Assembly (NCBI GenBank): GCA_913009695.1
Contig: CAJVWV010000008.1
Coordinates: forward strand, 1-42,643
DNA length: 42,643 nucleotides
Reading direction: 5' to 3'
Origin: an uncultured bacterium
Lineage (GTDB): Bacteria; Patescibacteriota; Patescibacteriia; Patescibacteriales; SZUA-104
Program-made: the position numbers and the translations under genes
The notes under the pieces: generated by a model
What the model was told of the DNA's origin: nothing
The model's database searches: none
Seen by the model: only the letters and a program-made list of their open reading frames with translations
Shown: piece after piece, positions 1 through 42,643 of the stretch
Position numbering within the stretch: the first letter of the stretch is position 1
Layout of the letters: each line of letters begins with the position of its first letter

Positions 1-152
1 TTTGTTGCTTTCTCTTGTTGGTTTATAGTTTTCTTTTTTTTTGTTTTTTCATTTTATTATCTTATTTTATGTTTTTTTTTTTTTTTCAAGCAGAAGACGG
101 CATACGAGATATATCAGTGTGACTGGAGTTCAGACGTGTGCTCTTCCGATCT
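1..152. other. Non-genomic contig-end artifact: low-complexity tail plus Illumina TruSeq P7/index/read-2 adapter
   Basis: 87-110 caagcagaagacggcatacgagat (P7), 111-118 index atatcagt (reverse complement ACTGATAT), 119-152 gtgactggagttcagacgtgtgctcttccgatct; T-rich tail outside it. Confidence 0.98.
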
Positions 153-1292
153 CCTCAACGATCCGACTATTTTTTTATTTGAAATTAAGATTAATAAAAG
201 CATAAGTGAAATAAGTAAATTCGGTGAGAATATAGAATAATATATAGTGTCTAATAATGAATTAGCCATATCGCCCCCCATAGAAAGCATATAAAAATCA
301 AACATACCAAAAACATGCGCGACATAAGATAATATAAACGAGGCAAGTATAAAATAAATTGAAATCCTAAAAATATAGTTTATTGGCTTTATATTATTTC
401 TTTTAGAATATACTAACGATAATGGAATCAGCAAAACCATTAGCGCGTAAGAAATAAGTAAAGCGGAATCAATAAAATCATTTACTGGATATATATCAAA
501 GCCATCAGGCCATAACCATAACAACGCAATAATAGTTAAAAGCACAAACTGATTTAATTGATTTCTAAAGCTGACTTTATTTTTAATAAAATAAAAATCA
601 ATTATAAAATATGCTCCGATTATCATAAGTAAAACAGACATCGCGATATATTCAATATTGCCCATTAAATTTTCTTCAAAAAATAATAAATAAAGAAAAG
701 GTTTTAAGCCGTAAATAAAAAATAAAATTGCCAAAAAACCGATTATAGTGCTTTCCATTTCAATAATTTTTCTCACTATGGCATTGAATAATTTTTTTAT
801 ATTTCGCATAAGTTTATTTTCGATTTTACCCAACATTCTATTTACTATTATTGACCAATAGAAAAGCCCTGAGGCGAGAATCAGGGGCGCTATAATTAAA
901 AAGTTTTTTAAACCATCAACGAAACTATAATCAATATCTGTTAAATAAACTATTGAAAAATAATATGAAAAGTAGAAATACTCCCAAAGCCAAAACAAAA
1001 AAATCAAAATAAGATAAACAATAGAAAGCCAAGTTAATATTCTATAAATTATATTTAATTCTTTTAAATTTTTTCCCTTCTTTAATCTTACTATGTACAT
1101 AAAAAATAAAGGCACAAAGACAAGTATCCATATTGGCAAAAGCAATATTGCAATATCTATGTATAAACTGTCATAATTGAAATATCCATAATAATCTAAA
1201 ATTACACCTAATTTCAGAAATACAAACAACACAAGAAATGCTGAAAAAATAATCAATACTTGTTTTTTAAAAATTTGTTTTTGTTCACTCAT
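153..1292 (-). CDS. Multi-TM membrane protein, unknown function; 3' end truncated and replaced by adapter (ORF C-terminus RSEEHTSELQSH is adapter-encoded)
   Basis: ORF track 114..1292; hydrophobic segments; adapter peptide at C-terminus. Confidence 0.8.
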
Positions 1293-1436
1293 ATTTTTAT
1301 TTTAAGAATTATTTATTTTATTTAAAATATTTCACCGCGACAAAAGATAATTCTGCCAGTTTCATCCTATTCATTTCGGCATTTTTTTATCTTCTACCTA
1401 TAATTATAGCATAAGTTAGGATAACCCGTATAATCA

Positions 1437-1575
1437 CAAAACCCCGCGCCAGCTAGGTCTTGCGACCACATATCCCTTTCGGAATATGACCCGATGAAGA
1501 GTTGCTAAACGCGGGGTTTAGTATCTTCATCGGGATTTCTGCCATACCTCGCGATAAAACCGCGAGGGTTAGGCG
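1437..1575 (-). ncRNA. Candidate structured RNA with hairpins, GNRA tetraloops and possible pseudoknot
   Basis: CCCGATGAAGA/TCTTCATCGGG stem, CATATTCC-GAAA-GGGATATG, GGTC-GCAA-GACC, CCTCGCG/CGCGAGG, and loop AAACCCCGCG complementary to CGCGGGGTTT. Confidence 0.5.
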
Positions 1576-1651
1576 GATTTTTTTAGTTGTTAATTATAAG
1601 TTAGCATATTGGAAGTTGAAAATCAACTAAAAATAAAACTGGATTAAAAAA

Positions 1652-1686
1652 CGGCAGAATCCCCTATCGGGAGATTCTGCCGCGAC
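1652..1686 (+). repeat. REP-like palindrome family A
   Basis: cggcagaatcccctatcgggagattctgccgcgac. Confidence 0.85.
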
Positions 1687-1698
1687 AGAGCAGGGAAA

Positions 1699-1742
1699 CG
1701 GCATCCTGAATTCTCGGGACTTTCGGGAGATTCTGCCGCGAC
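1699..1742 (+). repeat. REP-like palindrome family A (degenerate left arm)
   Basis: cggcatcctgaattctcgggactttcgggagattctgccgcgac. Confidence 0.7.
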
Positions 1743-1757
1743 GGAGTAACTAAAAAA

Positions 1758-1925
1758 CTAACAGCCGCTGGCCGCTTTCTTGCCAAACTTTTCATCATAC
1801 CTCCTAACCAAATCAAGCTGATCCTTGTTTGCCTCGCCGGCCACTTCGCTCATTATTTTTTCCTGCTCTTTAATGGGCAATTTGAAAAATTCATCTATAT
1901 CTAATTTTTTCTTTTTATTGGTCAT
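1758..1925 (-). CDS. Small hypothetical protein (55 aa, MTNKKKKLDIDEFFKLPIKEQEKIMSEVAGEANKDQLDLVRRYDEKFGKKAASGC)
   Basis: ORF below track length cutoff; codes for a charged helical peptide. Confidence 0.5.
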   Translation of the reverse strand: MTNKKKKLDIDEFFKLPIKEQEKIMSEVAGEANKDQLDLVRRYDEKFGKKAASGC

Positions 1926-2068
1926 ATTTCTTTTAAGCTACTTTCAATAAATTATCCCCGCAGCAAGCTGACGGGGAAAAACTAGATTCTACTTATTCAA
2001 TCTATCCTTATCAATGTTTCGAAAACTTTTCTCTTCCCCTCCCGACGATAAATAATTCCAGCCCCTCC

Positions 2069-2104
2069 GTCGCGGCAGAATCTCCCGAAAGGGGATTCTG
2101 CCGG
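2069..2104 (-). repeat. REP-like palindrome family A
   Basis: gtcgcggcagaatctcccgaaaggggattctgccgg. Confidence 0.85.
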
Positions 2105-2111
2105 TTCCCCG

Positions 2112-2735
2112 TCAAAAGCCCATTACCTCAATATTATATCTCCCCTTACCCAATATATAATTAGAAGCGCTTGAATAAACATAGTCCTCCGGATTTTCAG
2201 CTAGGCTCCATTTTTCTTGGCAGGGGTTATTATGAATATAATTCAATTTTCCTAAAAAGAATTTTTCGGATTGGATTATTAGCGAATCATACCTCGGTTC
2301 AAATATTTTGTAGTTCGCGTTAGCTTTAGTTTTATTTTCAGCGAAAAAAATTAACAAATCAATCTTATCATACTCCGTAATACTATCCGTCGCGGCAGAA
2401 TCTCCCATTCTCGTCGCGGCAGAATCTCTCCGCAAAGGATTCTGCCGGTTCTCCAGTAAATCCCTAATTCCAAAAGCTAAAAACTTTTTCGCGCTGAATA
2501 TAAGCGAGGGTAATTTCGGGGACTTACCGCTGATATATAAAAGCAGATGAACATGATTAGGCATAATAACATATCCGTATATTTTATTATCATACTTATC
2601 CTTCATGTAATTAAACCACTTGTACACTAAATCGCAATATTTATCGCTAGTAAATACGTGTTTCCATCCAAGTATTGTAAAAGTAATAAAATATATCTCG
2701 TTAGGCATGAACGGCGTTTTATTTCTTACTGCCAT
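2112..2735 (-). CDS. REP-associated tyrosine transposase (RAYT, IS200/Y1-like)
   Basis: GYVIMPNHVHLLL HuH motif, KLNYIHNNP and YVYSSASNY motifs; flanked by REPs. Confidence 0.9.
   Translation of the reverse strand: MAVRNKTPFMPNEIYFITFTILGWKHVFTSDKYCDLVYKWFNYMKDKYDNKIYGYVIMPNHVHLLLYISGKSPKLPSLIFSAKKFLAFGIRDLLENRQNPLRRDSAATRMGDSAATDSITEYDKIDLLIFFAENKTKANANYKIFEPRYDSLIIQSEKFFLGKLNYIHNNPCQEKWSLAENPEDYVYSSASNYILGKGRYNIEVMGF
2389..2448 (-). repeat. REP-like palindrome family A (half + full copy) inside the RAYT CDS
   Basis: cgtcgcggcagaatctcccattctcgtcgcggcagaatctctccgcaaaggattctgccgg. Confidence 0.85.
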
Positions 2736-2768
2736 GTTTTGTTTTTAATTATGATTTAGCGCGTTAAC

Positions 2769-2803
2769 CGGCAGAATCCCCTTTCGGGAGATTCTGCCGC
2801 GAC
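2769..2803 (+). repeat. REP-like palindrome family A
   Basis: cggcagaatcccctttcgggagattctgccgcgac. Confidence 0.85.
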
Positions 2804-2971
2804 AGAATCAGTTCCACGCATTTATCGTCCGGCGCTTCTAATTTGAACTGTCGACAAACTGTCGACAGCTCAACCTTACTTCGTCAACGCTTAGTAGTTT
2901 TAGTTATAGCCAAATTGGGGACGACTGAATATCTACAGGCTTTTTTTATTTTACTTTTTTCTAATGCCGTT

Positions 2972-3199
2972 TTAACCGTAGTTTTCTATCAACATTTCCA
3001 CCCGGGGACAATTTGTCCCCCAGTAGGAATTGAGTTCTTTATCCCTTTTTCTCATCTTTTTTATATAATCTCTAACATCTACGGTATTAGTAAGCGCCTC
3101 AACCACATCCGCAACCGAAAACCACCACTCATCGCCATGCCAAACGCGCCGAATTTGTTTATCCTGAAAAATTATTAATTTATTTTGTTTGTTTATCAT
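2972..3199 (-). pseudogene. Truncated BRO-N/antirepressor-like domain protein
   Basis: IIFQDKQIRRVWHGDEWWFSVADVVEALTNTVDVRDYIKKMRKRD resembles BRO-N; stops early at NYG. Confidence 0.55.
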
Positions 3200-3313
3200 A
3201 TTTTTTCAAATTAATTTTAGTTATTTTTTTGTTGTTAATTATAAAATAGCACGCTGAAATTTAAAAATCAATCTCATCAAGCCGATAAATTTATTTTGTG
3301 CTATAATGAACTT

Positions 3314-4312
3314 ATGAAAAAACAAAAATTCAACAAAGGCGAAATAATAATTTATGAGACTTCTGAGAAAGAGGTTGATTTGAAGGTGCGGCTGGAAAAT
3401 GAAACCGTATGGCTGCGGCAGAGTCAAATTGCTCTGCTTTTTGGCACCAAAAGACCTGCTATCACGAAACATCTAAATAATATCTTTAAAAGCGGTGAAT
3501 TGAATAAGGATTCAGTATGTTCCATTTTGGAACATACTGCCGCAGATGGTAAAAAATATAAAACGCAATTCTATAACTTAGATGTAATAATTTCCGTAGG
3601 ATACCGTGTCAATTCCAAACGCGCTACTCAGTTTAGAGTTTGGGCGACTAAAATATTAAAAAATTATCTTTTAAAGGGCTACGCTATTAATGAAAAACAA
3701 ATATTGGAAACAAAAGAAAAATTCCATGAATTACAAACTGTAATTTCCTTTCTACAAGAAAAAGCCGATAAAAAACAGCTCAAGGGGCAAGAAAAAGAAA
3801 TTTTAGGGCTTCTTGCTGGATATTCAAAAACTTTAAGCATTTTAGAACAATATGATAAAGAAAAGCTTAAAAAACCGAAAGGCAAAAAAGCTAGATTTAT
3901 CTTAGAATATAAAAATTGCCTTTCCGTTATTGCCGAGATTAAAAAAGAACTAATCGCGAAAAAAGAAGCCGCTGATATTTTCGGCATGGAACGAGATAAT
4001 GGGCTTGAAAGTATAGTTAAAAATCTTTACCAAACTTTTGGAGGCAAGAATTTATATAAATCATTGGAAGAAAAGGCCGCTCATATTCTATATCTAATTA
4101 TTAAAGATCATCCGTTTTCCGATGGCAATAAACGCATCGGCGCGTTTTTGTTTGTGTATTTTTTAGATAAAAATAATTATCTCTACCGTGAAACCGGCGA
4201 GAAAAAAATAAACGACAACGCCCTGACGGCTCTGGCGCTTTTAATCGCCGAGAGTAATCCGAAAGATAAAGAAATTTTAATTAGAATTGTTATAAATTTA
4301 ATTACGGAATAA
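3314..4312 (+). CDS. RhuM-like domain fused to Fic/Doc domain
   Basis: RhuM-like N-terminus (ETVWLRQSQIALLFGTKRPAITKHLNNIFKSGEL) and Fic/Doc core HPFSDGNKRIGAFLF; ATG at 3314 likely the real start. Confidence 0.85.
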   Translation: MKKQKFNKGEIIIYETSEKEVDLKVRLENETVWLRQSQIALLFGTKRPAITKHLNNIFKSGELNKDSVCSILEHTAADGKKYKTQFYNLDVIISVGYRVNSKRATQFRVWATKILKNYLLKGYAINEKQILETKEKFHELQTVISFLQEKADKKQLKGQEKEILGLLAGYSKTLSILEQYDKEKLKKPKGKKARFILEYKNCLSVIAEIKKELIAKKEAADIFGMERDNGLESIVKNLYQTFGGKNLYKSLEEKAAHILYLIIKDHPFSDGNKRIGAFLFVYFLDKNNYLYRETGEKKINDNALTALALLIAESNPKDKEILIRIVINLITE

Positions 4313-4418
4313 AATATCTTTTACAAGCTCTGCTAAAAATTAATTTTCCGCCCGACTTTAGTCGGAATTTTAAAAGCTCACTAAAGTGAGGTAGAAATAA
4401 AATAAAATAAAATAATTT

Positions 4419-5939
4419 ATGTCATCAAAAATATTATCAGCCGCTGTTGTCGGTTTAGACGCGGAAATTGTTGAAGTTGAAGCCGACACAGGTCCCGGAC
4501 AGCTTGGGGCTTTTGCTATTGTCGGACTTCCTGATATGTCCGTATCGGAATCCAAAGAACGGGTAAGGCTCGCCGTAATAAATTCGGGTTTTAAATTTCC
4601 GCAGAGAAAAGTGACAGTAAATCTCGCGCCGGCTGATTTAAAAAAACAGGGTCCGAGCTATGATTTGCCGATTGCGATAAGCATAATGGTTGCGACAAAC
4701 AGAATTCACTCCTTAATTGATCTTGAAAAAATTATGTTTGTCGGCGAGCTGGCTTTAAACGGGTCTTTACGTCCAATAAATGGGATACTGCCGATTGCCA
4801 TTGCCGCTCGGGACAAGGGAATAAAAACTTTATTCGTGCCGACCGAAAACGCGCAGGAAGCAAAGCTGGCTAAAAACATAGAAATTATTCCGGTTAAAAA
4901 TTTATTGGAATTAGTAGAACATTTACATGAAACTCAAAAAATTGAAGCGACAATAGAAAAAGAAATGGATTTTGCCAATGCTCCTGTTTTGGCTGATATG
5001 TCGCATATTAGAGGGCAGGAGCATGTTAAACGAGCCATGGAAATAGCCGCGGCCGGCGCGCATAATATGCTTATGAACGGCCCTCCCGGATCGGGCAAAA
5101 CCTTAATAGCCAGAACATTCGCTTCCATTCTTCCCAATATTACTCTTGAAGAGGCTCTTGAACTTACGAAAATATATTCAGTTGCCGGAGAGCTAGAAAG
5201 CGGAGCATCGCTTATTACAAGCAGGCCGTTTAGGTCTCCGCATCATACCGCCTCGGGCGCCGCTTTAGTTGGCGGAGGAGCATGGCCGCGGCCGGGAGAA
5301 ATTTCACTCGCCCACAGAGGGGTTTTGTTTTTAGACGAATTCGCTGAATTCCCAAGGCAAATTTTAGAAAACCTGCGCCAACCCCTAGAAGACGGAATAA
5401 TTCATATTAGCCGAGCCGCCGGCAGCCTAAAATTTCCGGCTAAATTCGTTTTAATCGCGGCTATGAATCCTTGTCCGTGCGGATACGAAACCGACGAAGA
5501 AAGAAACTGCATCTGCTCTCCTTTTCAGATTATGAATTACAAGAAAAAAATATCCGGTCCGATTATAGATCGGATTGATTTGCATATTGAAGTGCCACGG
5601 ATTAAATTTGAAAAACTAACTTCTGTAGGGGGAGGAGAAGGTTCACAAGCAATTAAAGAAAGAGTGCAAAAAGCCCGCGACATCCAGCATGAAAGATTTA
5701 AAGACTCGCCTTTTATTACTAACTCGGAAATGTCGTCAGAAGCGGTAAAACAATTTTGCGAGCTTGAAGGCGATTCTATCGGCTTGCTTAAAAATGCCGT
5801 TAATCAGATGCATCTGTCGGCAAGAGCTTATTTCAGAATTTTAAAACTGGCGCGTACTATCGCCGATCTAACTGAAGAGAAAAAAATTGCCACATCCCAC
5901 ATTGCCGAAGCCCTGCAATATAGACCGAAGGTTGAATAA
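4419..5939 (+). CDS. YifB/ComM-family Mg chelatase-like AAA ATPase
   Basis: GPPGSGKTLIARTFASILP, SRPFRSPHHTASGAALVGGG, LIAAMNPCPCG. Confidence 0.95.
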   Translation: MSSKILSAAVVGLDAEIVEVEADTGPGQLGAFAIVGLPDMSVSESKERVRLAVINSGFKFPQRKVTVNLAPADLKKQGPSYDLPIAISIMVATNRIHSLIDLEKIMFVGELALNGSLRPINGILPIAIAARDKGIKTLFVPTENAQEAKLAKNIEIIPVKNLLELVEHLHETQKIEATIEKEMDFANAPVLADMSHIRGQEHVKRAMEIAAAGAHNMLMNGPPGSGKTLIARTFASILPNITLEEALELTKIYSVAGELESGASLITSRPFRSPHHTASGAALVGGGAWPRPGEISLAHRGVLFLDEFAEFPRQILENLRQPLEDGIIHISRAAGSLKFPAKFVLIAAMNPCPCGYETDEERNCICSPFQIMNYKKKISGPIIDRIDLHIEVPRIKFEKLTSVGGGEGSQAIKERVQKARDIQHERFKDSPFITNSEMSSEAVKQFCELEGDSIGLLKNAVNQMHLSARAYFRILKLARTIADLTEEKKIATSHIAEALQYRPKVE

Positions 5940-6115
5940 TATTGATTTGTTTGTTTTTATTGTTATATGCTATAATAATAACAATAATTACTATTTAACG
6001 CTTCTTAATTTTCAATTACTAAACAATTACTAATTTATTAATTGCTAATTGAAAATTGTTTGAAAATTGAAAATTAGAAATTGAAAATTGTTTTTATTTT
6101 TATCAAAATAACATT

Positions 6116-7498
6116 ATGAAACCTAAATTATTTGCATTACTTCTAATATTCACCTTCATCCTCACCTCCGGTTTTGGCTGTAAAACTGTCAGTCGGGAAG
6201 TGGAGAAAAAAATGCAGCCTATAACCTTGGAATATTGGCGGGTTTGGGACGGGCCGGACGCTTTTCAGGAAATAATTGATAAATATAAACAAACACGTCC
6301 ATATATAACCATTAATTACCGAAAATTACGTTATAGTGAATATGAAAAAGAATTATTAGAGGCATTAGCCGAAGATCGAGCTCCTGACATGATATCTATT
6401 CATAATACTTGGATTAAAAAATATCAAAGTAAACTTGAGCCGATACCGGAAACTATTACAATGGCTTATCCCGTTGAAAGGGGGACATTAAAAAAAGAAA
6501 TAATTCCTGAGCTGCGTACCACCAAAAGTATAACCACAAAAGAAGTTAAGAATAACTATGTTGATGCCGTATATACTGATATAATTATTGAAGAAGATAA
6601 TCAAGAAAAAATATTTGGTCTGCCTCTTTCGGTCGACACGCTGGCCCTTTATTATAATAAAGATTTATTTAATAATGCGGGAGTAATTAACCCTCCGGTG
6701 TATTGGAACGAAGAATTTCAACAAAACGTTAAAAAATTAACAAAGCAGAATAAAAAAGGGCAAATAATACAATCTGGCGTTGCTTTGGGCGGTAGCTTAA
6801 ACATAGAACGTTCTAGCGATATTTTATCTATTTTAATGATGCAAAATGGCGCTACAATGATAAATGACAATGAACAAGTTATGTTTCATGCTGTTCCACC
6901 AATTTACAAAAGCCAAGATTTTAATCCCGGTTTAGAGGCTTTACTTTTTTATACTGATTTTGCCAATCCCGCGAAAGAAGTTTATGCCTGGAATAGCAGT
7001 TTAGAAAATTCACTAGATATGTTCACGGAAGGGAAGCTGGCTATGATGTTTGGATACGCTTATTACTTACCGACAATTAAAGCCAAGGGGCCTAAATTAA
7101 AATTTTCTATCGCTCCTCTGCCACAAATTGAGAACAGTCAGCAACAAATAAATTTTGCTAACTATTGGGTGGAAACCGTTTTAAAAAAAAGCAAAAATAC
7201 TGACTCGGCATGGGATTTTCTTCAATTTGCCACTCGCGCCGAAAATGTAAAATCTTATTTAGATAATACAAAAAAACCAACCGCCCTTCGTTCACTAATT
7301 GAAGAACAACTTGAAGATGAAGATGTTGATGTGTTTGCCGGCCAACTGCTTACCGCGAAAAGCTGGTACAAAGGAAAAGATTCTAACGCGATGGAAAATA
7401 TAATGGCTGAGTTGATTGATAATGTTATAAATAATACTGAAACAATCGCAAAGAATATTAGCCTGGCAGCGAGTAAAATACAGCAAACTATTAAGTAA
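6116..7498 (+). CDS. Extracellular solute-binding lipoprotein (family 1, sugar ABC type)
   Basis: Lipobox TSGFGC; ITLEYWRVWDGPDAFQEIIDKYKQ; LPLSVDTLALYYNKDLF. Confidence 0.85.
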   Translation: MKPKLFALLLIFTFILTSGFGCKTVSREVEKKMQPITLEYWRVWDGPDAFQEIIDKYKQTRPYITINYRKLRYSEYEKELLEALAEDRAPDMISIHNTWIKKYQSKLEPIPETITMAYPVERGTLKKEIIPELRTTKSITTKEVKNNYVDAVYTDIIIEEDNQEKIFGLPLSVDTLALYYNKDLFNNAGVINPPVYWNEEFQQNVKKLTKQNKKGQIIQSGVALGGSLNIERSSDILSILMMQNGATMINDNEQVMFHAVPPIYKSQDFNPGLEALLFYTDFANPAKEVYAWNSSLENSLDMFTEGKLAMMFGYAYYLPTIKAKGPKLKFSIAPLPQIENSQQQINFANYWVETVLKKSKNTDSAWDFLQFATRAENVKSYLDNTKKPTALRSLIEEQLEDEDVDVFAGQLLTAKSWYKGKDSNAMENIMAELIDNVINNTETIAKNISLAASKIQQTIK

Positions 7499-7508
7499 AT
7501 TTAGAATT

Positions 7509-7964
7509 ATGAATTACGAATTAAGAATTACGAATTATAAAAAATTGTTTTATTGTTTCATTGTTTCATTGTTGGCAGGTTTTTTTATTTTCTCTTTTAA
7601 CGTTGTTTTGGCCGATGGATTATTACCAGACAAAGAGAGCGCACCCGCTACAGGATCTGCTTGTACTTCAGATAACTGCGGTAATTATACATTAAATGAT
7701 ATGATGCAGGTTTTTGTGAATGTTTCTGAGTGGATATTGGGCATTGTAGGTTCGTTAGCTCTGCTTATGTTTATATACGGCGGGGTTATGTTTCTAATTT
7801 CCGGAGGCAGCGCCGAAAAAGTTACTCAAGCAAAGCAAATAATAGCCGGCGCGGTAATTGGTTTAGTAATAGTATTTACAAGTTATATAATAATTACTTT
7901 TGCCGCTCAAGCGCTTGGTATTGAAGTGACGGGCGGTATATTGCAAAGCGGCTGGCTACAATAA
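7509..7964 (+). CDS. Small pilin-like (T4SS_pilin-type) two-TM protein
   Basis: IYGGVMFLISGGSAEKVTQAKQIIAGAVIGLVIVFTSYIIITF. Confidence 0.75.
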   Translation: MNYELRITNYKKLFYCFIVSLLAGFFIFSFNVVLADGLLPDKESAPATGSACTSDNCGNYTLNDMMQVFVNVSEWILGIVGSLALLMFIYGGVMFLISGGSAEKVTQAKQIIAGAVIGLVIVFTSYIIITFAAQALGIEVTGGILQSGWLQ

Positions 7965-7968
7965 AACA

Positions 7969-8640
7969 ATGAAATTTAAATCAAATAAAATTTTCCTTGA
8001 TATAGAAACGGTAGCGGAACAGCTTAGGAGCGTTAGACAAGAGAAAGAACTAAAAATAGAAGAGGTTGCTAAAAGGCTGAACATTAATAAAAAATATCTT
8101 GAAGCTTTAGAGAAGGGAAATTTTAACGAGCTGCCGACCGGTGTTTATGGTAAAAATTTTTTGCGGGAATATTCTCTTTTTTTAGGATTGGATTACAAAG
8201 AGTTAGATAAAATTTTTCAAAAAGAATTAAGTACAGAAAAAAAATTATTGCAAAAAGATTTATTTTCAAGGCAGGTTGCCCATATTCGTTATTTTTTAGC
8301 TACCCCCAAAATCATTAAAAATATCATTATTGCTTCAGTGGTAATTATTTGTTTCATTTATCTCGGGGTTGCCATAAAAGACGCCACTTCTCCACCGGCT
8401 TTATTTATAGAAAGTCCACTTGAAAATATAATTATAAATGACAGAACAATTAATATAATCGGCGCGACGGAAGCGGAAGCTCAAATATTGGTTAACGGCC
8501 AGCACGTATTAAGCGATACCGAAGGAAATTTTTTCAAAAAAATAGATTTAAAAAACGGTATAAACATTATTACAATAACGGCTAAAAAGAAATATGGACG
8601 AGAAAATACGATTAAACGCCAAATTTTAGTAAAAAATTGA
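7969..8640 (+). CDS. RodZ-like HTH membrane protein with extracellular beta domain
   Basis: N-terminal HTH (LRSVRQEKELKIEEVAKRLNINKKYLEALEKG), TM, C-terminal glucodextranase_B/Ig-like segment. Confidence 0.75.
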   Translation: MKFKSNKIFLDIETVAEQLRSVRQEKELKIEEVAKRLNINKKYLEALEKGNFNELPTGVYGKNFLREYSLFLGLDYKELDKIFQKELSTEKKLLQKDLFSRQVAHIRYFLATPKIIKNIIIASVVIICFIYLGVAIKDATSPPALFIESPLENIIINDRTINIIGATEAEAQILVNGQHVLSDTEGNFFKKIDLKNGINIITITAKKKYGRENTIKRQILVKN

Positions 8641-8734
8641 TAAGTTGCGCTATAAAAATAATTGGTATATAATGAGAATGTTAGAGAGGGGGGGGAACCT
8701 TCTTTTTTATTTAATAAATTTAATCTACTAATAT

Positions 8735-9799
8735 ATGACAAGTAAAGATGAGTCATCTTCCGCCAAGGCCTTGGAGGAGAAGAAAAATAAAAAGAGCGAA
8801 AACAACGAAAAAATGATTGCCGCCATGGAAGCGATGGAACAAATTAAAACTAAATTCGGGGAAGGCGCGATTATGAAATTCGGGGAGGCTAGAAAAACCA
8901 ATGTTGACGTCGTGCCAACCGGATGCCTTTCTCTTGATATTGCCTTGGGCATAAACGGGGTTCCCAGAGGGAGGGTTATTGAGATTTTCGGCCCCGAAGC
9001 TTCGGGAAAAACCACTTTAGCTCAGCATATTATCGCTGAAGTGCAAAAATTGGGAGGCGTAGCGGCTTTTATTGACGCGGAGCACGCGCTTGACCCTGAT
9101 TATGCGGTTAAAATCGGAGTCAATATTAAAGACATGTTAATTTCCCAGCCCGACACCGGCGAACAAGCCTTAGAAATACTTGAAACTCTAGTGCGTTCTA
9201 ACGCGGTTGATATTGTTGTAGTTGATAGCGTTGCGGCTCTTGTGCCGCAAAAAGAAATAGAAGGCGACATGGGCGACTCACACATGGGATTGCAGGCTCG
9301 CTTAATGAGCCAAGCTCTAAGAAAATTAACCGGCATAGTCTCTAAGTCTAAAACCGTAGTAATTTTTATAAACCAAATAAGGATTAAAATAGGAGTATTT
9401 TTCGGAAATCCGGAAACAACAACCGGAGGAACCGCTTTAAAATTTTATTCCTCAGTTAGAATTGAAGTAAGGCGTTCAGCGCAAATTAAACAGGCCGATA
9501 AAATAATTGGTAATCGAGTAAAAACTAAAATCGTAAAAAATAAAGTAGCCGCTCCATTTAAAACATGCGAGTTTGACATTATGTATAATGAAGGAATCTC
9601 AATCGCCGGAGACCTGCTTGATACCGGAACAGTTTATGGCGTAATAAGTAAGGCGGGAAATTCATATAGTTACGGCGACATAAAATTAGGCGTAGGCCGA
9701 GAAAACGCAAAAAGATTTTTAAAAGCGGATAGAAAATTAATGAAAGAAATTAGAAAAAGAATATTGTCTGAAGTTAGGGCAAGAGAAATGGAAGAATAA
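8735..9799 (+). CDS. recA: Recombinase RecA
   Basis: [57 protein letters not shown]. Confidence 0.98.
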
Positions 9800-9842
9800 A
9801 AAAAATGTAGGGGCAGAACAATGTTCTGCCCCTACATTTTTT
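9800..9842. terminator. Bidirectional terminator between convergent recA and efp
   Basis: aaaaaatgtaggggcagaa-caatg-ttctgcccctacatttttt, 19-bp perfect stem. Confidence 0.9.
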
Positions 9843-9854
9843 ATTTAAATTTAT

Positions 9855-10412
9855 TTACGCCCGCTCCACATATTCCCCCGTATCCGTATTTATTCTTATT
9901 ACATCACCTTCGTTTATAAACATTGGCACGGATATTTGAGTACCTGTTTCTAAATCAACAACTTTCGTAACATTTCCGGCTGAATTGCCTTTTACTCCCG
10001 GAGGAGCGCTAACAACCTTAAGTTCAACTTTAACGGGTAAATCAATTACAACTGGCTTATCTTCAAAATACAATACATCAACATCAGTACCATCTTTTAA
10101 AAACTTTTGCTTTTCTCCAATCTGATCAAGAGCAATGCTAAACTGTTCGTAAGATTCATTATCCATTAAATGCGCTTCAGTTTCATCTTTATACATAAAA
10201 TTCGCTTTCTTTTTTTCGGTTTGCGCCGGCTCAGCCTTGTCATTTCCCTGAAAAGTTTTATCTAAAACATTACCTGTTATCAAATTTTTTAATTTAACTT
10301 TTAGAACAGCCCCGCCCCTGCCCATTTTATGATGATCAGCTTTAACCACAACATACGGTTCGCTAGAAACACTTATCAGTTTTCCCAATTTTATTTCATT
10401 AATATTTAACAT
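9855..10412 (-). CDS. efp: Elongation factor P
   Basis: MLNINEIKLGKLISVSSEPYVVVKADHHKMGRGGAVLKVKLKNL; C-terminal GDVIRINTDTGEYVERA. Confidence 0.95.
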   Translation of the reverse strand: MLNINEIKLGKLISVSSEPYVVVKADHHKMGRGGAVLKVKLKNLITGNVLDKTFQGNDKAEPAQTEKKKANFMYKDETEAHLMDNESYEQFSIALDQIGEKQKFLKDGTDVDVLYFEDKPVVIDLPVKVELKVVSAPPGVKGNSAGNVTKVVDLETGTQISVPMFINEGDVIRINTDTGEYVERA

Positions 10413-10513
10413 AGCCTAGGGTTTAGCCACTTAGTTAAACAGGAATTATACTAAAAATTATATCTAATAATAACCCTAATCAACTAATTACTAAGAAACT
10501 AATTAACTAACAC

Positions 10514-10771
10514 CTATCTTCTGATAAAAGGCAGTAATGCCATAACGCGAGCTCTCTTAATAGCAGTCGCTAATTTGCGTTGATGCCACGCGCAAGTTCC
10601 TGTTCTTTTTTTTGGCAAAATCTTCATATAAGAATTAATAAATTTGCGCAAAGTCTGCGCGTCCTTATAGTCAATTTCGTTAATATTGTTAACGCAAAAA
10701 TAACATTTTTTTTCTTTTTTTACTGGTTTTTCCATAAACATACAATTCAACAAACAAATTTCAAAAATCAA
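10514..10771 (-). CDS. rpsR: 30S ribosomal protein S18 (start possibly internal)
   Basis: INEIDYKDAQTLRKFINSYMKILPKKRTGTCAWHQRKLATAIKRARVMALLPF. Confidence 0.95.
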   Translation of the reverse strand: MIFEICLLNCMFMEKPVKKEKKCYFCVNNINEIDYKDAQTLRKFINSYMKILPKKRTGTCAWHQRKLATAIKRARVMALLPFIRR

Positions 10772-10826
10772 TTATTAATTTCTTTTAAAAAAATAATTGA
10801 AAATTGAAAATTGAAAATTGAAAATT

Positions 10827-11285
10827 TTAGAATGGTATATTTTCAACTTTGATATCTTCCTCAGAAGATTCTCCTCCGACTGGTTCGTTAGAATCAATTA
10901 CCGGCTCGTTACTTGGCGCGGGCGGTTCATTGCTTGGCGCTACTGGCGCTGCTCCCCCGGCTCTGTCAAGCATAATCATATTTTCAACATTAATTTCCGT
11001 GCGATATCTTTTTACGCCGTCCTGTCCGACCCAGTTATTGGTTTGCAATCTACCTTCAATATATACTTTTGAGCCTTTACGTAAATACTGTCCGCAAATT
11101 TCTCCTAATCTTCTCCACGCGACAACATTATGAAATTCTACTTTTTCCTGTTTCTGCCCTTGTTGGTCTGTCCAAATTAAATTTGTTGCTACCGCGAACG
11201 AAGCAACGGTCGCGCCAGATGGAGTATTTTTTACTTCCGGATCTCTGGTTAAGTTGCCGATAATCATCGCTTTATTTAGGTTCAT
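10827..11285 (-). CDS. ssb: Single-stranded DNA-binding protein
   Basis: MNLNKAMIIGNLTRDPEVKNTPSGATVASFAVATN; DIKVENIPF tail. Confidence 0.95.
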   Translation of the reverse strand: MNLNKAMIIGNLTRDPEVKNTPSGATVASFAVATNLIWTDQQGQKQEKVEFHNVVAWRRLGEICGQYLRKGSKVYIEGRLQTNNWVGQDGVKRYRTEINVENMIMLDRAGGAAPVAPSNEPPAPSNEPVIDSNEPVGGESSEEDIKVENIPF

Positions 11286-11442
11286 AGATTTTTATATTTA
11301 CAAATTAATCATGAATCCCGAATTTTCGAGAAGAATAATAGTAAATAATATTAATAATTAAGTAGTTTGAAATTTGAAATTTGGTCATGTAAAAATTATT
11401 TTTTACGCCAAATTACCAATTTACTAATTACAAATTGCTATT

Positions 11443-11931
11443 TTATAACAAATCGTCGGTTTCCAATATTTTATCAAGTTTTTTATCCAAGCCCTCCATA
11501 TCAACCTTTTCTTTCTTTTTAGGTTTTTCTTTTTGACATAGAGTCTCTTCTTTTTCTTTAGCCTCTCTTACGGCTATTTTCTTTGAAATTTCTTTTGCTT
11601 TTTTAATTTCTTCGGCTGACTTTACTTTTTTTACAACAATTTGGTGGCGAAATATCTCGCTCATCATTCGCAAAGCCCTATCTATTTCCTTAAGCTTTCC
11701 GCCTTCTGAATCAAATTCAACTAAAATATAATAAGCATAGCCGAGATTTTTAATCGGATAAGCTAAACGTTTTTTACCCCATTCTTCGGTTAATGTTATA
11801 TTCCCGCCTTTATTGGTAATTATTTTACCCACTTGTTCAATCATAGGCTTAATTTCTTCTTCAGTAAATTTGTTTGGTATGAAATATAATAGCTCGTAAT
11901 GAGATATATCTGATGATTTTACTTTTGACAT
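11443..11931 (-). CDS. rpsF: 30S ribosomal protein S6
   Basis: YELLYFIPNKFTEEEIKPMIEQVGKIITNKGGNITLTEEWGKKRLAYPIKNLGYAYYILVEFD. Confidence 0.93.
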   Translation of the reverse strand: MSKVKSSDISHYELLYFIPNKFTEEEIKPMIEQVGKIITNKGGNITLTEEWGKKRLAYPIKNLGYAYYILVEFDSEGGKLKEIDRALRMMSEIFRHQIVVKKVKSAEEIKKAKEISKKIAVREAKEKEETLCQKEKPKKKEKVDMEGLDKKLDKILETDDLL

Positions 11932-11937
11932 AAATTT

Positions 11938-12062
11938 AAATAAAAAATCCCCAGATATTCTCTAAGTTTGAAGAGTTCAAACCAAAATCTTGGGATTGTT
12001 GAGAATACCTTTAGTCCTTTAAATATTTTGGGACTACCCCTGAAATCAGAGATGTGGGAAAG
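11938..12062 (-). promoter_or_regulatory. Structured rpsF-operon leader, possible attenuator
   Basis: Several hairpins (AGTCC/GGACT, TATTCTC/GAGAATA, GTTTGAA/TTCAAAC) and terminator-like GGGGATTTTTT just before the start codon. Confidence 0.5.
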
Positions 12063-12150
12063 GTTTTAATATTGATTTTTAATTACATAAGCACTTTAAC
12101 ATATGGTTTAAAAAATTGCAAGAGCCCTAGTTATTTGTTATGGTTGTTGT

Positions 12151-13377
12151 ATGAAATACTTCTTTGTTTTAGGCAACAATCCAGCATTATCTACAGCCGA
12201 AATATTGGCTTTTTTTGGAATAAGCGCTGAAGAAACTAAGTTCCCTATAGGGAACTTAGTTTCGGAAAATGTTTTTATTTTAGAAACTAGGGAAAAAATT
12301 GACGCAGGGCAAATTATTAAAAGGCTTGGCGGGACTATTAAAATAGGTGAAGTAATATCTGAAACCAATAATCAGAGAAACAATATTTTAGAAGAAGCTA
12401 AAAAATTATTAAAACCGGGTGAAGGAAAATTTAAATTTGGTATATCTTATTATGGAAAAAATAAAATAAACATAAAGCCTCTTGGCATGGAAATAAAAAA
12501 ATATTTAAAAGAAAAGGGGATTAGCTGTCGCTGGGTTGTAAGCCGTGAACCGGTTTTATCTAGCGTAGTCGTAGAACAAAACAAGCTTGCCAAAAAAGGC
12601 TTAGAAATAATTCTAATAAAAATCCCCCAATCCCCCTTTAGTAAAGGGGGCGCAGGAGGATTTTTAGTTGGAAAAACTTTAGCGGTTCAACCTTTTAAAG
12701 AATTATCATATAGAGACTACGGACGACCGGCGCGCGATGATCGGTCCGGTATGCTTCCGCCGAAACTGGCGCAAATTATGATAAACCTCACCCCAACCCT
12801 CTCCTTAGCAAGGAGAGGAGATAATCCCGTTATATTAGACCCTTTCTGTGGATCAGGTACAGTCTTAACAGAGGCTATGCTTATGGGATATAAAAATTTA
12901 GTTGGTTCAGATATTTCCAAAAAGGCAGTAGATGACACAAAAAAGAACATAAGATGGATAAAAGATAAATTTCATATTAATAATTATGAATTTAAATCGT
13001 TTAATAAAAGCTCAACTGAATTATCAAAATTTATAGAACCGAACTCTATTGACGCGATTATAACCGAGCCATACCTCGGACCGCAAAGAGGACGAGTTGA
13101 TTATAAAAAAACAAAAAAAGAACTAGAAAATTTATATGGCGAAAGCTTAATTGAATTTAAAAAAATTTTAAAACCCAACGGAAGAGTGGTAATGATATTC
13201 CCTGTTTTTCAAGAAACAAATTTTATTAATCCAAGTTTAAATGGTTTTAAAATAGTTAATCTTATTCCTGAAAAGTTGAGTAAAAATAATACAATTAAAT
13301 TAACAGACCGCAATACAATTGTTTATGGCAGACCTGGACAAAAGGTTTGGCGGGAAATTGTAGTTTTAGAAAAATAA
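12151..13377 (+). CDS. TRM11-like / N6-adenine-type class I SAM methyltransferase
   Basis: YRDYGRPARDDRSGMLPPKLAQIMINL, ILDPFCGSGTVLTEAMLMGYKNLVGSDIS, IITEPYLGP. Confidence 0.85.
   Translation: MKYFFVLGNNPALSTAEILAFFGISAEETKFPIGNLVSENVFILETREKIDAGQIIKRLGGTIKIGEVISETNNQRNNILEEAKKLLKPGEGKFKFGISYYGKNKINIKPLGMEIKKYLKEKGISCRWVVSREPVLSSVVVEQNKLAKKGLEIILIKIPQSPFSKGGAGGFLVGKTLAVQPFKELSYRDYGRPARDDRSGMLPPKLAQIMINLTPTLSLARRGDNPVILDPFCGSGTVLTEAMLMGYKNLVGSDISKKAVDDTKKNIRWIKDKFHINNYEFKSFNKSSTELSKFIEPNSIDAIITEPYLGPQRGRVDYKKTKKELENLYGESLIEFKKILKPNGRVVMIFPVFQETNFINPSLNGFKIVNLIPEKLSKNNTIKLTDRNTIVYGRPGQKVWREIVVLEK
12232..12263. repeat. 32-bp perfect palindrome inside CDS
   Basis: gaaactaagttcccta/tagggaacttagtttc. 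Confidence 0.95.
12618..12665. repeat. Family B palindrome (CCCCCTTTA..TAAAGGGGG) inside CDS
   Basis: aaaaatcccccaatccccctttagtaaagggggcgcaggaggattttt. Confidence 0.85.
12788..12824. repeat. Family C palindrome (CTCTCCTT..AAGGAGAG) inside CDS
   Basis: caccccaaccctctccttagcaaggagaggagataat. Confidence 0.75.
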
Positions 13378-13422
13378 AAAAAATGCAGAGATATAATATT
13401 TTACGTCTCTGCATTTTTTTTA
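13374..13422. terminator. Bidirectional terminator between convergent MTase and ychF
   Basis: aaaaaaatgcagaga...tctctgcattttttt. Confidence 0.8.
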
Positions 13423-13448
13423 TTTATTAATCAAGAAATTACAAACAT

Positions 13449-13482
13449 CCCTCCGCCTACGCTGAAGCTTCGGCGGACAGGC
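13449..13482. repeat. Family D-like palindrome
   Basis: ctccgcctacgctgaagcttcggcggacagg. Confidence 0.6.
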
Positions 13483-13486
13483 GTCC

Positions 13487-14563
13487 TTATTTATTGATTA
13501 AGAAGTTGCATATATCACCATCTTTAATTTCATATTCGCGTCCTTCGGTTTTTATTAATCCTTTTTCTTTTGCTTCTATCTCCCCGCCAACTTCAATAAA
13601 TTTTTTATAGCCTATAACTTCAGCGCGAATAAATCCTTTTTCAAAGTCAGTATGAATTACTCCGGCGGCAACAGGCGCTTTAGAATTTAATTTAGTCGTC
13701 CAGGCGCGTGTTTCATCCTCGCCGGTTGTAAAAAAGGTAATTAAACCGAGTAATTCATAGGAGATTTTTATAAGCTTTTCCAGCCCGCTTTCATTTAAAC
13801 CAAGCTCTTTTATATACTCAACCTGCTCTTCGTCAGAAAGGGCGACAATTTCTTCCTCTAATTTAGCGTTAATTTTAAGTACGTTTCCATCCCATTTTTT
13901 AATCCCCACATCCCCCTTTATCAAGGGGGTGTCTAAATTAGAATTTAAAACATATAAAATAGGTTTTATAGTAAGTAAATTTAAACTTTTTATTAATTTC
14001 TTTTCCTCTTCGTCCAGCTTAAATTCACGCGCTGCTTTCCCCGCTTCAAGCCCCTCTTTAAGCTTTTCAAGCAAATCTCTTAATTTTATCATTTCCTTGT
14101 CTCCGCTTTTAGCCTCCTTAGTAACCTTCGCTAATCTTTTTTCAACCGTTGATAAGTCAGCAAAAATAAGTTCAAGGTTGATTGTCTCTCTATCTCCATC
14201 AGGATCAATTTTTCCGTCAACATGAACAATATCTTTATCTTCAAATTCACGTACAACTTCGCATATCGCGTCGCACTCTCTGATGTGCGATAAAAATTGA
14301 TTACCCAGCCCCTCGCCTTTATGCGCGCCCTTAACTAAACCGGCAATATCTACGAATTCAATCACAGTTGGAATTATTTTTTTTGGATTTGAAATTTTAG
14401 CTAGCTGATCCAGTCTTCCATCAGGCACGGTAACAATACCGACATTCGGATCTATTGTACAAAAAGGATAATTAGAAGCCTCGGCCTTCTTTTTCGTTAA
14501 GGCGTTAAATAAAGTTGACTTACCGACATTAGGCAAGCCGACTATACCGATTGATAATGACAT
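13487..14563 (-). CDS. ychF: Redox-regulated ATPase/GTPase YchF
   Basis: MSLSIGIVGLPNVGKSTLFNALTKKKAEASNYPFCTIDPNVG; C-terminal TGS-like domain. Confidence 0.97.
   Translation of the reverse strand: MSLSIGIVGLPNVGKSTLFNALTKKKAEASNYPFCTIDPNVGIVTVPDGRLDQLAKISNPKKIIPTVIEFVDIAGLVKGAHKGEGLGNQFLSHIRECDAICEVVREFEDKDIVHVDGKIDPDGDRETINLELIFADLSTVEKRLAKVTKEAKSGDKEMIKLRDLLEKLKEGLEAGKAAREFKLDEEEKKLIKSLNLLTIKPILYVLNSNLDTPLIKGDVGIKKWDGNVLKINAKLEEEIVALSDEEQVEYIKELGLNESGLEKLIKISYELLGLITFFTTGEDETRAWTTKLNSKAPVAAGVIHTDFEKGFIRAEVIGYKKFIEVGGEIEAKEKGLIKTEGREYEIKDGDICNFLINK
13902..13932. repeat. Family B palindrome inside ychF
   Basis: ccccctt-tatc-aaggggg at 13912-13929; encodes DTPLIKGDVGI. Confidence 0.75.
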
Positions 14564-14663
14564 TTATTAATTACTTAATTTATTAACTGCTTAATTTAAT
14601 TTAGCAGAATATTAAAAATTTTACAACCGATTGTTAGAAAATAATTTTATAAGAAGTTTCTCA

Positions 14664-14699
14664 ATAAAAAATCCACCTCGTGAGAAGTGGGTTTTTTTG
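14664..14699 (-). terminator. Terminator downstream of infB-rbfA
   Basis: minus: aacccacttctcacgaggtggatttttt. Confidence 0.8.
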
Positions 14700-14708
14700 T
14701 TTTAAAAT

Positions 14709-15047
14709 TTATTTTTCTTCTTCGTGTATTTTTCTAAAAACCTCTTCAATCTCCGACGCTCCTTCGGCCGCTTCATCTACAACCCAATCAAATTTTGGTA
14801 TTCTTCTTAACCGAGTTTCCTTTTTTAAAATACTTGCAAAAAGTGAACCATGCTTTTTTAATTTTTCTATAACATTTTTTGATGAATTAAATGGCAATAC
14901 CGAAATGCCAATTTTGGCGCTACTTAAATTTGGCGCGCAATCTACGTAAGTAATTGTTATTAGTCCATTTTCTAATGGCACCTCTCTTGAAATAAGAATG
15001 GCCAATTTATTTTTTAATAATTCATTAACTTGTTCTATTCTGCGCAT
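14709..15047 (-). CDS. rbfA: Ribosome-binding factor A
   Basis: RRIEQVNELLKNKLAILISREV...ITITYVDCAPNLSSAKIGISVLP. Confidence 0.92.
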   Translation of the reverse strand: MRRIEQVNELLKNKLAILISREVPLENGLITITYVDCAPNLSSAKIGISVLPFNSSKNVIEKLKKHGSLFASILKKETRLRRIPKFDWVVDEAAEGASEIEEVFRKIHEEEK

Positions 15048-15048
15048 T

Positions 15049-17028
15049 TTATATTTTTTTAATTTCTTTTTTCAGTTTATAAAGCTGTAATATGTCATCC
15101 ACCTCTATAACCGGCTCCCCTTCATATTTAATACCACATTCTTGTCCGACTTCAGCTAATTTTACGTCTTGCATACCCGCCTGTAGGCTGGTCATTTTCC
15201 CCTGAGCAATAATTTCTTTATCGCGTATAACTTCAATCATGGCATCTTCTTCAATATCGTCATCCATAACTTTTCCGCCAACGATTTGAGCCTTTGGTTC
15301 AGTTCTAAATATTCCAGCCACTTTTATTCTTCCCATGTCAACACGTTTAAGCTCAGCCTCTACTAATCCCTGCATCTGATCTTTAATATCATTAATCAGA
15401 TCGTAAATAACGGTATAAAGTTTAATTTTTACATTTTTATCACGAGCAAGCTCTTCTATTTGCGGTGGCGTCTTTACGTTAAATCCTAGAATTTGCGCGC
15501 CGGTAGCTTCCGCTCGATTTATATTCCCTTCCGCAATATTTCCTAGACCTTTCTGAATTATTTTAACTTTTATATCTTCCGTATTAATTTTTTCTAATGA
15601 TTCTTCAATAGCTTCGGCCGAACCTAAAACGTCACTCTTTATTATTAAATTAATTTTCTTTATTTTATCATCTTCCTCTTCGGTTTTTTGAGCTACTTCC
15701 TGTCTTGGAGCGTTTCTTTTCATTATTTTTGCTTTTATATTCTCTCCTTCTCCAACCTCTAAAATATCCCCGACACGAGGAGTCACTTTAAGCCCAATAA
15801 TTTTTACCGGAGTTGATGGCGGCGCAGCCTTTATAGGCTCTCCTTTATAATTTTTAAGAGAACGCGCTTTGCCAAAAGCTTGTTTATTAAAAGAAAGTTG
15901 ATCGCCCACTTTTAAAGTACCATTCTGAATTAAAATAGTCGCTACCGGCCCTTCGCCTTTATCAACGTGCGACTCAACAACAGTTCCCATGGCTATTGCC
16001 TCGGGATTAGCCCTCATACTTTTAGCATCTAAATCGGCCGTTAATAAAACCATATCTAATAATTCTTCAATGCCGGTTCCCGCTTTGGCCGATATCGGCG
16101 CGCAAATAATTTTACCTCCCCAGTCTTCCGGTGTTATTCCTAGTTGACTAGATAATTCCTGTTTTGTTTTATCAATATTAGCTCCTTCTTTATCAATTTT
16201 ATTGATTGCTACAATATAAGGAACTTTCGCCGCTTTTATTATGTTATGCGCTTCAATAGTTTGCGGTTTTACCCCATCGTCAGCCGCTACCACTAAAATA
16301 GCGATATCGGCTACTTTAGCGCCCCTACTGCGCATAGCCGTAAAGGCTTCGTGCCCAGGAGTATCAATAAAAGTTATACTTTTTTCTTTTCTTTTAACTT
16401 GATAGGCTCCTATATGTTGAGTTATTCCTCCCGCTTCGCCGGCTACGACATCGGTCTCTCTTATGGCGTCCAATAGTTTAGTTTTTCCATGGTCAACATG
16501 CCCCATAATTACGATAACCGGAGGCCTAGACTGTAAATTACTTTCTTCTTCTTTTCCTAAAGCTTCTTTTAATTTATTTTTTTCTTCGCCAGCTGGCGAA
16601 TCGTCAGTGTTTTTGTCCAATTTTACGTCAAGATTAAGATCGGAGCCAACAATAGAAGCCGTTTCAAAATCTATGGTTTCATTCATAGAAGCAAAAATTC
16701 CATTTTTCATAAGTTCAGACAAAACTTTACTAACCGGCAATCCGGCTAAATCGGCAAAATTCCTTACAATTATAAAATTAGGTATTTTAATTTCTTTTTT
16801 CGGAGCGTCTCCGTCTTCCTTCGCCTGCGCCGTAGCCTCTTCCTCTTCTTTTCTTTTTTTCTCTTCAAACTGTTTAATTAATACTGGCCATTCTTTAATT
16901 ATTTTTTTCGCGGTTTTATTATCTACTTTAATAGCGCGTTGCCCAATATGAAAACCGACCTGCGGTAAAGTATCGCGCAGTTCTTGCGGTGTAATTCTTA
17001 AAATTCTTGCTAGTTCAGTTAAATTCAT
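15049..17028 (-). CDS. infB: Translation initiation factor IF-2 (ORF extends to 17070)
   Basis: [41 protein letters not shown]; start [12 protein letters not shown] likely. Confidence 0.97.
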
Positions 17029-17193
17029 TGTATTAATACTTAGTTTAAATAAATTTAAAACGGAACTCATGGCTCCGTATTTACTTAACTTTACAATAAT
17101 TTTTATAATTAGTCAATTTTTTTATTAAAAAATTTTTAATAATTTTTTTTTCATGTTAACCCCGCTCTTTATAAAAATTAATAAAAAATTAGC

Positions 17194-17222
17194 TTGACAA
17201 AACCAAAAATTTTTGCTACTAT
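17194..17222 (+). promoter_or_regulatory. Sigma70-type promoter
   Basis: TTGACA-17 nt-TACTAT. Confidence 0.7.
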
Positions 17223-17300
17223 GTATGTAGACAGTATAAATTTGTCTTCCAAAAACATGACCCTCCAATAAAGGCGGGACAGGCAAAAATAAAAACAAAA

Positions 17301-17618
17301 ATGCAAAATACAACCAACCTTTCAGCTTATGCTTTTGAGCATGGAAGCTGGAAATATTACAATACTATAAAAAAGAAAGCAATGGAACAGGAGTTCAGTT
17401 GGTCTGGACTTTTAGTTAGTTTGTCCATTGCTTTTTTTGTTGTTTTAGCTTGCGCGCAAGCTTTGAGCATGGTCTATACCGCGATTGAAAGAACAAAGAT
17501 TGAAGAAAAGCCGATTGAGCAAAAAATTTATCAACTGGAAAGCTTTAAGCATCTTAATATTCAAGTTATAGAAAATACAAAATATTTAGAATTAATAAAC
17601 AGTAAGTCTATGGTTTAA
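17301..17618 (+). CDS. Small single-TM protein, unknown
   Basis: ORF with TM helix; own promoter upstream and terminator downstream. Confidence 0.6.
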   Translation: MQNTTNLSAYAFEHGSWKYYNTIKKKAMEQEFSWSGLLVSLSIAFFVVLACAQALSMVYTAIERTKIEEKPIEQKIYQLESFKHLNIQVIENTKYLELINSKSMV

Positions 17619-17801
17619 AATTAAAATATTACGGCCAAGAAATTAACGCCGTAAATTATATAATAAAAAATGTTCTTTTCAAAAGAGGTATAGAATGAAA
17701 GATATTAGAAGAAAAAATTGAGCTGTGCCTGTCATTGTTTGGCCGGCACAGCTTCTGTTCTTAATTTATTATTTTAATAGTAAAGTGAGAATGGAAAAAA
17801 T

Positions 17802-17843
17802 AAAAACGTAGAGACGAAGTAATGCCTCGTCTCTACGTTTTTA
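17802..17843. terminator. Bidirectional terminator
   Basis: aaaaacgtagagacga-agtaatgcc-tcgtctctacgttttt perfect 16-bp stem. Confidence 0.85.
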
Positions 17844-17849
17844 TTTTGC

Positions 17850-17922
17850 GGGAGTGAAGGGGCTCGAACCCTCGACCTTCTGCGTGACAGGCAGACGCTC
17901 TAACCAGCTGAGCTACACCCCC
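17850..17922 (-). tRNA. tRNA-Asp(GTC)
   Basis: Acceptor GGGGGTG/CACTCCC, anticodon loop CTGTCAC, T-arm GGTTCGAGCC. Confidence 0.95.
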
Positions 17923-18007
17923 AAAACAAAAATAGCCGTTTAGGACTATTTAATATAGATACTAACAGATTTATTATATTTAGTCAATAATATTTGGTTA
18001 ATCTCCC

Positions 18008-18040
18008 AATGCCCCCCCCTCAAGGGTAGGGGGGGGCATT
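18008..18040. repeat. 13-bp-stem G/C-tract palindrome
   Basis: aatgcccccccct-caagggt-aggggggggcatt. Confidence 0.9.
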
Positions 18041-18072
18041 GACAGCTTATTTGTTTTGCTTTACAATATACC

Positions 18073-18093
18073 TATACCCTAGGTATGGGTATA
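18073..18093 (+). promoter_or_regulatory. CsoR-type operator dyad
   Basis: TATACCC-TAGGTAT-GGGTATA immediately upstream of the CsoR-like gene. Confidence 0.7.
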
Positions 18094-18103
18094 AATAAAA
18101 ACT

Positions 18104-18376
18104 ATGACGGAAGATGTAAAAAAATCTATTATTAGCTTAAAAAAGGCTCGATCACTTTTAGATAAAATTATTAAAATGACCGAAGAAAAAGAATATTGTA
18201 TAGATATTATGCAGCAGAATATGGCGGCTATCGGACTTCTTAAGTCCGCACATCAAATGCAAATGGAAAATCATCTTAACACCTGCTTTAAAAACGCGAT
18301 GGCCGCTAAAAATGAAAAGTTAAAACAGCAAATGATTGATGAAATTTTAAAGGTCTGCAGTTTATCAAATAAATAA
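18104..18376 (+). CDS. CsoR/FrmR-family metal- or thiol-sensing repressor
   Basis: MTEDVKKSIISLKKARSLLDKIIKMTEEKEYCIDIMQQNMAAIGLLKSAHQMQMENHLNTCF: Cys-His-Cys arrangement. Confidence 0.9.
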   Translation: MTEDVKKSIISLKKARSLLDKIIKMTEEKEYCIDIMQQNMAAIGLLKSAHQMQMENHLNTCFKNAMAAKNEKLKQQMIDEILKVCSLSNK

Positions 18377-18396
18377 TATTTACGAATATACAAATT

Positions 18397-18774
18397 ATGA
18401 GGAAAATTTTATTACTATTTATAATGTTGTTTATAGGGGGACTGATCGGGTATTTCGTTTTTTATACGCAAAATCCCGCTTTTCAAAAATTAAACGCGGA
18501 AGCAATGCATGACAGAATTGTTAAAGAACGGGATTACGCGATCGGCAAAGCGGTAATGGAGGGGAATTACAGATGTTGCATCAGCCCACCCTGCACGATG
18601 TGCTACGCGGAGGCGAATAAATGGAATAATTTTACGGCCGGCACATGCGCCTGCGATGACTTAATCGCTGAAGGAAAAGAAGCGTGTCCCCAGTGCGAAA
18701 GGGGCTTGAACGAAATCCACGGCGATGACAACACTTTTTGCGATATAGACGCTAAAATTTCAACATGTAATTAA
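18397..18774 (+). CDS. Membrane-anchored Cys-rich protein, unknown
   Basis: N-terminal TM; CCISPPCTMCYAEANKWNNFTAGTCACDD...CPQC. Confidence 0.75.
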   Translation: MRKILLLFIMLFIGGLIGYFVFYTQNPAFQKLNAEAMHDRIVKERDYAIGKAVMEGNYRCCISPPCTMCYAEANKWNNFTAGTCACDDLIAEGKEACPQCERGLNEIHGDDNTFCDIDAKISTCN

Positions 18775-18835
18775 AAAATAACCTACAAATTACGAATACA
18801 TTACAAATTTACGTAATTCGTAGAAAATAAATTTT

Positions 18836-19555
18836 ATGAACAAAGAAAAAAACAATTTCATTTTAGGCATTGCCGTCGGTATCGCGGCTGTCTCTTTAAT
18901 CGGTTTTATTATGATGTCAGTCGCTTATATCCGGGGAGGCGATTCAAAATCCGCCCAAGACGCGGACTCAAAGCAGGTGAATGTTATTAATCAAAAACCG
19001 ACACCCGCGCCAACGCCGGCTCCAACTCCGGCGGCAGGCAAAATTAATATTAGCGTAGCGGACAATGATCATATAAGAGGAAATAAAAACTCTAAAATTA
19101 CCATTATTGAATTCGCCGATTTTCAATGCCCATATTGCTCCAGATTTCATAATACCATGAAGCAGGTAATGGACGCTTACCCCGATGATGTTCGCTGGGT
19201 CTATAAGCATTTCCCACTGGATTCCATCCATCCTTACGCGCGCAAAGCGGCCGAGGCGGCCGAATGCGCCGGTGAACAAAACAAGTTCTGGGAATACACC
19301 GATAAGCTTTTTGACAACCAAAAAAGCATAAATACGGCATACCTTTCCACGGTGGCAAAAGAACTCAACCTTAATAATTCTCAATTTGAGAGTTGCTTGT
19401 CTTCCGGTAAATACGCGAGCAAAGTTAATAATGATTACAGCCAGGGCAGACAAGCCGGAGTCACCGGCACGCCCGGAAGCGTAATAAACGGTGAGCTAAT
19501 TAAGGGCGCCGTGCCGTTTGAAACGATTAAAGCGAAAATTGAAGCTTTAAAATAA
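18836..19555 (+). CDS. DsbA-like thioredoxin-fold protein, membrane anchored
   Basis: FADFQCPYCSRFHNTMKQVMDAYPDDVRWVYKHFPLDSIHPYARKAAEAAECAGEQNKFWEY; GVTGTPGSVING. Confidence 0.92.
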   Translation: MNKEKNNFILGIAVGIAAVSLIGFIMMSVAYIRGGDSKSAQDADSKQVNVINQKPTPAPTPAPTPAAGKINISVADNDHIRGNKNSKITIIEFADFQCPYCSRFHNTMKQVMDAYPDDVRWVYKHFPLDSIHPYARKAAEAAECAGEQNKFWEYTDKLFDNQKSINTAYLSTVAKELNLNNSQFESCLSSGKYASKVNNDYSQGRQAGVTGTPGSVINGELIKGAVPFETIKAKIEALK

Positions 19556-19564
19556 TAATAAAAT

Positions 19565-19621
19565 ATAATGCGAATATAATCCCCCAACCCCCTTTATCAA
19601 GTGGGCGATCATTCGCATTAT
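19565..19621. repeat. 11-bp inverted repeat enclosing a family B-like C-tract
   Basis: ataatgcgaat ... cccccaacccccttta... attcgcattat. Confidence 0.7.
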
Positions 19622-19632
19622 AATTATAAAGC

Positions 19633-19815
19633 ATGCTTAAAAAAATTAAATTGCAAATCAGCGGCATTCATTGTAAAAGCTGTAAAACATTAATTGAAAC
19701 CGAGATTGATGTTTTGCCCAGGGTAAATACCGTAGAAGTGAACCACACAAACGGCAGGGCGGAGATTGAATTTGACGATGAAAAAATCAAGGAAAAAATT
19801 GAGAGTATAAAATAA
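19633..19815 (+). CDS. HMA (heavy-metal-associated) domain protein, CopZ-like
   Basis: LQISGIHCKSCKTLIETEIDVLPRVNTVEVNHTNGRAEIEFD. Confidence 0.88.
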   Translation: MLKKIKLQISGIHCKSCKTLIETEIDVLPRVNTVEVNHTNGRAEIEFDDEKIKEKIESIK

Positions 19816-19818
19816 TAT

Positions 19819-20205
19819 ATGAGAAAAATTGTATTGTTAATACTAATATTTATATCATTGGCGGCGATTATAGCATTGCCGGCTTCTTTGAATATGTGCG
19901 CGCCGGGAGAATGCGATTTCGGCTATGGCGCTTGCGGCGGCGGCGCTTGCGTCGCTAAAAATTTAACCCATCACTTGGACGCCAGAACGCGGCTTTTTGC
20001 CGCTATTATTAATTTTCAAAAAATTATCGTTTCGACCGCCTGTTTAATATTGTTCTTCATCGGCGCAAGATATTTAAAAAATAAAAAACTTGTTATCGCC
20101 GAATTTTACGCGAAACAAAAATTATTTAATTCGCCCGGCATCAAGCTGTTCAGTTATTTTATTAAAGCGTTTTCGCGAGGAGTGCTGCGCCCTAAAATTT
20201 ACTGA
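19819..20205 (+). CDS. Small membrane protein with Cys motifs, unknown
   Basis: ORF with two TM helices, MCAPGECDFGYGACGGGACV. Confidence 0.7.
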   Translation: MRKIVLLILIFISLAAIIALPASLNMCAPGECDFGYGACGGGACVAKNLTHHLDARTRLFAAIINFQKIIVSTACLILFFIGARYLKNKKLVIAEFYAKQKLFNSPGIKLFSYFIKAFSRGVLRPKIY

Positions 20206-20299
20206 CGATGATTTAATTTATCGGTTTATTAATTTATTAATTTATTTTTTTGAATTACCGGACATTATTTTCCGCGATTCAAATTAGTTCACTAAAAAT

Positions 20300-20953
20300 A
20301 TGTCAGAACATAATATTCAAAAAACACAAAAACAAAGTTTTATTTTCGGATTTGTCGCCGGAGTGGCGATTGTCAGCGTTATTGGACTTGTCATTATGAT
20401 GTCAACCGGATTTCATAATATGGGAATGGAAGAAGATGGCGGCGCAACCGTCGCCAACACGGTGGAAACAGGGAATAGCGTCCAAACCCAAAATTCATCC
20501 GGTTCAATGCAGGAAGTCCTAAAAGAAATCACTCCGACCGGAACTCCTGATTACGGTAAGAAAGCCGGAATCAGCTATGATAAAGTTGAGCAAAGTTTAT
20601 CGGTTTTGCGGGGTTTTGACCAAAGTATAACTTTAAGCGCGAGCCAGCAAAAAAGATATGTTAAAGTCGGCACATCGCCCTTAACCGCCTGTGAATTTTG
20701 CTGCGGAATTAAAGAAGGCGGTTTTGCCAAGGCAAGCGGACAAACCGCCTGTGGCTGTTCCCATAATATCGCTTTTTCCGGCTTAACCAAGTGGCTTATA
20801 AAAAATACCTCGTATACCAACGACCAAATCGTCGCGGAGATAGGACAATGGAAAATCCTATTTTTCCCAAAAGGCGCGGTTGAAAAAGAAATAAAAAAGA
20901 GAGGCATCACTCCCTCCGGCGGCGAGATTCCGTCAATGAAAGGCGGATGCTAA
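20300..20953 (+). CDS. Membrane-anchored Cys-rich protein, unknown
   Basis: N-terminal TM; CEFCCGIKEGGFAKASGQTACGCSHN. Confidence 0.8.
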   Translation: MSEHNIQKTQKQSFIFGFVAGVAIVSVIGLVIMMSTGFHNMGMEEDGGATVANTVETGNSVQTQNSSGSMQEVLKEITPTGTPDYGKKAGISYDKVEQSLSVLRGFDQSITLSASQQKRYVKVGTSPLTACEFCCGIKEGGFAKASGQTACGCSHNIAFSGLTKWLIKNTSYTNDQIVAEIGQWKILFFPKGAVEKEIKKRGITPSGGEIPSMKGGC

Positions 20954-21091
20954 AAAAAGGCGTTAATCGCCGATAACGGAATTAATTAAAAACTGTCCGG
21001 CGGATTCAAGTTTGCCGGACAATTTTAACATTTATTATAAAGAAGTTATTGAAGATCGCATTTTAATAACCGCTTTTAATAAAAATTCAGT

Positions 21092-21565
21092 ATGTTTTGT
21101 TTAATTGCTTTAATTGTGTTTTCCATTATGGGAATTTTTAGCGCCACGCATAGGAAGCTGGCAAAAGAGGCGTTTGACTGCGTTTTCAGAAGAATTACTT
21201 TCAGGCCGTGCAATACCGGTTTTGACCAAAAGGTAAAAGGAAAAATAATCGGAAAACTTCTTGATAAATCGCCAAAATTAGCGCGCGGGATTCATCGTTT
21301 CTGGGAGCAAATTTCATGGGCGCTGGTGATTATATTTTTCGTTTCTATGTTTTTCAGCGTAAGAAGCGCGTATAATTTAGCCGTGTATAAAACCTGCGAT
21401 CCGGAAAATCCGGAAAATTGCATTTTAAGCGGAAAAAAATGTTCCGGTTCCGAACATTGCGAACCGTGCAATTGCGAGGCAGGCGAGGCGAATTGCCAAG
21501 CGCCGGAATATACCGCCTGTGGCGGAGAAGGAAGCTGCGACTGCGACACGAGCTGCGAGAAATAA
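21092..21565 (+). CDS. Membrane protein with Cys-rich C-terminus, unknown
   Basis: KLAKEAFDCVFRRITFRPCNTGFDQKVKGKIIGKLL; CDPENPENCILSGKKCSGSEHCEPCNCEAGEANC...CDCDTSC. Confidence 0.75.
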   Translation: MFCLIALIVFSIMGIFSATHRKLAKEAFDCVFRRITFRPCNTGFDQKVKGKIIGKLLDKSPKLARGIHRFWEQISWALVIIFFVSMFFSVRSAYNLAVYKTCDPENPENCILSGKKCSGSEHCEPCNCEAGEANCQAPEYTACGGEGSCDCDTSCEK

Positions 21566-21826
21566 CAAGAAATAAAAAAGGGCGGCCGCAACCAGACGGC
21601 TCCGCGCAAAGCGCGGAGCCGTCAAGGTGAGCCCTAATTTAAAAATTAAATATCAAAAATCAAAATGACCCCGAGCACTCGGAACAAAATTTTTGAAATT
21701 TAATAATTTTGATTTTTGCTTGTCCCGTTTATCACGGGGATATTTACATTTTAATTTATAGAAGGATCTAGACCAGATAAACTACTGTTTTAGATGTCAT
21801 TTATATATTCGCTGCGGCAGAATATT

Positions 21827-24007
21827 ATGTCAATAAAAAAAACAATTATCAAAATAACCGGTATGCATTGCGCGGCTTGCGCGGCTAATATTTCTAATGC
21901 TTTAAAAAAGCACGGGGGCGTGAAATCCGCGGATGTTAATTTTGCCACTCAAAAAGCGAAAGTGGAATTTGACGAGGGGGAAACTGATTTAAATGAAATT
22001 AAAAATATTGTTGAAAAAGCCGGTTTTATGGTTGAGGACGAAACATCAGCGGACAATACCGCGCGCGCCGCGCGCGAAAACGAAAAAAAACAAAGGAATA
22101 GAACAATACTTGCCATAATTCTATCCGCGCCTGTTGTCGCGAGAATGTTTTGGGCGTGGGAGATCCCGGGCGAATTTTGGGGCGTTAATTTTAAAAACTG
22201 GACTCAGCATGACTTAACTTTTATTATTGTCTTTATTCTGGGCTGGCAATTCCATAGCGGCGCGTTCAAACAGTTAAACAGGGGCAAGGCCAATATGGAC
22301 AGTTTGATTTCTCTGGGGACTTTAACCGCTTATTTTTACAGCGTCTACGCTATGTTCATCGGCGCGGAACTGTATTATGAAAGCGCCGCCGCCATTACCG
22401 CGTTGATTTTACTGGGCAGATACATGGAGATAAAAACCAAGGGAAAGGCCAGTAAAGCCATGAAAAAACTAATGGAATTGGGCGTAAAAAAGGCAAGATT
22501 AGTAAATAAAAAAGGACAAGAAACAAAAATAGATATTGAAAAAATAAAAATCGGAGATATTATTTTAGTAAAACCAAGCGAAAAAATACCGTTAGACGGA
22601 ATTGTGATTAACGGAAATTCAAACGTTGATGAATCAATGTTGACCGGCGAAAGTTTACCCGTTTCTAAATCTAAAAACGATAAAATATTTGGCGCGACGA
22701 TCAATAAAGACGGAATTTTAAAAATTAAAGTTACGCAAATCGGAGAAAATACAATTTTAGCGCAAATTATTAAAACTGTAGAAGAAGCGCAAATGTATAA
22801 AGCGCCGATTCAAAAATTAGCGGATAGAATCGCCGGAATTTTTGTACCGATTGTTATTGTAATAGCCGCTTTAACTTTTTTGGGCTGGTATTTTATCGGA
22901 GGAATTCTAGCTATAAGTATAATTAACGCGGTAGCCGTTTTAGTTATAGCTTGCCCATGCGCTTTGGGTATTGCTACGCCGATTGCAATTATGGTAGGTA
23001 CTAGCGTCGGAGCGCGCCAAGGAATTTTAATTAAAAACGGAGAGAGCTTTGAACGGGCAAAAAATATTGATACGATTATTTTTGACAAAACTGGAACGCT
23101 TACCAAGGGTGAACCGAAAGTGGAAGAAATAATAATAAATAAAAACTCTAATTTTAAAAATAATAAAATTATTAAAATCGCCGCCTCGCTTGCTATCCAA
23201 TCAGAGCATCCTTTGTCTAAAGCTATTGCCAAATACGCTAAAGAAAAAAATATAGAATTAACTAAAACAGAAAATTTTCAAGAAGTTTCCGGCCGGGGCG
23301 TAAGCGCAAAATGCGTTGAACATAAAACTAATTTACTTTTAGGCAATAGAAAAATTTTAGAAGAAAATAACCTTGATTTAGTATGGGCGGATAAAATTAT
23401 TCAAGAGTATGGAAATAAGGGGGGAACTATAAATTTTGCGGCGCACGGCAGCGCGGTAATCGGCGCGATTTTAATCGCGGACGAGCTTAAAGAAACCGCG
23501 GAAGAAACAATTAAAAAAACGAAAAAACTTGGACTAGAGCCGATAATGATTACGGGGGATAATAAAAATACGGCGAAAACAATTGCCGAAAAAATTGGCA
23601 TTAAAAATTTTTTGGCTGAAGTTTTGCCAACCGAAAAACAAGCGCAAGTTAAAAAATTGCAAGAGAGCGGAAAAAAAGTTGTATTCGTCGGCGACGGCAT
23701 AAACGACGCGCCTTCGCTTGCGCAATCCGATTTAGGCATCGCCATGGGTTCGGGCACGGATATTGCCAAGGAAGCCGGTAATATTATTATAATGAAGAGT
23801 GATCCGATGAAAGTGGTTGACGCTATTAATTTATCGCAAAAAACTTTCAAAATAATAAAACAAAATCTTTTTTGGGCATTTTTCTATAATGTTTTAGCTA
23901 TTCCTTTGGCAATCGCCGGGTTAATAAGCCCGATGATAGCGGCTATCGCTATGAGCAGTTCAAGTATTACGGTGATAGGGAATAGTTTAAGAATTTACAG
24001 AAAATAA
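21827..24007 (+). CDS. copA: Heavy-metal (Cu+)-translocating P1B-type ATPase
   Basis: HMA domain GMHCAACAANI, CPC motif VIACPCALGIATP, DKTGTLTKGEP, GDGINDAPSLAQSD; ORF begins 21794. Confidence 0.93.
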   Translation: MSIKKTIIKITGMHCAACAANISNALKKHGGVKSADVNFATQKAKVEFDEGETDLNEIKNIVEKAGFMVEDETSADNTARAARENEKKQRNRTILAIILSAPVVARMFWAWEIPGEFWGVNFKNWTQHDLTFIIVFILGWQFHSGAFKQLNRGKANMDSLISLGTLTAYFYSVYAMFIGAELYYESAAAITALILLGRYMEIKTKGKASKAMKKLMELGVKKARLVNKKGQETKIDIEKIKIGDIILVKPSEKIPLDGIVINGNSNVDESMLTGESLPVSKSKNDKIFGATINKDGILKIKVTQIGENTILAQIIKTVEEAQMYKAPIQKLADRIAGIFVPIVIVIAALTFLGWYFIGGILAISIINAVAVLVIACPCALGIATPIAIMVGTSVGARQGILIKNGESFERAKNIDTIIFDKTGTLTKGEPKVEEIIINKNSNFKNNKIIKIAASLAIQSEHPLSKAIAKYAKEKNIELTKTENFQEVSGRGVSAKCVEHKTNLLLGNRKILEENNLDLVWADKIIQEYGNKGGTINFAAHGSAVIGAILIADELKETAEETIKKTKKLGLEPIMITGDNKNTAKTIAEKIGIKNFLAEVLPTEKQAQVKKLQESGKKVVFVGDGINDAPSLAQSDLGIAMGSGTDIAKEAGNIIIMKSDPMKVVDAINLSQKTFKIIKQNLFWAFFYNVLAIPLAIAGLISPMIAAIAMSSSSITVIGNSLRIYRK

Positions 24008-24012
24008 AATAA

Positions 24013-24055
24013 AAAAACGCCATTCCGCCAGTTGGTAAATTGCAGGGCGTTTTTT
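24013..24055 (+). terminator. Terminator after copA
   Basis: acgcc...ggcgttttttg. Confidence 0.75.
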
Positions 24056-24236
24056 GTTGTTTTTTGTTTTGTTGTTTTTTTGATTTTATGTTAGAATATA
24101 TACAAGTATATTGTTGATAACTTTAAAAATAATCTTATACAAACTCACTTAAGATAGCTTATATACTTTGCTTATTTTATTATATAAATAAGTTGTCTTA
24201 TATAATTTTGTATAACTTTTAGAGAGGGGGTGAGAT

Positions 24237-24641
24237 ATGATGAAAAAATTATCAAAAGGAATAATAATTTCTGTAGCTATTTGTTTTGTTTTCGCTATGG
24301 CTCTTGCGGTAACATCGCCTGTTTTAGCGGCTAACACAGCCGACTCTCTTCTTTGGGGGAACACAGAAACAAATGTTGAGGCTGCTATTGGTTTAGGAAA
24401 TGAAGATCCAAGAATAATAGCCGCTGAAATAATTAATGTAATTTTAGGGTTTCTTGGAATAATCGCGGTTGTTATCATCTTACTCGGTGGATTTAAATGG
24501 ATGACTGGCGGAGGAAACGAAGACAAGATTGGAGAAGCAAAAAATTTATTAACTGCCGGCATAATCGGTTTAGTAATCATTTTGGCTTCTTGGGGTCTTG
24601 CTAAATTTGTTATTGACCTACTCTATAACGCGACCAGATAA
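24237..24641 (+). CDS. Pilin-like two-TM protein, array copy 1
   Basis: LGGFKWMTGGGNEDKIGEAKNLLTAGIIGLVIILASWGLAKFV. Confidence 0.8.
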   Translation: MMKKLSKGIIISVAICFVFAMALAVTSPVLAANTADSLLWGNTETNVEAAIGLGNEDPRIIAAEIINVILGFLGIIAVVIILLGGFKWMTGGGNEDKIGEAKNLLTAGIIGLVIILASWGLAKFVIDLLYNATR

Positions 24642-24809
24642 CATAATTTTAAGGAACATAAAATTTTTAAAGTTAACTTAAAATATAGTGTATCTCATCC
24701 CGAACTCTCGGAATTGGGATATACTACTCTAACCATAAACGAAAATTTTGTGTTTAGAGTAGTGAACCACGTAAAACCACTTTGTGATAACTGGGTAAAA
24801 ATATAATCT

Positions 24810-25229
24810 ATGTATTTACCAAAAAATCAAAAAAAACTTCTATTTATACTTATAGTTTTTGTTTTTAGTTTTTTATTCGTAGCGCAAGGCGTAATAGCGG
24901 AAACCGGAGCTGAAGATGCTTTAAGTGGACTAAATACAACCGCCCAGACGGGCTTTGGAGGCGGCACTACAATTCCTGAGAACATTCAAAAACCCATCTC
25001 AGAACAAATAGGAACAATAATAGGAGCTTTACTCGCATTTATCGGCGTTATATTTTTTATTCTAATGATTTACGGAGGGTTTCTCTGGATGACAGCACAA
25101 GGGAACGAAGAACAAATAACAAAAGCTAAGAACTTAATTATCGCCGCGGTGATAGGAATAATTATAGTAATGTCCGCTTACGCAATTACGGCGTATATCG
25201 GTGGGACTTTAACTGGAGGCCAAACTTAA
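24810..25229 (+). CDS. Pilin-like two-TM protein, array copy 2
   Basis: MIYGGFLWMTAQGNEEQITKAKNLIIAAVIGIIIVMSAYAITAYI. Confidence 0.82.
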   Translation: MYLPKNQKKLLFILIVFVFSFLFVAQGVIAETGAEDALSGLNTTAQTGFGGGTTIPENIQKPISEQIGTIIGALLAFIGVIFFILMIYGGFLWMTAQGNEEQITKAKNLIIAAVIGIIIVMSAYAITAYIGGTLTGGQT

Positions 25230-25235
25230 AATTAT

Positions 25236-25646
25236 ATGAAAAATAAAATCCTTTTTATACTTATTACTTTCGTTATATTGTTTTTTGGAATCATTAATAT
25301 AGTTTTAGCGGAAGAATTTGATTTTGAAGAAAACAGCGGTCTTATTGATACTGGACAGGGAGCGGGTTATGACACTGACTCATTGGTTTATGATTCTGAA
25401 AGCGCTCTTAATAATACAATCGGAAATATTATTAAAGCTGCTCTTTCTTTTCTCGGCGTTATATTTCTTATTCTTATGATTTACGGCGGATTTCTATGGA
25501 TGACAGCCAAAGGCAATGAAGAGGAAGTTACAAAAGCTAAAAATCTAATTAATGCCGCGATAATAGGCTTGATTATAGTTGTTTCCGCTTACGCGATTAG
25601 TTATTTTGTTATAAAAAATTTAAGTGGCGCGGCATTACCTAAATAA
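25236..25646 (+). CDS. Pilin-like two-TM protein, array copy 3
   Basis: MIYGGFLWMTAKGNEEEVTKAKNLINAAIIGLIIVVSAYAISYFV. Confidence 0.82.
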   Translation: MKNKILFILITFVILFFGIINIVLAEEFDFEENSGLIDTGQGAGYDTDSLVYDSESALNNTIGNIIKAALSFLGVIFLILMIYGGFLWMTAKGNEEEVTKAKNLINAAIIGLIIVVSAYAISYFVIKNLSGAALPK

Positions 25647-25652
25647 TAATTA

Positions 25653-26111
25653 ATGTCATACAATATAAAAAAATTAAATATCAATAAAATAGCTGTTTTA
25701 TTGGCAACTTTCTTTGTTGGCTTTTCTTGTTTCGCCGCTCCTAATGATTATAACGCAATAGAAGATGCTCCTAATCTAAAAAATGCTTTTACAGCAGAAC
25801 AGGCTGGTGACGAACCATTAATTGATACGGTTGCCAATATAAGCGGCTATGATGTTTCAAAATCAGAAGTAGAACCAATAATCGGCACAGTTATCCAAAC
25901 TATCCTTTCTCTATTAGGAATAATATTTGTTATATTAATGATCTACGGCGGATATTTATGGATGACTGCTAAGGGCAATGAGGAACAGGTCACAAAAGCT
26001 AAAAACGTAATTATCGCCGCCATAACCGGTTTAGTTATAGTTATTGCGGCTTACGCGATTAGTTATTTTGTAATAAGTAAAATAAGCGCGGGAGTATTAA
26101 AAACATCTTAA
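25653..26111 (+). CDS. Pilin-like two-TM protein, array copy 4
   Basis: MIYGGYLWMTAKGNEEQVTKAKNVIIAAITGLVIVIAAYAISYFV. Confidence 0.82.
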   Translation: MSYNIKKLNINKIAVLLATFFVGFSCFAAPNDYNAIEDAPNLKNAFTAEQAGDEPLIDTVANISGYDVSKSEVEPIIGTVIQTILSLLGIIFVILMIYGGYLWMTAKGNEEQVTKAKNVIIAAITGLVIVIAAYAISYFVISKISAGVLKTS

Positions 26112-26129
26112 ATTAATAAAAAATTTAAT

Positions 26130-26555
26130 ATGAATAAATTTTTAAAAGCATTAAATAATTGGGATTCCATTCGCGATAAAAAGTTTAAGGTAGCGGAACA
26201 AATTTTAATATTAGTTATTTTAGTAAGCATTTTAATTTTACCTTATTTTGTTTTCGCGGCAGGACCGATTGACAAACTAACATCAGTAGCAAACACAGGA
26301 GGATACGCAGACGCGAACGAAACCAGTTTTGCTTCAATTTTAGGTCTAGTAGTTAGCGCCTTTCTAAGCCTGCTTGGAATTATTTTTGTGATTTTAATGG
26401 TTTACGCCGGACACAACTGGATGACGGCAGCCGGCAATGAAGAAAAACTAAAAAAGGCTCAAGAAACCTTGTGGCGGGCGGTTATTGGATTAATAATTAT
26501 TATTGGAGCATGGGCGATTTGGCAATTTGTATGGACTTCAAACTTATTTCAATAA
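26130..26555 (+). CDS. Pilin-like two-TM protein, array copy 5
   Basis: MVYAGHNWMTAAGNEEKLKKAQETLWRAVIGLIIIIGAWAIWQFV. Confidence 0.8.
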   Translation: MNKFLKALNNWDSIRDKKFKVAEQILILVILVSILILPYFVFAAGPIDKLTSVANTGGYADANETSFASILGLVVSAFLSLLGIIFVILMVYAGHNWMTAAGNEEKLKKAQETLWRAVIGLIIIIGAWAIWQFVWTSNLFQ

Positions 26556-26566
26556 TAATATATTTT

Positions 26567-27001
26567 ATGAAAGAAAAAAATAAAAAACATTCAAGGTACT
26601 TATTAATTAATATTTTATTATTTTCGTTGTTCGCTTTTAATATTTGTAGTGCCAAGGTTTCTGATCAATTAATACTTGATACAGACAATCAGAGCCAAGC
26701 ATTTCAAGTTGAGTCTGGGTATGCACCAACTACTTCTGTCGGAAGCATTATGGCCGCGGTCATAAAAGGCTTCTTAGGACTTCTTGGAATTATATTTGTA
26801 ATTTTAATAATTACAGCCGGCTATAACTGGATGACTGCTGCGGGAGAAGAAGAAAAAGTTAATAAAGCCAAAGATACCTTAAAGCGGGCAATAATCGGTT
26901 TAATAATAGTAGTTAGCGCCTACGCTATTACTTATTTCGTGTTTACGAATCTGCCAGGAGGAAGCACAACAGGACCAACGACAACAGTTCCCCCACAATA
27001 A
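26567..27001 (+). CDS. Pilin-like two-TM protein, array copy 6
   Basis: ITAGYNWMTAAGEEEKVNKAKDTLKRAIIGLIIVVSAYAITYFV; ATG at 26567 (track ORF starts 26471). Confidence 0.8.
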   Translation: MKEKNKKHSRYLLINILLFSLFAFNICSAKVSDQLILDTDNQSQAFQVESGYAPTTSVGSIMAAVIKGFLGLLGIIFVILIITAGYNWMTAAGEEEKVNKAKDTLKRAIIGLIIVVSAYAITYFVFTNLPGGSTTGPTTTVPPQ

Positions 27002-27021
27002 AACTAAGCTAAATCCAAATA

Positions 27022-27056
27022 GAAAAGAGGGTGCCTTATGGCAAACCCTCTTTTTT
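27022..27056 (+). terminator. Terminator at the end of the pilin array
   Basis: aaaagagggt...accctctttttt. Confidence 0.85.
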
Positions 27057-27066
27057 AATTACTAAT

Positions 27067-27543
27067 TTATTCGTCACAACGCGCATACCAATGCACGTCC
27101 TGACCAAAAAATCTGTGAGTTTGTGTTGATACACGAAACTTCGATCTTTTACCGCAACTACCATTTACACATGACTGTGCTGTATATTCTCCGGGTATCA
27201 GATATATAGTATCCTGCATGTTCGGTGGCATAAGAAACCCTTTTGTCTCAGGACCATAAATACGAATATCACACTCTTCTCTGTTTGCATTGTAAACTAT
27301 ACCCTTGTATCCCATACTGGCTCCATTAATCATCATCGTCTGCGCTGGCTGAGCTTTAAGTTTTTCTAAGGCAAGCTTATCTTGTTTTATTCTAGCCACC
27401 TCGCTAGAGCCACCCAAGAAGTACCAATCACCATTATCGTATTGTGCTTCATTCCCATATAGGGTGGAGCACCCACTCATTATGATTGCTACGAACATCA
27501 ACATCAGTAAAACCACAACATTTTGCATTCTTTTCATTTTCAA
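27067..27543 (-). CDS. Lipoprotein, unknown
   Basis: Signal peptide with lipobox IMSGCS. Confidence 0.75.
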   Translation of the reverse strand: MKMKRMQNVVVLLMLMFVAIIMSGCSTLYGNEAQYDNGDWYFLGGSSEVARIKQDKLALEKLKAQPAQTMMINGASMGYKGIVYNANREECDIRIYGPETKGFLMPPNMQDTIYLIPGEYTAQSCVNGSCGKRSKFRVSTQTHRFFGQDVHWYARCDE

Positions 27544-27880
27544 TCCTCCTATTTAATGTATTTATATGTTTTAATGCCTAAAGGCATTGGTTTTTGATAA
27601 AGATCTATATTGTACATTTAATTATGAAGCGCAATTTATGATTATGCAAAATTTGCGCGTGAAGGGTCTAAAATCCTGCGAGTTATACTATTTTTATAAT
27701 TCTCATTTGTATACCGGTACATACTATAAATACAATTAAGCGCGCAGGGTCTTAGATCCTTTTAAACCAAATACTTTTAAAACCGTAAAGTTTAATAACT
27801 TATTTTGATTGCACCTCAGTATTTAACGTAGTTGTTAATTTGTTATATTACTATATCATGTTTATAAATATCTGTCAAGG

Positions 27881-27909
27881 TTGACCTTAATTAGAATCCA
27901 TGATACACT
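27881..27909 (+). promoter_or_regulatory. Sigma70-type promoter
   Basis: TTGACC-17 nt-TACACT. Confidence 0.6.
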
Positions 27910-27933
27910 ATAAGTAGAGTTTTATAAGAAGAT

Positions 27934-27974
27934 CCCTATTCATGCTTGTTAATATCAGGCGGATAGGGTTTTTT
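27934..27974 (+). terminator. Intrinsic terminator/attenuator hairpin
   Basis: CCCTAT...ATAGGGTTTTTT. Confidence 0.7.
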
Positions 27975-28004
27975 GTATGAAAAAATACAAAATTTAACGA
28001 ATTA

Positions 28005-28038
28005 ATCCCCCAAACCCCCTTTAATAAAGGGGGCAGCA
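28005..28038. repeat. Family B palindrome
   Basis: aatcccccaaaccccctttaataaagggggcagc. Confidence 0.85.
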
Positions 28039-28045
28039 AGAGAAT

Positions 28046-28561
28046 ATGGAAGCGCTTAAGCAAAACCACAAAAAACTAATATTACCCAGAAAGGCTAAAA
28101 AACTAATAATTTTATTGGTTTTTGTGCTTTGTTTTGATTTTGCTTTGTTTTTCATGCCGGCTTTAGCTAACGCGGCAACGGAAGAAACTATTATTGACCA
28201 AGAAGTGATGGTTGATCAAGTAATTGAACATTTACCGCAAAATAACGATTTAACAATAAAAAGCACTAGTTTGCGCGTAATTACAGCTTATAATTCTGAA
28301 CCGGGTCAAACTGACAACACTCCCTGCATTACAGCCAATAACTTTAATTTGTGTGAGCATGGCATTGAAGATACAGTTGCGGCTAATTTCCTGCCATTTG
28401 GCGTAAAAGTAAGGATTCCTGAGCTTTTTGGAGACAGAGTGTTTGTTGTTCGGGATAGAATGCATTCACGATTTTCAAACAGGATTGACGTATGGATGTT
28501 AGAAAAAGCCGATGCTATAAATCTTGGCATAAAATCAACTAAAATTGAGGTTCTTGAATAA
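28046..28561 (+). CDS. 3D-domain (DPBB) secreted/anchored protein
   Basis: TM N-terminus; VITAYNSEPGQTDNTPCITA...LPFGVKVRIPELFGDRVFVVRDRMHSRFSNRIDVWM. Confidence 0.85.
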   Translation: MEALKQNHKKLILPRKAKKLIILLVFVLCFDFALFFMPALANAATEETIIDQEVMVDQVIEHLPQNNDLTIKSTSLRVITAYNSEPGQTDNTPCITANNFNLCEHGIEDTVAANFLPFGVKVRIPELFGDRVFVVRDRMHSRFSNRIDVWMLEKADAINLGIKSTKIEVLE

Positions 28562-28666
28562 AAATCGTAAAACACATAAAAAACATTATAACGAGAGCCT
28601 TTTATGGGTTCTTTTTGGTTTATATTGTTTTTTAAGTAATAATTTGATATATTATAATAGGTGCGT

Positions 28667-28739
28667 GGCCTGGTCGCCAAGTGGTTAAGGCAACAGTTTG
28701 CAAAACTGTCATTCGTGGGTTCGACTCCCGCCCAGGCCT
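28667..28739 (+). tRNA. tRNA-Cys(GCA)
   Basis: GGCCTGG/CCAGGCC acceptor, anticodon loop TTGCAAA, GTTCGACTC T-loop, T discriminator. Confidence 0.96.
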
Positions 28740-28784
28740 CATAATAAATAAAAAGCCTTATTCAATAACACGAATAAGGTTTTT

Positions 28785-28890
28785 TAAGTCCACAAAAACG
28801 TAGACTTAAGTTAATTGTGGATAACTTTTACTATTTTATACAATAATTAACTTAAGTCCACAATTTTCTAGACTAAAATGTGTATAACTA
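28785..28890. other. Direct/inverted repeats with a DnaA-box-like 9-mer
   Basis: ttaagtccaca-N-tagact direct repeats; TTAAGTTAAT/ATTAACTTAA; TGTGGATAA at 28816. Confidence 0.4.
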
Positions 28891-28947
28891 AACATTAATT
28901 ATATTATTATTGACTAAAATTAGCATAAAATTTTATATATATTAATA

Positions 28948-28976
28948 TTGACTTTTTGTATTTTGCATGTTATACT
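28948..28976 (+). promoter_or_regulatory. Sigma70-type promoter
   Basis: TTGACT-17 nt-TATACT. Confidence 0.75.
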
Positions 28977-28981
28977 AAGAA

Positions 28982-29263
28982 CATAAGCTTTTACTAGTTG
29001 ACCTAAGGGCTGCTACCGACACAGCCACTTAAAAACAAAAACAAAAAAACAATAGACCTTAATTATTATAAAAAATGCTTGAGGCCTATTACAACAGGTA
29101 AAAGTTCGTGCTTTTAAAGTCGGGACAAAGCTTCATATCCTGAGAATAGGGATTTTCATGGTTTATCTTCCTGATGAACCAGAAATAAAATTCTTAGGAA
29201 TGCGGCTCAGTTACAGGAGCTATTTTATTCTTAAAGAAGGGCCCCTTTCTGGGCCGCTTTTAT
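28982..29263 (+). ncRNA. Candidate orphan structured ncRNA
   Basis: Promoter immediately upstream, multiple hairpins, terminal GGCCC/GGGCC hairpin plus U-tract, no ORF. Confidence 0.6.
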
Positions 29264-29444
29264 ATTTGAAAATAATTATGCCTCAATAATTACATCTTGA
29301 TAAAAGTGTTAATTTGATATACAATAATAGTAGGTAAATAGTAAATTATTATTGTTTCATTGCCTCATTGTTCCATTGTTTGATAATTATTTTACAGCAA
29401 CAACAATGGAGCCATTTGACAATGAAGCAATGAAAGTTAAATAT

Positions 29445-29816
29445 ATGGACAAAAAAACAATAGAAAAAATTAAAAAAGACTTGCTTGCGAGAAAAACTCA
29501 GATAGAAGAAGAATTAAAAAATATTACTGAAGATGACGGAGCGGGAGAGAGTGAACATCGCACTAAGTTTCCTGACATAGGAAGTAAGCCGGAAGAAAAC
29601 GCTCAGGAAATCGGTGAATACACAACCAATATTGCCACTGAAAAGGTTCTTGAAAGCTCGTTAAGAGATATTAATAGCGCTTTAAAGAGGATGGAGGACA
29701 ATACTTATGGCGTATGCAAATACTGTAATGAAGAAATCGGAGAAAAACGCATGCTTGCCCGTCCGGTAGCGAGTACTTGTGTCGCGTGCAAAAGCAAACT
29801 TCAATCAAAAAATTAA
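29445..29816 (+). CDS. DksA/TraR-family zinc-finger protein
   Basis: TYGVCKYCNEEIGEKRMLARPVASTCVACKS; track ORF starts 29352. Confidence 0.92.
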   Translation: MDKKTIEKIKKDLLARKTQIEEELKNITEDDGAGESEHRTKFPDIGSKPEENAQEIGEYTTNIATEKVLESSLRDINSALKRMEDNTYGVCKYCNEEIGEKRMLARPVASTCVACKSKLQSKN

Positions 29817-29822
29817 AATAAC

Positions 29823-30275
29823 ATGTATATATATAATAAAAAGATGATAATGCTATCGTTAATTATCATCTTTTTTATTTCATTAGATCGATTTTTAAAA
29901 TTTCTGGCTATTAATAATTATTTTGGAGATGGCTTAAATATTATCGGAGAATTTTTTAAATTAAAATTCATCGGCAATCCAAATATAGCTTTTTCCTTGC
30001 CTTTTAACGGACAATTTTTAAATATAATTATAATATTTATTATTTTAGGATTAATTTATAATTTAATTTATGTTGCTGTAAAAAAAAGTTTTCACCAAGT
30101 AGCCTTACTATTAATAATTATTTTAGGGGCAATGAGTAACTTATTGGATAGACTAAAGTACGGCTATGTAATTGATTACTTGGATTTAAGCTATTTTACG
30201 GTTTTTAATTTGGCAGACGCCATGATAGTTTTGGGGGTTATTGGATTGGGGTGGATTATGATTAAAAGTAAATAA
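29823..30275 (+). CDS. lspA: Lipoprotein signal peptidase
   Basis: SLDRFLKFLA, NPNIAFSLP, GAMSNLLDRLKYGYVIDYLDL..FTVFNLADAMI. Confidence 0.88.
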   Translation: MYIYNKKMIMLSLIIIFFISLDRFLKFLAINNYFGDGLNIIGEFFKLKFIGNPNIAFSLPFNGQFLNIIIIFIILGLIYNLIYVAVKKSFHQVALLLIIILGAMSNLLDRLKYGYVIDYLDLSYFTVFNLADAMIVLGVIGLGWIMIKSK

Positions 30276-30326
30276 AAAAACAGCTGAAATAAATCAACCA
30301 TTTTAAATATCCTTTATTTAATTTTA

Positions 30327-30668
30327 TTAATTATTGTTCTGAACTTCTTTTATGCCTGTCTTGCGTTCCGCTAATTCTTCACAAATCACGGCGAGCATAA
30401 ACGCATCTTCACCGCTATCTTTTACATAATTTTTATAGTCCTTTAAAGATATGCTAAGGACTTCTGAATAATTTTTACCTTCAATAATTCCTTCTGCTAA
30501 TTCAATTACTTTACTCTCAGGATTTGATAATACTCTATAAAAAGCAGGTTTTTTTCTTGCCTCTTCTTTTAATTTATTAAATGATAATTTTCCTTTCATA
30601 CCTTCTTTTTTATATTTTGAATCCCGAATAACGTCAGAATATAAATTTTCTCTAATGGATTGTTTCAT
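30327..30668 (-). CDS. Hypothetical protein
   Basis: ORF only; adjacent to tsaE. Confidence 0.6.
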   Translation of the reverse strand: MKQSIRENLYSDVIRDSKYKKEGMKGKLSFNKLKEEARKKPAFYRVLSNPESKVIELAEGIIEGKNYSEVLSISLKDYKNYVKDSGEDAFMLAVICEELAERKTGIKEVQNNN

Positions 30669-30677
30669 ATAATTTAA

Positions 30678-31172
30678 TTAATATCTAATTAATCTTTTAT
30701 CTTCCTCCTTATTTATAATGCTAACAAATTTTGTCTTTTTAGGCAAGATCTTTTTTATTTTATCAGCCCATTCAACTATTGTAATAGTGTTAGGTCTATT
30801 AAAATATTCTTTTGCGCCAATAGCTGTTATGTCTTGCGCATTTTTAATGCGATAAGCGTCTATATGACATAGACTTTTGACTTTTGACTTTTGCTTGTCC
30901 GCCAAAGCCTTGGCGTAGGCGGGACTTTTGACTTCGTACACTTTCATTAATACAAACGTAGGACTAGTAATATGCTTTTTAATTCCTAATCCTGCTGCAA
31001 GACCTTTTGTAAAAATAGTTTTGCCCGCGCCTAATTCTCCGACTAAACCAATAACTTCTCCGCCTTTTAATTTTTTAGCAAAGTTTTTAGCAAAATTAAA
31101 TGTTTCTTTTTCTGAATTTGTTATTTTTTCCACCCCGTTAGACATATGATTTTTCTCAACAATTATCCCCAC
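30678..31172 (-). CDS. tsaE: tRNA threonylcarbamoyladenosine biosynthesis ATPase TsaE
   Basis: GLVGELGAGKTIFTKGLAAGLGIKKHITSPTFVLMKVYE...CHIDAYRI...VEWADKI. Confidence 0.93.
   Translation of the reverse strand: MGIIVEKNHMSNGVEKITNSEKETFNFAKNFAKKLKGGEVIGLVGELGAGKTIFTKGLAAGLGIKKHITSPTFVLMKVYEVKSPAYAKALADKQKSKVKSLCHIDAYRIKNAQDITAIGAKEYFNRPNTITIVEWADKIKKILPKKTKFVSIINKEEDKRLIRY
30871..30935. repeat. Family D palindrome and TTTGACTTT repeat inserted in tsaE
   Basis: gacttttgacttttgacttttgcttgtccgccaaagccttggcgtaggcgggacttttgac; encodes KSPAYAKALADKQKSKVKS. Confidence 0.8.
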
Positions 31173-31283
31173 TAAACATTATAAAATGTCTAACGGGGTT
31201 CATGTTTTTATATTAACTTTAATTTGTGTTTTTTGCAAATAAAAAAGAAGGTGAGGATTGCAATCCTCGCCTTCTTTTTGTTG

Positions 31284-31357
31284 TGGACGATGTAGGATTC
31301 GAACCTACGACCCCTTCGGTGTAAACGAAGTGCTCTAACCAGCTGAGCTAATCGTCC
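31284..31357 (-). tRNA. tRNA-Val(TAC)
   Basis: GGACGAT/ATCGTCC acceptor, anticodon loop TTTACAC. Confidence 0.95.
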
Positions 31358-31366
31358 GTAGCTCTG

Positions 31367-31450
31367 TGCCGCAGAAGGGATTTGAACCCTTACGCTCTAA
31401 CGAACACCAGCCCCTCAAGCTGACCTGTCTACCAGTTCCAGCACTGCGGC
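31367..31450 (-). tRNA. tRNA-Leu(GAG)
   Basis: GCCGCAG/CTGCGGC acceptor, loop TTGAGGG, long variable arm. Confidence 0.95.
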
Positions 31451-31462
31451 CAAGAAAATATT

Positions 31463-31933
31463 TTAAACAATTTTCTTTTCTTTTAATTTCTTCTTGAAGC
31501 CTCTTTTTAAAAAATATAGCTTAGCTCTTTTTACCCTTGACTGTTTTTTGATTTCAATTTTTGTGATAGTAGGAAGATTTAAAGGGAATATTTTTTCAAC
31601 GCCAACGCCGTCAGAAACTTTTCTTACCGTAATAGTTCCGCCTTTTTCCTTGCCGTGCTTCTTCGCTATAATCATTCCTTCAAAATACTGAACCCTTTCT
31701 TTTTCTTCACCTTTTATATTAAGCTCTTTAATTTTTTGATAAATACGAACAGTCATCCCCGGCTTAAGATCGGGAATGGATTTTTTTTCTTTTTTTTCTT
31801 TTTTCTCTACAGTAGGAGCTTTTTTTTCTTCCGTCTGCCCCGCTGTGGCGGTGGTTTTTTTATCCGCAGCAGCTTTCTTGCCATCCATAGCTTTAGCGGC
31901 GGATGGAACGGAAGTGGACTTTTCTTCAGCCAT
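31463..31933 (-). CDS. rplS: 50S ribosomal protein L19 with long Lys/Ala-rich N-terminal extension
   Basis: IPDLKPGMTVRIYQKIKE...VQYFEGMIIAKKHG...FPLNLPTITKIEIKKQSRVKRAKLYFLK. Confidence 0.93.
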   Translation of the reverse strand: MAEEKSTSVPSAAKAMDGKKAAADKKTTATAGQTEEKKAPTVEKKEKKEKKSIPDLKPGMTVRIYQKIKELNIKGEEKERVQYFEGMIIAKKHGKEKGGTITVRKVSDGVGVEKIFPLNLPTITKIEIKKQSRVKRAKLYFLKRGFKKKLKEKKIV

Positions 31934-32054
31934 ATAGTTTATAATATAAAAATAGAACACGAAGTCCTATTAAAGATTATTATTAATTATTGTTTCTTGT
32001 GTAATATTATAATATTATTCAGTTTTTGTCAATAAAACGTTATTTATTTCAATA

Positions 32055-32627
32055 TTAAGGCAAATTCGCGTCTTTTTTTATAATTTCAACCGTTTTTTTC
32101 ACTGCCTCTCCTAATTTTCCTTCTTCATTCTCAATTTCATAATCATATATATATTTATTTTTTAACCATTCTTTTGTATATTTCATTCTCTCTTTAATAT
32201 ATTCTTCGGTTACATTATCTCTGCTTTTTATTCTTTTTTCTAATATTTCAAGCGGAGCGCCTATATAAATAGCTTTAATATTGGGCATTAATTTTTTAGC
32301 CGCTATAACACCTTTGTATTCTATTTTCCAGATTCCAATTTTACCGCCTCTTCTTATTCTATTTATTTCATTAAAAGTTACTCCATAATAATTATCATTA
32401 TATTCCTGGGCATATTCAAAAAATTTGTTTTCTTTTATTCCCTTTTTAAATTCTTCTCTGGAAATAAAATAATAAGGATTTTTTTGTGATTCACCCGAGC
32501 GCATTTCACGAGTAGTGCTAGTTATTACCCTTTCAATAAAAATTTCTTTTTCTAAGCCATTTATTATACTATCCTCGCCCGCGCCTGACGGCCCTGATAT
32601 TATAAATATATTATTTTTTTCATTCAT
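32055..32627 (-). CDS. Guanylate kinase-like protein with altered P-loop
   Basis: IISGPSGAGEDSIINGLEK; ITSTTREMRSGE; YGVTFNEI. Confidence 0.85.
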   Translation of the reverse strand: MNEKNNIFIISGPSGAGEDSIINGLEKEIFIERVITSTTREMRSGESQKNPYYFISREEFKKGIKENKFFEYAQEYNDNYYGVTFNEINRIRRGGKIGIWKIEYKGVIAAKKLMPNIKAIYIGAPLEILEKRIKSRDNVTEEYIKERMKYTKEWLKNKYIYDYEIENEEGKLGEAVKKTVEIIKKDANLP

Positions 32628-32628
32628 A

Positions 32629-33591
32629 TTATTTAACTTTCTCTAAAAATTTCTTAAGTTCATCCGGCATATTAATTTTAAAACTTTGTTTTTCGCCTGA
32701 CAAATCGTTAAAAGACAATTCATTAGCAAATAAAAATATTCTTTCCAGTTTTAATTTTTTATTTTGCTCTCTCGTTCTTTTCGTATTATATAAATTATCG
32801 CCTACAATCGGATGTCCGTAAGCCGCCATATGAACTCTAATTTGATGCGTGCGGCCGGTTTTAATTTGCACTCTTACTAAAGTATAATTAATAAATCTTT
32901 TAATAATTTCAAATTGCGTAATTGCCCGCTTAGCCTCAATATTTTCATCACCTTTAATCGTTAAAGGATGGGCGGCCATTTTATATCCTAAGCTTGAACG
33001 GCTAATCGGAAAATTTATTTCATCGCTATCTTTTTCAATTTTTCCGTAAACTAACGCGGTATACTCTTTTTTTATTGTTCTTTTTTGAAACTGCTTCTTT
33101 AAATTATCAAAAGAATCCTGCGTCTTAGCGATGACAACTAGACCGCTAACTTCTTTGTCAATCCTGTGCACTATCCCTGGCCTTATTGGATCTTCCCCGA
33201 CTTTTTTTATTTTAGGATATTTTTTTAAAATTAAATCAACTAAAGTTATATCCTTAATATGCTCCGCCCCATGCATTATTAATCCGGCAGGCTTATTGAT
33301 TATAAGATGTTCTTTGTTATTGGCAATGATTTTTAATTTAAAATTTTTAATTTTTAATTTTGTTTTTTTTAATTTATTTGTAATTTGTAATTTGTAATTT
33401 GTAATTTTAACAATGTCTCCCTCTTTCAGCTTGTAATGCTTAGTCACAGTTTTTTCGTTAATGGTAACGCAATCCCCTTTAAATAGCTTTTGAATTTGGC
33501 TGCGAGAAGAATCCAATAAATTATTCGTTAAAAATTTATCAATACGTTGTTTTGAGTCTTCTGTTTTTACTTTAAATTTCATAAATATCAA
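32629..33591 (-). CDS. RluA/RluD-family 23S rRNA pseudouridine synthase
   Basis: S4 domain; RPGIVHRIDKEVSGLVVIAKTQ; GRTHQIRVHMAAYGHPIVGD. Confidence 0.93.
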   Translation of the reverse strand: MIFMKFKVKTEDSKQRIDKFLTNNLLDSSRSQIQKLFKGDCVTINEKTVTKHYKLKEGDIVKITNYKLQITNKLKKTKLKIKNFKLKIIANNKEHLIINKPAGLIMHGAEHIKDITLVDLILKKYPKIKKVGEDPIRPGIVHRIDKEVSGLVVIAKTQDSFDNLKKQFQKRTIKKEYTALVYGKIEKDSDEINFPISRSSLGYKMAAHPLTIKGDENIEAKRAITQFEIIKRFINYTLVRVQIKTGRTHQIRVHMAAYGHPIVGDNLYNTKRTREQNKKLKLERIFLFANELSFNDLSGEKQSFKINMPDELKKFLEKVK

Positions 33592-34694
33592 ATTATTTTT
33601 TCAAATTCCTCTACCATCCTATCAATTATAAAATATTTTTCAACCCCTTCTACGCTTGATTTTCCTATTTTTGCTCGTAAATTTTTATCCCGCCATAATT
33701 TTATAATTTGGCGCGCTAACATTTCACTATTATCAGGCTCAACCAAACATCCATTTTTTTTACTAATTTCCGGAATAATTTCTTCTAATCCCAAATTTTG
33801 CGGCCCTATTATCGGCAATTTAGCATTCATAGCTTTAAGCAAAATATTGATGTCGGCCAACCTCAAATCTTCGCAAGCTGCCACAAAAACATCAAAACCA
33901 TCCAGCCATTTTTTTAGATGAATCTGTTCTCCAACAAACCAAGTTATATTGTCCAATTCCATTTTTTTGCTAAGCCACGACAAATTTTTTCTTTCTTTTC
34001 CCTCTCCCACTATAATTAACTGCATGTTTGGTATTACCGTTAAACAATGTTTTATTGCCTGGAATAAGTTTTCTATTTTTTGCGGTTTTTTTAATTCAAC
34101 TACCGCGCCAACTGTAAAAAATTTTCGCTTATAAGCCTTTCCTTCATTTTGAGCCAACTCGTTAAAAAGATTATTTTGATGTTCTCTTTTGTTTAGTTTT
34201 ATGCCCGGTTGTATTGCTTTTATGTTTTTTTCTTTAATGCCTAAATTTTTTAATCTTATTTTATTAAAATTACTAAAAGTTATAATAGTTGCTTGGTTAG
34301 AAATAATTTTATAGGCTTTAGATATAAATTTATTTAAAGTCTTATTGTTAAAAACAGCAGAATCCGCGTCTTCTGTCCAGACAACTTTCATTTTTAATAA
34401 TTTGGCTATCGGAGTAATAATTATTTTTTCATTTATATTTAAGCAAATAATAGTTTGTATTTTTTGAATTTTGTAATAAGCCAAATATAAAAAATTTACT
34501 AAGCATAAAAATGGAAGTAATATAATAAATAAAATTTGCTTCAAAAAATTATTTAAACGAGGGCCAAGACATTGTTGAGCCGCGCGAGAAGCAATAAAAA
34601 AATAAAAATCTCTATTTTTTAATTCTTCAAAAATAGCAAAAACAGCCTTGTTGTTTTCTTGTAATGAATTAAATATTAAAATATTTTTAGACAT
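33588..34694 (-). CDS. Glycosyltransferase family 4-like
   Basis: FFTVGAVVELKKPQKIENLFQAI..NMQLIIVGEGKERKNL.. WLDGFDVFVAAC. Confidence 0.85.
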   Translation of the reverse strand: MSKNILIFNSLQENNKAVFAIFEELKNRDFYFFIASRAAQQCLGPRLNNFLKQILFIILLPFLCLVNFLYLAYYKIQKIQTIICLNINEKIIITPIAKLLKMKVVWTEDADSAVFNNKTLNKFISKAYKIISNQATIITFSNFNKIRLKNLGIKEKNIKAIQPGIKLNKREHQNNLFNELAQNEGKAYKRKFFTVGAVVELKKPQKIENLFQAIKHCLTVIPNMQLIIVGEGKERKNLSWLSKKMELDNITWFVGEQIHLKKWLDGFDVFVAACEDLRLADINILLKAMNAKLPIIGPQNLGLEEIIPEISKKNGCLVEPDNSEMLARQIIKLWRDKNLRAKIGKSSVEGVEKYFIIDRMVEEFEKII

Positions 34695-34780
34695 AATTTA
34701 TAGTAATTTTCAATTTCTAATTTTCAATTTTCAAACAATTTTCAATTAATTATTTACTAATTTATAATTAAAAATTGCTT

Positions 34781-36211
34781 TTATTGTTTATTTATTAAAT
34801 TCCGTAAGTCATATCTTGATATGCCTTTAAATAAATATAAAGCGGCAAAATATATAACTGTAGATAAAAGTAAAATTATAAATAGATTTAATTCCTGAAA
34901 AGGAATCTGAATATAATATATGGCCATTGCCATAACTGCCGACGCTCCTAATGATTTTATAAAAATAGAAAGATTGGGTAAAAATTTAGCGTATTTCCAG
35001 ACTAAGAAAATTGACGCGGCGACAACGACTATCTCGCTATAAATCGTAACCCAGGCCGCGCCGAAATAAGAATAACGGGGGATAAAAATCAAATAGCCGA
35101 TGACTGCCGTTATGCCGGTAAAAATATAAACGCTAATAATCTTTTTTTGTTTGTTTATTGCTATTACGCCGTGCGTAAACATAGAACCGAAAAATATGAT
35201 ACTGGCGGCCAGAATTAAAATTCGTAGTACCGATCCGGAAGAACTAAAATCTTCTCCAGCCACTAGAGTCATAATCGGTTTAGCTAAAAATTGTGTGCCT
35301 ATTGTAAGCGGCACGGCTAAAATTACTAAAGCGTCAAAGGATTTCTGCATTACAGCCTTAAAACGATCTATATTTTTTTCCGCCCAAGAAGCCGTAATTA
35401 TAGGAAGAACAATTCCCGCGAACATAAATGGAATAGTAATAAACACGTCAATAACTTTATAGGCGGCTCCGTAAATACCGACTTCGGCCTGCGTTTTTAT
35501 TAAAGATAAAATTAAAGTATCAGTTTTAAGATAAACCAGATTAAAAGCTATGGTTATGGCAAGCGGCCATGATTTTTTAATAATATCTTTCCAGACCTCC
35601 TTATCAAAACTAAGTTTAATTTTTACAAATTTAATTGAAAATATGTAATGGAATAAAAAATTAATCGCGTTAGAAATCACCGTAGCGACCATTATGCCAA
35701 TAAGTCCGTAATTTAAACGAACGGCAATTAAAACACCTATTACTAAAATAACTCTGCCTGCTACTTCGGCGATTGAAACCTTGTCCATTCTTAAATTCTT
35801 CTGAAATACTCCGACTAGAATCTGATTTAAGGCTATAAAGAAAAAAGAGAGCGTAGTTACGGCTACTCCCATTTTTACGGCTATGTCATAAGGAAATAAA
35901 AAAACAACCAAAGGAGCAAGCCCTAAAAAAATAATCGCCGAAATTAAGCGCAAACTAAATAAATTACTAATTACTTTATCCTGATCAACGTCAGGCCTAC
36001 TTATCATCTGTACGGTAACGAGAGTTAGTCCCAAATCAGCTAAAATTCCAAAAAAAGACAAAAACGTAATAATAATCGTATATTGTCCAAAGCCAGCTAA
36101 CCCTAAATAACGAGTTATTACCGCGATCGCGATTAAACCCAAAAGAGTAGCAATGAACTTGCTAGCAACCTGAATTATAGTATTGTAAGCCACTTTAGTA
36201 GACAATCGCAT
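34781..36211 (-). CDS. Polysaccharide/lipid flippase (Wzx/MATE-like)
   Basis: ~12 TM; VITRYLGLAGFGQYTIIITFLSFFGILADLGL. Confidence 0.88.
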   Translation of the reverse strand: MRLSTKVAYNTIIQVASKFIATLLGLIAIAVITRYLGLAGFGQYTIIITFLSFFGILADLGLTLVTVQMISRPDVDQDKVISNLFSLRLISAIIFLGLAPLVVFLFPYDIAVKMGVAVTTLSFFFIALNQILVGVFQKNLRMDKVSIAEVAGRVILVIGVLIAVRLNYGLIGIMVATVISNAINFLFHYIFSIKFVKIKLSFDKEVWKDIIKKSWPLAITIAFNLVYLKTDTLILSLIKTQAEVGIYGAAYKVIDVFITIPFMFAGIVLPIITASWAEKNIDRFKAVMQKSFDALVILAVPLTIGTQFLAKPIMTLVAGEDFSSSGSVLRILILAASIIFFGSMFTHGVIAINKQKKIISVYIFTGITAVIGYLIFIPRYSYFGAAWVTIYSEIVVVAASIFLVWKYAKFLPNLSIFIKSLGASAVMAMAIYYIQIPFQELNLFIILLLSTVIYFAALYLFKGISRYDLRNLINKQ

Positions 36212-36300
36212 AAATATTAAGTTAAAAGTAAAATTTAAATTGTTTTTTTGCTAATTTTTGGTATAATAGAAATAAGTAATTTAATTATAACATAAACCAT

Positions 36301-36759
36301 ATGCAAACAACCACAAAAAAAATAATTAACAGTCTTGTTGTTTTATCAATTTTTCTTTTAATGGCGCAGATAGCCCTAATCCATGGAGCGCCAGCGGCAG
36401 AAGCGGGAAATTTATGGGACATGCAAAAACAGTCTGATTTTCAGGATGAAATCGGCAAAGAAGCGTTTCAAGTAATTGATCCCGATAAACCAGAAGACAT
36501 AAGAGTAATAGTTGCCGGGGTTATACGAGCTCTTCTTGGAGCTCTGGGTATTGTTTTTGTATTTTTATTGGTTATAGCCGGCTACAAGTGGATGACTGCC
36601 GCGGGCAATGAAGAAAAAGTAACTGAAGCAATGAGCCAAATAAAAATGGCTATTATAGGCTTAATAATAGTTCTCGCGGCGTGGTCTATAACAACTTTTA
36701 TTGGTAATTGTCTAGTTGATGTTACCGGGGTTTCATCATATAAATGGTACTGCCCTTAA
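36301..36759 (+). CDS. Pilin-like two-TM protein
   Basis: VIAGYKWMTAAGNEEKVTEAMSQIKMAIIGLIIVLAAWSITTFI. Confidence 0.8.
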   Translation: MQTTTKKIINSLVVLSIFLLMAQIALIHGAPAAEAGNLWDMQKQSDFQDEIGKEAFQVIDPDKPEDIRVIVAGVIRALLGALGIVFVFLLVIAGYKWMTAAGNEEKVTEAMSQIKMAIIGLIIVLAAWSITTFIGNCLVDVTGVSSYKWYCP

Positions 36760-36788
36760 ATATATAACATAACACTTAACTTAAAAGG

Positions 36789-37787
36789 GTGCTCAAAAAA
36801 ATTAAAAAATTAAAAAATATAATTCTTATTTTAATAGTTTTTTTATTTTCCATATTTTTATTTAGCCGCGGACATATCTATAATAAAAACGAACTCAAGT
36901 ATGGTATAACTTTTTCCAAAAAACAAGCCCAAAGCTTAAATCTTGACTGGCAGGAAGTTTATTTGGAAATACTTGATGATTTGGGCGTAAAAAAATTAAG
37001 GATACCGGCTTACTGGGATGAAATAAACTTTGAAGAAAATATTTACAGTTGGGAAGATTTAGATTGGCAAATTAAAGAGGCGAGCGAAAGAGAGGTTGAA
37101 ATAATTTTAGCGGTTGGCGGACGGCTTCCACGCTGGCCGGAATGCCATTTTCCTGATTGGATTAATAATTTATCTAAAGAAAAAAAAGAGGAAAAAATAT
37201 TATCATATATTAACGCGACTATAACAAGGTATAAAAACAATAAGCAGATTGTCGCTTGGCAGGTAGAAAATGAGCCTTTTTTGTCCCATTTCGGAGATTG
37301 CCCAAAATTAGACAGCAAATTATTAGATAAAGAAATCGCCGCAGTACGCGCGATTGATTCTCGACCCATAGTCATAAGCGATTCAGGAGAGCTATCAATT
37401 TGGGTACGAGCCGCGAAACGCGCGGATATTTTTGGCACAACAATGTATAGAGATACGTATTCTGTACACTTAAAAAGATATGTGCATTATCCGATAAGTC
37501 CGGGATTTTTCAGATTTAAAAAAAATATAACCAAGCTTTTCGCAAAACCTGATAAATGGATAGTGATAGAATTGCAGGCCGAACCATGGACAAAAGTTCC
37601 TTATCAGTACGCCACGCAAGAAGAAAGGGACCGCACAATGAATTTACAAAAATTCAGGGAAATACTGGAATTTGGAAGAAAAACTGGATTTAATGAATTT
37701 TACTTATGGGGAGTTGAGTGGTGGTATTGGGAAAAGGAAGTTAATAATAATCCGAGTTTGTGGGAAGAAGCGAGAAAATTATTTTAA
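36789..37787 (+). CDS. Glycoside hydrolase-like TIM-barrel protein (GTG start)
   Basis: KLRIPAYWDEINFEENIYSWEDLDWQIKEA..IVAWQVENEPFL..FYLWGVEWWYW. Confidence 0.8.
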   Translation: MLKKIKKLKNIILILIVFLFSIFLFSRGHIYNKNELKYGITFSKKQAQSLNLDWQEVYLEILDDLGVKKLRIPAYWDEINFEENIYSWEDLDWQIKEASEREVEIILAVGGRLPRWPECHFPDWINNLSKEKKEEKILSYINATITRYKNNKQIVAWQVENEPFLSHFGDCPKLDSKLLDKEIAAVRAIDSRPIVISDSGELSIWVRAAKRADIFGTTMYRDTYSVHLKRYVHYPISPGFFRFKKNITKLFAKPDKWIVIELQAEPWTKVPYQYATQEERDRTMNLQKFREILEFGRKTGFNEFYLWGVEWWYWEKEVNNNPSLWEEARKLF

Positions 37788-37913
37788 TAAAAATGTCAAA
37801 GCTCAAATGCCAAATCAAATCCAAATGTAAAAATTTCTTAATTTCGGACTTTAGTCATTGATTTGTCATTAGGATTTTGAAATTTGGATTTATATATTTT
37901 CTATAAAAACAAT

Positions 37914-38780
37914 ATGCAAAAAGAAAAAAATAATTATACTATCGGCATAGATATTGGGGGCACCAAAATGTCCGCTATTCTTTTTGACGGCTCCAAAATC
38001 TTGGCCGATTATACTTTGGCGACTCCGCAAGACACCGTAGATCATGTTGTCATTATGATTGGGGCCTTAATTGACCCTCTGTTTGAAAGGGCCAAAGAAG
38101 ATAAAATTAAAATTAAAGGAATTGGCATAGCGGTTGCCGGAATTGTTGATTTTAAAAATCAAATAATCGCTAAAAATTCTCCGAATTTAGAAATTTTAAA
38201 CAAAATAAAATTAGCAGAGCTAATTGAAAAAAGAAGGGGCGTTCCAACGATAATGGACAACGACGCTAATTGTTTTGCCCGCGCGGAAAGCGTATTAGGC
38301 GCGGGGAAAAAATATAGTAATATTTATGGTCTAACAATCGGAACCGGCATTGGCGGCGGATGGTTTGTAAATAACCGCATATATTACGGCAGCCATGGCG
38401 GCGCTAACGAACCGGGCCGATTTATTATGAACGGAGAAGAAAAGGTTGATTTAGAAATAATGTATCAGAAACTAACACAACACAACCTATTTAAGCTAGC
38501 CCAAAAAGCATACAGGGCTGACGCATTGGCTGAAAAGGCCTTTGACGATATTGGAGAGTTATTAGGAATATTTTTCGCTAACGTCGTAAATTTAATTGAT
38601 CCTGAAATATTTATTATCGGCGGAGGCGGACTAGAGGCCTGTGACCTGTTCTTGCCTAAAACAAAAAAAATAATGAAAAATTATATTATGAACCCGGAAT
38701 CAAAAAAGAAAATTAAAATAGAAAAAGCAAAATTAGGCGAACATGCCGGAGCGATAGGAGCGGCATTGTTGGTCGCGTAA
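37914..38780 (+). CDS. ROK-family sugar kinase
   Basis: YTIGIDIGGTKMSAILFDG; MDNDANCFARAES; TIGTGIGGG. Confidence 0.93.
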   Translation: MQKEKNNYTIGIDIGGTKMSAILFDGSKILADYTLATPQDTVDHVVIMIGALIDPLFERAKEDKIKIKGIGIAVAGIVDFKNQIIAKNSPNLEILNKIKLAELIEKRRGVPTIMDNDANCFARAESVLGAGKKYSNIYGLTIGTGIGGGWFVNNRIYYGSHGGANEPGRFIMNGEEKVDLEIMYQKLTQHNLFKLAQKAYRADALAEKAFDDIGELLGIFFANVVNLIDPEIFIIGGGGLEACDLFLPKTKKIMKNYIMNPESKKKIKIEKAKLGEHAGAIGAALLVA

Positions 38781-38862
38781 CACATAGTACATAACATATA
38801 ACATAAATTGTTCAGGAGTTAATGTCATAAAATTAATTTTACACAAAAATAACAACAAATAT

Positions 38863-39123
38863 TTAGCTTGCTGCCATTTTTTGTTTTAAGAGTCCAATTT
38901 CTTTTTGCATATCCTTAACTGTATTTTCCAATTCCTGCAGCTCAAAACGATAAGCGACATTAGACAACTTAAGCTTAATGTCTTCGTGTCCATGCTCTAA
39001 ATTTTTTTGCCCCTGCTCTAAATTTTTTTGTCCTTTCTCTAATTTATCAAAATGTTTACCAGTCTTCTCAAATTCATCTTTAATTATTACCGCTAAATCA
39101 TCTATGGTTATATTATGAGCCAT
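38863..39123 (-). CDS. Small coiled-coil protein with internal repeats
   Basis: LEKGQKNLEQGQKNLEHGHEDIK. Confidence 0.6.
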   Translation of the reverse strand: MAHNITIDDLAVIIKDEFEKTGKHFDKLEKGQKNLEQGQKNLEHGHEDIKLKLSNVAYRFELQELENTVKDMQKEIGLLKQKMAAS

Positions 39124-39291
39124 ATAGTTTAAATTAATTTTAATGTATTGTTATAACTTAATAATAACAAAAATCATAAATAACGCAACAGTGGCGCGCC
39201 ACACGTAACACATAGCACATAACAATTTATCTATTTTAATAAACTCCAAATCATTTTTCCGACTTCTTCCGCCGTTTCTGTAATTTTATTC

Positions 39292-39549
39292 TTATTCATA
39301 AATATCATGGTTTCCGACTGAGTAAAATCTTACTGTCTTATCGCCAATAAAATCAAAAATGATTCTATAATTATAATTTACAGAAAAGGACCAATATCCC
39401 TTTAATTCTCCACGGAGTTTATGGGTTTTCAGTCTTTTATCAAAAGGATCTCTGCGGAAAATCTTTTCCTTCTCTTCAGCGGAATTTTTAAGATTATCAG
39501 GTAATTTTTTGTATTGCTTTACGAATTTTGGCAAGTAGAGTATCTCCAT
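39292..39549 (-). CDS. RelE/ParE-superfamily toxin
   Basis: FVKQYKKLPDNLKNSAEEKEKIFRRDPFDKRLKTHKLRGELKGYWSFSVNYNYRIIFDF. Confidence 0.88.
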   Translation of the reverse strand: MEILYLPKFVKQYKKLPDNLKNSAEEKEKIFRRDPFDKRLKTHKLRGELKGYWSFSVNYNYRIIFDFIGDKTVRFYSVGNHDIYE

Positions 39550-39764
39550 TATCTTAAATTTTTAAGAGATTTTAATATTTTTCTTTTTCCTGCTTCAAAT
39601 TCTTTCTTGTCATTATTTAATTCTTGCGCCAGTTTACGCGTATTCCACAAACGAATAAGATGGCGAAAAAATTCGCTAGTGGAAGCAAACTCGCCTTTTT
39701 TAACTTCTTTTTTTACTGTCTTTGCCATAGTGTCGGGCAAAGATATATTAATTATATTTCTCAT
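39549..39764 (-). CDS. RHH-type antitoxin (ParD/CopG-like)
   Basis: NISLPDTMAKTVKKEVKKGEFASTSEFFRHLIRLW; overlaps toxin start. Confidence 0.85.
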   Translation of the reverse strand: MRNIINISLPDTMAKTVKKEVKKGEFASTSEFFRHLIRLWNTRKLAQELNNDKKEFEAGKRKILKSLKNLR

Positions 39765-39836
39765 AAATTTTGTTGAATTAATTAATTGTAATAATTTGTA
39801 TTACAATTATATAAAACAAAAAATTATTTGTCAAAT

Positions 39837-39864
39837 AAAAAAAGGCGATTAATCGCCTTTTTTT
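39837..39864. terminator. Palindromic bidirectional terminator
   Basis: aaaaaaaggcgattaatcgccttttttt. Confidence 0.85.
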
Positions 39865-39889
39865 AATATGTAATTTATAATACGTAAAT

Positions 39890-39940
39890 TACTGCACGCC
39901 AAGACCCATAAATACAAATTTTACTAGCGCGTAGGAGGAC
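39890..39940 (-). pseudogene. 3'-terminal fragment of pilin-like gene
   Basis: minus translation SSYALVKFVFMGLGVQ* matches C-terminus of 41068..41463. Confidence 0.8.
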
Positions 39941-39976
39941 CTGTCCTCGTGCCGTCGCTAAAGCTATGGCGACGTG
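39935..39976. repeat. Family D-like palindromes abutting the pilin fragment
   Basis: gaggacctgtcctc and gtcgctaaagctatggcgac. Confidence 0.65.
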
Positions 39977-40019
39977 CGACCGAAGCTTTTGCGAATAACA
40001 GAATAATTCTATTATTATT

Positions 40020-40150
40020 ATGAAACCCCTAAACCCGTAAATACAAATTTTACTAACGCATAGGAGGAAAAGATAATGAAAAGCCCAGCGGCCGCCCAGA
40101 CTAAAACATCTCTTCCTTTAGTTACTTTTTCCTGATTACCGGCAAGTCAT
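40020..40150 (-). pseudogene. Degenerate pilin-like gene fragment
   Basis: EKVTKGRDVLVWAAAGLFIIFSSYALVKFVFTGLGVS* in minus frame, near-identical to the 41068..41463 3' end. Confidence 0.88.
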
Positions 40151-40199
40151 CTATACCAGTCCTCTGAAGTTTGAACGCAAACAGATAAACGACATAAAA

Positions 40200-40505
40200 T
40201 TACAATTCACAAAATTCAAACTTAGCATTCACATTAAATTTATTACAAATTCTTTGTAAAACTATAGTACTTGGATAAACTTGCGCGTTTTCAATTCTTG
40301 AAACAACGGCTTGCGTGGTATTAATCTTTTTCGCTAAATCTTTTTGCGTTAAGCGTCGTTTTTTGCGCAAAGCGATAATCTGCTCCGCTATCTGCAACTT
40401 TAACATTTCTTCGTTAAAAGTTTTCTTGAATTTAGGATTTTTTAAATCTTTTGCCAAGTCGCCATTAAACGAATTGGCTATTTTTTTAATTTTATTCTTA
40501 TTCAT
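40200..40505 (-). CDS. XRE-family HTH antitoxin (HigA-like)
   Basis: IIALRKKRRLTQKDLAKKINTTQAVVSRIENAQVYPSTIVLQRICNKF. Confidence 0.9.
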   Translation of the reverse strand: MNKNKIKKIANSFNGDLAKDLKNPKFKKTFNEEMLKLQIAEQIIALRKKRRLTQKDLAKKINTTQAVVSRIENAQVYPSTIVLQRICNKFNVNAKFEFCEL

Positions 40506-40863
40506 ATAATCTAATATTATTAATAAAATTTTTATACCTCATTTCAGCCTCTATTAATTCTTTTTCCGGAGTTTTTTGATTTTCTTTTTTAACAAACATA
40601 TGCAACAGGACCATTTTATCGTTTCGCCAAATAAAATATAAAATTCTGTATAAATCTCTGGAAAACTTTACTCTTACTTCCGAAAAATGATAACCGCGAA
40701 TATTCTTGGTAATGATGCTCGCCGCTTTGCCGTCGTTTTCTGCCGCGTACATAATAGAAGCTCTTACTTTGGCTCTAACTGAATCTTTTTTAATATTATT
40801 AATATTCTCCCTAATTGACGATTCGCCGCTTGCGCTATCTACATAATAAATTATTTTCAACAT
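40498..40863 (-). CDS. Gp49/HigB-like toxin
   Basis: Position overlapping HTH gene; FSEVRVKFSRDLYRILYFIWRNDKMVLLHMFVKKENQKTPEKEL. Confidence 0.88.
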   Translation of the reverse strand: MLKIIYYVDSASGESSIRENINNIKKDSVRAKVRASIMYAAENDGKAASIITKNIRGYHFSEVRVKFSRDLYRILYFIWRNDKMVLLHMFVKKENQKTPEKELIEAEMRYKNFINNIRLYE

Positions 40864-40933
40864 ATTTTATTAACTTCATTATATATCTTTAAAGATATAT
40901 TGTCAAGAGTAAATTAAATTCCATTTATTTAAT

Positions 40934-41025
40934 GGACTGTTTATGACGGAGCGGAGCGACTGAATGGACAGTTCACGGTCGTTGCTGGCAAACTGTCCGT
41001 CCCAAAACGTCGGGACAAACAGTCC
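40934..41025. repeat. Nested inverted repeats
   Basis: GGACTGTTT...GGACAGTT...AACTGTCC...AAACAGTCC. Confidence 0.8.
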
Positions 41026-41033
41026 GCTTCATA

Positions 41034-41068
41034 AAACCCCCCTTTAAAAGGGGGGGGTTGGGGGGGGT
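41034..41068. repeat. Family B palindrome with extended G-tracts
   Basis: aaaccccccctttaaaaggggggggttgggggggg-like tract. Confidence 0.75.
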
Positions 41069-41463
41069 CAAGAAACCCCTAAACCAGTAAAAACGAATTT
41101 CACCAATGCGTAGGAGGAAAAGATAATGAAAAGCCCAACGGCCGCCCAAACTAAAACGTCTCTTCCCTTAGTTACTTTTTCCTGATTGCCCGCGGCAGTC
41201 ATCCAGATAAAACCTCCGTAGATAACCATGACTAAAGCAATAGAACCGACTATACCTAAAATAGCCTGAATGATGTTGCCCATGAGAACCTCAGGTGTTG
41301 TTGTCTTGCCAAGGGGATTGTCGAGGGTGACGGGTTTGCTCGTGTCTAGGGCCTCACTAGATATAGGTCCTTCATCAGCAGCATTACATAATAAAACAAA
41401 ATTAAAATTTATTAAAATAAAAAGTGATAATATTGATAATAAAAATATTGTTTTTTTTGTCAT
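41068..41463 (-). CDS. Pilin-like two-TM protein
   Basis: VIYGGFIWMTAAGNQEKVTKGRDVLVWAAVGLFIIFSSYALVKFVFTGLGVS. Confidence 0.82.
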   Translation of the reverse strand: MTKKTIFLLSILSLFILINFNFVLLCNAADEGPISSEALDTSKPVTLDNPLGKTTTPEVLMGNIIQAILGIVGSIALVMVIYGGFIWMTAAGNQEKVTKGRDVLVWAAVGLFIIFSSYALVKFVFTGLGVS

Positions 41464-41510
41464 ATTTAATAATTTTAAGATATTTTTTATATTCTAATTA
41501 TATCATTAAT

Positions 41511-41542
41511 AAAAAAAAAAGGGAATAGTATAGACTATTCCC
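41511..41542 (-). terminator. Terminator after the Ig-like protein gene
   Basis: minus: gggaatagtctatactattcccttttttttttt. Confidence 0.85.
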
Positions 41543-41560
41543 AGTAGTTTGAAACGGAAG

Positions 41561-42643
41561 TTAATATAGGCTTGCAAAAAATTCTCTTCTTGGCTCTGGA
41601 ACCACTTTTCTCTTCACCGTTACACTGAACTCAATATCTCTTCTTTTACTCAAGCTAACGATGTAGTATTTTCCATTCTGCAATGTATCTATTGTAGTTG
41701 AGAAATGTCCGTTATCTGTTTTAACCCATTTTCCGCCTTTGATAACAGATATTTCTTTGCCAGAGAACTTATCAGTCCCGATCACTTTTGCAGTAACAGT
41801 AACTTTATCGCCTAACTTTACGTCATGTTTGCCGGCCCGGAACGTTTTTACTTGTCCGTAATTCTTTTCAAAAGCATCCGCGTAAGTGTAGGTGTCGGCG
41901 GTGCCTTTTATCTGGGTTGGTTCAGAATAATAATTCGGATTTAAATCCGTTCCCGTCGGCTCGGTGATAACAGTTGTCGGATACGGGGATTTGAAATACC
42001 ATGAATGCAGATTCTCCGTTTCGACATTGCCTGCTTTGTCCGTCGCCTTGAAATATGTTTCATATTGAACCCCTATGGCGGTCGCCTCCCAGGCAACCCC
42101 CGAGGTAGTAATATTCCAGTTATTTCCTGTGGGAGTAATCGCATCCGACCACGACTGCGCAGGCGCGGCGCTCCAGATAGTGTTTGACCAGTCCCAGTAT
42201 TTATTATAATTAGCGTGATCCGCCTGAATATTTTTTATCTGAATTTCAACCTTATAAACCTCTCCCGGCGGGGTGTCCGAAGCAGTGCCGTAAGTATTAT
42301 TCATCGTTTCATAATAAATCCCTGCGGCCGGCACAGTCATTTCGGAAACAGGTTCTATTGTGTCATAAGTAAATGTCTGCGTCGTTATCGACAGTTCCAC
42401 GTTCGGATTGTTCGTTCCGTCGGACGTCGTGTCGTCTTTCGCCCGCGAATTTACGACATAGCTTAAACCGTCCGAAAATGCGCTTGTCAGAGACGTGTAA
42501 GTCCAGGAAGAAGCCCACAGGGAAGAGGCCTGCCAGGCGGCGTCAGGCGCGAGCGACTGCCAGACGGAACCATTCCAGTAAATTCCGGTTCCCGAACCCG
42601 AAGATATCCTCACCTGAACATTACCCACACCCGCATTCCAGTA
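41561..42643 (-). CDS. Large surface protein with repeated Ig-like/sugar-binding-type domains, 5' truncated by contig end
   Basis: Frame open through 42643 (YWNAGVGNVQVRISS...); domain text 'YFKATDKAGNVETENLHSWYFK'. Confidence 0.8.
   Translation of the reverse strand, partial: YWNAGVGNVQVRISSGSGTGIYWNGSVWQSLAPDAAWQASSLWASSWTYTSLTSAFSDGLSYVVNSRAKDDTTSDGTNNPNVELSITTQTFTYDTIEPVSEMTVPAAGIYYETMNNTYGTASDTPPGEVYKVEIQIKNIQADHANYNKYWDWSNTIWSAAPAQSWSDAITPTGNNWNITTSGVAWEATAIGVQYETYFKATDKAGNVETENLHSWYFKSPYPTTVITEPTGTDLNPNYYSEPTQIKGTADTYTYADAFEKNYGQVKTFRAGKHDVKLGDKVTVTAKVIGTDKFSGKEISVIKGGKWVKTDNGHFSTTIDTLQNGKYYIVSLSKRRDIEFSVTVKRKVVPEPRREFFASLY

Follow-up and report, generated by a model that had tools for sequence, protein, structure and literature searches.

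Near one end of a contig from an uncultured member of the Patescibacteriota, the minus strand can be folded into a series of hairpins that an earlier note, made from the letters alone, had read as a pseudoknotted RNA of unassigned family (positions 1437–1575), being either a free-standing RNA or a switch. This raises the question of which RNA is encoded here and whether it acts on its own or on the gene that follows it. We addressed this in the window, i.e. the whole 42,643 nt stretch of contig CAJVWV010000008.1, and in homologous copies of the element.

A LOOT RNA with a long-range helix beyond the Rfam model

The family can be named. The Rfam scan that the earlier note had itself proposed as a check, run with Rfam 15 on the window, returned the LOOT RNA (RF03000) at 1455–1575 (−), covering model positions 1–121 of 121 with 84.9 bits (gathering cut-off 46.4, E 9e-15), and this was the sole non-tRNA match in the window. 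Since the match is full-length and lies above the gathering cut-off, the RNA belongs to a known family, and 'unassigned' was wrong. The original description of LOOT is reportedly that of Weinberg et al. 2017, and Rfam types the family as 'Gene; sRNA'. It has been counted among the families with unusual covariation (PMC7657543), shown as an example family (PMC7779021) and listed with two added covarying pairs (PMC11701678); no function for LOOT was found in the openly readable papers that mention it.

The Rfam model includes P1, P2 with P2a, P3 (GAAA) and P4 (GCAA), and all pairings that had been noted before are in place on the minus-strand sequence. Supported by both model and covariation, P1 (1541–1574) joins GCC (1574–1572) to GGC (1543–1541) and CCTCGCG (1567–1561) to CGCGAGG (1553–1547), the 11 bp P2 (1490–1534) joins CCCGATGAAGA (1534–1524) to TCTTCATCGGG (1500–1490), and the two GNRA hairpins correspond to P3 (CATATTCC-GAAA-GGGATATG, 1469–1488) and P4 (GGTC-GCAA-GACC, 1456–1467). 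P2a is an apical hairpin at 1505–1521 (CTAAAC, 1521–1516, with GTTTAG, 1510–1505). The minus strand had also been chosen correctly, according to the family model and to G-U pairs across homologues.

The model ends at position 1455, one base short of the strand that pairs with the P2 loop, and the loop pairing (AAACCCCGCG, 1519–1510, with CGCGGGGTTT, 1448–1439) is therefore absent from it. The full helix, here called helix T, has 15 bp in the window with a predicted energy of −24.9 kcal/mol, its 5′ side being the loop and the 3′ side of P2a (1504–1519) and its 3′ strand lying beyond the Rfam model (1439–1453). A U-rich tract, UUUUGUG (1435–1441), comes immediately after it, and together with P2 the helix forms a pseudoknot.

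For comparison, 179 LOOT copies were extracted and oriented. When 39 copies were aligned with MAFFT, 99.6 % of the helix T cells were paired, the top value among all helices. A second alignment placed 102 copies on a model built without helix T and was thus not fitted to it; here 97.2 % of the cells of the helix T core were paired vs 79.6 % after shuffling, and sliding the partner by one to three columns left 36–73 % paired. Changes on both sides occurred at all seven pairs of the core, and 111 cells were changed on both sides compared with 31.5 in shuffles, i.e. the long-range pairing covaries. Covariation thus bears out the pseudoknot, the strand and the mutually exclusive pairings that had been read from a single sequence. 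Among 44 representatives with less than 62 % identity, 95 % of cells were paired vs 80 % in shuffles, which do not model phylogeny, and none of 2000 shuffles equalled the real value. Even copies with wholly different loops still form the helix, e.g. L051 (GGAACCAC/GTGGTTCC) and L052 (GGCTACG/CGTAGCC). Across all LOOT helices, 92.2 % of cells were paired and 39 of 41 pairs had changes on both sides, with 98.1 % of cells paired in P2. Judged from these alignments, the compensatory changes, G-U pairs included, indicate selection on RNA pairing.

P2a can form in each of the 159 copies tested and has bases in common with helix T in all of them, so that the two folds exclude each other, as had been proposed for the window. 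Helix T also recruits the 3′ side of P2a and so reaches 13.4 bp on average in these copies; the T duplex has a mean predicted energy of −22.4 kcal/mol, and P2a one of −5.6 kcal/mol. The tract directly after T holds a mean of 5.4 U in 8 nt, commonly as CUUUGUGU or CUUUUUUG.

Some further pairings were considered. No covarying changes were seen by eye for a pairing of the 5′ ACAA with the 3′ UUGU. Downstream of the U tract, a further strand could pair with the 3′ strand of T; this third strand is strong in around 20 % of loci vs 7 % of controls, is good in L008, L011 and L165, and was rejected as a general feature. An attC-like recombination site, suspected from GCCTAAC, was likewise rejected, with no matching second core site and clear covariation at the RNA level.

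Genomic position, distribution and downstream genes

The next gene lies on the strand of LOOT in 163 of 172 loci and is at most 100 nt away in 125 of 129; it usually starts 35–90 nt past the Rfam match, with a median spacer of 33 nt between U tract and ATG. On the upstream side, a divergent neighbour is the commoner arrangement (102 vs 73). Sites resembling a −10 element are enriched before LOOT (67 % vs 37 % shuffled) and show no excess in the spacer between U tract and ATG (25 % vs 32 % shuffled), and TATAAT occurs in only 6 % of the spacers between LOOT and the gene. In addition, ACAA[CT] is found upstream of 143 of the 179 copies, mostly around 10 nt before P1 (control 13 %), and a TANAAT-like element lies 7–12 nt upstream of the conserved ACAAYT motif, suggesting that the two together mark a putative transcript start. 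Because a close gene follows on the same strand and promoter-like sites are enriched only before LOOT, LOOT in general is a 5′ leader. The gene context thus does not support the type 'sRNA' given in Rfam and would fit a leader transcribed with its gene, so that, of the two options first considered for the window, the comparative evidence for a cis-acting leader favours the switch and the family-wide gene context disfavours the free-standing RNA.

In the window, the predicted LOOT promoter is a −10-like TATAAT at 1593–1598 (−), followed by the leader motif ACAACT (1585–1590, −) and a predicted transcript start near 1590 (−). A second −10-like TATAAT lies at 1403–1408 (−) between LOOT and the gene; both sites had been pointed out before and are indeed present. 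Such a second site is unusual among LOOT loci and, together with a 162 nt spacer to the gene, makes the window copy atypical. Regarding independent transcription, the family context would favour a joint leader, though less clearly so for the window copy. The promoter/leader block is repeated in the window (1579–1626 and 3224–3271, 48 nt, 81 %), and the second block precedes a Bro-N ORF (2972–3199, −) without LOOT.

The downstream ORF (114–1292, −) encodes a membrane protein that had no family match in the family scan and no homologue in the other 145 genomes searched. Since Illumina adapter sequence reaches down from around position 152 (72–152, the minus strand reading AGATCGGAAGAGCACACGTCTGAACTCCAGTCAC and then a poly-A run at the contig end), the ORF is truncated and ends in artefactual residues (RSEEHTSELQSH). 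Elsewhere near the element, an IS200-like transposase ORF (2112–2735, −, weak Y1_Tnp match) stands among several GGCAGAATCTCCCGAAAGGGGATTCTGCC palindromes (1649–2813), an arrangement reminiscent of a RAYT accompanied by REP elements, and an ORF with RhuM-family and Fic domains follows at 3296–4312 (+).

LOOT was found in 31 of 146 relatives, in 85 of 384 genomes of the class and in 84 of 384 genomes of the phylum (22 %), with up to seven copies per genome, and in none of 14 control genomes. The genome of the window has a second copy, L007 (C2:40476–40600, −). In named genomes, a strict pattern retrieved 26 stretches, 25 from Patescibacteria lineages and one from a record titled Lentisphaerae; the latter contig carries a strong LOOT (L200, 146 bits with model R1) and is either mis-binned or the result of transfer. 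The strict pattern gave no LOOT matches among IMG/VR viral contigs, and a looser pattern with confirmation by the model gave four contigs with a strong LOOT (L210, L211, L214 and L223). On L210, LOOT lies at 5484–5668; by eye, L210 and L214 have ORFs resembling terminases, and L210 also has ORFs resembling a reverse transcriptase and the repeated variable-protein C-termini of the diversity-generating kind.

With gene starts placed at ATGs at least 22 nt after LOOT, the proteins encoded downstream are mostly membrane-bound or secreted, as scored by a simple hydropathy rule, which is not a signal-peptide predictor: 84 of 140 close downstream proteins have an N-terminal hydrophobic segment vs 8 of 149 proteins of upstream neighbours, and some membrane-like segment is present in 109 of 140 vs 19 of 149. 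Among the 136 downstream proteins scanned for families, we found zinc ribbons (10), SNase-type nucleases (7), HtrA/trypsin-like proteases (5), DUF4352 (5), subtilases (2) and DNA methyltransferases (4 N6_N4, 2 D12). A near-identical signal-peptide start (MKKQFTIFLIL...) occurs in otherwise unlike LOOT genes (L013, L047, L089, L090, L108 and L134), as if leader and signal peptide had moved together.

Copies of P2 at start codons

The 5′ strand of P2 recurs downstream, as an exact match of at least 9 nt, in 33 of 177 loci, compared with 0.14 % in controls, i.e. the downstream regions of other loci. By a duplex criterion, the copy is present in 31 loci from 25 genomes with 28 different P2 strands; it ends 0–3 nt before the ATG in 25 of these 31, for example in L103 (CCTACCAGGGT|ATG), L057 (GCCGTTCAGAGT|ATG) and L075 (ACCAGTCACGGTT|ATG), and shared 9-mers are confined almost wholly to P2. 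As P2 varies from locus to locus and the copy tracks it, the 3′ strand of P2 can pair with either, in the manner of a two-state switch. The two nested folds, P2 and start-site pairing, differ by a median of 2.1 kcal/mol in a model that leaves out the pseudoknot.

The class with the start-site copy is enriched for proteins with [DNS]PP[YFW], taken as an approximate sign of a DNA methyltransferase (8/31 vs 1/114, p 1.5e-5). Among 31 matches from named genome records and viral contigs, some of the former overlapping the first LOOT set, five have a P2 copy and two of these precede type III-like methyltransferase ORFs. In the remaining loci, start-site pairing with other LOOT segments was at chance level (8 vs 5.5 expected). 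Start-site copies showed no significant association with the third strand (Fisher p 0.14), and a division into two platform classes, long U run vs start-site copy, was dropped because no association was found.

The window copy has no start-site copy, and the 5′ strand of its P2 occurs nowhere else in the genome. L007 has one, ahead of a 13-codon ORF, and its P2 5′ strand occurs once more in the genome, at C2:1276, which chance allows; trans targets were therefore rejected for both copies. With helix T, without a start-site copy and with a second −10, the window copy may be partly uncoupled from its gene. In L007, L058 and L142, the ORF behind the start-site copy is very short (13–44 codons) and is followed by terminator-like hairpins and then a larger ORF, i.e. 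a leader-peptide layout or decayed genes.

A proposed leader switch and its relation to known systems

Taken together, we consider LOOT to be probably a cis-acting leader switch of the following gene, working by attenuation. Comparison of homologues carries the family, the helices, the exclusion of P2a and T, the leader position and the start-site copies on which this proposal builds; from these we infer termination or pausing by T, read-through with P2a, a signal, and lower translation upon start-site pairing. In the window, the leader would extend from 1590 to around 1435 (−), with transcription starting near 1590 and P1, P2 with P2a, P3 and P4 folding in this order as they are transcribed. 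Once made, the 3′ strand (1453–1439) would invade P2a and form helix T with the loop and the 3′ side of P2a, and with the U-rich tract following at once, transcription would end or pause before the gene. A stable P2a would instead permit read-through into the gene, and some signal would tip the balance between P2a and T. At about one-sixth of the loci a second exchange may take place, in which the 3′ strand of P2 closes either P2 or the start site, the latter pairing presumably lowering or blocking translation. Counting against attenuation are the frequent interruption of the U tract (UUUGUG) and the T arms, which lie around 55–65 nt apart and are pseudoknotted, unusual for a terminator; the wide diversity of the downstream genes also counts against the leader-switch reading, as do, in the window copy, the missing start-site copy and the long spacer with a −10 inside it.

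The features at both ends of the element could also be those of a free-standing sRNA that is transcribed from a promoter of its own, ends in a pseudoknotted terminator formed at the U tract and acts in trans, in line with the Rfam type 'Gene; sRNA', the promoter-like site upstream, the U-rich tract downstream and, in the window, the second −10 before the gene. However, a start codon follows on the same strand at a near-fixed short distance at most loci, the spacers (median 33 nt) show no excess of second promoters and P2 is copied at the start codon in about one-sixth of the loci, which makes this explanation unlikely. These copies, the nested folds lying within a median of 2.1 kcal/mol and the tract often reading UUUGUG would also suit control of translation only, with helix T and the U tract being structural and not a terminator, but the other four-fifths or so of the loci have no start-site pairing and yet keep T and the U tract, and we regard this explanation as rather less likely still.

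Selection on the RNA also bears on the idea that LOOT is above all a mobile or recombination module at the level of DNA, travelling with accessory genes. Its patchy spread (22 % of genomes, up to seven copies), its presence on viral contigs, the promoter block with and without LOOT in the window and mosaic copies would speak for this; at 1532–1589, the P1 half of the window copy shares 97 % identity with L029 (from G002, same family) and the remainder of LOOT only 45 %, suggesting recombination within LOOT. Nevertheless, the compensatory changes with G-U pairs point to selection for RNA pairing, neither a common boundary nor a cognate enzyme was found, and a place immediately ahead of start codons is that of a regulatory element, so that such a module is highly improbable as the main function.

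Returning to the leader switch, a wider reading, which we put forward with some reservation, is that LOOT represents an orphan class of leader switches in Patescibacteria, with a pseudoknotted terminator-like stem and with membrane, secreted and DNA-modifying proteins as targets, in these ultra-small bacteria and in some of their viruses. A subset, in which DNA methyltransferase genes are enriched, would have a second platform, where the P2 5′ strand copied at the start codon competes for the 3′ strand of P2. The extended structure, the position before start codons, the enrichment of membrane and secreted products and the copies at start codons recast LOOT as a gene-control element that can be tested. 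As Patescibacteria are difficult to cultivate and their regulation is poorly known, the genes behind LOOT leaders provide a first list of possible targets.

Compared with the LOOT family of Rfam, the window copy agrees in all 121 model positions, in P1, P2/P2a, P3, P4 and the GNRA loops and in the bacterial group; it differs by the covarying and universal helix T, the U tract and the position as a cis leader, the model lacking the 3′ strand and being typed as sRNA. With riboswitches and leader attenuators, LOOT shares the 5′ leader, the two exclusive helices and platforms that are terminator-like or pair with the start codon; in contrast to these, it has no known ligand, metabolite gene set or sensing pocket, and its genes encode diverse membrane, secreted and DNA-modifying proteins. 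Intrinsic terminators are resembled by the G+C-rich helix T and the U-rich tract that follows it at once, whereas in LOOT the 3′ strand of P2, P3 and P4 lie between the arms of T, the helix forms a pseudoknot with P2 and the tract often reads UUUGUG.
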